Shown here: positions 1 through 64,000 of the stretch, one piece after another
Numbering within the stretch: position 1 is the stretch's first letter
How the letters are laid out: the number at the start of each line of letters is the position of its first letter
Source: Lysobacter luteus
GTDB lineage: Bacteria > Pseudomonadota > Gammaproteobacteria > Xanthomonadales > Xanthomonadaceae
Direction of reading: 5' to 3'
DNA length: 64,000 bases
Assembly: GCF_907164845.1 (NCBI RefSeq)
Contig: NZ_OU015430.1
Coordinates: forward strand, 1-64,000
The notes under the pieces: model-generated
Told to the model about the DNA's origin: nothing
Seen by the model: the letters and a program-made list of their open reading frames with translations, nothing else
Database searches by the model: none
Position numbers and translations under genes: made by a program

Positions 1-575
1 CCGCGCAGGTCGCCGCCGGCTATTGCACCTACGGGCCCAACACCACGCTGGTGCTGACCGTGGGCCACGGCACCCACGCCTTCACCCTTGACCGCGAGAT
101 CGGCAGCTTCATGCTGACCACCCGCGGCATGCGGATCCCGGAAGAGACCCGTGAGTTCGCGGTCAACATGTCCAACCAGCGCCACTGGCAGCCGCCGATG
201 CAGGCCTACATCGCCGACCTGCTGGCCGGTACCACCGGTCCGCGCGGCAAGGACTTCAACATGCGCTGGGTCGCCAGCATGGTGGCCGACGTGCACCGCA
301 TCCTGACCCGCGGCGGCATCTTCAGCTATCCGCTGGACGCCAAGTGCGAGGCCAAGGGCGGCAAGCTGCGGCTGATGTACGAGGCCAACCCGATGAGCTT
401 CCTGGTCGAGCAGGCCGGTGGCGCCGCGAGCACCGGCCGGGCCCGAATGATGGAGGTCCAGCCCAGCGGACTGCACCAGCGGGTGCCGGTGTTCCTGGGA
501 TCCCGGGCCGAGGTCGAGGCCGCGGTGGGATACCACCTCGAACACGATCGCGCCGCCGCCGCGGCGGTCGGCTGA
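1..575 (+). CDS. fbp: Class 1 fructose-1,6-bisphosphatase, C-terminal part (5' end outside window)
   Basis: The reading frame is open from the left edge (first full codon at base 3), so the N-terminal half of the enzyme is missing. The visible part is the C-terminal domain of a class I FBPase, which hydrolyses fructose 1,6-bisphosphate to fructose 6-phosphate in gluconeogenesis. Recognisable stretches are [16 protein letters not shown] at the edge, GSFMLT, the [14 protein letters not shown] segment and the substrate-binding run with [23 protein letters not shown], followed by EQAGGAAS. These match the family closely. It ends with TGA at 573-575. There is no visible operon partner downstream; a 120-base gap separates it from the sigma-54 activator gene. 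Confidence 0.93.
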
Positions 576-695
576 ACCGGCGCGCTTGCTGGACCCGAAT
601 GGCCGCCGCTGACCGTTCGCGGCGGCCACTCGCGTTGGATTGACTTGCCCCGGGAGAGTCGGCGCGGAGGGCGCGATGGGGCAAGGAGCGAGGGA

Positions 696-2114
<1,419 letters not shown>

Positions 2115-2135
2115 ACCCGCCCCGACGTGTCACGG

Positions 2136-2171
2136 CAAAGCGCCGCAACGGTGATCGGTTGCGGCGCTTTG
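2136..2171. terminator. Bidirectional hairpin between convergent genes
   Basis: A perfect 14-bp stem (2136-2149 with 2158-2171) and 8-base loop lie between the sigma-54 activator and the convergent fapF-like gene. There is no long T run, so it may be a weak intrinsic terminator for both strands. Confidence 0.65.
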
Positions 2172-2193
2172 CGTTGGTGCCTGCGTGGACCGG

Positions 2194-3525
2194 TCAGAAC
2201 GTGTGCGAGGCGCGCAGGCCCATGACGAAGTTGGGTGCGTCGGGGGTCAGGCCGATGGTCGCCTGGCTGCTGAGCGTCCAGCCCGACCGCAGGGCGTAGG
2301 TGCCACCGACGTTGAACGTGGAGCTGTTGCTCGAGCTGCCCGGCACCCGCATCTCCGAACCATCGGGCGACGTGGTGTGGGTGGCGGCCGAGAACGCGCT
2401 GCCGATGCTGAAGCTGATCGCCGAGCGGTCGTTGAGCGCGATCGCCATGCCGGCGCTCAGCTGGATGGTGTTGCCCAGCGACACCTCGGCTGGCGAGACC
2501 TGGTCGAGCACCGGCGAGATGTCGTCGAACTCTTCCGGACGGTAGATGGTGTATCCCAGGTTGCCGAACAGGATCACCGGGTCGTAGGTACGCAGCGCCG
2601 AGACGTTGAAGGTCGCGCTCCACAGGCCGGTGCCGGTCGGCAGGTCCTCCGGGATGTTGAGATTGTTGTTGTCCTCGTCGGCCATGATCAGCTTCAGGCC
2701 GAAGGGGTGGCGCCCGGTTGGCGCGCGCACCCGCAGGCTGGTCACGATGTCGGGCCAGGTGGCCGACTCCTTCACCCACTGGTAGTAGGCCGCGACACTG
2801 ACGTCGCCGATGCCGCTCGAGCTCAGCTGCACCTCGCTGATCTCGGTGGAGGCACCGCCGGCGCCGCCGCTGACGAACCGGGTGTCGCGCTGGACCCAGG
2901 GGATGTTGCCTTCGATGCTGAAGCGGTCGGTCAGCCCGTAACGCCCGGACACGTCCAGTGTCATCACGCTGGCCTTGGTCTGGTCGAGGTTGAGCGTGCC
3001 GAGGAAGATGGCGTCGAGTGCCAGGAACCCGCTGAGGGCGAGTTGCCGGCGGTCGTAGTAGCTGTAGTTGAGTCCGGTCTCGAAGGTGAAGCGGCGCTCG
3101 AACAGCGGCGCGTGCTCGCGCACCACCAGCGCCTTCTCCTGTTCGCGGCGCTCCTCGTCCTCGTCCCGGCGCGCCTCGCCGACCTGCAACGGCTGCTGCG
3201 GGTCGGTGGGCGGCGACTCCTGCGTCGCCAGCTGGCCCGCCGCACGCGCGGTCTCCTGCGCGGCGGCGTCCTGCTCGACCGACTGCGGCCCGGGCGTGGA
3301 CGTAAGACCTCGGCCGCGCTGCTCCATCAGCAACGCATCCACCTGCTGGCGCAGGCTGTCGATCTCGGCCTGCTGGCGCCCGAGTTGCTCGCTCATCTGC
3401 CGGAGCAGTTCGTTGGTGGCTGCATCGCTCGCGGGATCCGCGGCGTGGGCCGCGCCGCTGCCGAGCGCAAGCGCGATGGCGAGGAACAGCGGCCGGGCAA
3501 CGGGCGACGGGGTGTTCAAACGCAT
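2194..3525 (-). CDS. fapF: FapF-like outer-membrane amyloid transporter
   Basis: A 443-residue outer-membrane protein. The start at 3525 gives a clean signal peptide (MRLNTPSPVARPLFLAIALA, cut near AHA-AD). Residues ~36-70 form a coiled coil (MSEQLGRQQAEIDSLRQQVD), followed by a Pro/Gln/Glu-rich linker. The rest is a beta-barrel of alternating strands that ends in a C-terminal phenylalanine (RASHTF), the usual BAM signal. This layout (helical N-terminal plug plus barrel of ~430 residues) is that of FapF, the trimeric pore that exports FapB/FapC amyloid subunits in Pseudomonas. It is the last gene of the cluster, as fapF is in Pseudomonas. Assignment rests on architecture and position; a generic porin-like barrel is the alternative. 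Confidence 0.72.
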   Translation of the reverse strand: MRLNTPSPVARPLFLAIALALGSGAAHAADPASDAATNELLRQMSEQLGRQQAEIDSLRQQVDALLMEQRGRGLTSTPGPQSVEQDAAAQETARAAGQLATQESPPTDPQQPLQVGEARRDEDEERREQEKALVVREHAPLFERRFTFETGLNYSYYDRRQLALSGFLALDAIFLGTLNLDQTKASVMTLDVSGRYGLTDRFSIEGNIPWVQRDTRFVSGGAGGASTEISEVQLSSSGIGDVSVAAYYQWVKESATWPDIVTSLRVRAPTGRHPFGLKLIMADEDNNNLNIPEDLPTGTGLWSATFNVSALRTYDPVILFGNLGYTIYRPEEFDDISPVLDQVSPAEVSLGNTIQLSAGMAIALNDRSAISFSIGSAFSAATHTTSPDGSEMRVPGSSSNSSTFNVGGTYALRSGWTLSSQATIGLTPDAPNFVMGLRASHTF

Positions 3526-3577
3526 GATCGGGGCATCCCTGGAATGACTCTCCGCGCGTTCCACGCGGCCCCCCTGA

Positions 3578-4333
3578 TCAACGGCCGACTCCATCCATTC
3601 CGGCCAGTGCCTGCTTGATGCCCAGGTGCTGCTGCCAGCTGTCGGGCATGGCGGCAGTGAACAGCTGCAGGCGCAGCTGGTTGTGCCCGGTGACGTTGTC
3701 GCCCGCTATCTGGCCGAGCTGCCGGATCGAGCCATTGGCAGCGTCGCCACCGATGTGCTGCGACAGCAGCGCCCCGGGCCCGGTGATGCTCAGGCTGGCG
3801 CCGAGGGCGGGGTCGAAACTGATGCTCGCCGTCATCGGCCCAGCCGTGCTCGCGCTGCTGGCGAGGCCGTTGAAGGTGCCGCCGGCGCCCGCGGCGGGCG
3901 TGAAGCTGATCGAGGTGATGTTGCCCAACCGGTTGCCGTCACCGGCGATCTGCGCGATCTGGCCGATGCCCTGGACCTGCAGGTGTTCGCCACCGCCGGC
4001 CTGCTGTCCGCCGGCCGGCGCGAGACCGCTGCCGGCGCCGGACCCGCTTTCGCTGTGGACCTGGACCAGGTAGCCACCGTTGCCGTCGGGCACCACCTGC
4101 AGCGTGCCGGTGGCATGTGCGGTGCCGCCCTGTGCGTTGTGCAGGGTGGACACCAGGTCGATCCGAAGGCCGACCAGCATGTTGGCGCCGTAGAACTTGC
4201 CGCTGACCTCGGACAGGGTCGCGTCGTCGACCAGCTGGGCACGCAGAGGAGGCAGGGCGGACCCGGCAAATGCCGGGCCCGCGCCTGCCACGAGGATCCA
4301 GAACAGGGCACGGGGGAGTGTATGTCGGTTCAT
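3578..4333 (-). CDS. Secreted protein at the fapE position of the amyloid operon
   Basis: A 251-residue exported protein with a signal peptide ending near AFA-GS (start ATG at 4333; a longer open frame upstream overlaps the C39 peptidase gene and is not credible). Near the mature N-terminus lies DDATLSEVSGKFYGAN (~36-51), which resembles the ELSxVxG motif of leaders cut by C39 peptidases. The remainder is rich in Gly, Ser, Ala and Gln with alternating hydrophobic residues (ITSISFTPAAG, MTASISFDPALGASLSIT) and ends with an amphipathic segment. It lies between the FapD-like peptidase and the FapF-like barrel, the place held by fapE in Pseudomonas. I do not recognise its sequence, so the FapE role is inferred from gene order. 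Confidence 0.7.
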   Translation of the reverse strand: MNRHTLPRALFWILVAGAGPAFAGSALPPLRAQLVDDATLSEVSGKFYGANMLVGLRIDLVSTLHNAQGGTAHATGTLQVVPDGNGGYLVQVHSESGSGAGSGLAPAGGQQAGGGEHLQVQGIGQIAQIAGDGNRLGNITSISFTPAAGAGGTFNGLASSASTAGPMTASISFDPALGASLSITGPGALLSQHIGGDAANGSIRQLGQIAGDNVTGHNQLRLQLFTAAMPDSWQQHLGIKQALAGMDGVGR

Positions 4334-4364
4334 GGAAACCTCGTTTACGGAAGCCGCGATGTGC

Positions 4365-5075
4365 TCAGAACAGGTCGGCGTGGACCAGGCCGAACTCGAC
4401 CACGCGCGGCGGCGTGGTGGCTCGGTCCAGTGCGTCGACCCGGCGCTGGAGCGCAGGCGAACTGCGGCTGTTGACCAGGTACGAGTCCGGATCCATCGGT
4501 CGGTCGCCCACCACGGCGAGCACGATCCCGTTCCAGCCCTCGACAAAATCGCGCTCGTTCATCACCCGGTGGCCGAGCGCGGGATCGGCGACGAAGACAC
4601 GCCCGGCGTCGGCGCCCTTCACCACCACGAAATGCTTGTAGCCCTTGAGGTCGAGCAGCGCGATCACCGGCATCTGCAACCGGTAGAGCGCGTCGGGCTC
4701 GATCTTGAAACCGTGGGCGCGCAGGCCGAGCGTCTCGACGTAGCGCTTCATGTCCAGCATCGAGAAGCCGTTCTGCACCACCTGCCTGGGATCGACCCCG
4801 ACCATCATCCGGCGGATCATTTCCTGCTCGTCGGTCTCGATGCCGTAGCCGTACTGCAGCACGCTGCCCAGCGCCGCCGAGCCGCAACTGAAGTCGTACT
4901 GCTGCGGCATCAGTTCGCGGAAGCGCAGGTCGCGGAAGGTCCTGACCTGCTTGCTGACCGGCGCGGTGCCCAGCTGGCCGGCGTTGAAAGCGGTCTGCGC
5001 GTGGCCGGCGCCCGGCGCAAGCGAAAGCCCGGCCAACAGGCCCACGGAGATCAGGATTTGCATCAGCGGCTTCAT
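4365..5075 (-). CDS. fapD: C39-family cysteine peptidase, FapD-like
   Basis: A 236-residue peptidase with an N-terminal signal peptide (MKPLMQILISVGLLAGLSLA, cut near GHA-QT), so it acts in the periplasm. It carries the C39 catalytic set: Gln in QQYDFSCGSAAL with Cys64, His148 in GYKHFVVVKG and Asp164 in VADPALG. C39 peptidases usually remove double-glycine leaders. In the Pseudomonas fap operon FapD is a stand-alone C39 peptidase needed for secretion or maturation of the amyloid subunits. The gene follows the three FapC-like genes across a 104-base gap with a hairpin and is followed after 31 bases by the fapE-position gene. Confidence 0.85.
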   Translation of the reverse strand: MKPLMQILISVGLLAGLSLAPGAGHAQTAFNAGQLGTAPVSKQVRTFRDLRFRELMPQQYDFSCGSAALGSVLQYGYGIETDEQEMIRRMMVGVDPRQVVQNGFSMLDMKRYVETLGLRAHGFKIEPDALYRLQMPVIALLDLKGYKHFVVVKGADAGRVFVADPALGHRVMNERDFVEGWNGIVLAVVGDRPMDPDSYLVNSRSSPALQRRVDALDRATTPPRVVEFGLVHADLF

Positions 5076-5096
5076 GCTTGCGGTGGCTCCTTGTTG

Positions 5097-5124
5097 CCGG
5101 GTCGGCGGATCTCCGCCGGCCCGG
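5097..5124 (-). promoter_or_regulatory. Intercistronic hairpin after third fapC-like gene
   Basis: A 13-bp stem with one mismatch (5097-5109 with 5112-5124) lies between the last fapC-like gene and the C39 peptidase gene. No T tract follows. It may stabilise the subunit mRNA or lower expression of the downstream export genes. Confidence 0.5.
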
Positions 5125-5179
5125 TTTCACTTTCATGCACGACAGCTACGTCGCGCGCGGTTGGATCCGGTCGTCCGGA

Positions 5180-5989
5180 TCAGTCGCCTTCACAGACCAG
5201 GCACGGATCCGGCGGAGGCGTGCAGGTGCCGCACGACGCCACCGCGATCGAGAGGCCGTTGTGCTGTGCGTTGCCGATGCCCGCGGCGATGTTGACGCCG
5301 ATGTTGCCGACCGCGTTGGACAGCGCGCTGCCGTTGAGGAATGCGGTGTTGTCGAGGTCGCACTCGGCGATCAGGTCGTTCCAGAAGGTCAGCTGCTCGC
5401 TGTCGGCGCTGGCCTTGGCGATCGTGCCGGAGCCATTGACCGATGCAGCCAGTGCATTGGATTGCGCGTTGCCGACACCGGCCGCGACGTTCAGGCCGAT
5501 GTTGCCGGCTGCATTGGCCAGCGCGTTGTCGGTCACGTAGGCGTCGTAGAAGCCCTGGGTGGGGTTCTCGTCCTCATCGTCGGCGATGTTGAAGGCGGTG
5601 GTCTGGCTGTTGAACAGCATCGCCGAGGCGAACACGGCGTCACCGTCGACCGAGGCGAGCGCGGCGTCGTTGGCCTGCGCGTTGCCGACACCGGAGGCGA
5701 TGTTGGCGCCGATGTTGCCCAGTGCGTCGGTCAGGGCGTCCCCGGTGACCGAGGCGCTGTTGTCGCCGTCGCCGAAGGAGCCGTTGGCTTCGGTGGCCTG
5801 GTCCTGGTCGACCAGCGCGGCGGATTCGCTGGACACGTCGATTTCGCCCGTGGCGAACACGTCGCCCATGACGTAGATGCTGTTGTACATGTCCCAGTTG
5901 CTGTAGATCGTGGCGTCGTCGCCTTCGGCCAGGGCCGGTGCCGCGAATCCCGCCAGTGCCAGTGCAAGGATGGTGAGTCGGGTCTTCAT
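5180..5989 (-). CDS. FapC-like functional-amyloid subunit, copy 3
   Basis: A 269-residue secreted protein with signal peptide (cut near ALA-EG). It contains three imperfect repeats at ~91-116, ~162-187 and ~228-252, built on GNIGxNxAxGxGNAQxN, spaced 66-71 residues and separated by acidic linkers. Pseudomonas FapC likewise has three Asn/Gln/Gly/Ala-rich repeats with linkers and a C-terminal CxxC. Here CGTC is at 253-256, and this copy alone has a further PPPDP segment and a second CxxC (CLVC, 263-266). It is the last of three tandem paralogues. The role as a fibre subunit is inferred from repeats, the Cys motif and the FapD/FapF neighbours. Confidence 0.78.
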   Translation of the reverse strand: MKTRLTILALALAGFAAPALAEGDDATIYSNWDMYNSIYVMGDVFATGEIDVSSESAALVDQDQATEANGSFGDGDNSASVTGDALTDALGNIGANIASGVGNAQANDAALASVDGDAVFASAMLFNSQTTAFNIADDEDENPTQGFYDAYVTDNALANAAGNIGLNVAAGVGNAQSNALAASVNGSGTIAKASADSEQLTFWNDLIAECDLDNTAFLNGSALSNAVGNIGVNIAAGIGNAQHNGLSIAVASCGTCTPPPDPCLVCEGD

Positions 5990-6016
5990 GTCGTTACCCC
6001 CTCAAAGGGTATGGAT

Positions 6017-6040
6017 GGCGGGGCGGCTGGCCGCCCCGCC
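6017..6040 (-). promoter_or_regulatory. Intercistronic hairpin after second fapC-like gene
   Basis: A perfect 10-bp GC stem (6017-6026 with 6031-6040) closed by the loop CTGG fills the short gap between two fapC-like genes. No T tract follows on the minus strand, so partial termination or mRNA protection is more likely than full termination. Confidence 0.55.
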
Positions 6041-6050
6041 GGGTGTTGCA

Positions 6051-6821
6051 TCAATCGCAGGTGCCGCACGACGCGACCGCGATCGACAGCCCGTTGTGCT
6101 GGGCATTGCCGACGCCGGCGGCGATGTTGACGCCGATGTTGCCGACCGCTGACGACAGCGCCATGCCGCTCAGCGAGGCGTCGTTGTCGAGGTCGAAAAA
6201 CGCCTCGGCGGTGTTGATGGCGGTCACCTGTTCGCTGTCGGCGCTGGCCTTGGCGATCGTGCCCGAGCCGTTGACCGAGGCCGCCAGCGCATTGGACTGG
6301 GCGTTGCCGACGCCGGCCGCCACGTTGAGCCCGATGTTGCCGGCGGCGCCGGCGAGCACGTTGTCGCTGACCGACGCGTCGTAGGCGATGCCGTCGTCGG
6401 GGATGAGCTCGCCACCGATGTTGCCGATGGTGGTCTGGCTGTTGAACAGCATCGCCGACGCGAACACGGCCTCGCCATCGACCGACGCCAGCGCGGCGTC
6501 GTTGGCCTGGGCGTTGCCCACGCCGGCGGCGATGTTGGCGCCGATGTTGCCGAGCGCGCCGCTCAACGCATCGTCGGCGGCGGACGCGGTGTTGTCGCCG
6601 TCGCCGTACGACCAGTTGGCGTCGGTGGTCTGGTCCTGGTCGACCAGGGCGGCGGACTCGCTGGAGACGTTGATCTCGCCACTGGCGAACACATCGCCGA
6701 TGACATAGATGCTGTTGAACATGTCCCAGTCGCTGTAGATCGTTGCGTCGTCGCCTTCTGCGAAGGCGGGCGCGGCGAAGGCCACCAGGGCGGCGGCGAG
6801 CAGGGTCGTCTTGATCTTCAT
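6051..6821 (-). CDS. FapC-like functional-amyloid subunit, copy 2
   Basis: A 256-residue secreted protein with a signal peptide (MKIKTTLLAAALVAFAAPAF, cut near AFA-EG). The mature start EGDDATIYSDWDMFNSIYV is nearly the same as in the flanking paralogues. Three repeats of the GNIGANIAAGVGNAQAN type are separated by variable acidic linkers, and it ends with the CGTC motif one residue before the stop. Copies 2 and 1 are closest to each other. In Pseudomonas one FapC forms the fibre body and FapB nucleates it, so the extra copies here may be alternative or mixed subunits (inference). Confidence 0.78.
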   Translation of the reverse strand: MKIKTTLLAAALVAFAAPAFAEGDDATIYSDWDMFNSIYVIGDVFASGEINVSSESAALVDQDQTTDANWSYGDGDNTASAADDALSGALGNIGANIAAGVGNAQANDAALASVDGEAVFASAMLFNSQTTIGNIGGELIPDDGIAYDASVSDNVLAGAAGNIGLNVAAGVGNAQSNALAASVNGSGTIAKASADSEQVTAINTAEAFFDLDNDASLSGMALSSAVGNIGVNIAAGVGNAQHNGLSIAVASCGTCD

Positions 6822-6854
6822 AGGGTGGTTCCTTGCGTGGATGGTGTCGTGGAT

Positions 6855-6874
6855 GGGGCGGCCGGGGCCGCCCC
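6855..6874 (-). promoter_or_regulatory. Intercistronic hairpin after first fapC-like gene
   Basis: A perfect 9-bp stem (6855-6863 with 6866-6874) with a 2-base nominal loop lies in the gap after copy 1. It matches the arrangement after copies 2 and 3 but differs in sequence, suggesting that each gene-plus-hairpin unit was duplicated and then diverged. Confidence 0.5.
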
Positions 6875-6895
6875 GTCGGGCGTCAGGTCAGGGGA

Positions 6896-7669
6896 TCAGT
6901 TGCAGGTGCCGCAGGAGGCGACCGCGATCGACAGGCCGTTGTGCTGCGCGTTGCCGACACCGGCGGCGATGTTGACGCCGATGTTGCCGACCGCGGCCGA
7001 CAAGGCCGAACCCGAAAGCGATGCGGTGTTGTCCAGGTCCATCCCGGCCACCACGTCGTTCATCTCCGTCAGCTGCTCGCTGTCGGCCGAGGCGCTGGCG
7101 ACGTTGCCCGAGCTGTTGACCGAGGCGGCGAGCGCATTGGACTGCGCATTGCCGACGCCGGCGGCGACGTTGAGGCCGATGTTGCCGGCGGCGCTGGCGA
7201 GCACGTTGTCGGACACGCTGGCGTCGTAGAACAGACCGGCATCGGCCTCGAACGCATCGGTGCCGAGGTTGGCCGCGGTGGTCTGGTTGTTGAACAGCAT
7301 CGCCGAGGCGAACACCGCCTCACCGTCGACCGACGCCAGCGCGGCGTCGTTGGCCTGGGCGTTGCCCACGCCGGCGGCGATGTTGGCGCCGATGTTGCCG
7401 AGCGCGCCGCTCAGGGCGTCCTCGCTGGCGCTGGCAGTGTTGTCGCCGTCACCGGTGGACCAGTTGGCCAGGGTGGTCTGGTCCTGGTCGACCACCGCCG
7501 CCGATTCGCTGGCGACGTCGATGGTGCCGGACACGAACACTTCGCCGATCACGTAGATGCTGTTGTACATGTCCCAGTCGCTGTAGATGTCGGCGTCGTC
7601 GCCCGCCGCGAACGCGGGGGTGGCAATCGCCAGCAGGCTGGCGGCAATCAGGGTGTGGCTGAGTTTCAT
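6896..7669 (-). CDS. FapC-like functional-amyloid subunit, copy 1
   Basis: A 257-residue secreted protein. The start at 7669 has AGGAGAGAG just upstream and gives a signal peptide cut near AFA-AG; the 14 extra in-frame codons upstream are unlikely. Mature N-terminus GDDADIYSDWDMYNSIYVIG, three repeats with the GNxGxNxAAGVGNAQxN core, and a C-terminal CGTC followed by one Asn. It is the first of the three fibre-subunit genes and follows the FapB-like gene after 38 bases. The conserved third repeat GVNIAAGVGNAQHNGLSIA is shared with copy 2 without change. Confidence 0.78.
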   Translation of the reverse strand: MKLSHTLIAASLLAIATPAFAAGDDADIYSDWDMYNSIYVIGEVFVSGTIDVASESAAVVDQDQTTLANWSTGDGDNTASASEDALSGALGNIGANIAAGVGNAQANDAALASVDGEAVFASAMLFNNQTTAANLGTDAFEADAGLFYDASVSDNVLASAAGNIGLNVAAGVGNAQSNALAASVNSSGNVASASADSEQLTEMNDVVAGMDLDNTASLSGSALSAAVGNIGVNIAAGVGNAQHNGLSIAVASCGTCN

Positions 7670-7707
7670 GGTTTCTCTCTCCTGTCGTGGGTGGTGCGGA
7701 TGCAGCG

Positions 7708-8313
7708 TCAAGGCGTGCCGCCAGGCAGCTGGAGCACGATGGCGTTGGTCGAGGAATTCCCGACCCCCGCCGTCTGGTTGACCTGGACCACGCCCTGGCT
7801 GCCGCGGAAGGCGTCATCGGCGATGAACGCCTCGCGGGGCCGGGACGTGGGTTGGGCTCCCCCAGAAGTGGTATCGCCGGCGACGCCGGCGAGGGCGGCG
7901 TCATCGACGCCGGCGACCAGCGCCACGGCAGGGCTGCCGAGCTGTCCGATCGCGAAGAGGTTGGCCTGCGCGTTGCCGCTGCCGGCCACCTGGTTGACCG
8001 ACAGCAGGCCCTGGCTGGCGGAGAACGCGCCGTCGCGCAGCTGTGCGCTGGCGGCCCGGTCGAGCGCGCCGGCGGTTGGCTGTTGCCGCGCCTGCAGTCC
8101 GACCAGTCCGGTGCCGCCATCGGCGATCGCGATCGCCGCGAGGTTGGCCTGCGCATTGCCGGTGCCAGCCGCCTGGTTGACCGCGATCCGTCCGCTTGTG
8201 CCGGCGGCAGCCTGCCCTTCGATCACCGCGCGGTCGTCGGCCGCCGCCGGTGCGGCAAGGGCGCTGAGCACGAGCGCGGCCGCCAGGGTGGTGGTGGAGG
8301 CTCGCAGGGTCAC
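7708..8313 (-). CDS. Repeat-containing secreted protein, FapB-like (possible nucleator)
   Basis: A 201-residue protein with GTG start that overlaps the preceding stop codon by four bases, so the two are translationally coupled. Signal peptide cut near AAA-DD. Three repeats at ~41-62, ~102-123 and ~174-195 share GxxxVNQxAGxGN, the first two continuing AQAN; they are related to, but distinct from, the FapC-like repeats. There is no C-terminal CxxC. It holds the fapB position, just before the FapC-like genes, so a nucleating or minor-subunit role is plausible, but Pseudomonas FapB does have the Cys motif, so the match is partial. Confidence 0.65.
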   Translation of the reverse strand: MTLRASTTTLAAALVLSALAAPAAADDRAVIEGQAAAGTSGRIAVNQAAGTGNAQANLAAIAIADGGTGLVGLQARQQPTAGALDRAASAQLRDGAFSASQGLLSVNQVAGSGNAQANLFAIGQLGSPAVALVAGVDDAALAGVAGDTTSGGAQPTSRPREAFIADDAFRGSQGVVQVNQTAGVGNSSTNAIVLQLPGGTP

Positions 8314-8861
8314 GGCCCGCCGGTTCCTTCCGACCCGCCGACCGCGCCAAGCACCGGCAGCAACGCCCCGGTGATAGTGCCGGCCAGACCGCCGGTCGCG
8401 CGGCCGATCGGACCACCGGCGCCGCCGATGCCGCCGACCGTGCCGGCGATCCCGCCCTGCAGCGCGGTCGGCGAAGTGCCCATGACCACGGCCGTCCCCA
8501 GCTGGCCGGTGGCGTCGGTCATTGCCGGGCCGGTGGTAAAGCCGGCGACGCCTGCCGAGGCGGTCTGGTTGAGGGCGTCGTCGCCGACCAGTTGCCCGAG
8601 TACGCCATCAAGCGTGCGATGGAACACCTGCGCCGGGAACACGGTGGCCTGGGTATGCACGGGGTTCTGGTCGCGCGGCAGCCCGCGGTAGGCGATCCGC
8701 GGCTGGACCGTGCGGGTGACGATCAGTACCGGGTCCGGACCGGTGCCCGGCGCGGTCGAAGGCGCGTCCTGCGCGCAGACGGCCGGAACGACCACCAGGC
8801 CCGCAAGGGCGGCGGCCGCGCGGAGCACGCGCTTGGAAAGGATGACGACGGCGATTGACAT
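8310..8861 (-). CDS. Secreted Gly-rich protein, first gene of the amyloid operon (fapA position)
   Basis: A 183-residue exported protein whose start at 8861 gives an N-terminal hydrophobic segment (VVILSKRVLRAAAALAGLVV) and likely cleavage near VCA-QD. The N-terminal half contains VLIVTRTVQPRIAYRGLP; the C-terminal half is low in charge and rich in Gly, Ala and Thr (GGIAGTVGGIGGAGGPIGRA). No known domain is recognised. By place it corresponds to fapA, a chaperone-like factor of the Pseudomonas system, but I see no sequence proof. The next gene starts within its stop codon. A sigma-54-type promoter lies 57 bases upstream of its start. Confidence 0.62.
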   Translation of the reverse strand: MSIAVVILSKRVLRAAAALAGLVVVPAVCAQDAPSTAPGTGPDPVLIVTRTVQPRIAYRGLPRDQNPVHTQATVFPAQVFHRTLDGVLGQLVGDDALNQTASAGVAGFTTGPAMTDATGQLGTAVVMGTSPTALQGGIAGTVGGIGGAGGPIGRATGGLAGTITGALLPVLGAVGGSEGTGGP

Positions 8862-9193
8862 GGAGCCCCCGGAAAAGTCCGCGGCGCGGGTCTGCACCGC
8901 GGCGGCGGAGGGTCCAACGCGAGTTCCGTGCCATCCATGCAAACGCATGAATCCATTGGATTTTCTGGATCAGACTCGACGGGTTGCCCCGCGCGTACTA
9001 CCGGAATGTTGCGGCGGTGCAACGTTTGCGCGCCCGTCGATTCCCCCGAATCCCCCGGTCAGCGCGTGGACACCGCCGTCACGCGCGTGTCGCGCCCATC
9101 GGGACGGCAGCGCGCGCGCCGTTGCCTTACTGCAACCCGGCAATCGCGTGCGAGGATGTCCGCTTTCCTGTCCCATTGCGTATACGCGCGCGT
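8862..9193. other. 332-base divergent intergenic region
   Basis: Besides the sigma-54 promoter this gap holds two small inverted repeats upstream of it: AATCCATTGGATT at 8950-8962 (6-bp arms) and GTTGC-N6-GCAAC at 9008-9023. The second lies about 100 bases upstream of the predicted transcription start, a usual distance for an enhancer site. Either could bind the sigma-54 activator. No coding sequence is credible in the gap, and no clear sigma-70 promoter for the rightward gene was seen. Confidence 0.4.
8918..8933 (-). promoter_or_regulatory. Sigma-54 (RpoN) promoter of the amyloid operon
   Basis: The minus strand reads TGGCACGGAACTCGCG. The -24 element TGGCACG is a full match and the -12 GC lies at exactly the required spacing, with two deviations in the -12 box (TCGCG for TTGCW). 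Predicted start of transcription is near 8907, giving a leader of about 45 bases before the first gene. Confidence 0.62.
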
Positions 9194-9922
9194 ATGAACT
9201 CCACGCCGTCCCCCAACGCCGACGAGGCGCCTGCCGACTTCATCGAGGTCATCCCCGATGCACTGGACCCGGCCCACTGCCGTGCCTGGATCGAGCGCTT
9301 CCAGGCCAGCGGCGCCGCCGTGCCCGGCCGGGTTGGCGGCGGCGTGCACGTCGAGCTCAAGGACAGCGTGGACCTGACCATCAGCGGGCGGCCGGAATGG
9401 CGCGACGCGGAGGCCGCGCTCAACCAGGCGGTGTTCAAGGGCGTGCTGCGCTATCTGCGTCGCTGGCCGCACGCGCTGATCGCACCACTGATGCTGGAGG
9501 TGGCCGATGCCGACGGCAGCCGCCACCGGCTGACCCCCGAGCGGCTGCGGGCGATGGACGACGCGGCGCTGGCGCCGGTGGTGCAGACGGTGCTGCGCCC
9601 GGGTGCGATCAACCTGCAGCGTTACACCGCCGGCCGTGGCGGGTATCCCTACTGGCACTGCGAGCTGTATCCGCGCGATCCGCACGCCGAGACGCTGCAC
9701 CGCCACCTGCTGTGGACGGTCTACCTCAACGACGGTTTCGGCCAGGGCGAGACCGAGTTCCTCTACCAGCAGCGCAAGGTCGCGCCGCGCACCGGTTCGC
9801 TGCTGATCGCGCCGGCCGCCTTCACCCACACCCACCGCGGCAACCGCCCGGACGGCGGCGACAAGTTCATCGCCACCAGCTGGGTGCTGTTCCAGCGGGC
9901 GGAGAAATTGTTCGGCGGTTGA
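9194..9922 (+). CDS. 2-oxoglutarate/Fe(II)-dependent oxygenase
   Basis: A 242-residue cytoplasmic protein of the prolyl-4-hydroxylase-like 2OG-Fe(II) superfamily. The iron-binding triad is visible as His155-x-Glu157 in YPYWHCELYP and a distal His at 212 or 214 in FTHTHRG, with Lys224 or a nearby Arg to bind 2-oxoglutarate. VNF-type strands GETEFLYQQRKV and GSLLIAPAAFTHTHRG are typical. An open frame runs upstream, but ATG 9194 starts the conserved region. It is divergent from the amyloid operon. Substrate unknown; a link to the fibre proteins would be speculation. Confidence 0.8.
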   Translation: MNSTPSPNADEAPADFIEVIPDALDPAHCRAWIERFQASGAAVPGRVGGGVHVELKDSVDLTISGRPEWRDAEAALNQAVFKGVLRYLRRWPHALIAPLMLEVADADGSRHRLTPERLRAMDDAALAPVVQTVLRPGAINLQRYTAGRGGYPYWHCELYPRDPHAETLHRHLLWTVYLNDGFGQGETEFLYQQRKVAPRTGSLLIAPAAFTHTHRGNRPDGGDKFIATSWVLFQRAEKLFGG

Positions 9923-9943
9923 GGTTGCCGGATCGAGTGCGGC

Positions 9944-10372
9944 TCAGCGCGGGTGGTTGAGCACCAGCCAGTACAGCCCGACCTGTTTGACGGCCCACAC
10001 GAACTGCTCGAAGTCGACCGGCTTCTGGATGTAGCTGTTGACGCCGAGCGCGTAGCTGGCCTCGACGTCGAACGGCTCGGTACTGGTGGTGAGCACCACC
10101 ACCGGCAGGGTGCGGGTCGCCTCGTTGGCACGGATGGCCTGCAACACCTCGCGCCCGTCGACCTTCGGCAAGTTGAGGTCGAGCAGCACGATCGAGGGCA
10201 GGTCCCCGGGGTCGCGGCCCTCGTGCCGCCCGCGGGCGAACAGGTAATCGAGCGCCTCGGCGCCGTCGCCGACCACCACCAGGCGGTTGGCGATCTTGGC
10301 CTCGTCGAATGCGAGCCGGGTCAGCTCGACGTCGTCGGGGTTGTCTTCGACCAGCAGGATGTCCTTGTGCAT
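9944..10372 (-). CDS. Single-domain response regulator (CheY/Rcp1-like)
   Basis: A 142-residue stand-alone receiver. It has the acidic pocket (VEDNPDD), the phosphoacceptor Asp in VLLDLNLPKVDG, Thr/Ser in VVVLTTST and Lys in YIQKPVDF. The insertion between strands (LFARGRHEGRDPGDLPS) is typical of the Rcp1 subgroup partnered with phytochrome-like or PAS kinases. There is no output domain, so it acts by protein contact. ATG 10372 overlaps the kinase stop by one base; a GTG one codon earlier is possible. It is co-transcribed with the kinase upstream. Confidence 0.88.
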   Translation of the reverse strand: MHKDILLVEDNPDDVELTRLAFDEAKIANRLVVVGDGAEALDYLFARGRHEGRDPGDLPSIVLLDLNLPKVDGREVLQAIRANEATRTLPVVVLTTSTEPFDVEASYALGVNSYIQKPVDFEQFVWAVKQVGLYWLVLNHPR

Positions 10373-11529
10373 CACTCGGGTTCTTCCACGGCCGGCGCCT
10401 CGGGCGGGGCGGCTGGCAGTTCTAGGTTGAAGGTGGCACCGGCACCCGGCTCCGATTGCGCCGTGATGCGGCCGCCATGTCGCTCGGCGATGCGCTCTGC
10501 TATCGCCAACCCGAGTCCATGGCCGCCCCCCTCGTCCGGCCCGTGCAGGCGCTGGAACGGTTGGAACAGTTTGTGAGCATATCGCATGTCGAAACCGCTA
10601 CCGGCGTCGCGCACCACCAGTCGCAGGCCGCCGTCGAGCGGCTCGCCGGCGACCTCGATCCAGACCTTTTCCCGCTCGCGCGAGAACTTCCAGGCGTTGT
10701 CCAGCAACTGTCCCAGCAGCAGCTTCAGCAGCCGCTCGTCGCCGTGGGCTTGCAGGCCCGGCTGGACGTGCAGCTCGACCGCGCGGTCCGGCTCGGCTTC
10801 CTGCAACTCGGCCAGCACCCACTCGGCCAGCAGGCCCAGGTCGACCGGGCGCGGCCGGAGCTCGACCCCGGTCACGTGCGACAGCTCCGCCAGCGCGGCC
10901 AGCAGGCTGGTCATGTGCGAGGCGGCGTTGAGGATGCGGTCGAGGTGGTCGCGGCTGGTCTCGTCGAGGCTGTCACCGGCGCGTGCGGCCAGCCGTCGGG
11001 AGAAGCTCTCGATCGATCGCAGCGGCGCGCGCAGGTCGTGCGCGACCGCGTCGGCGAACAGCTGCAGCTGCCGGGTGGAGGCATCCAGCGCGGCGGCGCG
11101 TTCGCGCGCGGCCTCCTGCAACACCGCCCGCGCGGCGTGCTCGGCGGTGACGTCACGCAACTGCACGACCAGGTACTGCGGCGCGCCATCGGCATCGCGC
11201 ATGAGCGCGGCATTGGTGTGCACCCAGATCGGCTTGCCGTCGGCGCGCAGGTAGCGCTTCCGGTTGTCGATCACCCGCTGGCGGCCGTCGATCAAACCGG
11301 CGATGCCGTCAAGGGTGAGTCCGCGGTCCTCGGGGTGGATCGACTCGGTGACCGGTTTGCCAACGAGCGTCTCGGCGTTGCATCCGAGCATGCGCCCGAT
11401 CGCCGGGTTGACCTCGCGCCAGCGCCCGTCGAGGTCGACGATCGCCATGCCGATGCCCGACGCGGCCATCGCCACGCGGAAGCAGTCGTCTCCGGTGGCG
11501 GTCGTAGGGCTGGTGGCGGACTGGGGCAT
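10372..11529 (-). CDS. PAS-domain sensor histidine kinase
   Basis: A 385-residue kinase without membrane segments. A PAS/PAC domain spans ~15-130 (SGIGMAIVDLDGRWREVNPAIGRMLG, with the PAC tail VVQLRDVTAEHAA). HisKA follows with His164 in AVAHDLRAPLRSI, then HATPase_c with N-box LLDNAWKF, G1 DAGSGFD and G2 GGHGLGLA. This form is usual in bacteriophytochrome-like or cytosolic PAS kinases. The open frame begins 40 codons earlier, but the homologous region starts at ATG 11529. It likely phosphorylates the adjacent receiver. The gene is divergent from the transporter gene. Confidence 0.85.
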   Translation of the reverse strand: MPQSATSPTTATGDDCFRVAMAASGIGMAIVDLDGRWREVNPAIGRMLGCNAETLVGKPVTESIHPEDRGLTLDGIAGLIDGRQRVIDNRKRYLRADGKPIWVHTNAALMRDADGAPQYLVVQLRDVTAEHAARAVLQEAARERAAALDASTRQLQLFADAVAHDLRAPLRSIESFSRRLAARAGDSLDETSRDHLDRILNAASHMTSLLAALAELSHVTGVELRPRPVDLGLLAEWVLAELQEAEPDRAVELHVQPGLQAHGDERLLKLLLGQLLDNAWKFSREREKVWIEVAGEPLDGGLRLVVRDAGSGFDMRYAHKLFQPFQRLHGPDEGGGHGLGLAIAERIAERHGGRITAQSEPGAGATFNLELPAAPPEAPAVEEPE

Positions 11530-11629
11530 TGGCTCGCGGACGGGTTTTCGGTGGAGTGTAGTGGTTGCGGTCGTGACGGGCCGGTGCATCGCGGTGCGTG
11601 ATTTCGCGATGTACCGCACAATGCCGTCC

Positions 11630-13462
11630 ATGGACCTGGGCCCGTTCACATTGCAACAGGTGATGTTCCTGCTGATCCTGGCGGGCGGGCTTTACCTGTT
11701 CGTCAGCGAGCGCCTGCGCATCGACGTGAGCGCCATGCTGGTGCTGCTGGCGCTGGTGGTGACCGGCATCCTCGACGAGAACCAGGCGCTGTCGGGGTTC
11801 GCAAGCGAGCCGGCGATCATCGTCGCCGCGGTGTTCGTGGTCTCCGGTGGGCTGGCGGCGACCGGCATCACCGAGCACATCGGCCAGTGGATCGGTCGCG
11901 CGTCGGGCAAGAGCGAGTCGCGCGCGATCGCGGTAACGATGCCGGCCGTCGCGGCGATGGCGTCGTTCACCCACCACGTGATGGTGACGGCGATGATGCT
12001 TCCGATCCTCACGCGGTTCGCCAAGGCACGCGGGCTGTCGGTGTCGCGGTTGCTGATGCCGATGTCGCTGGCCGCCTCGCTCGGCACCTGCCTGACCCTG
12101 GTCAGCGCACCGGCGTTCCTGCTGGCCGACAACATGCTAGAGCGCACCGGCGCCGAGGGACTGGGGATCTTCTCGATCACCCCGATCGGCATCGCGCTGG
12201 TCGTGATCGGCGTGGTCTACATGCTGCTGGCGCGCTGGCTGCTGCCCAAGCGCAGCGGTTCCGGTGGCGACGACGAGTACCTGCGGCTGGACCGCTATCG
12301 CACCGAGTTGCTGGTGACCGACGGTTCGCGTTGGAGCACGCGCCCGCTGGCCGAGTTGCAGAAGACGCTCGGCGACAAGTTCCGGATGATCGGCTGGTTG
12401 CGCGACGGCCGGGTGCGCCGCGACCTCGGCCCCAGCAGCCCGCTGATCAGCGGGGACGTGCTGCTGGTGGAGGCTTCGGCCGACGCGCTGGCCTCGCTGC
12501 ACGACGATACCGGGCTGGACCTGTATCCGATCGCCAAGTTCACTGCCAAGACCCGCGACGGCGACCCGGGCGAGGCCGACGACCTGCAGCTGGTGCAGGC
12601 AGTGGTGGCACCGGGTTCGGAGTTCATCGGCCGCAGCATCCGCGAGCTGGATTTCTCCAACCAGTTCAAGGCGGTGATCGCCGGCCTGTGGCGACGTGGC
12701 GCGGACATGGCGCCGCGGCTGGCCGACGCCCGCCTGCGCGAAGGCGACCTTCTCGTTTTGTGGGGCCGGCCGGCGCGGTTCGCCGAGCTGGCGACCCACC
12801 ACGGCTTCCTGATGCTGGTGCCGTTCGCCGGCGAGGCCAAGCGCCGCCAGCGCGCACCGCTGGCGCTGGCGATCCTCGGGGTGACCATCATCGCCGCGGT
12901 GACCGAATGGCTGCCGGTACCGCTGGCATTCCTGCTCGGCGCGGTCGCAATCGTCGCCACGCGCTGCGTCGACATCGGCCAGGCCTACCGCGAGATCGAC
13001 GTGCGGGTGTTCGTCCTGATTGCCGGCGTCATCCCGCTCGGCATCGCGATGGAACAGACCGGCACCGCGCAGCTGCTGGCCTCCGGCCTGCGCAACGTGG
13101 TCGCCGACTGGCCGGTGCTGGCGGTGCTGCTGGTGCTGTTCACCATGGCAGCGCTGCTGACCCAGATCCTGTCGGACTCGGCCACCACCGTCCTGCTGGG
13201 GCCGATAGCGATCGAACTGGCGCAGTCGCTGGGCGTGGCCCCCACGCCATTCGTGGTGTGCACGGCGCTCGGCGCGGTGGTCGCGTTCCTGACCCCGATC
13301 GGCCACCACGGCAACCTGCTGATCCTCGGGCCCGGGCAATACCGGTTCGGCGACTTCGTGCGGATCGGCGTCCCACTGACAGTGGTGGTTGCCCTGGTCA
13401 GCGCCTGGATGACGCGCTGGCTGTGGCTCGGCGGTCCGCTGCTGCCGTCATTCGGCAGTTGA
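11630..13462 (+). CDS. SLC13/ArsB-type permease with two TrkA-C (RCK_C) domains
   Basis: A 610-residue inner-membrane transporter of the DASS/ion-transporter superfamily. Two blocks of membrane helices flank a cytoplasmic middle with two RCK_C domains (~205-285, containing LLVTDGSRW, and ~315-390, containing VVAPGSEFIGRSIREL). Short conserved loops such as FTHHVMVTAMMLPI and ILSDSATTVLLGPIA mark the two hairpin regions that bind substrate and sodium. Members carry dicarboxylates, sulfate or citrate; the substrate cannot be told here. Possible starts are 11609, 11621 and 11630; the last best fits the family N-terminus. Confidence 0.85.
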   Translation: MDLGPFTLQQVMFLLILAGGLYLFVSERLRIDVSAMLVLLALVVTGILDENQALSGFASEPAIIVAAVFVVSGGLAATGITEHIGQWIGRASGKSESRAIAVTMPAVAAMASFTHHVMVTAMMLPILTRFAKARGLSVSRLLMPMSLAASLGTCLTLVSAPAFLLADNMLERTGAEGLGIFSITPIGIALVVIGVVYMLLARWLLPKRSGSGGDDEYLRLDRYRTELLVTDGSRWSTRPLAELQKTLGDKFRMIGWLRDGRVRRDLGPSSPLISGDVLLVEASADALASLHDDTGLDLYPIAKFTAKTRDGDPGEADDLQLVQAVVAPGSEFIGRSIRELDFSNQFKAVIAGLWRRGADMAPRLADARLREGDLLVLWGRPARFAELATHHGFLMLVPFAGEAKRRQRAPLALAILGVTIIAAVTEWLPVPLAFLLGAVAIVATRCVDIGQAYREIDVRVFVLIAGVIPLGIAMEQTGTAQLLASGLRNVVADWPVLAVLLVLFTMAALLTQILSDSATTVLLGPIAIELAQSLGVAPTPFVVCTALGAVVAFLTPIGHHGNLLILGPGQYRFGDFVRIGVPLTVVVALVSAWMTRWLWLGGPLLPSFGS

Positions 13463-13478
13463 GCAACGGACGCCTGCC

Positions 13479-14567
13479 CTAGAACAGCTCGCCTTGCGGC
13501 GACGGCTTGCGTGGTGCAACGAACCGCGTGCCATCCAGTGGCGGCAGCCGCCCGTAACCCAGGCGCCGGTGGGCCTTCGCGAAGCGCTGGCCGATCAGTT
13601 GGGCGAACGGCCCTTCGCCGCGCATGCGGGTACCGAAGCCGCTGTCGTAGTCCTTGCCGCCACGCATTTGCTGGATCAGGCTCATCACGTGCGCGGCGCG
13701 CTCGGGATAGTGCAACTCCAGCCATTCGCGCCAGACCTGCTTGAGCTCGTGCGGCAGCCGCAGCAGCACGTACCCCGCCGCGCGGGCGCCATGGTCGTGG
13801 GCGGCCTCGAGGATGTGCTCGATTTCGTGGTCGGTGATCATCGGCACCACCGGCGCGACCATCACCCCGACCGGCACCCCGGCATCGCTCAAGGCGCGCA
13901 TCGCACGGAGCTTGGCGTGGGGCGCGGAGGCGCGCGGCTCCATCCGCGACGCCAGGCGGTTGTCCAAGGTGGTGACCGAGAAGTACACGGTGACCAGCCG
14001 GTCGCGCGCCATCGCCGCGAGCAGGTCGAGGTCGCGCTCGATCATCGCGCTCTTGGTGACGAAGCTCACCGGGTGGCGGCATTCGGCCAGCACCTCGAGC
14101 ACCTCGCGGGTGATCCGGTAGCGCCGCTCGATCGGCTGGTAGGCATCGGTGTTGATGCCCAGGGCGATCGGCGCGGCGACGTAGCCGGGCCGGGCCAGCT
14201 CGTGGCGCAACCGCTCGGCGGCGTTGGTCTTGGCGTAGAGCCGGGTCTCGAAGTCCAGCCCGGGCGACAGGTCCAGGTAGGCGTGCGACGGCCGGGCGAA
14301 GCAGTACACGCAGCCGTGCTCGCAACCGCGATACGGGTTCACCGACTGGCTGAAGGCGACATCGGGCGAATCGTTGCGGGTCACCACGCTGCGCGCGCGC
14401 TCTTCGGTCACCTCGGTCCGCGGACGCGGGGTCTCGGCGATGTCCTCGTACACCGATCCCCAGCCGTCGTCGGCGCCTACGGCGCGCGTCACGGCGTAGC
14501 GGCCGGTCACATGGGATGCGGCGCCGCGACCCTTGATCGGCGCCTGGGCTTTGCGGGCATCGTCCAT
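13479..14567 (-). CDS. PA0069-family radical SAM protein (SplB-like)
   Basis: A 362-residue protein with the iron-sulfur cluster motif CEHGCVYC (CxxxCxxC) after NPYR, which binds the 4Fe-4S cluster that cleaves S-adenosylmethionine. Other marks are GRGAASH near the N-terminus, RPSHAYLDLSPGLDFETR and GINTDAYQP. It belongs to the spore-photoproduct-lyase-like uncharacterised group typified by P. aeruginosa PA0069; the substrate is unknown. ATG 14567 is chosen over an upstream alternative because the conserved region starts there. It converges on the transporter gene with only 16 bases between stops. Confidence 0.85.
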   Translation of the reverse strand: MDDARKAQAPIKGRGAASHVTGRYAVTRAVGADDGWGSVYEDIAETPRPRTEVTEERARSVVTRNDSPDVAFSQSVNPYRGCEHGCVYCFARPSHAYLDLSPGLDFETRLYAKTNAAERLRHELARPGYVAAPIALGINTDAYQPIERRYRITREVLEVLAECRHPVSFVTKSAMIERDLDLLAAMARDRLVTVYFSVTTLDNRLASRMEPRASAPHAKLRAMRALSDAGVPVGVMVAPVVPMITDHEIEHILEAAHDHGARAAGYVLLRLPHELKQVWREWLELHYPERAAHVMSLIQQMRGGKDYDSGFGTRMRGEGPFAQLIGQRFAKAHRRLGYGRLPPLDGTRFVAPRKPSPQGELF

Positions 14568-14634
14568 GCCGCTTAGCCTATGGGCGCGCCGTCGCACCGC
14601 AAGCGACGCCTGCTTAATCGTTCAGGGGACACCG

Positions 14635-16071
14635 ATGGTCGATGGGCTGCAACAACTGTGGCGCGACCTGGTGACGTTCGACCACCTGGCCCTGGTGCTC
14701 ACCGCCGGCTGGGTCGCCTACGTGCTGTGGCTGGGCCTGTGGATCGTGCTGCAGAAGCGCTCGCCGGCCGCGACCCTGAGCTGGCTGATCAGCCTGGCAG
14801 CCCTGCCCTACCTGGGCTTCCTGGTCTACTACGTGTTCGGACCGCAGCGGATCCACCGCCAGCGTTTGCGCCGGACCCGTGCCCGCGCCTCGCTTCCGGC
14901 GCCGCCGCCGGGGCACACGCCCACGCCGGAAGCCCTTGAACTGGCCCGGCTGGCGCAGGGCAGCACCGGCCTGCCGCCGACCACGGCCACCCGCGCGGAC
15001 CTGCTGGTCGACGGCGCCGCCAAGTACGACGCGTTGCTGGCCGCGGTGGCCGATGCCCGGGTACATGTCCACCTCGAGTACTACATCTACGAACCGGACC
15101 GCACCGGCACCGCCCTGCGCGACGCCCTGGTCGAGCGCGCGCGCGCCGGGGTCGAGGTGCGGCTGCTGCTCGACGCGGTCGGCGCCAAGCGGGTCTCGAG
15201 CCGCTTCCTGCAGCCGCTGGTGGATGCCGGCGGCGAGGTCGCCTGGTTCCATCCGATGAAGGCGCGCTGGTTCTGGAAGCGGCCGTGGCTGAACCTCCGG
15301 ACCCACCGCAAGATCGTCGTGATCGATGGCCGGGTCTGCTTCACCGGCGGCATCAACATCACCGACGAGCAGGACGAGCGCCTCCGCCCGGATGCCTATC
15401 GCGACCTGCATGTCTGCCTGGAGGGCGACGTGGTGCGCTCGCTGCAGCTGGTGTTCGTCGAGGACTGGGCTTACGCCACCGGCCAGCCGCCGCTACGCCT
15501 GCCAGACCCGCCGCCCTGTCCCGGCCCGGTGGCCGCGCAGGTGCTCGTGTCTGGACCGGACTCCCCCCTGGAGGCGATCCACCGGCTCCACGTCAGCGCG
15601 ATCCACGCCGCCCGCCAAAGGGTCTGGCTGGTGACGCCGTACTTCGTTCCGGGCGAGGCGGCGATGATGTCGCTGACCTCGGCCGCGCTTGGTGGGCTGG
15701 ACGTCCGGCTGCTGGTTCCGAAGATGAGCGACAGCCGCCTGGTCACCTACGCGGCACGCTCGTACTTCGACGAGCTGCTGTCGGCCGGCGTGCGCATCTA
15801 CGAGTACGGACCGCGGCTGCTGCACACCAAGGCGCTGCTGTGCGACGACGACCTGGCGATCATCGGCAGCGCGAACTTCGACCACCGCAGCTTCCGGCTG
15901 AACTTCGAGGTCTCGGTGCTGTTCCGCGACCGCGACCTGCACGACCGGTTGGCGACCCTGATCGAGGGGGAATGCGGCCGATCGGTGCGGGTCCGCGACG
16001 ATCGCAGCCGACCGCTGTGGCGGACCCGGGTACCGGAGGCGCTGGCCAGGTTGGTTTCACCGCTGCTGTAG
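14635..16071 (+). CDS. cls: Cardiolipin synthase
   Basis: A 478-residue membrane enzyme that joins two phosphatidylglycerols (or PG and PE) into cardiolipin. Two N-terminal membrane helices (~15-35, ~40-62) precede two phospholipase D domains. HKD motif 1 is HRKIVVIDG near residue 224 and HKD motif 2 is HTKALLCDDD near residue 397, followed by GSANFDHRSFRLNFE. Both catalytic His/Lys pairs are present. AGGGGA lies six bases before ATG 14635. It is divergent from the radical SAM gene. Length and motif spacing fit ClsA-type enzymes. Confidence 0.92.
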   Translation: MVDGLQQLWRDLVTFDHLALVLTAGWVAYVLWLGLWIVLQKRSPAATLSWLISLAALPYLGFLVYYVFGPQRIHRQRLRRTRARASLPAPPPGHTPTPEALELARLAQGSTGLPPTTATRADLLVDGAAKYDALLAAVADARVHVHLEYYIYEPDRTGTALRDALVERARAGVEVRLLLDAVGAKRVSSRFLQPLVDAGGEVAWFHPMKARWFWKRPWLNLRTHRKIVVIDGRVCFTGGINITDEQDERLRPDAYRDLHVCLEGDVVRSLQLVFVEDWAYATGQPPLRLPDPPPCPGPVAAQVLVSGPDSPLEAIHRLHVSAIHAARQRVWLVTPYFVPGEAAMMSLTSAALGGLDVRLLVPKMSDSRLVTYAARSYFDELLSAGVRIYEYGPRLLHTKALLCDDDLAIIGSANFDHRSFRLNFEVSVLFRDRDLHDRLATLIEGECGRSVRVRDDRSRPLWRTRVPEALARLVSPLL

Positions 16072-16076
16072 CGGTT

Positions 16077-16133
16077 GTCGGGCGGCAGCGCCGACAAGTG
16101 GCGCGCCGGCGGGGGCAGCCGGCGCTGCCCGAC
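16077..16133 (+). terminator. Bulged hairpin after cls
   Basis: Arms at 16077-16093 and 16120-16133 pair over 14 bp with a 3-base bulge. No T tract follows, so termination is only possible, not sure. Confidence 0.3.
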
Positions 16134-16180
16134 GCCGGACCGGCCGTTAAACTCGCCCTGCCCGCCCACGGAGTCCCGCG

Positions 16181-16456
16181 ATGCCCTGGTTGCTGTTCGT
16201 GTTCGCCTTCGCCGCGCTGGCGATGGCATTTTCGGTCACTTCCGTCGCGCTGCTGCTGGTGTGCCTGCTGGTCGCGCTGGTACTGGCGCTGGCCGGCGTG
16301 ATGCAGCTGCTCGCCCGTCGGGTGGAGAGCCGCAGCGGCGACATCGCGATGATGGTCGACCCGGTGGAACTCGCGCGGATGCGCGAGCAGGCCGAGGCGC
16401 GCCGGCGGGCTGCGGCGACGTCGCCCGGCGAGGCGGCCTTCGACGAGCGCTCCTGA
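16181..16456 (+). CDS. Small membrane protein of unknown function
   Basis: A 91-residue protein with two adjacent hydrophobic helices (~1-25 and ~26-45: [36 protein letters not shown]) and a charged cytoplasmic tail ([18 protein letters not shown]). A weak CGGAG sits before ATG. It lies between cls and pdxJ on the same strand. I do not recognise a family; its size and topology resemble many conserved Xanthomonadaceae inner-membrane hypotheticals. Confidence 0.7.
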
Positions 16457-16512
16457 GGTCCGGCAACCCCGTTCCTGCTTGCGACGGGCAACGGGCGCGT
16501 TACGCTTTGCCG

Positions 16513-17271
16513 ATGACCGTCCTCAGCGTCAACGTCAACAAGATCGCCGTGCTGCGAAATTCGCGCGGCGGCGGCGAACCCGATGTACTCCGCGCCGCCA
16601 CGACCTGCCTTGAAGCCGGTGCCCATGGCATCACCGTGCATCCGCGGCCCGACGCGCGCCACATCCGTGCCGACGATGTGCTCGCGCTTGCCGGGCTGAC
16701 GCGCTCGCGTGGCGTGGAGTTCAACCTGGAGGGGAACCCGTTTGCCCCGCCCCGGCCCGGTTACCCCGGTTTCCTGGCGCTGTGTGAGGCCGCGCGGCCG
16801 GCGCAGGCCACGCTGGTGCCCGATGGTGACGGCCAGCTCACGTCCGACCATGGCTTCGATTTCGCCCGTGATCGCGACCGGCTGCGGCCGCTGGTCGCGC
16901 AGCTGCATGGGCTCGGCTGCCGGGTCAGCCTGTTCGCCGACGCCCACCGGGACGATGCCGGGATCGAGCACGCGGCGGCCACCGGCGCCGACCGCATCGA
17001 GCTCTATACCGGGCCGTTTGCCGAGGCCATGGCCGCCGGTACGGGCCAGGCCATGCTCGCGCGCTTCGCCGCCGTCGCCCGGCACGCAAGCAGTGCCGGG
17101 CTGGGGGTCAACGCAGGTCACGACCTCAGCCAGTCCAACCTGGCGGCGTTCCTGCGCGCTGTCCCGGGCGTTCTGGAGGTGTCGATCGGACACGCCCTGG
17201 TGTCGGAAGCGCTGTACGACGGACTGGCACCGACGGTGCAGTCGTACCTGGCGATCCTCCGGGCCGCCTAG
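16513..17271 (+). CDS. pdxJ: Pyridoxine 5'-phosphate synthase
   Basis: A 252-residue TIM-barrel enzyme that condenses 1-deoxy-D-xylulose 5-phosphate with 3-amino-2-oxopropyl phosphate to pyridoxine 5'-phosphate, the last ring-forming step of de novo vitamin B6 synthesis. Family signatures are [15 protein letters not shown], the catalytic [18 protein letters not shown] segment, [22 protein letters not shown] and [14 protein letters not shown]. The start at 16513 puts the first strand at the N-terminus, as in the family. An open frame continues upstream but has no homology. It stands alone. Confidence 0.96.
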
Positions 17272-17298
17272 TCGCCCGGTTCGCTCTCGCGTACACCC

Positions 17299-17328
17299 AA
17301 AAAAAAACGCCGCCCGGAGGCGGCGTTT
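17299..17328 (-). terminator. Rho-independent terminator of the tonB-exb operon
   Basis: A perfect 10-bp stem (17305-17314 with 17319-17328) with a 4-base loop is followed on the minus strand by nine T residues (A at 17299-17307 on the plus strand). It ends transcription coming from exbD2 and could also act weakly on pdxJ. Confidence 0.92.
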
Positions 17329-17366
17329 CCAATACGACAGTAAGCGTCTTTGTGGTGGTGCAGCCG

Positions 17367-17777
17367 TCAGTTCTGGACGAAGCCGATCTTCTTCATGTCG
17401 GCGGACTTCGCGTGTGCCAGAACCTTGGCGAGGATGCCGTAATCGGCATCCGGGTTGACGTCGATTTCCAGCTGCGGCTGGTTGGTCGGATCACGCTGGA
17501 CGGTCTCGCGCATCATGCCCGCGATAGCGGACACCGGGTACGGCGAGTTGTTCCAGAAGATCTGACCCGAAGCGTCGATGCGCAGCTTGATCGGCGGCGG
17601 CGGATCGGTCGGCGGCGGCGGCTGGGTCGAACGCTGCGGCAGGTTGACCTCGATCGGGTACGACGCGATCGGGGCGGTCACCATGAAGATGATGAGCAGC
17701 ACCAGCATCACATCGACCAGCGGGGTCACGTTGATGTCGGCCATCGCGCCGCCGCTGGAGTTGGAACTGAAAGCCAT
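17367..17777 (-). CDS. exbD2: Biopolymer transport protein ExbD (second copy)
   Basis: A 136-residue ExbD/TolR protein: a short cytoplasmic N-terminus, one membrane helix ([15 protein letters not shown]) preceded by the conserved INVTPLVDV with the proton-carrying Asp, then a periplasmic domain with a Pro-rich start ([12 protein letters not shown]) and the C-terminal fold ending KIGFVQN. With ExbB it uses the proton gradient to power TonB. It is the last gene of the tonB-exbB-exbD1-exbD2 operon, 15 bases after exbD1, a layout known from Xanthomonas, where the second ExbD is not needed for iron uptake but matters in other settings. Confidence 0.92.
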
Positions 17778-17792
17778 GTCCTGGTCTCCGGA

Positions 17793-18218
17793 TTAGTTGG
17801 AGCGATCCTTGATCGCGACGAAGCCCACCTTGCGCATGCCCTGCTGCTGGGCAACCTGCACCACGTCCTTGATGACGCGGTACTTGGTGGTCTTGTCGCC
17901 GCGAACATTGACCTGCGGCTGCGGGGTCTTCTGGGCCTCGACCGACAGCCGGCTCTCAAGCAACGAGGCGGTGATCGGCTCGTCGTTCCAGAACAGCTTG
18001 CCGTCCTGGGTGACCGCCAACGTGATCGGCGGCACTTCGGGGGCCAGCTGTTCCAGATTGGCCACGTCGGCCTCCGGCAACTCGACCTTCACTTTGTGCG
18101 ACATCAGGGGTGCCGTGATCATGAAGATGATCAGCAGCACCAGCATCACGTCGACGAGCGGCGTGACGTTGATTTCGGCCATCGGGCCGCCGCTATCGTT
18201 GCCTGAACTGAAGGCCAT
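17793..18218 (-). CDS. exbD1: Biopolymer transport protein ExbD (first copy)
   Basis: A 141-residue ExbD/TolR protein with [20 protein letters not shown] as the conserved helix containing the essential Asp, a periplasmic region with VELPEADVANLEQLAP, and a C-terminal fold ending RKVGFVAIKDRSN. ATG 18218 is preceded by TTGGAG and is preferred over a start four codons earlier. It partners ExbB in the proton-driven motor for TonB-dependent receptors. The paralogue downstream shares the N-terminal MAFSS start and the helix but has a different periplasmic part. Confidence 0.92.
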   Translation of the reverse strand: MAFSSGNDSGGPMAEINVTPLVDVMLVLLIIFMITAPLMSHKVKVELPEADVANLEQLAPEVPPITLAVTQDGKLFWNDEPITASLLESRLSVEAQKTPQPQVNVRGDKTTKYRVIKDVVQVAQQQGMRKVGFVAIKDRSN

Positions 18219-18253
18219 ATCGAACTCCAACTAACCTGTTAGTGCGACCGCGC

Positions 18254-19009
18254 TCAGCGCTTGGCCGCGAGCTCGCCGACGCGCGAACCGGTGGCGAAGA
18301 AGTCGTGCAGGTCGTGCGCGAAGGTGTCGAACTTGCTGTTCGTGACGCGGTTCATGCGGGTGAAGAAGTTGTACGCCAACACCGCCGGAATCGCGACGAA
18401 CAGACCGATCGCGGTCATGATCAGCGCCTCGCCGACCGGGCCCGCAACCGCGTCGATCGACGCATTGCCGCTGATGCCGATGCGGATCAGGGCGTGGTAG
18501 ATGCCCCACACGGTACCGAGCAGGCCGACGAACGGCGCGGTCGCACCGACGGTGGCGAGCAGGGTCAGGCCGGACTCGAGACGCATCGACTCACGGGTGA
18601 CGGCCTGGCGCAGGGCGCGGTCGACGAACTCGGAGCGGTTCAGCGACTCGACCAGGCGCGAGCCCTCGTGGCGCTGGTGGTGGGCGGCGGCCTGGGCGGC
18701 GTCGAGCGCGATCTTGGAGAACGGCTCGCTGCGCTTCTGCTCTTCCATGTAGCGGATCGAGTCCTGCGCGTTGGTGGTTTCCCAGAACGTGCCGATGACG
18801 CGGTCGGAGCTGCTGCGCAGGCGCATGTTCTTGATCAGGTTGACCACGATCCAGTAGACCGAGAGGACCGAGAACAGGACCAGGGTGAGGAACACGATCC
18901 ATGCGACCAGGTCGAACGCCTGGACCATGTGGGAGAAGCTCATCTGCTGGAACGCTTCGGCGTTGTTGCCTCCGGCAGCAGCAGCGGCGGTGGTGGTTTC
19001 CTGAAGCAT
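18254..19009 (-). CDS. exbB: MotA/TolQ/ExbB proton-channel family protein
   Basis: A 251-residue inner-membrane protein with three helices: one near the N-terminus (~32-55) and two near the C-terminus (ATVGATAPFVGLLGTVWGIYHAL and EALIMTAIGLFVAIPAVLAYNFF), which carry the conserved Thr and the channel lining. It forms the pentameric proton channel of the TonB energising complex. It follows tonB after 102 bases and precedes exbD1 by 35 bases, in one transcription unit ending in the strong terminator at 17.3 kb. Confidence 0.94.
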   Translation of the reverse strand: MLQETTTAAAAAGGNNAEAFQQMSFSHMVQAFDLVAWIVFLTLVLFSVLSVYWIVVNLIKNMRLRSSSDRVIGTFWETTNAQDSIRYMEEQKRSEPFSKIALDAAQAAAHHQRHEGSRLVESLNRSEFVDRALRQAVTRESMRLESGLTLLATVGATAPFVGLLGTVWGIYHALIRIGISGNASIDAVAGPVGEALIMTAIGLFVAIPAVLAYNFFTRMNRVTNSKFDTFAHDLHDFFATGSRVGELAAKR

Positions 19010-19111
19010 GACGCTTACCTTTAGATGTCGTGGAAGAAGGGACTACGAGTTACAGCAACTGTGACTCAACCGCGTGTGCCGGGGATGAACCTGGGGCCAT
19101 CCCGGCCGTGG

Positions 19112-19783
19112 TCAGTTGAGGTTGAAATCGACCGGGACGCGAACCCGGCTCGCAACCGCGACACCGTTTTCGATCTGCGGGTTGAAACGCCACTTGCGGG
19201 CCGCGTCGACCGCCGCGCGGTCCAGGTCGCGGTTGCGACTGGACTTCTCGACGTCGATGTCGATCACGTTGCCCTGCGCATCGATGCTGATGACCAGGAT
19301 CACCGTGCCCTCGATCTGCGCACGCAGCGCGCTCGGGGGGTAGGTCGGCGGGTTGCGCGACTTCGACGACGGATCGACCGAACCCAGCGTGTCCTGCGGG
19401 GCGGGCGGCGCCGGCGGGGCCGGCGGCGGCGCCGGGACGTCGACCGGGCTCGGGTCGTCCACCACGATCGGCGGCGGCTCGGGCGGCGGCGGCAGCGGGG
19501 TCGGCTTCGGCGGCGACAGCTCCTTAGGCGGAGTGATCGGCTTGGGCGGTTCCGGCGGCGGCGGCGGCGGCGGCGGGGGCGGCGGTGGTGGCTTGATGAT
19601 GTTCACCAAGGTCACCTCTTCCTCGGCCTTGTCCTGCGGCGGAGGCGCCATCGGCGCAAGCAGCAGCAGCAGTGCCGCACAGTGGACGGCGATCGCCATG
19701 GTGATACCGGCGATACGTGCCCAGTTCAACCCTTCGTCGCGGTCGTCGTGTGTGTTAACGGGGTTTTCCAAGTCTTGCGTCAT
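19112..19783 (-). CDS. tonB: TonB energy-transducing protein
   Basis: A 223-residue TonB. A cytoplasmic N-terminus is followed by one membrane helix (~24-44, TMAIAVHCAALLLLLA, with the His that couples to ExbB/ExbD), then a Pro-rich spacer that includes a run of 13 prolines and Pro/Lys and Pro/Glu blocks, and the C-terminal TonB domain (YPPSALRAQIEGTVILVISI to DAARKWRFNP). It passes energy to outer-membrane TonB-dependent receptors. It is the first gene of the exb operon. Confidence 0.94.
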   Translation of the reverse strand: MTQDLENPVNTHDDRDEGLNWARIAGITMAIAVHCAALLLLLAPMAPPPQDKAEEEVTLVNIIKPPPPPPPPPPPPPEPPKPITPPKELSPPKPTPLPPPPEPPPIVVDDPSPVDVPAPPPAPPAPPAPQDTLGSVDPSSKSRNPPTYPPSALRAQIEGTVILVISIDAQGNVIDIDVEKSSRNRDLDRAAVDAARKWRFNPQIENGVAVASRVRVPVDFNLN

Positions 19784-19875
19784 TGCGCCGTCAGCTCGGG
19801 GAGGAAAGCCGGGCGCTGGCAGGCGCCGCGGGAGGTCTGGCTCTCATGGGGTTTGACGCCACGGGAACCTCCTAG

Positions 19876-19904
19876 GATATACCAAAGTCCGTTGGCGGTT
19901 CCAA
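19876..19904 (-). promoter_or_regulatory. Sigma-70-type promoter of tonB
   Basis: On the minus strand TTGGAA (-35, 19899-19904) and TATATC (-10, 19876-19881) are 17 bases apart, about 90 bases before the tonB start. The gap is locally AT-richer than its surroundings. No Fur box was recognised. Confidence 0.5.
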
Positions 19905-19932
19905 GCGGATTCTGGCGTTTTCGTGATGCCGG

Positions 19933-21168
19933 TTAGTCGCTCGCGGCCTTGATGATGCCGCGTGCTTCCGCCGGGTCCGGGACGCCCTTCTCGAGCGCGC
20001 GCCCGGCGGCCTCACCCGCCTCCGCGTCACGTCCCTCGTTGAGCAGGACCTTGGCGAGGTTGAGGTAGGTGCTGCCGTCGTCGTCCAGCGGGGCCGCCTT
20101 GCGGTAGGCCTCGATGGCCGGCGCGATCTGGCCGGAGAAATAGTACGCCTGCGCGAGCGCAACGCTGGTGTTGAAGTCCTCGGCCAGGATGCCCTTGTCG
20201 ACGCCTTCGTTGATAACGGCAATCGCCTCGGCCTCTTTACCTTCCATGTTGATGTAGGTGGTGTACAGCTGCTGGTACTCGACCGCCTCGGTCAGCTGGC
20301 CGCCGGTGCGCAGCTTCTCCAGCACCGCCAGCGACTTGTCCTGCATCCCCGCCTGCTGGTACACGGCGGCGAGGTTGAGCTGGGCGCGGCGGTCGTCGGG
20401 CTTGGCGGCGGCCACCTGCTCGGCCATCCGCACCGCTTCGTCGGCATTGCCGCTTCGCGCATGGGCCTGCATCAGCAGCGCCTTCCATTCCGGCTTCGGA
20501 TCGTCGCTGGCATCGATGGCCTGCTGCATGACGGCAGCCGCCTCCTCGTTGCGGTCCATCAGGAACAGGGTCTGTCCCTTCATCATCAGGGCTTCGGCGT
20601 CGCCGCCGCCGGTTTCGCCCAGGAAACGGTCGTAGGTCGCCAGCGACTGCTCGTATTGCTTCTGCTGCTGCTGAAGCTGCGCGAGGTTGAGCATCATCGC
20701 GTAGTGGTTGTTGTTGTCGAGCGCATCGAGCGCGACGATCCGCTCGAACATCTCCAGCGCCCTGGCGGTATCGCCGGCGTCGTAGGCCACTTGGGCTGCC
20801 GTCTGGGCGGCCAGCGCCTTTTCGTAGTTGCTGGTGTCCTCGCTGGCCAGCAGCGATGCGGCGATCGCGCCCGCCTCGGCGGACTTGCCCTCGGCCTGCA
20901 GGTCGACCATTTCCTGCAGCTTCTTGCCCGTGCGGCCCGAGGTCTTCAGCCCCGGCGACTCGCGGGTGGCCAGCGGGTAACGCTGCTGCGCCTCCTTCGA
21001 GGCCCGGGAACTGCGCCGGTCGGAACGCTCACGCCGTTCGATGCGCTGGTCGGACGCGGGGTTGGCACCGGTGTCCTGGGCCAGCACGGCGGGCGACAGC
21101 GTCAGCGCCATCGCGGCACCGGCGATCAGCGCCATCGAACGGCGGTATCGGGAGATCTGGATTGTCAT
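19933..21168 (-). CDS. Secreted TPR-repeat protein
   Basis: A 411-residue exported protein with a signal peptide (cut near VLA-QD), a basic linker rich in Arg/Ser (ERRERSDRRSSRASK), and then TPR repeats over nearly the whole length, seen as A/L-A-Y-DAGDTARAL, AQLQQQQKQYEQSLATYDRF and AQAYYFSGQIAPAIEAYRKA. Such proteins scaffold periplasmic or envelope complexes. It is just upstream of tonB on the same strand but separated by about 150 bases with a promoter, so it is probably a separate unit. In Xanthomonadaceae a TPR protein is often found next to TonB systems, but its function is not established here. Confidence 0.82.
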   Translation of the reverse strand: MTIQISRYRRSMALIAGAAMALTLSPAVLAQDTGANPASDQRIERRERSDRRSSRASKEAQQRYPLATRESPGLKTSGRTGKKLQEMVDLQAEGKSAEAGAIAASLLASEDTSNYEKALAAQTAAQVAYDAGDTARALEMFERIVALDALDNNNHYAMMLNLAQLQQQQKQYEQSLATYDRFLGETGGGDAEALMMKGQTLFLMDRNEEAAAVMQQAIDASDDPKPEWKALLMQAHARSGNADEAVRMAEQVAAAKPDDRRAQLNLAAVYQQAGMQDKSLAVLEKLRTGGQLTEAVEYQQLYTTYINMEGKEAEAIAVINEGVDKGILAEDFNTSVALAQAYYFSGQIAPAIEAYRKAAPLDDDGSTYLNLAKVLLNEGRDAEAGEAAGRALEKGVPDPAEARGIIKAASD

Positions 21169-21276
21169 GGGGGCCCCACAGGAATCGCGGACGGATGATG
21201 CAGCGTTGTCCAAGGGGGGTGAACCTAGCAGAAAGCCCGCTTCGGCCGCCATCTTGTGGGTCGGGTTTTTTCGTGC

Positions 21277-22095
21277 TTACCCGCAGCTGGGCTTGCGCCC
21301 GGCTGCCTGCGCCTGCTGGTACACCGGCATCAGGTCGGCCGCGCGCGCGCGCAGCTCGGCGATACGGCTCTGCGGTTCGGGGTGGGTGGAAAGCCACTCC
21401 GGACCTCGGCTCCCGCCCGCGGCGATCATGTTCTGCCAGAGGTTGACCGCCTGTTCCGGGTTGAACCCCGCCTCTGCCATCAGGCGCTGTCCGACGATGT
21501 CGGCCTCGGACTCCTGCGCCCGGTTGTTGGGGAGCAGGAACGCGGCCTGGACCGCGGCGCCGCCGAGCTGCTGCGTGGTCTGCGCGGCGCCCGACCCGTA
21601 CTGCGACCCGACCAGCGCGCCAAGGATGCCGATGCCGGCCTGCGCGCCCATTTGGCGGGTGACACGCTCGTCATGGTGGCGGGAGACGACGTGGCCGATC
21701 TCGTGCGCGATGACGCCGGCCAGCTGGTCCTGGTTGCGGGCCACGCTGAAGATCCCGGTGTACAGGCCGACCTTGCCGCCGGGCAGGGCGAACGCGTTGG
21801 GCTCCTTGTTGACGAACAGCGCGCTTTCCCAGCCCGTCTGCCAGCCCGAGGGCAGCTGGCGGGTGATGGCACTGACCACGCACCGCATGTAGGCGGTCTG
21901 GCTGGAGTTGGTGCTCTGCGGCAGCTTCGCCTTGTACTCGGCGAACGCCTGCGCGCCCATCTGGTTGAGCTGCTCCTGGGGCACCGCGCCGACCTGCTGG
22001 GTACGGCCGGTGGGGGAGGTGGTGGTGGCGCAGGCGGCGGTGACCGCCGCGATCGCCAGGCCGAGCAGCAACGGTTTGATGGGCGCGGATTTCAT
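21277..22095 (-). CDS. M48-family zinc metalloprotease, lipoprotein
   Basis: A 272-residue periplasmic protease anchored by lipid (start MKSAPIKPLLLG..., lipobox TAAC). The zinc site is HEIGH in VIAHEIGHVVSRHH, with the third ligand Glu in AQESEADIVGQRLM. A conserved membrane-like segment (AGIGILGALVGSQY) and WLSTHPEPQSRI match the LoiP/YcaL-like M48 group, which degrades misfolded outer-membrane proteins. ATG 22095 gives the signal sequence directly. It lies 76 bases after gyrB on the same strand. Confidence 0.88.
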   Translation of the reverse strand: MKSAPIKPLLLGLAIAAVTAACATTTSPTGRTQQVGAVPQEQLNQMGAQAFAEYKAKLPQSTNSSQTAYMRCVVSAITRQLPSGWQTGWESALFVNKEPNAFALPGGKVGLYTGIFSVARNQDQLAGVIAHEIGHVVSRHHDERVTRQMGAQAGIGILGALVGSQYGSGAAQTTQQLGGAAVQAAFLLPNNRAQESEADIVGQRLMAEAGFNPEQAVNLWQNMIAAGGSRGPEWLSTHPEPQSRIAELRARAADLMPVYQQAQAAGRKPSCG

Positions 22096-22171
22096 GGGCG
22101 CGATTCCTGTTCCGGGACGGTTCTTGTAAGCCGCCCCGGATGAATGGGCCGTCAAAGCACGCGGGACTGGT

Positions 22172-24697
<2,526 letters not shown>

Positions 24698-24718
24698 TCA
24701 CTGTAATAAGTGGGTTCA

Positions 24719-24724
24719 AGTATA
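24719..24724 (-). promoter_or_regulatory. Possible -10 element of gyrB promoter
   Basis: TATACT on the minus strand, about 75 bases before gyrB, lies in a short AT-rich stretch of the recF-gyrB gap. No good -35 match is seen at 17 bases, so this is tentative. Confidence 0.35.
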
Positions 24725-24771
24725 GCGGACGCGGCCACCCGAAGCCTGCGGCAGGCTGTCCAACGGCTGAT

Positions 24772-25887
24772 TCAGGCGGGCTCCGCGGGCGCGATCCGGC
24801 CATGTTCCACGTGGAACCGAACGACACCGGACGAGCCGGACGCGAGCGCCGCAGGTACCGCGGTGCCGGTCACCAGTACCTGCGCGCCACTGGCTCCAAG
24901 CCGTTCAATGACGCGCATCTGGTGCGAGTGGTCCAATTCCGAAGCCAGGTCATCGAGGGCGATGACCGGCCATTCCCCGCACCAGGACGCCAGATGTTGG
25001 GCTTGGGCGAGCAGCGCCGATAGTGCCACGAGTTTCGCCTGCCCGCGGGACAGGGCTTCGCGGCCGGGGAGGGCGGAAAAACCGAGGCGAAAGTCGGCGC
25101 GGTGGGGGCCGACCGAGGTAAAGCCGGCCTGCTGGTCGCGCGCGCGGTTTAGCAGCAGCGCATCGGCCAACGGCACCTCATGGCGGCGCCAGCCTGGCGC
25201 GTATTCCAGGGCGACATCCCCCAGTGAAGGGACAAGATCCCGCCCGATCTGACGGTACGCGGGCTCCAGCATCGTCAGGTAGCCCTCGCGGTGGCTCGAC
25301 AGCTGCTCACCCGCGGTCGCCAGCTCGTGATCCCAGGCGTCCAGCTGCGCGGAGCCGCCGCGGGACTTCAGCAGCGCATTACGCTGCTTGAGGGCGCGCG
25401 AGTACCGGCGCCAGATCGGCATGAACTCGTGTTCCACGTGGAACAGGCCCCAATCCAGATACCGACGTCGCGTGTCTGCCGAACCGCTCACCAGCGCATG
25501 GCTGCCCGGTTCGAAGGTCACAACGGCGAGCGCCGCGATCAGTTCGCCCAACTGGCTCACCTGCGCCCCGTCGATCCGCCCGCTCCAGTCCGCGCCGGAG
25601 TGGCGCAATCCTGCACGGCGGGTGACGCCACCCCCGGCATGCGGCGTCCCGGACCCGACCTGCTGCCATTCGACGAATACCTCGAGGGCCGGCGCTCCGG
25701 TCCGGATCAGGCCATCGCGCACCCGTCCCCGGAAGCTGCGGCCATACGCCATGAGATGCAGCGCTTCAAGCACGGTGCTCTTGCCCGCACCATTGTCGCC
25801 GGTGATCACGTTGAGTCCCGGGCCCGGGCGCCAGCTCGCCTCTTCGAAGCGCCGGACATTGCGAAGATCGAGTCGGGTTACCCGCAC
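24772..25887 (-). CDS. recF: DNA replication and repair protein RecF
   Basis: A 371-residue SMC-like ATPase that binds ends of single-strand gaps and helps load RecA. It has Walker A GDNGAGKST near residue 30, the signature LSRGQAKLVALSALLAQA and Walker B VIALDDLASELDHSHQ. The GTG start at 25887, with AGAGGGGGC before it, puts the first strand VRVTRLDLRNVRRF at the N-terminus as in the family; the frame extends upstream but has no homology there. It follows dnaN by 103 bases. Confidence 0.95.
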   Translation of the reverse strand: MRVTRLDLRNVRRFEEASWRPGPGLNVITGDNGAGKSTVLEALHLMAYGRSFRGRVRDGLIRTGAPALEVFVEWQQVGSGTPHAGGGVTRRAGLRHSGADWSGRIDGAQVSQLGELIAALAVVTFEPGSHALVSGSADTRRRYLDWGLFHVEHEFMPIWRRYSRALKQRNALLKSRGGSAQLDAWDHELATAGEQLSSHREGYLTMLEPAYRQIGRDLVPSLGDVALEYAPGWRRHEVPLADALLLNRARDQQAGFTSVGPHRADFRLGFSALPGREALSRGQAKLVALSALLAQAQHLASWCGEWPVIALDDLASELDHSHQMRVIERLGASGAQVLVTGTAVPAALASGSSGVVRFHVEHGRIAPAEPA

Positions 25888-25990
25888 ACCGCCCCCTCTG
25901 CCGGGCTGCGCGTCTGCCACACAGCAGCACGCCCGGACGGGCCGGGCGCGCATTCAGACTCAGTTTGTTCCACGTGGAACACCGTTCGCG

Positions 25991-27091
25991 TTACAGCCGC
26001 AACGGCATGACGACGTGGCGGCAGCGGTCGTTGGAAGCCTCGCGCACCAGCGCAGAGGAGTTCGCGTCGCGAAGGGCGAGGGTGACCTGCTCGTCCTTCA
26101 ACGCGGTCAATGCGTCGAGCAGGTAGTTGACGTTGAAACCCACCGACAGGTCATCGACCCGGGTGTCGGCCTCGACCTCTTCCTGCGCCTCTTCCTGCTC
26201 GGGGTTGTGCGCACTGATCTTCAGCTGGCCCGGCGAAACCTCGATGCGGACGCCGCGGTACTTCTCGTTGGACAGGATCGCGGCGCGCTGCAGCGAGGCG
26301 CGCAGGACCTCGCGGTCGATCCGGACCTCCTTGTCGGCGCCGATCGGAATCACCGCCTCGTAGTCGGGGAACCGGCCATCGATCAGCTTGCTGGTAAAGG
26401 TCACGTCGTCTCGCTTGACCCGGATGTGGCCTCGGCCCATTTCCAGCTCCAGCTCGCGCTCTCCACCTTCCAGCAGCCGCTGCAGCTCGGTCACGCCCTT
26501 GCGCGGCACGATGATCTGCCGCTTGGTCTGGGCGCTGCCCTCGTAGGCTGCCTCGCACAGGGCGAGGCGGTGGCCGTCGGTCGCCACGCAGCGCAGGCTG
26601 TCCTCGCGGAGGTCGAACAGCAGGCCATTGAGGTAGTAGCGCACATCCTGCTGGGCCATCGCGAATGCGGTTCGCTCGATCAGCTCCTTCAGCGTCGCTT
26701 CCGGCACGCGCACGCGCTCGGTGGCCTCGACCTCGTCGATCGACGGGAAGTCGTTGGCGGGGAGACTGGCCAGGGTGAAGCGCGAGCGCCCGGCCTGCAC
26801 CGTCACCTTGTCGGCGCTCTGGCTGATCGAGATACGGCTGCCGTCGGGCAGGGCGCGGACGATGTCGAACAGCTTTCGCGCCGGGATCGTGGTTTCACCA
26901 TCGGCGGCGTCCTCGACCGCGATGCGCGAGACCATCTCGACTTCCAGGTCGGTGCCGGTCAGCGACAACTGTCCGTCGCGCACCTGGACCAGCAGGTTGG
27001 CGAGCACGGGCAGGGTCTGTCGCCGTTCGACCACGTTGACGACCTGCGCCAACGGCTTGAGAAACACTTCGCGTTGCAGGCTGAAACGCAT
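25991..27091 (-). CDS. dnaN: DNA polymerase III beta subunit (sliding clamp)
   Basis: A 366-residue clamp with the three-fold repeat of the beta subunit: MRFSLQREVFLKPLAQVVNVVERR at the start, the middle EATLKELIERTAFAMAQQDVRYYLNG and the C-terminal VVMPLRL, which forms the partner-binding pocket. It encircles DNA and holds polymerase III. GGGGAAGGA precedes the ATG at 27091. It follows dnaA across a 254-base gap that is the likely oriC. Confidence 0.98.
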   Translation of the reverse strand: MRFSLQREVFLKPLAQVVNVVERRQTLPVLANLLVQVRDGQLSLTGTDLEVEMVSRIAVEDAADGETTIPARKLFDIVRALPDGSRISISQSADKVTVQAGRSRFTLASLPANDFPSIDEVEATERVRVPEATLKELIERTAFAMAQQDVRYYLNGLLFDLREDSLRCVATDGHRLALCEAAYEGSAQTKRQIIVPRKGVTELQRLLEGGERELELEMGRGHIRVKRDDVTFTSKLIDGRFPDYEAVIPIGADKEVRIDREVLRASLQRAAILSNEKYRGVRIEVSPGQLKISAHNPEQEEAQEEVEADTRVDDLSVGFNVNYLLDALTALKDEQVTLALRDANSSALVREASNDRCRHVVMPLRL

Positions 27092-27345
27092 GCGGTCCTT
27101 CCCCTATGCCCAATACAAAAGAGTTGAATAAATCAAAAGCTTGGTGGTGATGGAGCGTCCGGAAATCCGGGAAAACACGCCTAACTCGTTGAACTTACGG
27201 CGTTTTGTAGCCCTTCAATCTCCGGGACAACTCCCCGCCGGAGCCGGGGACATGCTGTGGACAATTTTGCGGGCGTGCCGGCCGGGCCGGCTTGTCCACA
27301 ACTTGTCCTCAACCGGTGCACATCGTTCGCGCACCCGGTCGAACG
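27092..27345. other. oriC: Probable chromosomal replication origin (oriC), dnaA-dnaN gap
   Basis: This 254-base gap holds two DnaA-box-like sites, each one mismatch from TTATCCACA: TTGTCCACA on the minus strand at 27256-27264 and on the plus strand at 27292-27300. A weaker TTGTCCTCA is at 27303-27311. A stretch near 27107-27141 (ACAAAAGAGTTGAATAAATC) is AT-rich compared with the rest of the window and may be the unwinding element. Position next to dnaA and dnaN supports oriC. Confidence 0.65.
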
Positions 27346-28677
27346 CTACTCGCTGAGCTTTCGGATCAGCTTGTCCCAGTCCTCGCGCATCTTGCCGTCC
27401 GTCTCCATCAGGCTGCGGATCTGGCGGCAGGCATGCAGCACGGTGGTGTGGTCGCGGCCCGCGAACGCGTCGCCGATCTCGGGCAGGCTGTGCTCGGTCA
27501 GTTCCTTGGTCAGCGCCATCGCCATCTGGCGCGGACGGGCGAGCGAGCGGGTCCGCCGTTTCGACAACAAGTCCTTGATCTGCAACCCGTAGTAGTCTGC
27601 CACGGTCTTCTGGATGTTGGGGATCGAGATCGACTGCTGCTGCGAGCGCAGCAGGTCGCGCAGGGTCTCCTGGGCGAACTCGGTCGTGATCGCCCGGCCG
27701 GTGAAGTTGGCGCGGGCTGCCAGCGTATTGAGCGCGCCCTCCAGGTCGCGCACGTTGGACCGCATCTTCTTGGCCAGCAGGTAGGCCACTTCCTCGGGGA
27801 TCTGCGCGCCACGCTCGGCGGCCTTGGACAGCACGATCTGGGCGCGGGTCTCGAAGTCCGGCGGGTCGATCGCCACCGACAGGCCCCAGCCCAGCCGCGA
27901 CTTCAACCGTGGCTCCAGCCCCTCGACCTCGCGTGGGAAACGGTCGCAGGTGAGGATGATCTGCTGCTTGCCGTCGATCAGCGCGTTGAAGGTGTGGAAG
28001 AACTCCTCCTGGGTGCGGTCCTTGCCGGCGAAGAACTGGATGTCATCGATCAACAGCGCGTCGACCTGCTGGAACTGCTTCTTGAACGCCGCCATGCCAT
28101 TGGTCTTGTCCTGCAGCGCCTTCATCAGCGCGGCCAGGAACTGCTCGCTGCGCAGGTACAGCACGCGCATCGACGGGTCGGCCGCGCGCATCGCGTTGCC
28201 GGCGGCGAACATCAGGTGGGTCTTGCCCAGGCCGGTGCCGCCGTACAGCAGCAACGGGTTGTGGGCGCGGTCGCCGGGCTTGAGCGCGGCCTGCCAGGCG
28301 GCGGCGCGGCCGAGCTGGTTGCTCCGGCCCTCGACGAAGTTGTCGAACGTGTAGTGGCTGTCCAGGTTGCCCACGAACGGCTCGGAGGGCAGGGCGGCAG
28401 TGGGACGGGCCGACGGCGCGGCGGCCACCGGGGCGGCCGGGCGCGGCAGCGAGCCGACCTCCAGGCTGACATCGTCGTTGCCGGCGAAGTGACCGAGCAG
28501 CTCGCGGATCCGGTCCAGGTAGCGCTCGCGGACGTGTTCGACCACGAACGCGTTGGGCGCGTACAGCACTGTGGCGCCGTCGCGGCGGCTGGCCTGCAGG
28601 GGTTTGAGCCAGGTGTGGACGTCTTCGGCCGGAAACTCGGCTTCGAGGCGTTCAAGGCAGCGGGGCCAGACGTCCAT
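27346..28677 (-). CDS. dnaA: Chromosomal replication initiator DnaA
   Basis: A 443-residue AAA+ initiator. Domain I starts [20 protein letters not shown]; a short linker follows; the AAA+ domain has Walker [11 protein letters not shown] near residue 140 and Walker [22 protein letters not shown]; the C-terminal DNA-binding domain has the signature [18 protein letters not shown] 28677 fits the family N-terminus; an in-frame ATG at 28710 adds 11 residues and cannot be excluded. It reads away from rpmH on the opposite strand. Confidence 0.98.
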
Positions 28678-28813
28678 AGGGTGTGTAATGACCGTGGTGC
28701 GTGAAGACATGGACGGACCCCGCGCGCGGCCGGAGGGCCTCGGCGCCGGGGCGAATAGGGCCGGCCAGACTAGCACCGGGCACCGCCGGGGAACAGGGAA
28801 AGGCCGGGCCGGC

Positions 28814-28843
28814 TTGACCGCACCATCGGGCGGCCGCTAGAAT
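28814..28843 (+). promoter_or_regulatory. Sigma-70 promoter of rpmH
   Basis: TTGACC (-35, 28814-28819) and TAGAAT (-10, 28838-28843) are 18 bases apart and end 32 bases before the rpmH start. A strong, conventional promoter for the rpmH-rnpA unit. Confidence 0.72.
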
Positions 28844-28875
28844 TTCCGGTTCCGCATAAACCCCAGAGCCGTACC

Positions 28876-29016
28876 ATGGCCACCAAGCGCACCTATCAGC
28901 CCAGCAACCTCAAGCGCAAGCGCGACCACGGCTTCCGTGCCCGCATGGCGACCGCCGACGGCCGCAAGATCCTCGCGCGTCGCCGCGCCAAGGGCCGCAA
29001 GCGTCTCTGCGCCTGA
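28876..29016 (+). CDS. rpmH: 50S ribosomal protein L34
   Basis: A 46-residue protein, too short for many gene finders. It starts [20 protein letters not shown], has [20 protein letters not shown] and ends RKRLCA. This is the standard L34 sequence of gammaproteobacteria. It opens the rpmH-rnpA-yidC-mnmE series, divergent from dnaA, and rnpA follows after 79 bases. Confidence 0.97.
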
Positions 29017-29095
29017 TCACCACGTTGCCGGTTCCGGGTATCCCGGGCCGCACGTAGTGTCGCGACGGCCGCCCATCGCCGCCGTCGCCTTCCAG

Positions 29096-29575
29096 ATGAC
29101 CACGAACCGCTTCCCGCGCACCGCGCGGGTTCGCGCGCGTTCCGACTTCGACCGCATATTCAAGCACGGCCGGCGCGTGGCGCTGCCCGTGCTTGCGTTG
29201 CATTGGCACCGGCCGTCGCCGGATGAGGTCGTCGTGCCCGCCGCGCCCGAAACCGGGCCGCGGCTGGGCCTGGCGGTGTCGCGCAAGGTCGACCGCCGTG
29301 CGGTCGGCCGTAACCGGATCAAGCGCGTCCTGCGCGACAGCTTCCGCGAGCACCGCGGCCGCCTCGCCGGTGGCGACTACGTCGTCGTCGCCCGGCCGGC
29401 CGCCGCCCAGTGCACCGGTCCGCAGCTGCGGACGGCCTTCCTCGACCTGCTGCGCCGTGCCGGTGCCCTGCAGGCCGCGTTGCCGGCATCCGCGGCGGCC
29501 GTCACAATGCCGGCGCCGGCCGACTCGGCCGAGCCATCCCCACCTTTTCCCGCGCCGCCTTCGGGCGGCGGCTGA
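29096..29575 (+). CDS. rnpA: Ribonuclease P protein component
   Basis: A 159-residue basic protein that binds RNase P RNA and helps process tRNA 5' ends. Marks are FPRTARVRARSDFDRIFKHGRR, LGLAVSRKVDRRAVGRNRIKRV (the RNR motif is GRNRIKR) and FREHRGRLAGGDYVVVARP. A Pro/Ala/Ser-rich C-terminal tail makes it longer than the usual ~120 residues. The start at 29096 matches the family; an upstream GTG in frame is possible. There is no yidD between it and yidC. Confidence 0.93.
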   Translation: MTTNRFPRTARVRARSDFDRIFKHGRRVALPVLALHWHRPSPDEVVVPAAPETGPRLGLAVSRKVDRRAVGRNRIKRVLRDSFREHRGRLAGGDYVVVARPAAAQCTGPQLRTAFLDLLRRAGALQAALPASAAAVTMPAPADSAEPSPPFPAPPSGGG

Positions 29576-29590
29576 GCCTGCCGGTTACCC

Positions 29591-31291
29591 ATGAACCAGA
29601 CCCGTGTATTCCTGATCTTCGCCTGGCTGATGGTGGCCACCCTGCTGTGGATGGCGTGGGACAAGGAACAGGCGATACCGTCGCCGGCCAGCGAGGTCGC
29701 GGGCATGCCCGCGTTGCCCGGCGACGCCAGCGTCCCGTCGGTCGACGCCGCCCCGGTCGTGCCGGTGGCGGGTCAGCCCGTGCCGGCCGCCAGTGCCAGC
29801 GCCGCGGCACCGGCCGCCACCGCGGTCACGGTGCGCACCGACGTGCTGGAGGTCGTGCTCGATGGCGGCGAGATCCGCCAGGCCGACCTGCTGGGCTACC
29901 CGAGCACTGCCGACGAGGACAGCCCGCCCGTGCGCCTGTTCGCGCAGGACCCGGCCAACTACTTCGTCGCCCAGAGCGGCTGGGTCAGCAACAGCGGCGC
30001 CGCGCCGTCGCACCAGGCCGGGTTCGAGTTCGACCGCGCCGCGCTCGCTCCGGGCGCCGACCTCTCGCTCGACGCGGGCGAGGAGCAGGTGGTGGTTCCG
30101 TTCACCTGGACCGGCGCCGACGGCGTGACCATCCGCCGCACCTACACCTTCAACCGCGGTGACTACGTGGTGCAGGTCCGCGACGAGGTGGTCAACAACG
30201 GCGCCTCGCCGTGGCAGGGCTTCGTCTACCGCCAGCTCAGCCGCGTGCCGCGCGCGCTCAAGTCGTCCGGTCCGATGAGCGTGGAGCAGTACAGCTTCCA
30301 GGGCGCGGCGTGGTTCGGCGGCGGCGAGTACGACCGGCGCGACTACGAGGACTTCGTCGACGACGGCCCGCTCAACCTGCAGGTCACCGGCGGCTGGATC
30401 GCGATGCTCCAGCACCACTTCTTCGGCGCGTGGATCCCCGAGCGCGGTGACACCAGCACGTTCTCGCTGGCCACCCCCAGCGGTACCGGTGGCACCCACT
30501 ACCTGATCCGCGAGCTCGGTCCCGGTGTCAACGTCGCGCCCGGCGCGACCGCCGCCACCCAGGCCCGGCTGTGGGTCGGCCCCAAGCTGGTGGCCAACAT
30601 CCAGTCCCAGCAGGTGCCGGGGCTCGAGCGCGCGATCGACTTCAGCCGGTTCAGCATCATGGCGACCCTGGCCGGCTGGCTGTTCTGGGTGCTGGCCAAG
30701 CTGCACGGCCTGTTCGGCAACTGGGGCTGGGCGATCGTCGGCCTGGTGGTGATCATCAAGGCGGTGATGTTTCCGCTGTCGGCCGCGCAGTACAAGTCGA
30801 TGGCCAAGCTGCGCAAGTTCCAGCCGCGCATGGCGCAGCTCAAGGAGCGTTACGGCGACGACCGCCAGAAGCTGCAGCAGGCCATGATGGAGCTGTACAA
30901 GAAGGAGAAGATCAACCCGGTCGGCGGCTGCCTGCCGCTGCTGGTGCAGATGCCGGTGTTCCTGGCGCTGTACTGGATGCTGGCCGAGTCGGTCGAGCTG
31001 CGCCACGCGCCGTGGATCCTGTGGATCGACGACCTGACCGCGCGCGACCCGTACTTCGTGCTGCCCGTCATCAACATGGCGCTGATGTGGGCGACCCAGA
31101 AGCTCAACCCGATGACCGGCATCGACCCGATGCAGGCCAAGATGATGCAGTTCATGCCGCTGGTGTTCGGCGTCATGTTCGCGTTCTTCCCGGCCGGCCT
31201 GGTGTTGTATTGGGTGACCAACGCGGGACTGGGCCTGGCCCAGCAGTGGTGGATGATCAGGAAGTACAGCGAGGCGCCGGCCAAGGCATGA
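29591..31291 (+). CDS. yidC: Membrane protein insertase YidC
   Basis: A 566-residue inner-membrane insertase and chaperone that works with or without SecYEG. The N-terminal helix ([18 protein letters not shown]) is followed by an Ala/Pro-rich linker and a large periplasmic beta domain (~85-345), then the conserved five-helix core with [17 protein letters not shown]-like sequence, the positively charged hairpin [19 protein letters not shown] with [21 protein letters not shown], and the C-terminal helices. It begins 15 bases after rnpA. Confidence 0.97.
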
Positions 31292-31310
31292 GCCTGGCCC
31301 CGCCGGTGAC

Positions 31311-31336
31311 GAAAGCCCGCCGCCCGGCGGGCTTTC
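31311..31336 (+). terminator. Hairpin terminator after yidC
   Basis: A perfect 11-bp stem (31311-31321 with 31326-31336) and a 4-base loop sit 20 bases after the yidC stop, followed by a short T-rich stretch. It should separate yidC from mnmE at least partly. Confidence 0.7.
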
Positions 31337-31370
31337 CATTTGGGCGTTCGACATTCCGCACGGGCCAGCC

Positions 31371-32753
31371 ATGACCGACCGCGACACCATCGCCGCCATC
31401 GCGACCGCCCCGGGGGCCGGTGGCGTCGGCATCGTGCGGCTGTCCGGCGGCCACGCGCGGGCCATCGGTGAGGCGATCGCGCGGCGCACCCTGCGGCCGC
31501 GCCACGCCCACCACGCGCGGTTCCACGACGCCGACGGCAGCACTCTGGACGATGGGATCGCGCTGTATTTCGCCGGGCCGGCCAGCTACACCGGCGAGGA
31601 CGTGGTGGAGCTGCAGGGGCACGGCGGCGTCGCCGTGATGCAGGCCCTGCTGGCACGCTGCTGCGCACTCGGCGCGCGGATCGCGCGCCCGGGCGAATTC
31701 AGTGAGCGCGCCTTCCTCGAAGGCCGGCTCGACCTGGCCCAGGCCGAGGCGGTGGCCGACCTGATCGCGGCCGGCGACGCGCGCGCGGCCCGCGCGGCAC
31801 GGCGTGCGCTGGACGGTGAGTTCTCGCGCCGGGTCGATGCGCTGGCCGCCGACTTGCTCGCGATCCGGGTGCACGTTGAAGCGGCGATCGACTTCGCCGA
31901 CGAACCGCTCGACACCCTGGGTGGTGACGCGCTGCGAAAGCGGCTCGCGGCAGCGGTCGACGCACTCGATGCGCTGCTGGTTGCCGCGCGACGCGGCCGG
32001 CGCCTGCGCGACGGACTGCACGCGGTGATCGTCGGCCCGCCCAATGCCGGCAAGAGCTCGCTGCTCAACGCGCTGGCCGGCAGCGACCGCGCGATCGTCA
32101 CCGACATCGCCGGCACCACACGCGACCTGCTGCATGAAGTCGTGCGCATCGATGGCGTGGAGCTCTCGCTGGTCGACACCGCGGGCCTGCGCGAGGGCGG
32201 CGACACGATCGAACGCGAGGGCATGCGCCGCGCGCACGAGGAACTCGCCCGCGCCGACCTGGCGATCGTGGTGCTCGATGCACGCGACCCGGTCGCCGGG
32301 TGCGAGGCGGTCGCCGATGCGATCGCGGCGGTCCCGCAGCGCCTGTGGATCCTCAACAAGGCCGACCTGCTGGCGTCGGCGACCGATCCCGATGCATCGG
32401 CGTCGTCGCTGCCCGCCGCTATCCCGCGGTTCGGCGATGACAGACCGCCATTGCTGCTTTCCGCGCTGAGCGGTGCCGGCCTGGATGGCCTGCACGCACG
32501 CCTGAAGGCGCTGGCGGGCGACGAGTCGGCGGAGGGCACGGGCGCGTTCACCGCGCGTAGCCGCCACGTGGATGCACTGGAGCGCGCCGCGGCCGAACTC
32601 GCCGACGCCGGCGGCCACCTCGCGCACGAGTCGCTGGACCTGGCTGCGGAAGCTCTGCGCTCCGCCCACGATGCGTTGGGCGAGATCACCGGGCGCGTCC
32701 ATGCCGACGACCTGCTCGGGCACATCTTCTCGAGCTTCTGCATCGGCAAGTAG
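31371..32753 (+). CDS. mnmE: tRNA modification GTPase MnmE
   Basis: A 460-residue GTPase that, with MnmG, makes the cmnm5U34 wobble modification. N-terminal folate-binding domain ([22 protein letters not shown]), helical domain, and an inserted G domain with [31 protein letters not shown] and NKADL. It ends with the invariant FCIGK, whose Cys is needed for activity. All key motifs are intact. Fourth gene of the rightward origin-flanking set. Confidence 0.98.
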
Positions 32754-32841
32754 GTGTCCCGGACCCGCCGGCCGGGCGCTTGGCAAAGTGTGACGGCTGT
32801 CATTTTTCGGATCCGGCCGACGGTCCGTGCGCCGGCCCTGC

Positions 32842-32870
32842 TTGACAAAGGCCTCGCGCTGTCGTGACCT
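32842..32870 (+). promoter_or_regulatory. Possible promoter of the TonB-C lipoprotein gene
   Basis: A perfect TTGACA at 32842-32847 with a weak -10 (TGACCT, 32865-32870) after 17 bases, 45 bases upstream of the start codon. Confidence 0.4.
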
Positions 32871-32915
32871 TGTGCCTGTGCGCCCACACGGCCGCACTTC
32901 AGGGGGAATTCCGTC

Positions 32916-33947
32916 ATGATCGTTTCAAACCGCGAACGGCAGCCGAGCCGTCCTTTTGCCGTTGCAAGACTCTCGCTGGTGCTGGCCGTCGGGCTGGCGC
33001 TGGCCGCCTGTGGCAGCGAGGAGGCGCCGGGGGGCGCCGCCCCGGCCACGCCCGCCACCACCGCCGAAACCCAGGCGCCACCCGTGCCGACTGCCGAGAC
33101 CGCCGTCTCCGACGCGGTCAGCGCGCTCAGCGTGGACGAACTGCGCGAGGCCGCGCGCAAGGCCTACGGCGAGAATCGCCTGTACGCCCCGGTCGAGAAC
33201 AACGCGGTCGAGTACTACCTCGCGCTGCGTGACAAGGCGCCGGATGACGCCGGTGCATCCAGTGCACTGACCGACCTGTTGCCGATGACCGTCATCGCGA
33301 CCGAGCAGAGCATCACCCGCGAGGACTTCAACGAGGCCCGCCGGCTCGCCGCACTGGTCGAGAAGGCCCAGCCGACCCATCCGGCGCTGGACCGCCTGAA
33401 GACCAACATCGAGGCACGCGAGAAGGCCGCCGTCGCGCGCGTTGCCGCCGAGGCCACCAGCGCCGAGGAGCAGGCCGCGCGCCAGGTCGAGATCGAGCGC
33501 CAGCGCCTGGCCGACCAGAAGCGCCAGCAGGAACAGGCCGCGCGCGAACTGGCCCAGAAGGAGGCCGCCGACAAGGAAGCCGCCGAAGCCAAGGCCGAGT
33601 CCGATCGCATCGCCCAGCAGCAAGCCGAGCAGCGGGCCGCCGAACAGCGGGCCGCCGCCGCCCGTGCCTCGGCCGCTGCCGCCCCGACCGCCGCCGACCT
33701 GCGTCCGCTGTCGATGGCCGCGCCGACCTTCCCGCGTGATGCGTTGCGCGCCCGCCAGACCGGCGAGGTCGTGGTCGAGTACACCGTCGGCACCGACGGC
33801 TCGGTCACCTCGGCGCGGGTCGTGCGTTCGGAGCCGGCGCGGGTGTTCGACCGTGCAGCGCTCGATGCGGTGCAGAGCTGGCGCTTCCAGCCGATCTCGG
33901 CGCCGGTCACCACCCGTCGCGCGATCGGCTTCAATCCCGGCGGCTGA
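32916..33947 (+). CDS. Lipoprotein with coiled coil and C-terminal TonB domain
   Basis: A 343-residue protein. The signal sequence ends in a lipobox (LALAAC), so it is lipid-anchored rather than held by a TonB-type helix. A Pro/Ala/Thr-rich stretch and a helical region come next, then a long Glu/Ala/Gln/Arg coiled coil (~165-260, QVEIERQRLADQKRQQEQAA). The C-terminal ~80 residues form a TonB-C domain (APTFPRDALRARQTGEVVVE to SWRFQP). It stands alone between terminators. The TonB-C fold suggests contact with a receptor plug or peptidoglycan, but without the ExbB/ExbD-interacting helix it is unlikely to be a normal energy transducer. Confidence 0.85.
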   Translation: MIVSNRERQPSRPFAVARLSLVLAVGLALAACGSEEAPGGAAPATPATTAETQAPPVPTAETAVSDAVSALSVDELREAARKAYGENRLYAPVENNAVEYYLALRDKAPDDAGASSALTDLLPMTVIATEQSITREDFNEARRLAALVEKAQPTHPALDRLKTNIEAREKAAVARVAAEATSAEEQAARQVEIERQRLADQKRQQEQAARELAQKEAADKEAAEAKAESDRIAQQQAEQRAAEQRAAAARASAAAAPTAADLRPLSMAAPTFPRDALRARQTGEVVVEYTVGTDGSVTSARVVRSEPARVFDRAALDAVQSWRFQPISAPVTTRRAIGFNPGG

Positions 33948-33983
33948 ACCACACCGGCCGCGCCCAGCGGACCGGCCAAACGG

Positions 33984-34009
33984 AAAAGCCCGGCAATCGC
34001 CGGGCTTTT
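33984..34009. terminator. Bidirectional rho-independent terminator
   Basis: A perfect 11-bp stem (33984-33994 with 33999-34009) with loop AATC starts with AAAA and ends with TTTT, so it can serve both the lipoprotein gene and the convergent ABC permease gene. Confidence 0.88.
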
Positions 34010-34032
34010 CCTTTATCGGCAGGGCGTGTTGC

Positions 34033-35222
34033 TCACCCGGAGATCGCCAGCTTCTCCTGGTGGTAGCGGCGCACCGCCGCGAACCACAGCACCGCCGCCA
34101 ATCCGAACCCCGCCGCCAGGTAGATCGTCCAGGTCTGCGGGTCCACCGGTTCGGCCCGGATCACCTTCTGGATCATCTGGTTCTGGGCCAGGAAGGGCAC
34201 CGCGAACTGCCACGGCTCGTACTTCAGCGGGTTCACCGCCAGCAGCATGATCGGCAGCATCGGCAGCAGCATCAGCCAGGTCATGTGGCTCTGCGCCTCC
34301 TTCATGCTCTTGGAGGCGGCCGACAGGTAGCTGAGCAGCGTGGTGCCGATGAACAGCATCGGCAGCAGGATCAGCAGCAGCTTGGCAATGGCCGCGAAGC
34401 GCACGTCCAGCATCTGCGCCATGCCACCGGCGAACTGCGCGCTGAGCTTGAACGCCAGCAGCGTCAGCAGCAGCGAGGCGATGCCGACCAGGCAGGCGGC
34501 GATCATCTTGCCGCTGACGATCGCCCCGCGCGAGGCGGGCGTGGCCAGTAGCGGCTCCAGCGACTGCCGCTCACGTTCGCCGGCCGTGGCATCCATGATC
34601 AGGTAGGCGCCGCCCAGGAACGACATCAGGATCAGCAGGTACGGCAGCAGCATCGACAGCAGCACGCCACGCTTGGCTTCCGGCGTTGCCAGGTCGCGGC
34701 TGCCCAGCGCGATCGGCTGGGTCACCGTGGCGTCTATGCCGCGGGCATACAGCCGCAGCGCGCCGACCTGGCCGGCATACGCCTGCAGGGCGGCCTGCAG
34801 GCGCTTGACCGGAATCTCGGCGTTGCGGCGGGTGCTGTCGTGGACCACGTCGACACGCGCCGGCCGGCCCGCGCGCCAGTCCTCGGCGAACGCCGGGTCG
34901 ACCGACAGCGCGGCATCGAAGGTCTGCTCGCGTATCGCCGCGTCGACGTCGGCCGGCGGCTCGGCCACCTCGATGCCATGGCCGGCGAGGAAGGCCACCA
35001 GGTGCGGTGCGTGTTCGGCACCGACCACCGGCACCTTGAGGGTCTCGTCGAGCTGGGTGCGCGCGCGGCTCTCGGCCATCGTGCCGATGCCCAGCATGAT
35101 CGCCGGGTACAGCAGCGGACCCATCAACAGGGTCAGCGCCAGCGTGCGACGGTCGCGGGCGAAGTCACGCAGCTCCTTGCGGGCGACCGACCACAACTGG
35201 CGGAAGAATGCGTTGCCGGTGC

Positions 35223-35226
<4 letters not shown>
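34033..35226 (-). CDS. natB: ABC transporter permease (NatB-like)
   Basis: A 397-residue ABC-2 type permease: one N-terminal helix (TLALTLLMGPLLYPAIML), a periplasmic domain of ~150 residues, then five or six helices including LLPYLLILMSFLGGAYLIMD and LLLILLPMLFIGTTLLSYLS. The motif GERERQSLEPLLATPASR is typical of NatB/ABC-2 permeases that pair with NatA and export sodium or other substrates. Its start overlaps the ATPase stop by four bases (35223-35226), so they are translated together. Substrate not known. Confidence 0.85.
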
Positions 35227-35969
<743 letters not shown>

Positions 35970-36033
35970 GCGGTCGGTTCCTCATGCAGCCGGTGCTGGC
36001 GCGGCGCGTGGCGAAGGGCGGGTCGGACGCGGC

Positions 36034-37554
36034 TCACGGCGACCACCCGTTGAAATGCACGAACGGCGGCACGTAGGTCAGCGGCTCCAGGCACGACGCG
36101 TCGAGCGCCTTGGCATCGGCGCTCTCGATGAACTGCCCGAGCAGCTTGGGCATGCAGCCGACCGGGGCGACGTTGTGGCCCTGTCCCTCCAGCACCAGGT
36201 GGCGGCCGTTGGCCAGGTGGGCGGCGACGCGCTCGCCGTAGCGCGGCGGCGTCACCGGGTCGAGCTCGCCCGACAGCAGCAGCACCGGCAGGTCGGACTC
36301 GAACGGACGATGGAACCCCTCCGGCGCCTGCCCGTGCGGCCACACCGAGCACGGCGCGAAGAACGCCTGCGCCAGCTCGCTGCCGACGATGGTCTCGCCG
36401 TCGGCTGCGTCGGGCCGGTAGCGCCCGGCATCCTCGGCGCACAGCACCGACCATTGCATGCCGCGGGTCATCTGTCCCTGCATCTGCTCGCCGCTCATCT
36501 GCACCAGCGACATCAGCGGCGCGTAACGGCCGTTGGCGGCCTCGTCGATCATCAACGGCAGCAGCGACGCGGTCTGCGGGACGTAGGAGAACATGAAGGC
36601 CAGCCCGCCGACGGCGTCGGCGGTGACCGTGTCGCGCCGCAGCTGGCCGGTGCGCGAGTCGCGGTACTCCACCTCCACCGGCGCCGCCTCCAGGCGCTCC
36701 ATCACCGTCCGCAGCTGCTCGCGCATGTCGACCGGGTAGCGTTCGCGGCAGTCGGGCAGCGCGCGGCAACGCTCGGACTGCAGCGCCAGCGCGTCTTCGA
36801 GGGTGCGGGCGAACTCGCCACCGACCACCAGGTCGTTGGGCGCGACGCCGTCCAGCACTACCGTGCGCACGTGGTCGGGGTGGGTCATCGCGTACTGCTG
36901 CGCCACCCGCGTGCCGTAGGACACGCCCACCAGGTTGACCTGTTCGACCCCGAGCGCGGCGCGCACCGTGTCCAGGTCGCGCACGGCGTCGGTGGTGGTG
37001 TAGAAGCGCGGATCGGCGCGGCCTTCCAGCCCGGCGGCGCACTTGCCTGCGAACGCGGCCATCGCCTCCGGCGTTGCCGCGACCATTGCGTCGAGTTCGA
37101 GCGGCGTGCCGTCCGCCGCGCGGCAGTCGAGCGGGTTGGAGCCGCCGGTCCCGCGCTGGTCCACCAGCACGATGTCGCGCTGCTTGCCGACGTCGGCCAA
37201 CATGCGCTGGACGGTAGCGGCGTGTTCGGTGGCGGCCTGGCCGGGGCCGCCGGCGAGGAAGAACACCGGGTCGCCGGTGCCGACCGCGCTGCCCTTGTTG
37301 GCCGGCAGCCAGGCCAGCTGCAGGGCGATGCGGCGGCCGTCAGGACGTGACGGGTCCTCGGCGACCTCGAGCGTGCCGCATTGCGCGGCTACCGGTTCGA
37401 CACCGGCCGCGCCTTTCAGCGCACACGGTTCGAATGCGATGTCGCCGAAGCGGGCGGCGCCAGCCGGCGGCGCATCGGCCGGCCCACAACCGGCCAGCAA
37501 CAGGGTCGCCACCGATGCCGCGAGCGCGGCCGGCAGGAAACGGGTCGTATGCAT
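36034..37554 (-). CDS. Alpha/beta-hydrolase lipoprotein, tripeptidyl-aminopeptidase-like (S33)
   Basis: A 506-residue secreted hydrolase. Start 37554 gives a lipobox (TLLLAGC); the open frame continues far upstream through the next gene but is not real there. The fold shows the oxyanion region FFLAGGPGQAATEH, the nucleophile Ser in VGVSYGTRVAQQ, the acid Asp in SGELDPVTPPRYGE and His in GQGHNVAP, plus a C-terminal cap with cysteines (SVLCAEDAGR, DASCLEP). This is the S33/Streptomyces tripeptidyl-aminopeptidase group that releases N-terminal peptides. Probably periplasmic or outer-membrane anchored. Confidence 0.86.
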   Translation of the reverse strand: MHTTRFLPAALAASVATLLLAGCGPADAPPAGAARFGDIAFEPCALKGAAGVEPVAAQCGTLEVAEDPSRPDGRRIALQLAWLPANKGSAVGTGDPVFFLAGGPGQAATEHAATVQRMLADVGKQRDIVLVDQRGTGGSNPLDCRAADGTPLELDAMVAATPEAMAAFAGKCAAGLEGRADPRFYTTTDAVRDLDTVRAALGVEQVNLVGVSYGTRVAQQYAMTHPDHVRTVVLDGVAPNDLVVGGEFARTLEDALALQSERCRALPDCRERYPVDMREQLRTVMERLEAAPVEVEYRDSRTGQLRRDTVTADAVGGLAFMFSYVPQTASLLPLMIDEAANGRYAPLMSLVQMSGEQMQGQMTRGMQWSVLCAEDAGRYRPDAADGETIVGSELAQAFFAPCSVWPHGQAPEGFHRPFESDLPVLLLSGELDPVTPPRYGERVAAHLANGRHLVLEGQGHNVAPVGCMPKLLGQFIESADAKALDASCLEPLTYVPPFVHFNGWSP

Positions 37555-37667
37555 GGATCCCCTCTGGTCCAAGGCCAATCGCCTCAGGATGACAGACGGG
37601 GGTCGCGCGGAGAACGTGACAAAGGTCGGGGGGAGCCGGGACTCCCGGGCCGCGTCCGCCGGCGTCG

Positions 37668-38435
37668 CTACTTGCTGCTGACGTACTTCTCGCGACGGAT
37701 CTGCTTGACCTCCAGGCCGCTCTCCTTGAGCGCCTCGAAACAGCTGTCGACCATGTTCGGGTTGCCGCACAGGTAGGCGATGTCGCCGTCCGGGTCGGGG
37801 GCGAAGTCCGGCAGGAACTGCTGCACATAGCCGTGGCGTACATCGGCATGGGCGTGGGGCGAACCTGCCGCCGGCAGTACGCGCGAGAAGCACGGCACGA
37901 AGCGGAAGTGGTCGGGGTGGCGATCCGCGAACGCACGGAACTCGTCGCCGTACAGCAGCTCGTCCGGGGTGCGCGCGCCGAACAGCAGTACCACCTGGAT
38001 ACCGCGTTCGGCGATCGCACGCTCCAGCTGCGGCAGCATCGCCCGGTACGGGGTGACGCCGGTGCCGGTGCCGATCAGCAGGTAGCGCCGGTTGGTGTCG
38101 GCCGGCACCAGGCAGAAGCGGCCGAACGGCCCGCTGGCGTCGACGGTGTCGCCCGCATCCAGCCCTTCGAACAGCGCGGTGGCGGCGCCGCCGGGCACGT
38201 AGCTGACCGCGATCTCGACCGCCTCGCCGGGGCCCATCGCGTGGTCGTGGATGGTCGCAAGCGAGTAGGAGCGCTTGGTCGCGGTGCCATCGGCGTACTG
38301 GAAGTGGACCTGGATGAACTGGCCGGGGATGAAGTCCAGCGGCGCGCCGTCGTCGCGCACGAACACGTAGTGACCGACGCTCGGGGCGAGCATGCGGCGC
38401 GAGACGAGTTTGAGGGGGAAATGCTGGATTGCCAC
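37668..38435 (-). CDS. fpr: Ferredoxin/flavodoxin-NADP+ reductase
   Basis: A 255-residue flavoprotein. FAD-binding domain with the KRSYSLA motif (R-x-Y-S/T) and FIPGQFIQVHF; NADP domain with IGTGTGVTPYRAM and YLCGNPNMVDS. It exchanges electrons between NADPH and ferredoxin or flavodoxin and takes part in oxidative-stress defence and iron-sulfur assembly. The ending EVKQIRREKYVSSK is family-typical. Start ATG 38435. It is divergent from the ABC export operon downstream of 38.6 kb. Confidence 0.9.
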   Translation of the reverse strand: MAIQHFPLKLVSRRMLAPSVGHYVFVRDDGAPLDFIPGQFIQVHFQYADGTATKRSYSLATIHDHAMGPGEAVEIAVSYVPGGAATALFEGLDAGDTVDASGPFGRFCLVPADTNRRYLLIGTGTGVTPYRAMLPQLERAIAERGIQVVLLFGARTPDELLYGDEFRAFADRHPDHFRFVPCFSRVLPAAGSPHAHADVRHGYVQQFLPDFAPDPDGDIAYLCGNPNMVDSCFEALKESGLEVKQIRREKYVSSK

Positions 38436-38643
38436 GGGGACCTTCGGATTCGCCTGCCCGGGAGGATCCGCGGAACAGTGTGTGCACGGGGTGGCCGGGC
38501 CGCGGCCACCGGGCCGCCTATACTACCGGGGATCGCCGCAGACCCCGCCCAGCCGCCCACGGGCCGGCACGGCGGACCGCACGTGCGACAGGCAGAAACA
38601 CCAGCACGAACACCAGTACCAGCACCGGCAAGGCCAAGACCCG

Positions 38644-39636
38644 ATGACCCAGAACCAGGCGACCGCCGCCGCGCCGGACACGGCCGTCCCGGCGCTGTCC
38701 GTCCGCGACCTGCGCAAGACCTACGACAACCACGTCGAAGCCCTCAAGGGCGTGTCGCTCGACGTGGCCGAGGGCGACTTCTTCGCCCTGCTCGGGCCCA
38801 ACGGCGCCGGCAAGAGCACCCTGATCGGCATCGTCAGTTCGCTGGTCAACCTGACCTCGGGCTCGGTCGAGATCTTCGGTACCGACATCCGCCGCGACCG
38901 CGACGCGGCGATGCGCCTGATGGGGCTGGTGCCGCAGGAAATCAACTTCAACACCTTCGAGCAGCCGCTCGACATCCTCGTCAACTACGCGGGGTTCTAC
39001 GGGATCCCCCGCGAGGTGGCGTTGCAGCGCGCCGAGGAGGAGCTCCGGCGCGCGCAGCTGTGGGACAAGGCCCGGATGATGAGCCGGACGCTGTCTGGCG
39101 GCATGAAGCGCCGGCTGATGATCGCCCGCGCGATGATGACGCGGCCGCGCCTGCTGATCCTCGACGAGCCCACCGCCGGTGTCGACATCGAGATCCGCCG
39201 CGGCATGTGGCAGACCCTGCGTGAGATCAACGCCGCCGGCACCACCATCATCCTCACCACCCACTACCTCGAGGAAGCCGAGTACCTGTGCCGCAACCTG
39301 GCGATCATCGACCGCGGCACGATCGTCGCCGCCGGGCCGATGAAGACCCTGCTGGCCCGGCTCGACGTCGAGGGATTCGTGCTCGACATCGACGGTGCGC
39401 TGCCGGCGGTGCTGCCGGAGATCGAAGGCACCACCGTGCTGGCGCGCGACGACCACACGCTCGACATCGAGATGCCGCGCGCGATGGACCTCAACCGCGT
39501 GTTCGCCGCGCTTGGCGATGCCGGCATCAGGGTGCGGTCCATGCGTACCAAGAGCAACCGGCTGGAAGAGCTGTTCGTGCGCATGGTCGCCGCCGGCGAA
39601 CCGGCCACGGCGACGTTGCCGGAGGCGCGAGCATGA
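38644..39636 (+). CDS. ABC transporter ATP-binding protein (YadG-like)
   Basis: A 330-residue ATPase: Walker A GPNGAGKSTL, Q-loop LVPQEINFN, signature LSGGMKRRLMIARAM, Walker B LLILDEPTAGVDIEIR and H-loop TTHYLEEAE, followed by a ~95-residue C-terminal regulatory domain (EGFVLDIDGALPAVLPEIEG). This layout is that of YadG-type exporter ATPases. The next gene starts inside its stop codon. Start ATG 38644 is at the first conserved block; Ala/Thr-rich N-terminus precedes it. Confidence 0.9.
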   Translation: MTQNQATAAAPDTAVPALSVRDLRKTYDNHVEALKGVSLDVAEGDFFALLGPNGAGKSTLIGIVSSLVNLTSGSVEIFGTDIRRDRDAAMRLMGLVPQEINFNTFEQPLDILVNYAGFYGIPREVALQRAEEELRRAQLWDKARMMSRTLSGGMKRRLMIARAMMTRPRLLILDEPTAGVDIEIRRGMWQTLREINAAGTTIILTTHYLEEAEYLCRNLAIIDRGTIVAAGPMKTLLARLDVEGFVLDIDGALPAVLPEIEGTTVLARDDHTLDIEMPRAMDLNRVFAALGDAGIRVRSMRTKSNRLEELFVRMVAAGEPATATLPEARA

Positions 39637-40403
39637 GCCACCCCAACCTGGTCGCGCTGGGCACCGTCGCGCGCCGCGAGATCAGCCGGATCCTGCGCAT
39701 CTGGGCCCAGACGCTGGTGCCGCCGGCGATCACCATGACGCTGTACTTCCTGATCTTCGGCGGGCTGATCGGTTCGCGGATCGGCACCATGGACGGCATC
39801 GCCTACATGGACTTCATCGTCCCCGGCCTGGTGATGATGAGCATCATCCAGAACAGCTACGGCAACATCGCCTCGTCGTTCTTCGGCGCCAAGTTCGGTC
39901 GCCACGTCGAAGAGCTGCTGGTCAGCCCGATGCCCAACTGGGTGATCCTCGGTGGCTACGTCGCCGGCGCTGTCGCCCGCGGGCTGGCGGTCGGCGCGAT
40001 CGTGCTGCTGATCGCCTCGCTGTTCACCGACGTGCGGGTGCCGCACCCGCTGGTGACGCTGGCCACCGTGCTGCTGGGCGCAACGATCTTCGCCCTGGCC
40101 GGCTTCGTCAACGCGGTCTACGCCAGGAAGTTCGACGACATCGCGATCGTACCGACCTTCATCCTGACCCCGCTGACCTACCTGGGCGGCGTGTTCTATT
40201 CGGTCAAGCTGCTGCCCGGCTGGGCCGAGGCGATGACCCACGCCAACCCGATCTTCTACATGGTCAATGCGTTCCGCTACGGCCTGCTCGGGGTCAGCGA
40301 CGTGCCGCTGTGGATCGCGTTCGCGCTGATGGTCGGCTTCGTGGTCGGCCTGACGGCGCTGGGCTTGTGGCTGCTCAAGCGCGGCACCGGCCTGCGCAGC
40401 TGA
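39633..40403 (+). CDS. ABC-2 transporter permease (YadH-like)
   Basis: A 256-residue ABC-2 permease with six helices. Conserved blocks are MTLYFLIFGGLIGSRIG, MDFIVPGLVMMSIIQNSYGN, and FGRHVEELLVSPMP, with FIPTFILTPLTYLGGVFYSV-like residues before the last helices. It overlaps the ATPase by ATGA (39633-39636) and forms the membrane half of that exporter. The substrate is unknown; related pairs handle drugs or polysaccharide/lipid precursors. Confidence 0.9.
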   Translation: MSHPNLVALGTVARREISRILRIWAQTLVPPAITMTLYFLIFGGLIGSRIGTMDGIAYMDFIVPGLVMMSIIQNSYGNIASSFFGAKFGRHVEELLVSPMPNWVILGGYVAGAVARGLAVGAIVLLIASLFTDVRVPHPLVTLATVLLGATIFALAGFVNAVYARKFDDIAIVPTFILTPLTYLGGVFYSVKLLPGWAEAMTHANPIFYMVNAFRYGLLGVSDVPLWIAFALMVGFVVGLTALGLWLLKRGTGLRS

Positions 40404-40503
40404 GAACCCGTGCCGCGCCCGCGCGGCGGCTCCTTCGTATGATGGCCCGTCGCCGGCCGGCCCCCGCCGCCGGCGACATTCCCTGTCATCGAAAGGAGTC
40501 CGC

Positions 40504-40965
40504 ATGTCGCTGTTCCGACCCACCCTGCTGGCCGCGCTGGTGTTCGCCGGCCTGACCGCCTGCAACGATCCGGCCGCACCGTCGACCGAAGTCGCCGCCC
40601 CGGCGCCCGACGCCACAGCGCCGGCCTCGGCCGCCGAGACCCCCGCGACCGCCGCGACCGCCGCTGTCCCGGCCGGCGATGCCGCCGAGCTGGACGCCCG
40701 CCTGGTCGAGCTCGGCTGGGCCGGCGCCGCCGCGACCACCCACGCCTACGCGCAGGCCTGCGGCGCCAGCGCCGGCCAGCTGGAAGCCCACAAGGCCGCC
40801 CAGCGCGACCAGGCCATCGCCATGGGCAGCGAGGCCGGCGAGTTCGACCGGCAGTTCGCAGAAGCCCTGACGGTCGCCACCCGGCGGGTGGAACTCGACG
40901 ACGTGGCGATGTCCGACGCCTACCGCGCCGAGACCTGCGAAACCACTCTCGCCAGCCTGCGCTGA
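40504..40965 (+). CDS. Small lipoprotein of unknown function
   Basis: A 153-residue exported protein with a lipobox (AGLTAC), then an Ala/Pro/Thr-rich stretch and a helical C-terminal part (DAAELDARLVELGWAGAAAT onwards) with two cysteines (QACGAS and AETCETT) that may pair. No family recognised. AAGGAG lies just before the ATG. It ends in a strong terminator, so it forms its own unit, perhaps with the ABC pair upstream after 100 bases. Confidence 0.75.
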   Translation: MSLFRPTLLAALVFAGLTACNDPAAPSTEVAAPAPDATAPASAAETPATAATAAVPAGDAAELDARLVELGWAGAAATTHAYAQACGASAGQLEAHKAAQRDQAIAMGSEAGEFDRQFAEALTVATRRVELDDVAMSDAYRAETCETTLASLR

Positions 40966-40976
40966 CCAACCCGGCC

Positions 40977-41014
40977 AGCCGCGCGTCGCCTCAGGGCGGC
41001 GCGCGGCTTTTTTT
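40977..41014 (+). terminator. Rho-independent terminator
   Basis: A 14-bp stem with one G-T pair (40977-40990 with 40995-41008), a 4-base loop and a run of seven T (41008-41014). It separates the small lipoprotein gene from the Tad locus. Confidence 0.92.
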
Positions 41015-41098
41015 GTGTGCTCGCAGGTAAAAAATTCGCTGAACAGGCAAATTTTGGTGAAACCTGTCACAAAACGGCCGATTGTCATTTAACTGCCG

Positions 41099-41126
41099 TT
41101 GACTTGGAGGGTCGCCCTTGTAGGCT
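41099..41126 (+). promoter_or_regulatory. Possible sigma-70 promoter of the Tad locus
   Basis: TTGACT (41099-41104) and TAGGCT (41121-41126) are 16 bases apart, with AT-rich sequence just upstream (41030-41098). The first pilin gene starts about 97 bases later with GGGAGA as ribosome site. Confidence 0.4.
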
Positions 41127-41222
41127 CCCGATCGCCCCCGCACGGCAATTTGCGACGCAACGTGTCAGTCGGGGTGATGCAGGAAGACGTTCCGCCGAAC
41201 CTTTACGCAGGGAGATCAACCA

Positions 41223-41492
41223 ATGCAGATCAAGCACCTCCGTCTTGGTGCCGGCCGCCAGCGCGGCCAGGGCATGACCGAGTACATCATCATCACCGCG
41301 CTCATCGCCATCGCCGCCATCGCCGCCATCACCGCCTTCGGCGGGACGGTCCGCAGCGGCGTCGCCGGCATGGCCAAGGAGCTGTCGGGCGAAAGCGCGA
41401 CCCAGTCCATCAACCGCGCCCAGAACACCGCCAGCGACGCACAGACGGAAGCGGACAAGACCAAGGGAATGGACGCCTACAACAACAAGTAG
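41223..41492 (+). CDS. Flp-like type IVb pilin
   Basis: An 89-residue peptide with a short basic leader and the prepilin motif RG|QGMTEYIIITAL: Gly before the cut, Glu at +5 and Tyr at +6, as in Flp/TadE-class pilins, followed by a long helix (IAIAAIAAITAFGG). The C-terminal half is polar (SGESATQSINRAQNTASD). It is the first gene of the Tad locus and is likely the major subunit. A prepilin peptidase is not encoded nearby, so one elsewhere must cut it. Confidence 0.82.
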   Translation: MQIKHLRLGAGRQRGQGMTEYIIITALIAIAAIAAITAFGGTVRSGVAGMAKELSGESATQSINRAQNTASDAQTEADKTKGMDAYNNK

Positions 41493-41631
41493 GCGTTGCA
41501 GCGCATCGGTGCCCCGCCGGGGGCACCGACCTCGGGGATGCGTCGTCAGCGACGACGTCCCCCACCCGATTCCAGGATCTCCCGACCGCGGGCGCAGGCC
41601 CGCGCGTCGCCGCCGTCGCGAGGTGACGGGC

Positions 41632-43095
41632 ATGCCAGCCCCTTTTCCCCACCGCAGCTTCACCGCCCCCGGCGCACGTCGGCACCGCGGCCAGGCCCTC
41701 GTGCTGGGCGTGGTGTTCCTGCTGGTGCTGGCGGTCGGCACCGTGCTGCTGTTCAACACCGGGCAGGTGGTCCACCGGAAGGTCCAGCTGACCAATGCGG
41801 CCGACGCCGCCGCCTACAGCGTCGCGGTGCAGCAGGCGCGGGCCTGGAATTTCGCCGCGTACATGAACCGCGGGCGGGTGGCCAACGAGGTGGCCGTCGC
41901 CCAGTTCGTCAGCATCTATTCGTGGATCAACCACTTCAACCAGGCCGCGTTCAACCTCAAGACGCTGTTCGAGGCGCTGAGCCTGATCCCGTTTCCGCCG
42001 GTGGCAATACCCGCGCGCCTCCTGGCGACCGGCTTCAAGGTCGCGGACCAGGGCCTGAAGGCGGCCCGCCGGACCGCCCAGCCGATGATCCAGGGTGCGA
42101 TCACGCTGCTGGACGAGCTCAACGGCTTCTACGCGGGCGCGGCGTCGCTGGCGATCACCTTTGCGTCCAAGGCCGAGTCGGTGCATATCGCCAACACGGT
42201 GCTCAAGGGCAATGTCGACCGGGCCCGCCTGAGTGCCCTTGGGGCCGGCGTGCTGGTCGGCCAGCTGGTGGATTCGCAGAACCGCTTCCTCGACTTCCAC
42301 CGACTTCCGCGACGCGGGCAGAGCGAGGCGTTCAACCGCTACCGCAACGTCGTCATGCAATCGCGCGACGGCTTCAGCTGGGACCGCAGCCAGTCGCTTG
42401 GCGCGCTGATCAAGTTCGCGACCTACGGCGGCACCGACATGGTCGAGTACAACCGCTGGGCGGCGCTGGACACGATGCAGGTCAAGGTCGACCTGCCCAG
42501 CTGGCTCGGCATCGACGACATCGACGTCCCGGTCGGCTGGGGTGGCGCGCAGGCGGTGACGACCTACCGCGGCCAGCGGTTCCTGCCGGGCTTCAACAAC
42601 AACCGTGGCTGGCGTTCGCCGTTCGACAACCGGCGCTACGGGGTCTACGGCGGCATGAATCCGCGCGACCTCGTCAGCCGGGCGGCGGCCAACGACCCCA
42701 ACGTGTCGGTCCATGGTGGCAAGGCCAGGGGTGCGTACTTCACCGGCTACAACGGCCTGCGTGACTACCACGACCTGAAGGCAACGAAGAAGGGCCGGTT
42801 CGGCGAAGGCCCGGTGTTCACGGTCGAGGCGACGGTGGACATGAGCGAGGCCCGGACCAGCACTACCGTCGGGCTCGCCAACGGCCGGATGGCGCTGGCC
42901 GAGCAGACCGCGCGCATCTCCGCGCTGGCGTCGGCCGAGGTGTACTTCGAGCGGCCGGTGTCGCTGGACATGTTCCGGCGCGAAGACGGCCTGCGCGAAT
43001 GGGGCAGCCTGTTCAGCCCGTACTGGCAGGCCCGGCTGGTCGAAACCCCGGCGGGTGTGCGCAATGCGCTGGGCCTGGCGGGCGGGGCAACGTGA
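41632..43095 (+). CDS. TadG-like pilus assembly protein
   Basis: A 487-residue protein with a TadE/G N-terminus, HRGQALVLGVVFLLVLAVGT, one membrane helix and then VQLTNAADAAAYSVAVQQAR, the TadG signature seen just after the helix. The remainder is extracytoplasmic and unlike known domains. TadG proteins help assemble or anchor Flp pili. It starts at 41632 with GAGGTGA upstream and its stop overlaps the next start. The length is typical of TadG, but I see no von Willebrand domain. Confidence 0.75.
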   Translation: MPAPFPHRSFTAPGARRHRGQALVLGVVFLLVLAVGTVLLFNTGQVVHRKVQLTNAADAAAYSVAVQQARAWNFAAYMNRGRVANEVAVAQFVSIYSWINHFNQAAFNLKTLFEALSLIPFPPVAIPARLLATGFKVADQGLKAARRTAQPMIQGAITLLDELNGFYAGAASLAITFASKAESVHIANTVLKGNVDRARLSALGAGVLVGQLVDSQNRFLDFHRLPRRGQSEAFNRYRNVVMQSRDGFSWDRSQSLGALIKFATYGGTDMVEYNRWAALDTMQVKVDLPSWLGIDDIDVPVGWGGAQAVTTYRGQRFLPGFNNNRGWRSPFDNRRYGVYGGMNPRDLVSRAAANDPNVSVHGGKARGAYFTGYNGLRDYHDLKATKKGRFGEGPVFTVEATVDMSEARTSTTVGLANGRMALAEQTARISALASAEVYFERPVSLDMFRREDGLREWGSLFSPYWQARLVETPAGVRNALGLAGGAT

Positions 43096-43979
43096 TGCTC
43101 GCGCGTGCCACCATGGCCCGGCTCTTACTGGTGCCGGCACTCACTGCCGCGTTGCTGGCCGCCTGCAGCGACGGCCCGGCTGCGCAACCCGGGGACGTCG
43201 CGAACGAGGCTGCGCAGACCGCCGCTGCCGGCCCCACGGACGAAGGCGCCGTGGCGGACTGGCCGGCGATCCACCTGGACCAGGTGCATGAACTCGTGGT
43301 CGAGGGCGCCAATGCCGCGCAGCGCGATTACCGGTTCGCCTTGGCGCGCTGCCGCGAAACCGGCTGGCCGGTCCGCGAGCTGACCGCGGCCGAGCTCGAG
43401 CGGCTCGGGACGACCCGGGTCCGGATCTGGGCGTCACCGACGCTGGAAGTCGTCCGCGACGAGCAGTGGACGCTCGGGCTGGAGGACGGTGCGCCGGTCG
43501 ACAGCTGCCTGTTCCGGCTCGAGCATGGCGGGCGCTACAGCTACGCCGACGGGTCGGTCGAGATGAGCCGCGCGCTGGGCGACGATGCCGCTGCCGGCGA
43601 CAGCGCCGAACCGGTGGCGGGCGGCGAGATACTGCCGCGCTTCCCGCTGGATCCGTCCGCAGGCGGGGCGGACGGCTTCGAGGCCATCGGCGAGCGCCAG
43701 GTCGCCGGGCAGGCGTGCCGCGCGTGGCGCGGACGCAGCGTGGATGGCGAGATCGAACAATGCCTGTGGTCGGGCGGCCGGTCGTTCGGGTTCAACGACC
43801 AGGCCGTCGGCGAGGGCTGCAGCCCGGCCCGGCCGGTCGAAGCGAGCCTGGAGTCGATCGTGCTGGCGCAGGAGCCGGTCGACGGCAAGGGTTGCCGCAT
43901 CCGGACCCGCACCTTCACCGTCGGTGATGCGCTGGACCGCGATGCGTACGCGCCGCCCCCGGCTGGAGCCGGCGCATGA
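43095..43979 (+). CDS. Lipoprotein of unknown function in the Tad locus
   Basis: A 294-residue exported protein with a lipobox (LLAAC). The start codon shares its first base with the preceding stop, and its own stop overlaps the next start by four bases, so it belongs to the operon. Mature part contains several Cys (RCRET, SCLFRL, ACRAWRG, QCLWSGG, GCSPAR) that could form disulfides. No known family is recognised; a pilot or outer-membrane accessory role, as for TadD or pilotins, is possible but unproven. Confidence 0.72.
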   Translation: MLARATMARLLLVPALTAALLAACSDGPAAQPGDVANEAAQTAAAGPTDEGAVADWPAIHLDQVHELVVEGANAAQRDYRFALARCRETGWPVRELTAAELERLGTTRVRIWASPTLEVVRDEQWTLGLEDGAPVDSCLFRLEHGGRYSYADGSVEMSRALGDDAAAGDSAEPVAGGEILPRFPLDPSAGGADGFEAIGERQVAGQACRAWRGRSVDGEIEQCLWSGGRSFGFNDQAVGEGCSPARPVEASLESIVLAQEPVDGKGCRIRTRTFTVGDALDRDAYAPPPAGAGA

Positions 43980-44818
43980 GCAGACGCGGCTTCCGCGGGA
44001 TGCGGAACGTGCACGGGGCACGCCGCGCGCAGCGTGGGCAATCGCTCACCGAGGTCGCGGTCATGGGCGCGGTACTGGTTCCGCTGTTCCTGCTCGTGCC
44101 CGTGCTGGCCAAGTACATCCACCTGCAGCACAAGGGTGAGCAGATCGCCCGCGCATCGGCGTGGGAAGCCACGGTCGCCAAGGACTACGGCGTCCCCGAG
44201 CGCGCACGGACGGAACGGCTGCTGATGGCCCGCCACTTCGCGCCGGCCGACCAGCCCATCACCAGCAACCTGCCGGCGCCGCCCGCGGCCAACGCGGTCG
44301 TACCGGACCTGTTCCTCAATACCTTCAGCAACCAGCCGCTGTTGCGGAATGCGGACGTCGAACTCGGCGCCTATCGCAACCGCGGCGCGCCGGGCTTCAT
44401 GGACGACGTGCTGGAGATGGCCGAATCGTTCCCGGGCGAGTTCCCGCCCAACAGCGAGGGGCTGATCGAGACCCGCGTGTCGATCAACCCGCAGAACCTG
44501 CGCACGGCCGACGGGCGTCCCGCCGCCTACCTGGCGCCGTTCGATGCCATCAACCTGCGGATGGAGTCGCGCCAGATGCTGTTGGCCGATGCCTGGAACG
44601 CGGCCGGCGCAGGCAGCGGCGGCTCGCCCCACCGGCGCAGTGTGCTCGCCCAGGTGCGCACTCTGGTGCCGACCGCCTACCTTGGCGGCGTGCTGCCCGA
44701 CTGGGACTTGCCCGACTCCATCCCGGTCATCGGCGTGCTCGATGACCTCGAGATCGGCCACATCAAGCCGGATGTCGTCCCCAAGCCGCGGTTGGAGCCG
44801 TATGCCCCGCGGCGGTGA
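43976..44818 (+). CDS. TadE-like pseudopilin protein
   Basis: A 280-residue protein with the prepilin-like start AQRG|QSLTEVAVMGAVLVPLFLLVPVL: Gly before the cut, Glu at +5, then one membrane helix. The rest is extracytoplasmic, ending in PKPRLEPYAPRR. TadE-like proteins act as minor pilins. It overlaps the upstream gene by ATGA and the next gene by 17 bases, in keeping with tight co-translation. Longer than usual for TadE (~150-200 residues). Confidence 0.72.
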   Translation: MSRRGFRGMRNVHGARRAQRGQSLTEVAVMGAVLVPLFLLVPVLAKYIHLQHKGEQIARASAWEATVAKDYGVPERARTERLLMARHFAPADQPITSNLPAPPAANAVVPDLFLNTFSNQPLLRNADVELGAYRNRGAPGFMDDVLEMAESFPGEFPPNSEGLIETRVSINPQNLRTADGRPAAYLAPFDAINLRMESRQMLLADAWNAAGAGSGGSPHRRSVLAQVRTLVPTAYLGGVLPDWDLPDSIPVIGVLDDLEIGHIKPDVVPKPRLEPYAPRR

Positions 44819-45476
44819 GTGGCGGGCTGCCGCGTTGGCCGGACTGCTCGCGCTGCCGATGACGGTGGCGGCGACCGCCTGGCCCGACGTGCCGCTGCCC
44901 GATGGTGCGCAGAGCATCGAGGTCGCCGGCGAAATGCTGTTCAACGGCCTGCCGATGAGCACCCGCAAGTTCCGCACGCGCATGCGGCCGGAAGAGGTGC
45001 AGCGGTTCTACCGCGAGCAGTGGGCCGGCGCGGTGGTCGAGGACGACCTGGGCACCGGCACGGTGATGGGCCACCTGCAGGGCCGGCACTACATCACGGT
45101 GCAGGTCGAGGCCGTCGGTGGCGGCACCGAGGCCACGGTGGGCGTCATGGACACCCGCGCCAAGCCATCGAAGCAACGGCCGGGTGATTGGCTGGTGCAA
45201 CCGGCCAACACCGAGGTGCTGAGCGACGTGCAGTACCTGGACCTGACGGGCCAGCCGCGGACGCTGGCGCTGCGCAACACGCTCAGTCCGAGCCAGAACT
45301 ACCTGTTCTACCGGAGTCGGCTTGCCGCCGACGACTGGAAGCCGGAGGGCGCCGGATGCTCGGTGATGGCCAGCCAGTGCCTGGTCGAGTTCAGCCGCGG
45401 CGGCGAGCACCTGTCGCTGGCGATCCAGCGCGAAGGCGGCAGCACCACCGTGCTGGCCAACCGGACCGGACGATGA
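44802..45476 (+). CDS. Periplasmic protein of unknown function in the Tad locus
   Basis: A 224-residue exported protein with signal peptide (LAGLLALPMTVAATA). The mature part begins WPDVPLPDGAQSIEVAGEMLF and includes FNGLPMSTRKFRTRMRPEEVQRFYREQW, a mixed alpha/beta fold with a pair of cysteines near the C-terminus (GCSVMASQCLVE). No family recognised. The overlap of 17 bases with the preceding gene and four bases with the next pilin gene place it in the operon. A periplasmic chaperone or minor-component role is a guess. Confidence 0.7.
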   Translation: MPRGGEWRAAALAGLLALPMTVAATAWPDVPLPDGAQSIEVAGEMLFNGLPMSTRKFRTRMRPEEVQRFYREQWAGAVVEDDLGTGTVMGHLQGRHYITVQVEAVGGGTEATVGVMDTRAKPSKQRPGDWLVQPANTEVLSDVQYLDLTGQPRTLALRNTLSPSQNYLFYRSRLAADDWKPEGAGCSVMASQCLVEFSRGGEHLSLAIQREGGSTTVLANRTGR

Positions 45477-45694
45477 ACCAGCCGATGACAGGGGGTCACC
45501 GCACGCACCGGCCGTGGCGACGCCGCCGGCTTCAGGCCGGCCAAGGGCTGGTCGAGTACAGCGTGCTGCTGCTGTTCGTCGTGTTGGTACTGGTGGCCAA
45601 CCCCAACGTGATCCTCGAACTCGTCCAGGCCATGCGCGATGCCTACGTCGCGTTCGTCGACGCGCTGTCGCTCTCCTGGATCCCACTGACCTGA
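45473..45694 (+). CDS. Second small pilin-like peptide
   Basis: A 73-residue peptide. After a basic leader (THRPWRRRRLQ) it has AG|QGLVEYSVLLLFVVLVLV: Gly, then Glu at +5 and Tyr at +6, the Flp prepilin signature, and a single helix. The C-terminal part is short (MRDAYVAFVDALSLSW). It overlaps the gene before by ATGA and precedes cpaB by 10 bases. It is likely a second Flp-type pilin, or a minor one, made alongside the first. Confidence 0.75.
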   Translation: MNQPMTGGHRTHRPWRRRRLQAGQGLVEYSVLLLFVVLVLVANPNVILELVQAMRDAYVAFVDALSLSWIPLT

Positions 45695-45704
45695 TGGACC
45701 GCAC

Positions 45705-46490
45705 ATGCCCACAGTGAATCGAAACCTCCTCTACATCGGCGTCGCCGTGCTGCTTGGCCTCATCGCCGCGGTATCGGCGGTTGGCTACATCCGCGCCGAG
45801 GTCGACGAACGCACCCGCGAAGCGGCCACCGAAATGGTCCCGGTCGCGGTGCCCAAGCGCGACATGGACATCGGCACCGTCATCAACGAGGAAGACCTCG
45901 CGGTGCGCGAGGTGCCGGTCGACTTCGTGCCCGCCGACGCGGTCACCCCGGACAACTACGCCGAACTGATGGGGCGGATGCTGCGCTCCCCGGTGCGCGA
46001 AGGCGCGCCGCTCCCGGGCGCCGCGCTGGTGCCGCTGTACGACCAGTTCTCGCGTGTGATCGGCGCCGGCCGGGTCGGTTACACGCTGCAGGTGGACGAG
46101 ACCAATTCGATCTCGGGCATGGTCACGCCGGGCGACCGCGTGGACATCCTGATGTCGGTCGACCAGGACGGCGGCAACACCCGGGTGATGCCGCTGCTGG
46201 AGGACATCAACGTCCTGGCCACCGGCACCCGCATCGGCGAGGAACTGGCCAACGACGAGGGCGGCCTCGGCTTCTCGACCATGACGCTGGAGCTGCAACC
46301 GCGCCAGGCCGAGCGCCTGACCGTGGCCGACAAGGCCGGCGACCTGCGGGTGCTGTTGCGCCAACGCGAGGACGGCAGCGCGTTCGGGCTGGACGGACTG
46401 ACGGAAAGCGAACTGCTGCGCGGCGCGCCACGGCCGGTCGCGCGTCGCCGCACGGGCGGTGTGGAATTCATCATCGGGGGTGGACGTTGA
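45705..46490 (+). CDS. cpaB: CpaB/RcpC pilus assembly protein
   Basis: A 261-residue protein with an N-terminal membrane anchor (LLYIGVAVLLGLIAAVSAV), then an SAF domain (MVPVAVPKRDMDIGTVINEEDL) and the CpaB C-terminal region (GYTLQVDETNSISGMVTPGDRVDILMS). RcpC/CpaB proteins are periplasmic partners of the Tad secretin. It is followed by the cpaC gene, which starts four bases before its stop. This order, cpaB then cpaC, is standard. Confidence 0.9.
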   Translation: MPTVNRNLLYIGVAVLLGLIAAVSAVGYIRAEVDERTREAATEMVPVAVPKRDMDIGTVINEEDLAVREVPVDFVPADAVTPDNYAELMGRMLRSPVREGAPLPGAALVPLYDQFSRVIGAGRVGYTLQVDETNSISGMVTPGDRVDILMSVDQDGGNTRVMPLLEDINVLATGTRIGEELANDEGGLGFSTMTLELQPRQAERLTVADKAGDLRVLLRQREDGSAFGLDGLTESELLRGAPRPVARRRTGGVEFIIGGGR

Positions 46491-47994
46491 AGCGATTGAA
46501 AGGGGCTGCAGGTCGGGCCGGGAGCCTGGCGGCGACGCTGGCGATGGTGCTTGCAGGAGGAAACGCGTTCGCGACGGGCGCCGGCCAGGACGCCGCCGAC
46601 GGCGCCGAACAGGCGCAGGCGACCATCGCCCAGGCGCGTTCGATGCTCGACGCCGCCGCGCCGGCGCAGCGCGCACCGGAGCCGGCACCCGGCGCGAACT
46701 ACGTGCCGGAATCCAGCGAGCTGGCGCGCACGCGCGCCGCCAGCCCCGCACCGCTCCCGGACGTCGGGTCCGGCCAGGGACCACTGCCGGCGGAACTGAC
46801 CCTGTACGGCGGCCAGGTGGTGGTGCACAGCGTCGATGTCCCGCTGCGCCGCGTCGCGGTCGGCAGCGGCGAGCTGCTCGAGGTCAAGACGCTCGGCGGA
46901 CGCGAGCTGGTGATCATCGCCAGCGAGCCGGGCAACACCGCGCTGCACCTGTGGTTCCAGGACGGCAGCCAGCGCGACGTCCCGGTGACCATCGTCGGTG
47001 CCAGGCCGCGCGCGTACTGCAGTCGATGCTCGGACCGGCTGGCAACGCGCGGGTGTCCATCGTCGGCGGCAACGTCGTGGTGACCGGGCAGGACATCAGC
47101 CAGGCCGACTGGTACCGCATCGAGGAGATGCGCAAGGCCTACCCGAGCATCGTCAACCTCGGCAGCGTCGACGCGGTCGGCATGCGGCCGATGGTGATGA
47201 TGGACGTCCAGATCATGGAGTTCGACCGCAACGCGCTCGAGGAACTCGGCATCCGCTGGGACAGCAGCATCGACGGGCCCAACGCCGGCGCGCTGTACGA
47301 CTCGTCCTCGTCGGAGTTCCGGGTGCTGCCGGATGGCAGCGACTTCGACAAGCCCGAGTTCGACGGCCTGGCCAACCCGATCCAGACAGCGTTCGGGCTG
47401 GCGACCTCGATCACCTCGCGCATCAACCTGCTGGTCAACAAGGGCAAGGCCTACGCGCTCGCGTCGCCACACCTGAGCACGCGCAGCGGCGGCGAGGCCA
47501 ACTTCCTGGTCGGCGGCGAGGTGCCGATCCCGATCTCCTCGCTGTTCGGCCAGACCCAGGTCGAGTTCAAGGAATACGGCATCAAGCTCGACATCTCGCC
47601 GGTGGTCAACGGCTCCGACGAGATCATGACCACGCTGATGGCCGAGGTGAGCCGCATCGACCCGAGCATCACCGTGAACGGCATCCCCGGCTTCCTGACA
47701 CGCCGCACCCATTCGGAGGTCAACGTGCGCAATGGCGAGACGATCGTCATCTCCGGGCTGACCGACATCAACGCCGCAAAGTCGGCCGACAAGTTCCCGA
47801 TCCTCGGCGAGATCCCGATCCTCGGCCGGCTGTTCCGCTCCGACCGGTTCCGCGCCAACCAGACCGACCTGGTGGTGTTCGTGACGCCGCGCATCGTCGG
47901 CCCGGACTCGCAGCATAACCGTGACGGCCTCGAGCAGGCCCGGCGGATCCGCGAGATGTACGAGAGCGACCTCGGCCGCAAGCTCGGGCAGTAG
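46487..47994 (+). pseudogene. cpaC: CpaC/RcpA secretin with apparent single-base frameshift near 47003
   Basis: The N-terminal part reads in one frame from ATG 46487: signal peptide (cut near AFA-TG), then the secretin N-terminal domain (LYGGQVVVHSVDVPLRRVAV, VIIASEPGNTALHLWF). After VPVTIVGA the homology moves to another frame at 47005 (AARVLQSMLGPAGN) and continues through the secretin domain (VPIPISSLFGQTQVEFKEYG; GIPGFLTRRTHSEVNVRNGE) to a TAG at 47992-47994. The total of 1508 bases is one short of a codon multiple, so one lost base restores a protein of 502 residues. This may be a true mutation or a sequencing error in the GC-rich stretch. The intact version would be the outer-membrane pore of the Tad system. 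Confidence 0.85.
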
Positions 47995-48003
47995 GCAACC
48001 ACC

Positions 48004-49707
48004 ATGTTCAACGTCCTGATCGAAACCGGAAACCGCGACCCGCGCGAAGTGCGCTGCCTGCACCGCGAGTGCGGCATCGGCCGCGGCGACGGCAACCTGG
48101 TGGTGCTGCAGGGCTGGAACATCGGCAGCCGCCATGCCGCGCTCAAGCGGCTGGACGACGGCATCTTCATCGAGTCGCTCGGCGGCGGGCGCGCGGCGGT
48201 GCTGGTCAACGGCCAGAAGGTCAAGCACAGCCACGGCCCCCTGACCCGGCACGACCTGGTCGAGATCGGCGAGTACCGCATCCGGGTGGTCAACGAGGAC
48301 GCCCGCACCGCGCCGGTGGCGGCGGCCAACGAGCCGGTCGCGCCACCAGTGCCTGCGTCACCCGCACCGCTGGCGCCGGCGCCGTCCGATTCGCGCGAGA
48401 TTGCCCGCGCCGGTGACCTGCCACCGGAGATGAACGTCTGGCGCGCACGCGTGCACGGCGCGCTGGTCAAGCAGATGGACCTGCGCCGGCTGGACGTACG
48501 CAGCCTCAGCGACGAGGCACTGCGCGAGGCCACCATGACGCTCATCGACGAGATCATGGCCCGCGAGTTCGCCGACCTGCCCAGGAGCATCAACCCGCGC
48601 CGGCTGGCCAAGCAGGTGCTCGACGAGGCGATCGGCCTGGGCCCGCTGGAAGACCTGATCGACGACAACACGGTCACCGAGATCATGGTCAACGCGTTCG
48701 ACCAGATCTACATCGAGCGCAACGGCCGCATCGAGAAGTCCGAGGTGTGCTTCACCAGCGAGCGCGCGGTGCTGTCGGCGATCGAGCGCATCGTCACCCC
48801 GCTTGGCCGGCGCATCGACGAGAGCTCGCCGATGGTCGATGCGCGCCTCAAGGACGGCTCGCGCGTCAACGCGATCATCCCGCCGGTGGCGCTGCGCGGC
48901 GCCAGCGTCAGCATCCGCAAGTTCGCCAAGCGCAAGCTCACGGGCGAGGACCTGCTGACCTTCGGCTCGATGGACCAGGCGATGCTCGACTTCCTGACCA
49001 TCGCGGTGCGCGAGCGCCGCAACATCGTGGTCACCGGCGGCACCGGCTCGGGCAAGACCACGCTGCTCAACATCCTGTCGAACTTCATCCCGGACCACGA
49101 GCGCATCGTCACCATCGAGGACGCTGCCGAGCTGAAGCTGGTGCAGCCCAACCTGGTCGCGCTGGAGGCGCGCCCGCCCAACCTCGAGGGCAAGGGCCAG
49201 ATCACGATCCGCGACCTGGTCAAGAACGCGCTGCGCATGCGCCCCGACCGCATCGTGGTCGGCGAATGCCGCGGCGGCGAGGCGTTGGACATGCTGCAGG
49301 CGATGAACACCGGCCACGAGGGGTCGCTGACCACCGCCCACGCCAACAACCCGCGCGAGGCGCTGTCGCGGCTGGAGGTGATGGTGCTGATGTCGTCGAT
49401 GGACCTGCCGATGACGGTCGTGCGCGAGCAGATCGCCTCGGCGGTCGACCTGATCGTGCACCAGCGGCGCTACCCCTGCGGTTCGCGCAAGGTCAGCCAC
49501 ATCACCGAGATCACCGGGCTGGAGAGCGGCACCATCCAGATGCAGGACGTGTTCCTGTTCCGCCCGCGCAACCATTCCGGCGCGGACGGCCGGGTCGAGG
49601 GCGACTTCATCGCCACCGGCGCGGTGCCGGAGTTCTACGAGGAGCTGGCCGAACGCGGCGTACCGGTCGACCTGTCGATCTTCCGCAAGCCGGGAGGCAA
49701 CGGATGA
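48004..49707 (+). CDS. cpaF: FHA-CpaF fusion, Tad secretion ATPase
   Basis: A 567-residue protein. Residues ~1-100 form an FHA domain (GIGRGDGNLVVL; GSRHAALKR; VNGQKV), which binds phosphothreonine peptides. An Ala/Pro linker follows, then a complete CpaF/TadA ATPase: Walker A GGTGSGKTTLL at ~343, Asp box IVTIEDAAELKL, Walker B RPDRIVVGECRGGEALDML and His box GSLTTAHAN. It powers pilus assembly from the cytoplasmic membrane. Usual CpaF proteins lack FHA, so phospho-control is implied. The downstream gene overlaps by ATGA. Confidence 0.92.
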   Translation: MFNVLIETGNRDPREVRCLHRECGIGRGDGNLVVLQGWNIGSRHAALKRLDDGIFIESLGGGRAAVLVNGQKVKHSHGPLTRHDLVEIGEYRIRVVNEDARTAPVAAANEPVAPPVPASPAPLAPAPSDSREIARAGDLPPEMNVWRARVHGALVKQMDLRRLDVRSLSDEALREATMTLIDEIMAREFADLPRSINPRRLAKQVLDEAIGLGPLEDLIDDNTVTEIMVNAFDQIYIERNGRIEKSEVCFTSERAVLSAIERIVTPLGRRIDESSPMVDARLKDGSRVNAIIPPVALRGASVSIRKFAKRKLTGEDLLTFGSMDQAMLDFLTIAVRERRNIVVTGGTGSGKTTLLNILSNFIPDHERIVTIEDAAELKLVQPNLVALEARPPNLEGKGQITIRDLVKNALRMRPDRIVVGECRGGEALDMLQAMNTGHEGSLTTAHANNPREALSRLEVMVLMSSMDLPMTVVREQIASAVDLIVHQRRYPCGSRKVSHITEITGLESGTIQMQDVFLFRPRNHSGADGRVEGDFIATGAVPEFYEELAERGVPVDLSIFRKPGGNG

Positions 49708-50552
49708 GCGTCTGGCTGATCGGCGTGCTGGTGTTCGTTGGCGTGGCGGCTGCCGGCATCGTCGCGGTGCAGGCCAGCGAGCGGTTCATGCACCGCTACC
49801 AGGAAAGCTTCGTCAACCAGGCGCGGATCAACCTCGCCGACATGTTCATGTTCATGAACACCGGCAGCCTGTTCACCGTCAACGTCGCCCTGCTGGTGCT
49901 GGTGCCGCTGGTGCTGTGGGCGGTCACCGGCAACCTGCTGCTGCCGATCGCCGCGGTGGTGCTGCTGGCGGTGCTGCCGCGCAAGATCTACGTGTGGATG
50001 CGCCAGCGCCGCATCGACCGCATCCAGGAGCAGCTGCCGGACGGTCTGCTGATGCTGGCCGGCAGCATGAAGGCCGGTGTCGGCTTCGGCCCGGCGATGG
50101 AGGCGATGGTCGCCGACGGCATGCCGCCGCTGGCGCAGGAGCTCGCGCTGGTGCTGCGCGAGCAGCGCATGGGAGTGAAGACCGAGGAGGCACTCGACCA
50201 TTTCGCCGAGCGCGTGCCGGTGCAGGACGTCAAGCTGTTCGTCTCGGCCGTGCAGATCTCGCGCGAGGTCGGCGGCAACCTTGCCGAAAGCCTGACCATC
50301 CTGGCCGAGACGCTGCGGCGCCGGCTGATCATGGAAGGCAAGGTCAAGGCACTGACCTCGCAGGGGCGCCTGCAGGGCATCGTCATGGCGATGCTGCCGG
50401 TCGCGATGGTCGCCTTCCTCGCGTTCGCCTACCCCGAAACCATGCGGCCGATGTTCCATACCCCGATCGGTTGGACGGTGATCGCCATCTGCGTGGTGAT
50501 GGAATACCTGGGCTACCGGATGTGCCGCAAGATCATGACGATCGACGTATGA
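49704..50552 (+). CDS. tadB: TadB, inner-membrane platform protein
   Basis: A 282-residue protein of the type II secretion F (GspF) family. Two N-terminal helices (VWLIGVLVFVGVAAAGIVAV; VALLVLVPLVLWAVTGNLLL), then the conserved F domain with QLPDGLLMLAGSMKAGVGFGP and SAVQISREVGGNLAESLTIL, and two C-terminal helices. TadB with TadC forms the platform on which the ATPase works. It overlaps cpaF and tadC by four bases on each side. Confidence 0.9.
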   Translation: MSVWLIGVLVFVGVAAAGIVAVQASERFMHRYQESFVNQARINLADMFMFMNTGSLFTVNVALLVLVPLVLWAVTGNLLLPIAAVVLLAVLPRKIYVWMRQRRIDRIQEQLPDGLLMLAGSMKAGVGFGPAMEAMVADGMPPLAQELALVLREQRMGVKTEEALDHFAERVPVQDVKLFVSAVQISREVGGNLAESLTILAETLRRRLIMEGKVKALTSQGRLQGIVMAMLPVAMVAFLAFAYPETMRPMFHTPIGWTVIAICVVMEYLGYRMCRKIMTIDV

Positions 50553-51439
50553 ACATGCTGCTGATCCTCGTCGCGTTGTCGGCGGCCGCCGCGGTCGGAC
50601 TGGTGTTCGTGGCCACCCGCGGCCTGCTGCAGCAGGTGCCGCCGGAAGACCGCCATTACCAGGATCCGCTTCCGCGCGGACTGCAGCTGATCTGGCCGGT
50701 GGTGACCGCGACGACGCTGGCGATCGCGCCGCGCCTCAAGTCCGCGCAGCTGGAGAAGACCCACCGCGCGCTGCAGTCGGCCGGGCAGGACTACGTGCTG
50801 ACGCCGGAGAGTCTGTACGGCCTGCGCGTGGTCGCCGCGGTGATCGTCACCCTGTTCTTCGCGCTGCTGGTACTGATGCTCGGCCGGGCGAGCCTGGCGA
50901 CGTTGCTGATGTGCGTGCTGTTCGGCGCGCCGCTGGGCTGGATGTACCCGACCCTGTGGCTCAGCGAGAAGCGCAACCTGCGGCGACGCAAGGTCGTCCG
51001 CGACCTGCCGACCTACCTGGACTTCATCACCATGGCGGTCGAGGCAGGACTCAACATCACCGGTGCGATCGAGCAGGCGGTGCAGAAGGGGCCGCAGGGG
51101 CCGCTGGGCCAGGAGTTCGCCCGCATGCTGCGCGACCTGCGCGCCGGCCTGCCACGCGCCGAGGCGCTGCGCCGGATGTCGGACCGGATGGACATCTCGC
51201 AGATCGCCAACTTCACCAGTTCGCTGATCCAGGCCGACCGGGTCGGTGCCAGCCTCAGCGACGCCCTGCGTGCGCAGGCCGGCCAGCGCCGCGAGGAGCG
51301 TTTCCTGCGCGCCGAAAAACTCGCGCTGGAAGCGCCGGTCAAGATGATGCTGCCGCTGGTGATGTTCTTCTTCCCGCTGATCTTCCTGGTGCTGGCGTAC
51401 TTCATCTACCTGCAGATGAAGCAGCAGGGGATCCTGTGA
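50549..51439 (+). CDS. tadC: TadC, inner-membrane platform protein
   Basis: A 296-residue protein, paralogous to TadB: N-terminal helix (LLILVALSAAAAVGLVFVA), two central helices, the F domain with DLPTYLDFITMAVEAGLNITGAIEQAV and SSLIQADRVGASLSDALRAQ, and a C-terminal membrane helix. TadB and TadC work as a pair. It overlaps TadB at ATGA (50549-50552), and its own stop overlaps the DUF192 gene start (GTGA, 51436-51439). Confidence 0.9.
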   Translation: MNMLLILVALSAAAAVGLVFVATRGLLQQVPPEDRHYQDPLPRGLQLIWPVVTATTLAIAPRLKSAQLEKTHRALQSAGQDYVLTPESLYGLRVVAAVIVTLFFALLVLMLGRASLATLLMCVLFGAPLGWMYPTLWLSEKRNLRRRKVVRDLPTYLDFITMAVEAGLNITGAIEQAVQKGPQGPLGQEFARMLRDLRAGLPRAEALRRMSDRMDISQIANFTSSLIQADRVGASLSDALRAQAGQRREERFLRAEKLALEAPVKMMLPLVMFFFPLIFLVLAYFIYLQMKQQGIL

Positions 51440-51795
51440 GGGCGGGGCGCCTCTACCGCGGCGGCGCCTGCGTGGTGCCGACGGTGTGGCGCGCCGACCG
51501 CTGGTGGTCGCGGTTGCGCGGGCTGCTGGGCCGGCGCCCGCTCGCGGGCGATGCCGCCGAGGCCCTGTGGCTGTCGCCGTGCAGCTCGGTGCACACGTTC
51601 TGGATGGGCTACCCGCTCGACCTGCTGTTCCTCGGCCGCCAAGGCGAGGTGCTCGGCTGGCGCGAGGGCGTGAAGCCTTGGCGTGCGTGCGCGCAACGCG
51701 GCGCACACGCGACGGTCGAGCTGCGCGCCGGCAGCCTGTCGCGGATCGGCCCGGTCATGGGGGAGGTGCTGCAATGGCAATCGATCGAGGGGTGA
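51436..51795 (+). CDS. DUF192 family protein
   Basis: A 119-residue small protein with GTG start. It carries the DUF192 hallmarks: RWWSRLRGLLGRRPL near the N-terminus and the CSSVHTFWMGYPLDLLFLGR motif, with His-Thr-Phe-x-Met. Members are single beta-domain proteins of unknown function, often in the periplasm or secreted, though I see no signal peptide here. Overlaps on both sides (GTGA with tadC and 22 bases with the next TadE gene) show it is part of the pilus operon. Confidence 0.8.
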   Translation: MRAGRLYRGGACVVPTVWRADRWWSRLRGLLGRRPLAGDAAEALWLSPCSSVHTFWMGYPLDLLFLGRQGEVLGWREGVKPWRACAQRGAHATVELRAGSLSRIGPVMGEVLQWQSIEG

Positions 51796-52466
51796 GACGC
51801 GCCACGCACGCCCCGGCGCACGGGCGGCGCCAGCGGGGGCAGTCGCTGCTGGAGTTCGTCATCGTGGTGCCGGCGTTCCTGTTCCTGCTGCTGGCCGCGT
51901 TCCAGTTCATGCTGATCTACCGCGCCAAGGCGACGCTCGATTACGCCGCGCTCGAAGCGGCACGCGCCGGCGCGGTGCACGGCGCCGACATCGACCAGAT
52001 CCGGCGCGGCCTGATCCGCGGCATCACGCCGCTGTATGTCGACGCGCCCGGGATGGGCGGCGCGCTTGAAGGCGCGGCGAAGGCCGCGGTCGACGTGGTC
52101 GCCTACAGCGACATCGAGATCGTCAGTCCCACGCGGAGTGCCTGGAACGATTTCGCCGAGCGGCAATGGGATGGCAGGCGCGCGCTGCCCAACGACAACC
52201 TCGCCTTCCGCGACACCCGCGTCGGTGGCAGCGGCCTCAACGTGCAGGACGCCAACATCCTCAAGATCCGGGTGCGTTACTGCTATCCGATGATCGTGCC
52301 GTTCGTGGACCGCGTGATCGGTGGCCTGTCGGCGCTCATTACCGAGGGCGACACCTGGCGCGAGGACCTGCGCTGCTCGATCGGCCACTACAGCCGCATG
52401 CGGCTGGAGTCGTACGCGATCGTCCGGATGCAGTCGCCGATCAGCAATCCGTCGCGCCTGCGCTGA
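51774..52466 (+). CDS. tadE: TadE-like minor pilin/assembly protein
   Basis: A 230-residue TadE protein: basic leader ending GRRQRG|QSLLEFVIVVPAFLFLLLAA with Gly before the cut and Glu at +5, one helix, then YRAKATLDYAALEAARAGA, the TadE hallmark. The extracytoplasmic part is ~180 residues. GGAGG lies shortly before ATG 51774. It overlaps the DUF192 gene and closes the Tad set; its stop is followed almost directly by a signal-peptide protein. Confidence 0.85.
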   Translation: MAIDRGVRRATHAPAHGRRQRGQSLLEFVIVVPAFLFLLLAAFQFMLIYRAKATLDYAALEAARAGAVHGADIDQIRRGLIRGITPLYVDAPGMGGALEGAAKAAVDVVAYSDIEIVSPTRSAWNDFAERQWDGRRALPNDNLAFRDTRVGGSGLNVQDANILKIRVRYCYPMIVPFVDRVIGGLSALITEGDTWREDLRCSIGHYSRMRLESYAIVRMQSPISNPSRLR

Positions 52467-52467
52467 C

Positions 52468-53136
52468 ATGCGACGCGTTGCCGGCATCGTGTTGTGTCTG
52501 TGCACGCTCGCGCTCGCGCCCGCGACGGGCGCCATCGCCGGCGACGGCAGTGGTGAGGGCGTCTTCGACGTGACCCTGCACGCGCGCGCGACCGGCATCG
52601 GCCCGGTGCGCGGCGATGCGGTGATGCCGATGACCGTTCGGCTGTCCGGTGATCGCCTGCGGATCGACTTTGAAGTGTCGCGGGGCCAGGACGGTTACCT
52701 GCTGGCCGACACCGCGGCCGACCAGGCCTGGCTGGTCAGTGTCAGTGGCGATGTCGCGCTGCCGGTGCCCGCACCGGCGTGGACCGCCTTCCGGCTGGAC
52801 CCGGATGCACCCTGCACCGACATGGGCGCGCGCTGCGAGCCCGGCGCGGTCGACGTCATCGCCAACCACCTGGTGCGCACGTGGCGCTACCGCCACGCCG
52901 ACGGTCGCGGTCCGGACGGCACCGACAACGGGACGCTCTGGGTCGATCCGCGCACGGGCCTGCTGCTCGCGTTCCGCGGGCGGCTGGCCGGTCGCGAAGC
53001 GATCCGCGGCTACGAGGTGGTGGCGGTGGAAGCCGGCCCGCTCGACCCCGGCCTGTTCGAGCTGCCGCGTACCATCGAGCAACTGGAAGACAATGCCGGC
53101 GCCCGCCACGCGCGGTCCCGCGCCGGCACCCCCTGA
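52468..53136 (+). CDS. Secreted protein of unknown function after the Tad operon
   Basis: A 222-residue exported protein with signal peptide (VAGIVLCLCTLALAPATGAI, cut near IAG-DG). The mature part begins SGEGVFDVTLHARATGIG and has strands and a pair of cysteines (CTDMGARC). No family recognised. It starts one base after the tadE stop, so it is in the same transcription unit. Its beta-rich, secreted nature would suit a pilus accessory or an outer-membrane protein. Confidence 0.7.
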   Translation: MRRVAGIVLCLCTLALAPATGAIAGDGSGEGVFDVTLHARATGIGPVRGDAVMPMTVRLSGDRLRIDFEVSRGQDGYLLADTAADQAWLVSVSGDVALPVPAPAWTAFRLDPDAPCTDMGARCEPGAVDVIANHLVRTWRYRHADGRGPDGTDNGTLWVDPRTGLLLAFRGRLAGREAIRGYEVVAVEAGPLDPGLFELPRTIEQLEDNAGARHARSRAGTP

Positions 53137-53155
53137 CACCCAAGGAGCCGTACCG

Positions 53156-54208
53156 ATGAACCACGACCTGTCCCGTCCCCTCCGGATCGCGCTGCTGGCC
53201 GTCCTGCTTCCGGCCGCACTTGCCGCCTGCGGTGACCGCAACGCCGACGGGACGGATGGCGCCACGCCCGACACCCCAAGCGCGGACGGTGCGGACGCCG
53301 CGCCGGAAGGGGCGCCGGCGCCAGCGCCCGAGGCCCCCAAGCCGGCCGAACCGCAGGGCTTCGACATCGCGTCGGTGCCGGTGTCGGAGGCGGCACTGGG
53401 CGACTTCCCGTACTTCACCCTGCCCACCGGCTACCGGCACCCCAACCGGCCGATCCCGGTGCGTGACTTCGACCGCGTGGCGGTGTGGACAGGCGACCGA
53501 CTGGAGTGGGTCGAGGGACGCGTGTTCGAATCGCTCGTGCATGCCGAGCGCGGCAAGGGCTGGTCGCGGCTCGAGGTGGTGCGCAACATCGACCACCAGA
53601 TCGCGCAGGCCGGCGGCGTCAAGGTCACCGAGTCGGAGCCGCCGAAGGACATCATCGACGCCTGGGACGAGGAGCAGGCGTACTCGCAGGGCCGCGGCGA
53701 CATCTACAACGACAAGGTCGCGACCTGGCTGGTACGCCGCCCGGACCGCAACATCTGGCTGCACTTCGTCGGCAACACCGCCAGCGGCTCTTGGATGGTG
53801 ATCGAGTCGGCGCCGTTCCAGGCAACCGCCGCACTGCTGCCGGCCAGCGAACTGAAGCAGCAGCTCGATGCCGACGGCCGCGTCGCCCTGCAGGTCAACT
53901 TCGCCACCGACAAGGCCGAGATCCTGCCGGACTCGCAGCCGCAGATCGAACAGGTTGTGCAGCTGCTCAGCGACGACCCGGCGCTGAAGCTTTCCATCAA
54001 CGGCCACACCGACAACACCGGCGATGCCGGCCACAACCTGCAGCTGTCGGAGGCGCGCGCCGCCTCGGTGGTCGCCGCGCTCGCGGCTGGCGGCATCGAC
54101 CGCGCACGGCTCCAGGCCAAGGGCTTCGGCCAGGCCGAACCGGTCGCCGACAACGCGACCGAGGATGGCAAGGCCCGCAACCGGCGGGTCGAGCTTGTCC
54201 AGCTGTAG
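53156..54208 (+). CDS. OmpA-family lipoprotein
   Basis: A 350-residue protein with a lipobox (PAALAAC), Ala/Pro/Asp-rich linker, a central region of ~160 residues without a clear domain, and a C-terminal OmpA domain (VALQVNFATDKAEILPDSQP; LSINGHTDNTGDAGHNLQLS; ARNRRVELVQL) that binds peptidoglycan. AAGGAG precedes ATG 53156. It is on the same strand as the Tad genes, 19 bases after the previous gene, and could anchor an envelope-spanning machine, but a link to Tad is only positional. Confidence 0.88.
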   Translation: MNHDLSRPLRIALLAVLLPAALAACGDRNADGTDGATPDTPSADGADAAPEGAPAPAPEAPKPAEPQGFDIASVPVSEAALGDFPYFTLPTGYRHPNRPIPVRDFDRVAVWTGDRLEWVEGRVFESLVHAERGKGWSRLEVVRNIDHQIAQAGGVKVTESEPPKDIIDAWDEEQAYSQGRGDIYNDKVATWLVRRPDRNIWLHFVGNTASGSWMVIESAPFQATAALLPASELKQQLDADGRVALQVNFATDKAEILPDSQPQIEQVVQLLSDDPALKLSINGHTDNTGDAGHNLQLSEARAASVVAALAAGGIDRARLQAKGFGQAEPVADNATEDGKARNRRVELVQL

Positions 54209-54950
54209 GTCCGTCGCGCAACGCTCGGGCACGCGCTCGGGCACGCCGGCGTTGTCCCCGGCCGCGCTCGCCAGCTGCCTGGTGGTGATGGCTGTGACGG
54301 CGTGTGCCCAAGCGCATCCCGAACGGGCCGTGACCAGCGGAAGCGTCGCCCTGACGCCGTCGGCGTCCATCGACACATCGCCCGTCTGTGCGGCCTTGCA
54401 GGAAGCCAGCGGCTATCGCGCGCCTTCGGCACTCGCTCCGGATTTCAGCCGGTCGACCCATCGCATCCTTGAGGTAACCGTCGCGCCGGTCCGCTATGCA
54501 TCACGGCCGGAGCGCGTGCCCGACGGCGTGCCGGTCCAGCTGGGCTACGCGCTCAACGACGCCGACGAACTGGAACTCACCCTGTGCGTGTGGAGCGACG
54601 CCGGTGCGACCCGCGCGCATGCCGGCACCTTCGGTTCGGAGGGCGGGCGGCACGCGGTCGCGCAGTCGATCTTCATGGCCGATGCCGACGCGGATCCCCA
54701 GCAGGAACTGGTTGTTCTGCTGGGATGGGCGGTGGACAACGCGCGGGACACATCCGGAACGTTCTACGCGTGGCACGTCTACGACATCGGGCATGCAGGC
54801 GGGCAGCTCCAGCGGTTGAAGCTCGAAGACGAGTCGCTGGTGTCCGGGTTTGATGGCGTGCGGGAGGGAGAACCGGTCACGTATCCGCTCAGGGATGAGC
54901 GTGCTTTCAAGGCATACCTGCAGGATCTCCAAGCGCGGCGCTTGAAGTGA
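54195..54950 (+). CDS. Putative lipoprotein of unknown function
   Basis: A 251-residue protein. TTG 54195, overlapping the OmpA-like gene, is the most upstream sensible start and gives a hydrophobic stretch ending in a lipobox-like VTAC. A start nearer the ATG or GTG codons inside that stretch would leave no good signal. The mature part has strands VTVAPVRYASRPER and ELELTLCVWSDAG, and an acidic segment ADADADPQQELVVLLGW. No family recognised. Start is uncertain; coding is supported by codon use and neighbour spacing. Confidence 0.6.
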   Translation: MSSCRSVAQRSGTRSGTPALSPAALASCLVVMAVTACAQAHPERAVTSGSVALTPSASIDTSPVCAALQEASGYRAPSALAPDFSRSTHRILEVTVAPVRYASRPERVPDGVPVQLGYALNDADELELTLCVWSDAGATRAHAGTFGSEGGRHAVAQSIFMADADADPQQELVVLLGWAVDNARDTSGTFYAWHVYDIGHAGGQLQRLKLEDESLVSGFDGVREGEPVTYPLRDERAFKAYLQDLQARRLK

Positions 54951-55030
54951 AACGGACGCGTGCCGGTGTTGTGGCGACGCGACCGCGCGCGGTACGGTCT
55001 GCCCTCCCACTTTGCACAAGGACGTCTGCC

Positions 55031-55534
55031 ATGGATCTCTCCCGCTACGCCATCACATCGGCACTCGCTCTGCTCGCCACCGTCATGCTGTCGGCATGCA
55101 GTGCGCCCGACGCGGAACCAACCGCGCCACTCCCGGACAATGCGGCCGTCGTCGCCGCGACCACGGCGCCGTCGCCGGTGGCCCCGGTCAGCGCGCCAGA
55201 GAGCGCGCCCGTCGCCACCGTCGACGCCGCAGACCTGCCGACCGGCCCGGGGATGGACCGGTTGCGTGGGATGGTCGGCATGAGCGCGAACCTGTTTGCA
55301 CTTGACCAGGCGTGCGCGCCGGGGCGGACCGACGCGGCCACGGTACGCAATGCGGCGCGCCAGGTGCCCGGGCGGCAACAGCTGGGGCTGAGCGATGCCC
55401 AGATGGATGCGCTGTTCGACGCCGAGTACGCGAAGGCCAGGCAGAAGCTAGATGCACTTACCACCACGCAGCTTGCCGACACCTGCAAGGAAATCGAGGA
55501 CCAGGTCCGGGCCGCGTCGAAGGCAGGCCCGTAG
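55031..55534 (+). CDS. Small lipoprotein of unknown function
   Basis: A 167-residue exported protein with a lipobox (VMLSAC), Pro/Ala/Thr-rich linker, and a helical C-terminal part (MDRLRGMVGMSANLFALDQAC; LSDAQMDALFDAEYAKARQK). Two cysteines (QAC and DTC) may pair. The build resembles the lipoprotein at 40504-40965: lipobox, Ala/Pro/Thr-rich linker, and a helical part with two cysteines. An 80-base gap precedes it, so it may have its own promoter. Confidence 0.72.
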   Translation: MDLSRYAITSALALLATVMLSACSAPDAEPTAPLPDNAAVVAATTAPSPVAPVSAPESAPVATVDAADLPTGPGMDRLRGMVGMSANLFALDQACAPGRTDAATVRNAARQVPGRQQLGLSDAQMDALFDAEYAKARQKLDALTTTQLADTCKEIEDQVRAASKAGP

Positions 55535-55537
55535 GCG

Positions 55538-56665
55538 GTGGCCGTGGCGGTCGCTTTGCGCCCCACGCCTTTGACCCGGCAACGCGCATCGCGCCTTGCC
55601 GCGGTTTCGCTCGCAGTGCTGCTTGCCGCTCCGGCGGCTGCCGCCGACTGGAACTGGGCCGACGATCCCGCGTCGCGCCGTCCCGAATACGCCAGCTCGG
55701 TGGCGGCCTGCGAACGGGTGCGCGACCTGCAGCCACCGGCCAGCGACCGCGCCGACCCGGCGCAGGCGGCTGGACTGGCCGACTGCGATGCCGAGGCCCT
55801 GTACTACGGTATCGGCATGGCGGCCGATCCGGTGCGGGCGCGACAGTGCGCCCTGCGCAATGTCGACTCCGTCGGCGCGGACAATGCCTTCCTGTTCGCC
55901 GGCAACGACCTGCTGCTGACGATTTACGCCAACGGCGTCGGTGCCGAGCGCGACCTCGAGCTCGCCACCGCGCTGGCCTGCCGGATGCGGGGTGCGATTG
56001 CCGAAGTGCACGGCCGCGTCAGCCATCTGCAGGCGATGAAGGACTCGGCCGACCCGGGTACCGGCTTCCACTTCTGCGACGACATCACCAGCGGGCTGGC
56101 GATGGGCTATTGCGCCGGCCACGCCGCGCGCCTCGACGCGCAGGATCGCCGCCAGCGCCTGGCCCGGCTGACCCGGCCGTGGCGCGAGGCCGACCGTGCC
56201 GCGTTCGAACCGTTGCAGGCCACCGCCACCGCGTTCGCCACGACCAGCGCCGACAACGAGGTCGACATGTCCGGCAGCGGCCGGGTGGCCTTCCACGTGC
56301 AGCACGAACAGCGCACGCTCGACGCCTTCGTCGCGCTGCTGGCAACGCTCGAGTCCGACAGCCTGCCGATCGCCAGCGCGGACGAGCGCGCCGCCGCAGA
56401 CGCCCGCCTCAACCGCGTCTACCGGCAGCTGATGGCGCCGCCCGCGCCGGGCGAGGAGGCGTCCGGTGGTGATCCCGACCGCATCGGCTTCGGCACGGTC
56501 ACACGCCCGGACATACGCGTCGCCCAGCGCGCATGGCTGGCGTACCGGGACGCATGGGTCGCATTCGCCGCCCAGCGCTACTGGAAATTGGAGGACAGCG
56601 TGGCGACGTGGCTGACCCGGCGCCGCGCCGACGACCTGGCGACCCACCTGTCCGGGCGCGACTGA
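55538..56665 (+). CDS. LprI-like secreted protein (lysozyme-inhibitor LprI family)
   Basis: A 375-residue protein with a signal peptide (cut near AAA-DW). The N-terminal part is rich in Cys and has Sel1-like stretches (LYYGIGMAADPVRARQCALR; LLLTIYANGVGAERDLELAT). The C-terminal region, with ADARLNRVYRQLM and AQRAWLAYRDAWVAFAAQRY, is the DUF1311/LprI hallmark. LprI-type proteins inhibit lysozyme. It starts with GTG three bases after the previous stop. The function is inferred from the C-terminal domain only. Confidence 0.78.
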   Translation: MAVAVALRPTPLTRQRASRLAAVSLAVLLAAPAAAADWNWADDPASRRPEYASSVAACERVRDLQPPASDRADPAQAAGLADCDAEALYYGIGMAADPVRARQCALRNVDSVGADNAFLFAGNDLLLTIYANGVGAERDLELATALACRMRGAIAEVHGRVSHLQAMKDSADPGTGFHFCDDITSGLAMGYCAGHAARLDAQDRRQRLARLTRPWREADRAAFEPLQATATAFATTSADNEVDMSGSGRVAFHVQHEQRTLDAFVALLATLESDSLPIASADERAAADARLNRVYRQLMAPPAPGEEASGGDPDRIGFGTVTRPDIRVAQRAWLAYRDAWVAFAAQRYWKLEDSVATWLTRRRADDLATHLSGRD

Positions 56666-56695
56666 GCCGCCGGCAGCAACGGAATGCGGCGTGGT

Positions 56696-57493
56696 TCAGC
56701 CGCCGCCCGGCAAGCCGAAGAACGCACGCGCGGTGGCCGTGCTGTTGGCCGCCGTCACGGCGACCTCCTCGCCGCGGTCGCGGGCGAGCTCCTCGACGAT
56801 GTGCGCCAGGTACATCGGCTCGTTGCGCCGGTGCGACGGCGCCGGGCGGACCGTGCGCGGCAGCAGGTAGGGCGCGTCGGTTTCGATCATCAACCGGTTG
56901 GCGGGGATGTTGCCGACCAGCTCGCGCAGGTGCTGGCCACGGCGTTCGTCGCACAGCCAGCCGGTGATGCCGACGTGCCAGTCCTGGTCGAGGTAGTCGA
57001 ACAGCTCGGCGCGGCTGCCGGTGAAGCAGTGCACCACCGCAGGCCCCAGCCGGCCCTCGAACTCGCGCATCACGGCCATGAAGTCCGCATGCGCGTCGCG
57101 CTGATGCAGGAACAGCGGCTTGCCGGTCTCGGCGGCGATCTGCAGCTGCATCGAGAACGCGCGACGCTGCGCCGGCCGCGGCGAGAAATCCCGGAAGTAG
57201 TCCAGCCCGCACTCACCCACCGCGACCACCTCGGCGTGCGCGTGCAGCGCGCGCATTTCCGCGTCGCACTCGGCGGTGTACTCGCTGGCATGGTGGGGAT
57301 GCACGCCGGCGGTGGCGAACAGCTCGCCGGGGTGGGCGCGGGCGAGCGCCAGGGCTTGCGGCGAGTGTTCGCGGCTGGCGCCCGTGACGACCATCTGCAC
57401 CACGCCGGCCTCGCGGGCACGCTGCATCACCGCGTCGCGGTCGTGGTCGAAGGAGTCGTGGGTGAGGTTGGCACCGATGTCGATCAGATCCAT
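56696..57493 (-). CDS. tatD: TatD-family 3'-5' deoxyribonuclease
   Basis: A 265-residue metal-dependent TIM-barrel hydrolase: MDLIDIGANLTHDSF at the start, Glu in VGECGLDYFRDF, His in FLHQRDAH, His in VVHCFTGSRAEL and Asp in IETDAPYLLPR. The DIGANL start places it in the TatD group rather than YcfH. It degrades DNA and has a role in DNA repair or quality control. ATG 57493 is directly preceded by a promoter-like TACAAT box, so the mRNA may be leaderless. Confidence 0.9.
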   Translation of the reverse strand: MDLIDIGANLTHDSFDHDRDAVMQRAREAGVVQMVVTGASREHSPQALALARAHPGELFATAGVHPHHASEYTAECDAEMRALHAHAEVVAVGECGLDYFRDFSPRPAQRRAFSMQLQIAAETGKPLFLHQRDAHADFMAVMREFEGRLGPAVVHCFTGSRAELFDYLDQDWHVGITGWLCDERRGQHLRELVGNIPANRLMIETDAPYLLPRTVRPAPSHRRNEPMYLAHIVEELARDRGEEVAVTAANSTATARAFFGLPGGG

Positions 57494-57497
57494 GGCG

Positions 57498-57549
57498 CCA
57501 TTGTAGGAGGCCGATGCAGCAGTGGGCCCAGGGACGGCTCCTACAATGG
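57498..57549. promoter_or_regulatory. Divergent palindromic promoter between tatD and hrpB
   Basis: A perfect 12-bp inverted repeat, CCATTGTAGGAG (57498-57509) and CTCCTACAATGG (57538-57549), places a TACAAT (-10-like) box pointing at each gene. The start codons lie six bases (tatD) and five bases (hrpB) after their boxes, so the predicted transcription starts fall at or next to the start codons. No -35 match is evident. Confidence 0.5.
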
Positions 57550-57552
57550 GCC

Positions 57553-60054
57553 ATGCGATTCCCGATCGACGACCTGCTGCCGCGCATCCGCGACAGCCTC
57601 GCCAGCCACCCGCGGCTGGTGCTGGAGGCACCGCCGGGCGCCGGCAAGACCACCCAGGTGCCGCCTGCGTTGCTCGATGCACCGTGGCTGGCCGGGGGTC
57701 GCATCGTGATGCTCGAACCGCGCCGGGTCGCCGCCCGTGCGGCGGCCAGGTTCATGGCCGGCCAGCGTGGCGAGCTGGTCGGCCAGACCGTCGGCTACCG
57801 CATCCGCTTCGACCGCCAGGTGACCGATGCGACCCGCATCGAGGTCGTCACCGAAGGCATCCTGACCCGGATGATCCAGGACGACCCGGCGCTGGAGGGC
57901 GTCGGTGCGCTGGTGTTCGACGAGTTCCACGAGCGCCATCTGTCGGCCGACCTCGGCCTGGCGTTGGCGCTCGATGTGCAGGCGGCGTTGCGCGAGGACC
58001 TGCGCATCGTGGTGATGTCGGCGACGCTGGACGGCGAGCGGCTGGCGCGGTTCATCGATGCACCGCGGCTGTCCAGCGCCGGGCGCAGTTTCCCGGTGGA
58101 GGTCGCGCACTTCCCGCCGCGACGCGACGAGGCGCCGGAGCACCACCTGCGCCGCGCGGTCGAGCACGCACTCGCCAGCCATCCCGGCGACGTGCTCGCG
58201 TTCCTGCCGGGACGCCGCGAGATCGACCGCGCGATGCGCGCGCTCGCGGACTCCAGTGCCGACGCCGAGTTGCTGGCATTGCACGGCGACCTGCCGGTAG
58301 AGCAGCAGGCCCGCGTGCTGCAGCCGGCCGATGACGGCCGACGCCGGGTCGTGCTCGCGACCAACGTCGCCGAGTCCAGCGTGACCCTGCCGGGCGTGCG
58401 CGTCGTGGTCGACAGCGGGCTCGCACGGGAGCCGCGGTTCGACCCCAACAGCGGCTTCGGCCGGCTCGACGTGGTCCACATCGCCCAGTCTTCGGCGGAC
58501 CAGCGCGCCGGTCGCGCCGGCCGCGTCGCGTCAGGTTGGGCGTACCGGCTGTGGCCGCAGTCGCAGCGGCTGGAGCCTCAACGCCGGCCGGAGATCAACC
58601 AGGTCGAACTGTCCGGCCTCGCACTGGAACTGGCCGGCTGGGGCGACGCCGACCTGCGATTCCCGGACCCGCCGCCGCCGGGCGCGCTGGCGGCCGGGCG
58701 GGAGTTGCTGCAGCGGCTCGGCGCGCTCGACGGACAATCGATCACTGCGTTCGGCCGGCGGATGCTTGCGCTCGGTACCCACCCGCGGCTGGCGGCGATG
58801 CTGCTGGCGCCCGACGACGACAGCGAACGCGCGCTGGCCTGCGACCTCGCTGCACTGGTGGAGGCGCGCGATCCGCTGCGTGCCGGTGGCGACGCGTTCG
58901 CTGCACGCTGGCAGGCACTTGTCGCATTCCGGCGCGGCAGCCCGCCGCACGACGCCTCGCGCGGCGCATTGGCGGCAATCGACCAGGCCGCGCGGCAATG
59001 GCGCCGCCGCCTGCGTGTCGATGTCGCGCCGCCGGCAGACGCACCCGCGCACTTGATCGGCGACCTGCTCGCCCACGCCTGGCCGGACCGGATCGCCCGC
59101 CAGCATCCGGCCGACCCGCTGCGCTACCAGCTTGCCAACGGTCGGGGGGCGCGCCTGTACGACGACAGCGTGTTGTTCGGCGAGCCTTGGCTGCTGGTGG
59201 CCGAGTTGCGCGACGACAGTCGCCAACCCGGACGCGACGCCCGCATCCTGCGCGCGGCACCGGTGGATCCAGGTCGGCTCGAGCGTGACTGGCCAGCGCG
59301 CTTCACCACCCGGGACCGCGTGTTCTGGGACACGGACCGCAACGCCATCGCCGCGGTGCGCGAACGCCGCTTCGACAGCATCGTGCTGGATCGCCGGCCG
59401 ATCGCGCAGCCCGACCGGTCGCGCCATGCCGAGGCACTGGTGGATGCGGTGCGCCAGCTCGGCCTGGACGCCTTGCCGTGGACCGGCGCACTGCGGCAGT
59501 GGCGTGCGCGCGTGCGCAGCCTGCGCCACTGGAGTCCGGAACTCGGCCTGCCGGACCTGTCCGACGCAGCGTTGCTCGATACGTTGCCGCAGTGGCTGCA
59601 GCCCGCGCTTGCCGGCAAGACGCGGCTCGATGCACTCGCCGCCGACGCGCTCGCGGAAGCGCTCAAGTCCGGGATCGACTGGCCGACGCGCCAGCGGATC
59701 GACGCGCTTGCGCCGATCCGGGTTGCGGTGCCTTCGGGACTGCAACGCGACGTGCGCTACGGGTTCGATGACGAAACCGGCGAACCGGTCGCGCCCGTGC
59801 TGGCGGTCAAGCTGCAGGAGCTGTTCGGCTTGGCCGACACGCCGCGTATCGTCGAAGGCCGGGTGCCGCTGACGCTGCACCTGCTGTCGCCGGGCGGGCG
59901 ACCACTGCAGGTGACCGGCGACCTGCGCGGGTTCTGGGAGCGCACCTACCCGGAGGTCCGCAAGGAGATGAAAGGGCGGTATCCCCGGCACCCGTGGCCG
60001 GACGACCCGTGGTCGGCGACGGCGACGCACCGCGCGAAGCCGCGGGGGACCTGA
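57553..60054 (+). CDS. hrpB: ATP-dependent RNA helicase HrpB
   Basis: An 833-residue DEAH-type helicase. Walker A APPGAGKTTQ near the start, ATPase motif VFDEFHERHL, SAT in VVMSATLDG, then the RecA-2 domain (LATNVAESSVTLPGV; QRAGRAGRV) and the long HrpB C-terminal domain with FGLADTPRIVEGRVPLTLHL and ERTYPEVRKEMKGRYPRHPW. ATG 57553 is chosen because the conserved region begins there. It is a ubiquitous helicase of uncertain target. Divergent from tatD. Confidence 0.96.
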   Translation: MRFPIDDLLPRIRDSLASHPRLVLEAPPGAGKTTQVPPALLDAPWLAGGRIVMLEPRRVAARAAARFMAGQRGELVGQTVGYRIRFDRQVTDATRIEVVTEGILTRMIQDDPALEGVGALVFDEFHERHLSADLGLALALDVQAALREDLRIVVMSATLDGERLARFIDAPRLSSAGRSFPVEVAHFPPRRDEAPEHHLRRAVEHALASHPGDVLAFLPGRREIDRAMRALADSSADAELLALHGDLPVEQQARVLQPADDGRRRVVLATNVAESSVTLPGVRVVVDSGLAREPRFDPNSGFGRLDVVHIAQSSADQRAGRAGRVASGWAYRLWPQSQRLEPQRRPEINQVELSGLALELAGWGDADLRFPDPPPPGALAAGRELLQRLGALDGQSITAFGRRMLALGTHPRLAAMLLAPDDDSERALACDLAALVEARDPLRAGGDAFAARWQALVAFRRGSPPHDASRGALAAIDQAARQWRRRLRVDVAPPADAPAHLIGDLLAHAWPDRIARQHPADPLRYQLANGRGARLYDDSVLFGEPWLLVAELRDDSRQPGRDARILRAAPVDPGRLERDWPARFTTRDRVFWDTDRNAIAAVRERRFDSIVLDRRPIAQPDRSRHAEALVDAVRQLGLDALPWTGALRQWRARVRSLRHWSPELGLPDLSDAALLDTLPQWLQPALAGKTRLDALAADALAEALKSGIDWPTRQRIDALAPIRVAVPSGLQRDVRYGFDDETGEPVAPVLAVKLQELFGLADTPRIVEGRVPLTLHLLSPGGRPLQVTGDLRGFWERTYPEVRKEMKGRYPRHPWPDDPWSATATHRAKPRGT

Positions 60055-60166
60055 TCGCCCGCGTCGCGACGTTCAGCCGCCAGCCGGCTGCGGCCGCGCG
60101 GCTCACGCCGGCTCAACGCGCTGCTGGGGACACTCTGCCCACGTTTCCCCCAAGGCCCCATCGCTC

Positions 60167-60550
60167 ATGAGCAGACTCGACATGATCCCCGACCGCGCCC
60201 TGCAACTGGCCAGCAGCGTCGGCGACAGCCTTCGCCACGCCGTTCCCGGCGGCGCCGGTCGCTGGCTGGACGCCGGCGCCAAGCTCGGCGCGATCAAGGG
60301 CGGCGCGCGCGTCGCCGGGTTCTTCGTGCGGCGCCATCCCGCGCTGGTCGCGGCCACTGCCGCCGGTGCCGGGTTGCTGTGGTACGCCGCGCGTCGCAAG
60401 GCCAAACAGGCCGAGACCGCGCCGATCGACGGCAGCGCAAAACGCGTCGAGGCGCGCCGCTCCAACGGATCGACCGCGCGCAAGCGTTCCTCGACCGCAC
60501 GCAAGGGCACCCGCTCACGCAGCACCGCAAGCACGCCAACTGCCGACTGA
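60167..60550 (+). CDS. Small basic protein of unknown function
   Basis: A 127-residue protein. A helical N-terminus (DMIPDRALQLASSVGDSLRH), a hydrophobic stretch with Gly (ALVAATAAGAGLLWYAARRK) that could be one membrane helix, then a Lys/Arg/Ser/Thr tail rich in basic residues (RSNGSTARKRSSTARKGTRS). The tail looks like a histone-like nucleic-acid-binding region. No family recognised. It lies 112 bases after hrpB. Confidence 0.65.
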   Translation: MSRLDMIPDRALQLASSVGDSLRHAVPGGAGRWLDAGAKLGAIKGGARVAGFFVRRHPALVAATAAGAGLLWYAARRKAKQAETAPIDGSAKRVEARRSNGSTARKRSSTARKGTRSRSTASTPTAD

Positions 60551-60575
60551 GTTCGAGGTTCTTCCCAGGGATCCT

Positions 60576-60602
60576 CGCCGGCAGCGCAGGCGCCTGCCGG
60601 CG
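60576..60602. terminator. Hairpin between convergent genes
   Basis: A 9-bp perfect stem (60576-60584 with 60594-60602) lies between the small basic protein gene and the convergent kinase gene. No T tract; weak evidence of a shared terminator. Confidence 0.35.
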
Positions 60603-60607
60603 ACTGC

Positions 60608-61705
60608 TCAGGCGTGTGCCGGCTCGCTGGCCTCGGGCAGTTCGATGACGAAGCAGGCACCGCCGCCTTCGCGGTCCTCGTACCAGAGCTGGCCGCCCGC
60701 CTTGACGACGATCTGCTTGGCCAGCGACAGCCCCAGACCGCTGGAGATGCCGTCCTCGGGTTGCTGCAGGCGGGTAAACGGCTTGAACAGTTCGCGCTGC
60801 ATCGCTGCCGGGATGCCCGGCCCGCGATCCAGCGCCACCAGCTGCCAGTAGCCGGGCGCACCGGCCCGCCCGGCGAGCAGCAGTTCGCTGCCCGGCGCGT
60901 ACTTCATCGCGTTGGTGACGAGGTTCTCGCCCAGCTGGCGCAGGACGCGCGCATCGATCGCGACATGCGCGCGTGCCGGCGGCAACGACAGCTTGACCTC
61001 GATATTGCGGGCGTCGAGCTGGAACTCGTAGCGGTCGACCAGCCATTCAAGCGTCGCCCCCAGGTCGGCGCAGGCCACCGTGCCGTTACGTTCCCCGGCA
61101 CGTGATTCCAGGTAATGGCGGATGTAGCCGAGCGCGTCGTCGGCGCTCTCGTGGATCATCTGCAGGTAGCGCGGCACGCGCTCGGGCTTGCAGCCGTCGT
61201 GGATCAGGATGTCGCTGGCAAACAGCACGCTCGACAGCGGGTTCTTGAGGTCATGCGCGACCAGGTTGACCAGCTCCTCGCGCTCGCGGGCGACGCGCTC
61301 GAGCCGGTCGCGGGTGAGCTTGAGGCCGATGTGGGCGTTGACCCGTGCGAGCAGTTCCTCGGGGAGGAAGGGTTTGGTCACGTAGTCGACCACACCGGCG
61401 TCGAACGCACGCAGCAACAGGTCGCGATCGTGCGCGGCGGTGACGAACACCACAGGGATCCGCAGCGGCGGTTCCTGCGCTCGCAACGCGGCAAGCACTT
61501 CGAAGCCGTCCATGCCCGGCATCATCATGTCGAGCAGGATCATGTCGGGAACCGACTCGGCGTAACGCGCCAACGCTTCCTGACCGCTGGAGGCGGTGAT
61601 GACCTGGTAGCCCTCGCGCGTCAGCAGCGCGCTGACAACCCGCAGGTTCGCGGCCTGGTCGTCGACGACAAGGATTCGGCCGAGCGTGGTTTCGGAGTGC
61701 GGCAT
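60608..61705 (-). CDS. Hybrid receiver-histidine kinase
   Basis: A 365-residue cytosolic protein. An N-terminal receiver (phosphoacceptor Asp59 in MILLDMMMPGMDG, Lys111 in YVTKPF) is followed by a short linker, HisKA with His151 in NLVAHDLKNPLSS and HATPase_c with N-box ENLVTNAMKY, G1 DRGPGIP and G2 GLGLSLAK. A receiver ahead of a kinase is a known signal-relay form. ATG 61705 starts the receiver directly. The gene has no partner in view. Confidence 0.88.
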   Translation of the reverse strand: MPHSETTLGRILVVDDQAANLRVVSALLTREGYQVITASSGQEALARYAESVPDMILLDMMMPGMDGFEVLAALRAQEPPLRIPVVFVTAAHDRDLLLRAFDAGVVDYVTKPFLPEELLARVNAHIGLKLTRDRLERVAREREELVNLVAHDLKNPLSSVLFASDILIHDGCKPERVPRYLQMIHESADDALGYIRHYLESRAGERNGTVACADLGATLEWLVDRYEFQLDARNIEVKLSLPPARAHVAIDARVLRQLGENLVTNAMKYAPGSELLLAGRAGAPGYWQLVALDRGPGIPAAMQRELFKPFTRLQQPEDGISSGLGLSLAKQIVVKAGGQLWYEDREGGGACFVIELPEASEPAHA

Positions 61706-61821
61706 GGAATTCCCGTGGCGGGCCCGCTCCCCACTTGCATCAAACTGAACGGGCGACCTCCGGAAGAATCGCAGGTTTGTCGCCGCAGGCCAATGTCCGT
61801 TGATGTCTTCACTGAACGCGT

Positions 61822-62385
61822 TCAGGAGGCGCCACCGGCCGCGCTGCGCGGATCGATCACGCGCCAGGCGCCCGGCGCGAGGCCGTCCAGGGCCACTGCG
61901 CCGATGCCCACCCGCACCAGCCGCAAGGTCGGCAGCCCCACCGCGGCGGTCATCCGGCGCACCTGCCGGTTGCGGCCTTCGGTGATGACCACCTGCAACC
62001 AGGCGTCCGGGACGGTCTTGCGAAAGCGCACCGGCGGGTCGCGCGGCCACAGGGCGGGCGGCTCCGCCACGCACGCGCGAGCCGGCCGGGTGGGGCCGTC
62101 GCGCAACTCGACACCGCGCCGCAGTGCATCCAGCTGCGCCGGTTGCGGGTCGCCTTCCACCTGCACCAGGTAGGTCTTGGGCTGCTTGTGGCGCGGGTCG
62201 GTCAGCCGGTGTGCCAGGCCGCCGTCGTCGGTCAGCAGCAACAGCCCTTCGCTGTCGTGGTCCAGCCGGCCTGCCGGGTAGACCCCGGCGGGCAGGCCGA
62301 ACCCGGCCAGCGTCGGCCGCGGTGGCTCACTGCGGTCGGTGAACTGGCACAGCACGCCATACGGCTTGTTGAACGCGATCAGCAC
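61822..62385 (-). CDS. rluE: Pseudouridine synthase, RluE-like
   Basis: A 187-residue RsuA/RluB/E/F-type enzyme without an S4 domain. It has the catalytic motif [14 protein letters not shown] with the active Asp, the N-terminal [11 protein letters not shown] and [14 protein letters not shown]. RluE modifies U2457 of E. coli 23S rRNA; the short length and lack of S4 fit RluE best. Start ATG 62385. It lies between the kinase gene and the lipoprotein methyltransferase gene. Confidence 0.88.
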
Positions 62386-62404
62386 GGGGCGGCGGGTGGG
62401 CCCG

Positions 62405-63304
62405 TCAGCCGGCGGCGCCGGGCTTGCGGAAGCGCAACGTCATGCGGTCGCTCTCGCCGATCGCCTGGTACTTGGCGTCGTCCGCGTCGTCGTGGTTGTT
62501 GGACGGTGGCAGGGTCCACACACCATTGGGATGGTCGCGGGTGTCGGCCGGGTTGGCATTGACCTCGCTCTGGCCGTCCAGTTCGAAGCCGGCCGCCTCC
62601 GCCATCGCGATCACCTGCGCCTGGCCGACATAGCCCGACTCGTCGTCGTCGCCCACATCGGCCGCGGCGCGGTGTTCGACCACGCCCAGCGTGCCGCCGG
62701 GCTTCAGCACCGCGAAGAAGCCGTCGAACATCCCCTGGGCCTGTTGGTTGGAGCGCCAGTTGTGGACGTTGCGGAAGGTCAGCACCAGATCGGCCGAGCC
62801 GGCCGGTCCGAACACCGGTGCGGCCGGGTCATAGGCGACTACGGTGGCGCGGTCGAACCGCTCCGGGTCGCCGGCGAACTTTGCCTCCAGCCCGTCGCGG
62901 CTGCGCTGCTGGTAGTCGCGACCGCCACCGGCGGGCAGGGTGGCCGGGTCGACCACCGCCGCCACGTACTGGCCGCCATCGCGCAGGTACGGCGCCAGGA
63001 TCTCGGCATACCAGCCGCCGCCGGGGGTGATCTCGACGACGGTCTGGTCCGGCGACAGGCCGAAGAAGGCGAGCGTTTCGGCCGGGTGGCGGTACGCATC
63101 GCGCGCCGAGTTTTCCGGGCTGCGCCAGGCGCCCTGCAGTACGGCCGACAGTGCCGCGTCGGCGTCGGCCGTGGCCGGTGGCGCGGTATCGGCGGGGGCG
63201 GATGCCTGGCCGGCGACGTCATCGGCCGGGGTGGTCGCGGTGGTGTCGGCGGTGCAGGCGGCGATCGCGGCGGGAAGCAGGGCGGCAAGCAGGAGACGTT
63301 TCAT
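62405..63304 (-). CDS. Lipoprotein with SAM-methyltransferase-like fold
   Basis: A 299-residue protein. The start overlaps the LysR stop (ATGA). A signal sequence with lipobox (AAIAAC) and an Ala/Pro/Thr-rich linker precede a class I methyltransferase fold: motif [16 protein letters not shown], and [15 protein letters not shown] later. Such a fold outside the cytoplasm is odd, because SAM is not normally there. Homologues with a signal peptide are common in proteobacteria as methyltransferases of unknown role. An open frame continues upstream into the LysR gene but is not used. Confidence 0.82.
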
Positions 63305-64000
63305 CGCGGCAGTCCGGTGGGCGGAAGATCGGCCAGCGTAGCGCCGCGTGCCTCCGCATGCAGCCATTCGCGGAAGGCCAGCAGGCCCGGGTGCGAGGCC
63401 GAGCGCGACGGATATACCAGGTAGTGGTCGTAGTCGCTGGGCAGGCGGTGCGGGCTGAGCACCACCAGTTGCCCGCTTTCGATCAGCGTGCGCGAGCGGA
63501 CCATCCGCGCCAGCGCCACGCCGATGCCATCGACCGCCGCGCGGTGCACCGACTCCAGGTCGTCCAGCCGGGTCACGTAGCGCTCGGGTTCGTGTCCGCC
63601 GTGTCGCTCGAACCAGCGCGCCCAGTGGCGCATCCCGGTTTCGCCGATGAGCGGCCAGCGGTGCAGCTCGCCGGCCGCGTCCAGGCCCATCCGCTCGACC
63701 AGCGCCGGGCTCGCCACCGGCGCCAGCGACTCGTCCAGCAGGTGCTCGGCGACGACGCCCGGCCAACGCCCGGCGCCCATCCGCAACGCGGCATCGACGT
63801 CGTCGTCGCGCTCGAAGTCCACCAGCCGCTCCGACGACAGCAGGTTGAGCTGCAGCAGGGGGTGCGCGGCCAGGAACCGGCCCAGGCGCGGCACCAGCCA
63901 CCCCGAGGCCATCGACGGCAGCACGCTGACGGTGAGCACGTCGCCCCGGCGCGGCCCGGCGGGGCGCAGCGCCGCCTCCAGCGACTCCAGCGGTGGCCCC
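63301..64000 (-). CDS. LysR-family regulator, C-terminal part (5' end outside window)
   Basis: The reading frame is open to the right edge, so the N-terminal HTH is not seen. The visible ~230 residues are a LysR substrate-binding domain: LTVSVLPSMASGWLVPRLGRF at its start, FERDDDVDAALRMGAG and GIGVALARMVRSRTLIESGQL. The GcvA-like subgroup fits best. The stop overlaps the start of the lipoprotein methyltransferase gene by ATGA, so the two may be co-expressed. The controlled genes cannot be named. Confidence 0.88.
   Translation of the reverse strand, partial: GPPLESLEAALRPAGPRRGDVLTVSVLPSMASGWLVPRLGRFLAAHPLLQLNLLSSERLVDFERDDDVDAALRMGAGRWPGVVAEHLLDESLAPVASPALVERMGLDAAGELHRWPLIGETGMRHWARWFERHGGHEPERYVTRLDDLESVHRAAVDGIGVALARMVRSRTLIESGQLVVLSPHRLPSDYDHYLVYPSRSASHPGLLAFREWLHAEARGATLADLPPTGLPR

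Follow-up and report, generated by a model that had tools for sequence, protein, structure and literature searches.

The window, the 64,000-nucleotide stretch of Lysobacter luteus DNA analyzed here, contains a known kind of biofilm-fibre operon, Fap; in this lineage, the fibre gene is multiplied in tandem, and the last copy usually carries an extra cysteine-rich tail. Fap and curli are described as the two model systems for functional amyloid in bacteria (PMC12822426). In the published accounts that we considered, Fap operons have a single major subunit gene. At positions 2194-8861 we observe eight open reading frames, all on the minus strand, in the order A-B-C1-C2-C3-D-E-F, as compared with the published order fapABCDEF (PMC3792158). 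We regard it as highly probable that this is a Fap functional-amyloid operon, accompanied by a BrfA-type activator of its own, a judgment that applies to our best explanation as a whole, including the mechanism proposed below.

Identification of the Fap proteins

An earlier note on this DNA, made by inspection of the sequence, had described eight same-strand genes for exported proteins and proposed a diverged Fap system in which fapC was triplicated. The profile matches, gene order, and structures all agree with that proposal; the open reading frames lie where it placed them, and we assigned the signal peptides by eye. The search against Fap families that it had suggested matched seven of the eight proteins, as FapB, FapC (three times), FapD, FapE, and FapF in the published order. 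The curated NCBIfam cut-off was reached by none of the eight, and that for FapF was reached in 0 of 297 sampled genomes of the family, so we read these shortfalls as distance from Pseudomonas-type models.

The product of fapB (7708-8313; 201 aa; FapB, 96 bits), a minor subunit and putative nucleator, has the three VNQxAGxGN-type repeats already seen in the second gene. The three paralogous fibre subunits are encoded by fapC1 (6896-7669; FapC, 89.9 bits), fapC2 (6051-6821; 97 bits), and fapC3 (5180-5989; 91.1 bits), and in each a 19-residue core (AxGNIGxN(I/V)A(A/S)G(V/I)GNAQxN) occurs three times ahead of a C-terminal CxxC. FapB and FapC alike thereby show the three imperfect GNxGxN...GxGNxQxN-type repeats of Fap subunits. 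The exported C39 cysteine protease encoded by fapD (4365-5075) matches FapD with 203.9 bits and Pfam C39 at 1.4e-22, and retains QQYDFSCG, HFVVV, and DPALG, which we take to hold the C39 active-site residues that the note had called complete. For the coiled-coil outer-membrane barrel FapF (2194-3525, starting at an ATG internal to the listed frame 2194-3594), the predicted route of subunit export, the 12-stranded barrel is supported by a score of 344.1 bits and by the match of the FapF clade profile to the solved FapF (PDB 5o65, E 2.7e-94), and the coiled coil is read from sequence only.

Two secreted proteins had been left unassigned. One is FapE (3578-4333), a minor extracellular subunit or anchor, whose NCBIfam match is weak (37.5 bits, E 1.5e-9) yet whole-length, covering residues 22-220 of 251; a longer frame (3578-4546) is available but begins within fapD. 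Its AF2 model is mostly beta (pLDDT 75.8) and matches no PDB structure below E 0.001. The other occupies the fapA position (8310-8861; 183 aa) and scores an insignificant 9.2 bits (E 1.4) against NCBIfam FapA. Homologous A proteins in related operons reach up to 41.6 bits: of ten compared, seven score E 1.5e-10 to 2.9e-5, and the three that give 12.5 bits or less or no match all come from the window's own clade. Judged through these relatives, the protein is very likely FapA, a putative periplasmic chaperone.

The note had also proposed structure prediction of the repeat proteins. The C3 sequence matches the FapC fibrils 9nqd and 9u4u in the PDB (E 6e-16), and the only PDB match below E 0.001 for its template-free AF2 model is FapC fibril 9u4u (E 1.8e-8, probability 1.00), an amyloid fold. 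Model confidence is moderate for C3 (mean pLDDT 67) and lower for the other four models (41-52), so that the Greek-key cross-beta stack of FapC is predicted with moderate confidence for C3.

Tandem fapC genes in the Lysobacter/Luteimonas clade

The triplication is not a chance likeness, because C3 and C2 are 78% identical, each of the three copies has a dN/dS of about 0.22-0.24 relative to its orthologues, as expected of purifying selection, and relatives carry the same set. Pseudogenes and an assembly artefact are ruled out, as the copies are open and under purifying selection and arrays occur in separate genomes. C1 clusters with copy 1 of L. arseniciresistens and C2 with its copies 2 and 3, and the block-wise identity among the copies of that species reveals recombination between them. 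The amyloid cores are near-identical among FapC copies, and the linkers are more diverged.

Among the 297 family genomes, FapF was matched in 121 at an E value of 0.001 or less and in 79 of these below 1e-60; we examined 77 of the 79 loci, the window and 76 others (G276 and G295 were left out), with duplicate genome records (L101-L116) excluded from the counts. They divide into 29 loci of the window type and 48 of a distant type with a long FapC. The 29 comprise 21 arrays, 7 single-copy operons, and one contig that ends before fapC (G122); the 48 include 47 with a visible fapC and one that is cut off (G178). Thus, 21 of 28 operons in the Lysobacter/Luteimonas clade have two to four tandem fapC genes within an overall span of one to four, the copy number being four for L. 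arseniciresistens, three for L. selenitireducens, and two for the arrays of L. antibioticus and Luteimonas; these 21 come from related species that are not independent, eleven of them from one genus (g15). A single fapC was found at 110 other loci. The earlier suggestion that a three-fapC system was undescribed holds insofar as no paper describing one was among those listed in our literature search, but the feature is not confined to this genome: by sequence, the triplication is real and multiple fapC genes recur in the clade.

In wider samples, 18 of 369 class genomes and 37 of 299 order genomes gave matches in a search that scored the 7 or 9 best candidates per genome and may therefore miss copies. 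Separate, near-full-length tandem fapC matches came only from family members (G000, G062, and G090). In one genome (G557) several FapC matches fall within a single 780-aa frame, and in another (G501) a 640-aa frame with matches lies next to one of 222 aa.

In six of seven same-genus species with the long-FapC type, the operon sits in the same slot, between fbp-like and 2OG-oxygenase genes. FapC of this type has a median of 419 residues after the signal, is encoded once, and lacks a tail; in the one pair compared, FapF of the two types shares 39% identity over 312 residues. In the other sampled Lysobacter genera (g15, g21, and g26), this slot contains the window type, so the idea that the array came from outside the family is not supported. 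These sequence comparisons suggest that the long-FapC type is the more recent arrival in the window's genus.

A Pro/Cys tail on the last fapC copy

C3 alone among the three copies has a tail, absent from the earlier note, in which a proline run and then another CxxC come after the first CxxC. With FapC starts placed by a purpose-built HMM, a regular expression (CxxC with PP no more than 3 residues later and a further C after that) detected a proline run and second Cys motif at the end of the fapD-adjacent copy in 19 of the 21 arrays. The tail was found in none of the 26 upstream array copies, none of the 7 single-copy clade operons, and none of the 110 other loci. The Pro-run and Cys pattern is kept in last copies from five genera, with varying letters and length. 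We found no published description of it, and the matches listed for cysteine in FapC contained nothing useful.

Predicted hairpins after fapC

GC-rich hairpins are predicted on the minus strand after each fapC gene: after fapC1 (6822-6895, without a U run; z -1.2 against dinucleotide shuffles, alone not significant), after fapC2 (5990-6050, without a U run; z -2.9), and, as several folds, after fapC3 (5076-5179; z -4.9). In larger surveys, scored against mononucleotide shuffles, a fold at or below -20 kcal/mol comes after 46 of the 47 fapC copies in arrays (the least stable of the 46 at -22.4) and is present in 138 of 138 fapC-fapD spacers across the four groups tested. Control spacers of the clade have such a fold in 0 of 28 cases for B-C, 1 of 24 for D-E, and 5 of 25 for E-F. 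A restriction of the hairpins to arrays is rejected, as single-copy operons of all types also have these hairpins after fapC. A stable predicted hairpin after fapC thus appears to be general in Fap operons, and we did not find it described in print.

The BrfA-like activator and a putative fapA promoter

Downstream of fapF and convergent with it, a plus-strand gene (645-2114) encodes a brfA-like sigma-54 enhancer-binding activator (Pfam Sigma54_activat 3e-70, VpsR 9.1e-19, HTH_8 2.3e-7) that combines the sigma-54 AAA+ domain, Fis-type HTH, and gene position of BrfA; it is the only protein of its genome with a VpsR-domain match. Between the two genes lies a strong hairpin (2115-2193, z -3.6), likely a two-way terminator. 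A putative -24/-12 element, TGGCACGGAACTCGCG (8918-8933, minus strand), is located 56 nt 5' of the fapA ATG. Its score of 9 of 10 is reached by 61 of 2000 shuffles and by 23 sites in the 64 kb, so that the promoter call is weak alone and near chance. A [TC]GGCACG-N6-GC site is present at all 26 of the window-type loci whose upstream sequence was available, as against a sigma-54-like site at only 25 of 47 long-FapC and 3 of 62 non-family loci, in a scan that picks the best site in 350 nt and hence is not blind. In P. fluorescens, the RpoN-dependent regulator BrfA is reported to be encoded next to fapF, on its downstream side and in reverse orientation, and fapA to be preceded by a -24/-12 promoter (PMC9207406), a layout that the window appears from its sequence to repeat. 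BrfA is stated to sense c-di-GMP in a further report (PMC13101488). The L. luteus genome has 19 GGDEF and two sigma-54 matches and no match to the BcsB cellulose gene, and we found no sigma-70-type site within the operon, including between the fapC copies.

Discussion

We propose that the BrfA-like activator, probably bound to c-di-GMP, would fire the sigma-54 promoter 5' of fapA and yield a single mRNA encoding FapA to FapF, in which the hairpins 3' of each fapC may stabilize the subunit segment. Subunits would leave the cytoplasm via Sec, be kept unfolded by FapA, and pass through the FapF pore with the aid of FapD proteolysis. FapB would act as nucleator, and C1, C2, and C3 would probably co-polymerize into the fibre, since their amyloid cores are almost identical and their linkers differ; FapE would anchor it. 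Three fapC genes would thus chiefly provide more subunit dosage and varied exposed linkers in a mixed fibre, and the Pro/Cys tail would specialize the last copy for cross-linking, capping, or anchoring.

The fapD-adjacent copy may be a dedicated, position-fixed subunit in which the Pro-rich spacer and the second Cys motif extend outward from the fibre to tether it, cap it, or form cross-links, with the upstream copies as plain polymer and recombination keeping the cores matched for co-assembly; we advance this tentatively, at a little under an even chance. Dosage only, with interchangeable fapC genes kept for high output and a tail without special role that rides along because gene conversion stops short of the fapD-side end, is a candidate to which we also give somewhat less than even odds. 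It draws on the near-identical cores, the recombination evident from block-wise identity in L. arseniciresistens, and the fluid copy number of one to four; the Pro/Cys pattern kept in last copies of five genera despite differing letters and length, and the lack of a tail in every single-copy clade operon and all 110 other loci, argue against it.

The greater divergence of linkers than of cores, and the separate relatives that C1, C2, and C3 have in L. arseniciresistens, would also suit a repertoire in which each fapC builds its own fibre, with other linkers, partners, or conditions. We consider this improbable, given that the operon yielded no sigma-70-type site and that almost identical cores would favor mixed polymerization. 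That the barrel and repeat proteins are non-amyloid adhesins merely resembling Fap is very unlikely: NCBIfam scores short of the curated cut-offs and a fibre predicted from genes and models leave it some room, but synteny, sequence matches for seven of eight genes, solved relatives of FapF and FapC, and the C3 fold match speak against it.

The operon shares with Pseudomonas fapABCDEF (in UK4, PAO1, and PF07, for example) the gene order, the repeat type of FapB and FapC, three repeats per FapC, a periplasmic C39 FapD, the FapF coiled-coil barrel, the C-terminal CxxC (present in UK4 FapC), and the BrfA-type regulator with its -24/-12 promoter layout. It differs in having three fapC genes in place of one, a Pro/Cys-tailed last FapC, and far diverged FapA and FapE. 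L. arseniciresistens, L. selenitireducens, L. antibioticus, Luteimonas gilva, and other clade members likewise have two to four tandem short fapC genes, a tailed last copy, hairpins, and, wherever sequence sufficed, a BrfA-like neighbor (with the exception of G032, which has none in the stretch covered), and it is in copy number that they vary. The long-FapC operons of the same genus and family retain the gene order, with fapA not always detected, and the BrfA-like neighbor, and are distinguished by one long, tailless fapC and a distant FapF. In Acidithiobacillus and Vibrio, repeat units per operon also exceed the usual three, but there the 4-16 repeats are multiplied within one FapC (PMC3792158), whereas in the window the whole gene is multiplied.

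Curli (CsgA/CsgB) works in a similar way, with secreted repeat subunits, a nucleator, and a dedicated outer-membrane pore, and, to our knowledge, differs from Fap in using a different pore and no C39 protease; we claim a likeness in working only and no family relation. A 2025 survey reports two fapBC genes in 94.5% of 1172 fap clusters (PMC12392863). The remaining 5.5% may include some with more than two, and the available part of the survey contains no discussion of such clusters. The matches listed in our literature search included none on tandem, duplicated, or multiple fapC genes or on Fap in Lysobacter or Luteimonas.

A clade with one to four subunit genes, one of them tailed, offers a natural test of how the dosage and composition of subunits shape fibre properties, and of whether a specialized subunit can be part of an amyloid fibre. 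The hairpin after fapC in every Fap type tested makes control of subunit stoichiometry directly testable.

A divergent Fap operon with three FapC subunits

The eight same-strand ORFs of the earlier note are all present where it placed them, on the minus strand, and with corrected starts they are fapA (8310–8861), fapB (7708–8313), fapC1 (6896–7669), fapC2 (6051–6821), fapC3 (5180–5989), fapD (4365–5075), fapE (3578–4333) and fapF (2194–3525). The reading of these genes as a Fap system is borne out by NCBIfam matches to FapB (96 bits), FapC (89.9, 97 and 91.1 bits for C1, C2 and C3), FapD (203.9 bits), FapE (37.5 bits) and FapF (344.1 bits). Pfam matches in the operon region are limited to FapD (C39 peptidase), FapF (a loose barrel family) and the regulator. 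Because none of the window's Fap proteins reaches the curated NCBIfam cut-off, and FapF exceeds it in 0 of 297 sampled family genomes, we regard the models as fitted to Pseudomonas-like proteins. The window's FapA scores insignificantly against the NCBIfam FapA model (9.2 bits, E 1.4); seven of ten homologous proteins from related operons match it at E 1.5e-10 to 2.9e-5, and the remaining three, all of the window's own clade, reach at most 12.5 bits or receive no score.

The proposed FapF barrel is supported by a profile built from FapF of nine clade members, which matches the solved FapF structure 5o65 at E 2.7e-94. C3 aligns with the solved FapC fibrils 9nqd and 9u4u across all three repeats to the CxxC (E 6e-16). 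Its template-free AlphaFold2 model, built from 48 sequences (mean pLDDT 67, pTM 0.66; the other four models 41–52), likewise points to a FapC fold, the fibril 9u4u being its sole PDB match below E 0.001 (E 1.8e-8, probability 1.00). The FapE model is predicted to be β for the most part and has no PDB match below E 0.001. FapE also carries two motifs, QIAGDGN and QIAGDN, that resemble half a Fap repeat, and the QxxQxAG part of these is conserved in a 30-sequence alignment; a Fap-like C-terminal part of FapE has been noted before (PMC5557850).

The same genome holds a second, divergent Fap-like cluster at about G000:C1 1486200–1490411 (minus strand, 8201–12412 of locus L041), which encodes an acidic 341-residue secreted protein, a 145-residue protein, a C39 peptidase (143.5 bits, FapD model), another secreted protein of small size and a barrel resembling FapF (130.3 bits). 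The FapB and FapC models find no match there, and FapF matches of about 110–170 bits, like that of this barrel, are common across the sampled family genomes.

Tandem fapC genes across the family

We examined 77 of the 79 strong FapF loci in the sampled family genomes, the window among them, and they fall into two types: the window type of the Lysobacter/Luteimonas clade, with a short FapC of about 250–290 residues, and a long-FapC type. Tandem fapC genes occur in 21 of the 28 window-type operons with fapC visible (two copies in 17, three in 3 and four in 1), with a single gene in the other 7; fapC is single in all 47 long-FapC loci where it is visible. Outside the family, a scan of named genomes, taking the best 80 of 432 relatives (Pandoraea, Ralstonia, Burkholderia, Paraburkholderia and others), found fapC in 63 of 64 loci, single in every case, the 64th (L161) being a short contig. 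Tandem fapC is therefore a feature of the window's clade; the triplication claimed earlier is real, but it is not particular to this genome. The nearest named relative among those best 80, L. arseniciresistens, has four fapC genes and a FapF that is 84% identical.

FapC is strongly acidic in the family, with median charges of −6.8 and −8.3 per 100 residues in the two types, and near neutral (−1.6) in non-family loci. At one family locus (L097 of genome G166, 10656–11965), fapF appears as two overlapping ORFs, reflecting either a broken gene or an assembly frameshift.

In the FapC tree, C1, C2 and C3 pair with L. arseniciresistens copies 1, 2–3 and 4, respectively, so the array predates the split between these two lineages. 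The dN/dS values of about 0.23, 0.22 and 0.24 against copies 1, 2 and 4 indicate that all three genes are maintained. Between genera the paralogues cluster mostly by lineage, so either the gene was duplicated repeatedly or a single old duplication was followed by gene conversion. The L. arseniciresistens genes point directly to recombination among the copies: the DNA of copies 3 and 4 is identical up to codon 90, and that of copies 2 and 3 is identical from there onward.

A cysteine-containing tail on the last FapC

The fapD-adjacent FapC continues beyond the CxxC in 19 of 21 arrays, with a run of prolines and another Cys motif (CGTCTPPPDPCLVCEGD in the window's C3), a tail found in none of 26 upstream array copies, 7 single-copy clade operons or 110 other loci. 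The exceptions are array G096, neither of whose two copies has a Cys in the tail region, and array G066, which has an assembly gap within its third fapC. The pattern is constant, and its letters and length vary. Independent support for the tail is smaller than 19, since 11 of the 21 arrays come from one genus (g15); the arrays span six genera, five of which have the tail. In the metagenome-assembled genome of L102/L189, Cys-rich sequence resembling the tail adjoins a gap of Ns in the third fapC, likely a misassembly of repeated genes.

Predicted hairpins after fapC

A GC-rich predicted fold, with no U run in the window, lies between each fapC and the following gene. The 47 spacers of the 21 arrays have a median z of −2.8 against mononucleotide shuffles, 37 of them below −2. 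All but one, the first spacer of G096, have a predicted folding energy of −22 kcal/mol or below (46 spacers). The fapC–fapD spacer folds at −20 or below in all 21 arrays, 7 single-copy clade operons, 47 long-FapC loci and 63 non-family loci. Control spacers of the clade do so in 0/28 (B–C), 1/24 (D–E) and 5/25 (E–F) cases, after four D–E and three E–F spacers were dropped as too short or gapped. Against dinucleotide shuffles, the window's spacers after C1, C2 and C3 give z of −1.2, −2.9 and −4.9, and B–C1, D–E and E–F give +0.7, −1.1 and +0.6. Because single-copy, long-FapC and non-family loci share the fold, the hairpin is general and extends beyond arrays; as it is present in 138 of 138 loci from four groups, Fap operons may share it as a conserved RNA element. 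Each fapC copy of an array has its own hairpin, and these may stabilise the subunit message or serve as stops in its processing. Literature searches on Fap systems and tandem fapC genes turned up no account of them.

Putative control of transcription

Beyond fapF and convergent with it, a plus-strand gene (645–2114) encodes a sigma-54 activator domain, a VpsR domain and a Fis-type helix–turn–helix by Pfam; it is the sole VpsR-domain match in its genome. In P. fluorescens PF07, the gene for RpoN-dependent BrfA lies next to fapF on its downstream side, in reverse orientation, and fapA has a −24/−12 promoter (PMC9207406); BrfA senses c-di-GMP (PMC13101488). The window's layout is alike, including a candidate sigma-54 site (TGGCACGGAACTCGCG) 56 nt ahead of the fapA ATG. 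This putative site is weak alone, its score being reached in 61 of 2000 shuffles and reached or exceeded at 23 sites in the 64 kb, and the evidence for it lies in its conservation: [TC]GGCACG-N6-GC stands upstream of the operon in 26/26 window-type loci with upstream sequence (two further loci are cut off), 25/47 long-FapC loci and 3/62 non-family loci. It is thus a rule in the window's clade but not across Fap operons at large. The genome has 19 GGDEF matches and two sigma-54 DNA-binding-domain matches. Between the convergent fapF and activator genes, 2115–2193 forms a near-perfect hairpin, preceded by an A run and followed by a T run, and would suit a two-way terminator.

A shared genomic slot

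The operon is flanked by genes of the fbp-like, 2OG-oxygenase, response-regulator, kinase and transporter kinds. In the window's genus, seven other species have the long-FapC type, and in the six whose stretch spans both sides it occupies the same slot, with the fbp-like gene on one side and the 2OG-oxygenase gene on the other; in the seventh (G185), the fbp side alone is covered. The stretches compared were 51–13462 of the window and loci L042–L048. Quick trees of the flanking proteins unite the window, L. arseniciresistens and those six species in one clade (SH-aLRT 100), and a quick FapF tree divides them into two clades with long branches between; the FapF proteins of the window and G109 share 39% identity across 312 residues. 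The simplest reading suggested by these trees is that part of the genus had its entire fap cassette replaced, regulator included. Horizontal transfer of Fap was judged infrequent in a 2013 study (PMC3792158). Two old operons, differentially lost, could instead underlie the two clades.

Implications for the fibre

With the Pseudomonas Fap roles as model (PMC5557850, PMC12822426), the subunits would be exported through the FapF pore with FapA as chaperone and FapD as active protease, with FapB as nucleator and FapE as anchor. According to a 2025 GTDB survey, 94.5% of 1172 clusters have two fapBC genes (PMC12392863), and its count may already take in clusters with more copies. Our literature search and a word search of that survey turned up no account of tandem fapC genes or of the tail, in keeping with the earlier note, which knew of no described system with three fapC-like genes. 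The three amyloid cores are nearly alike in C1, C2 and C3, so a mixed fibre of the three subunits would be expected.
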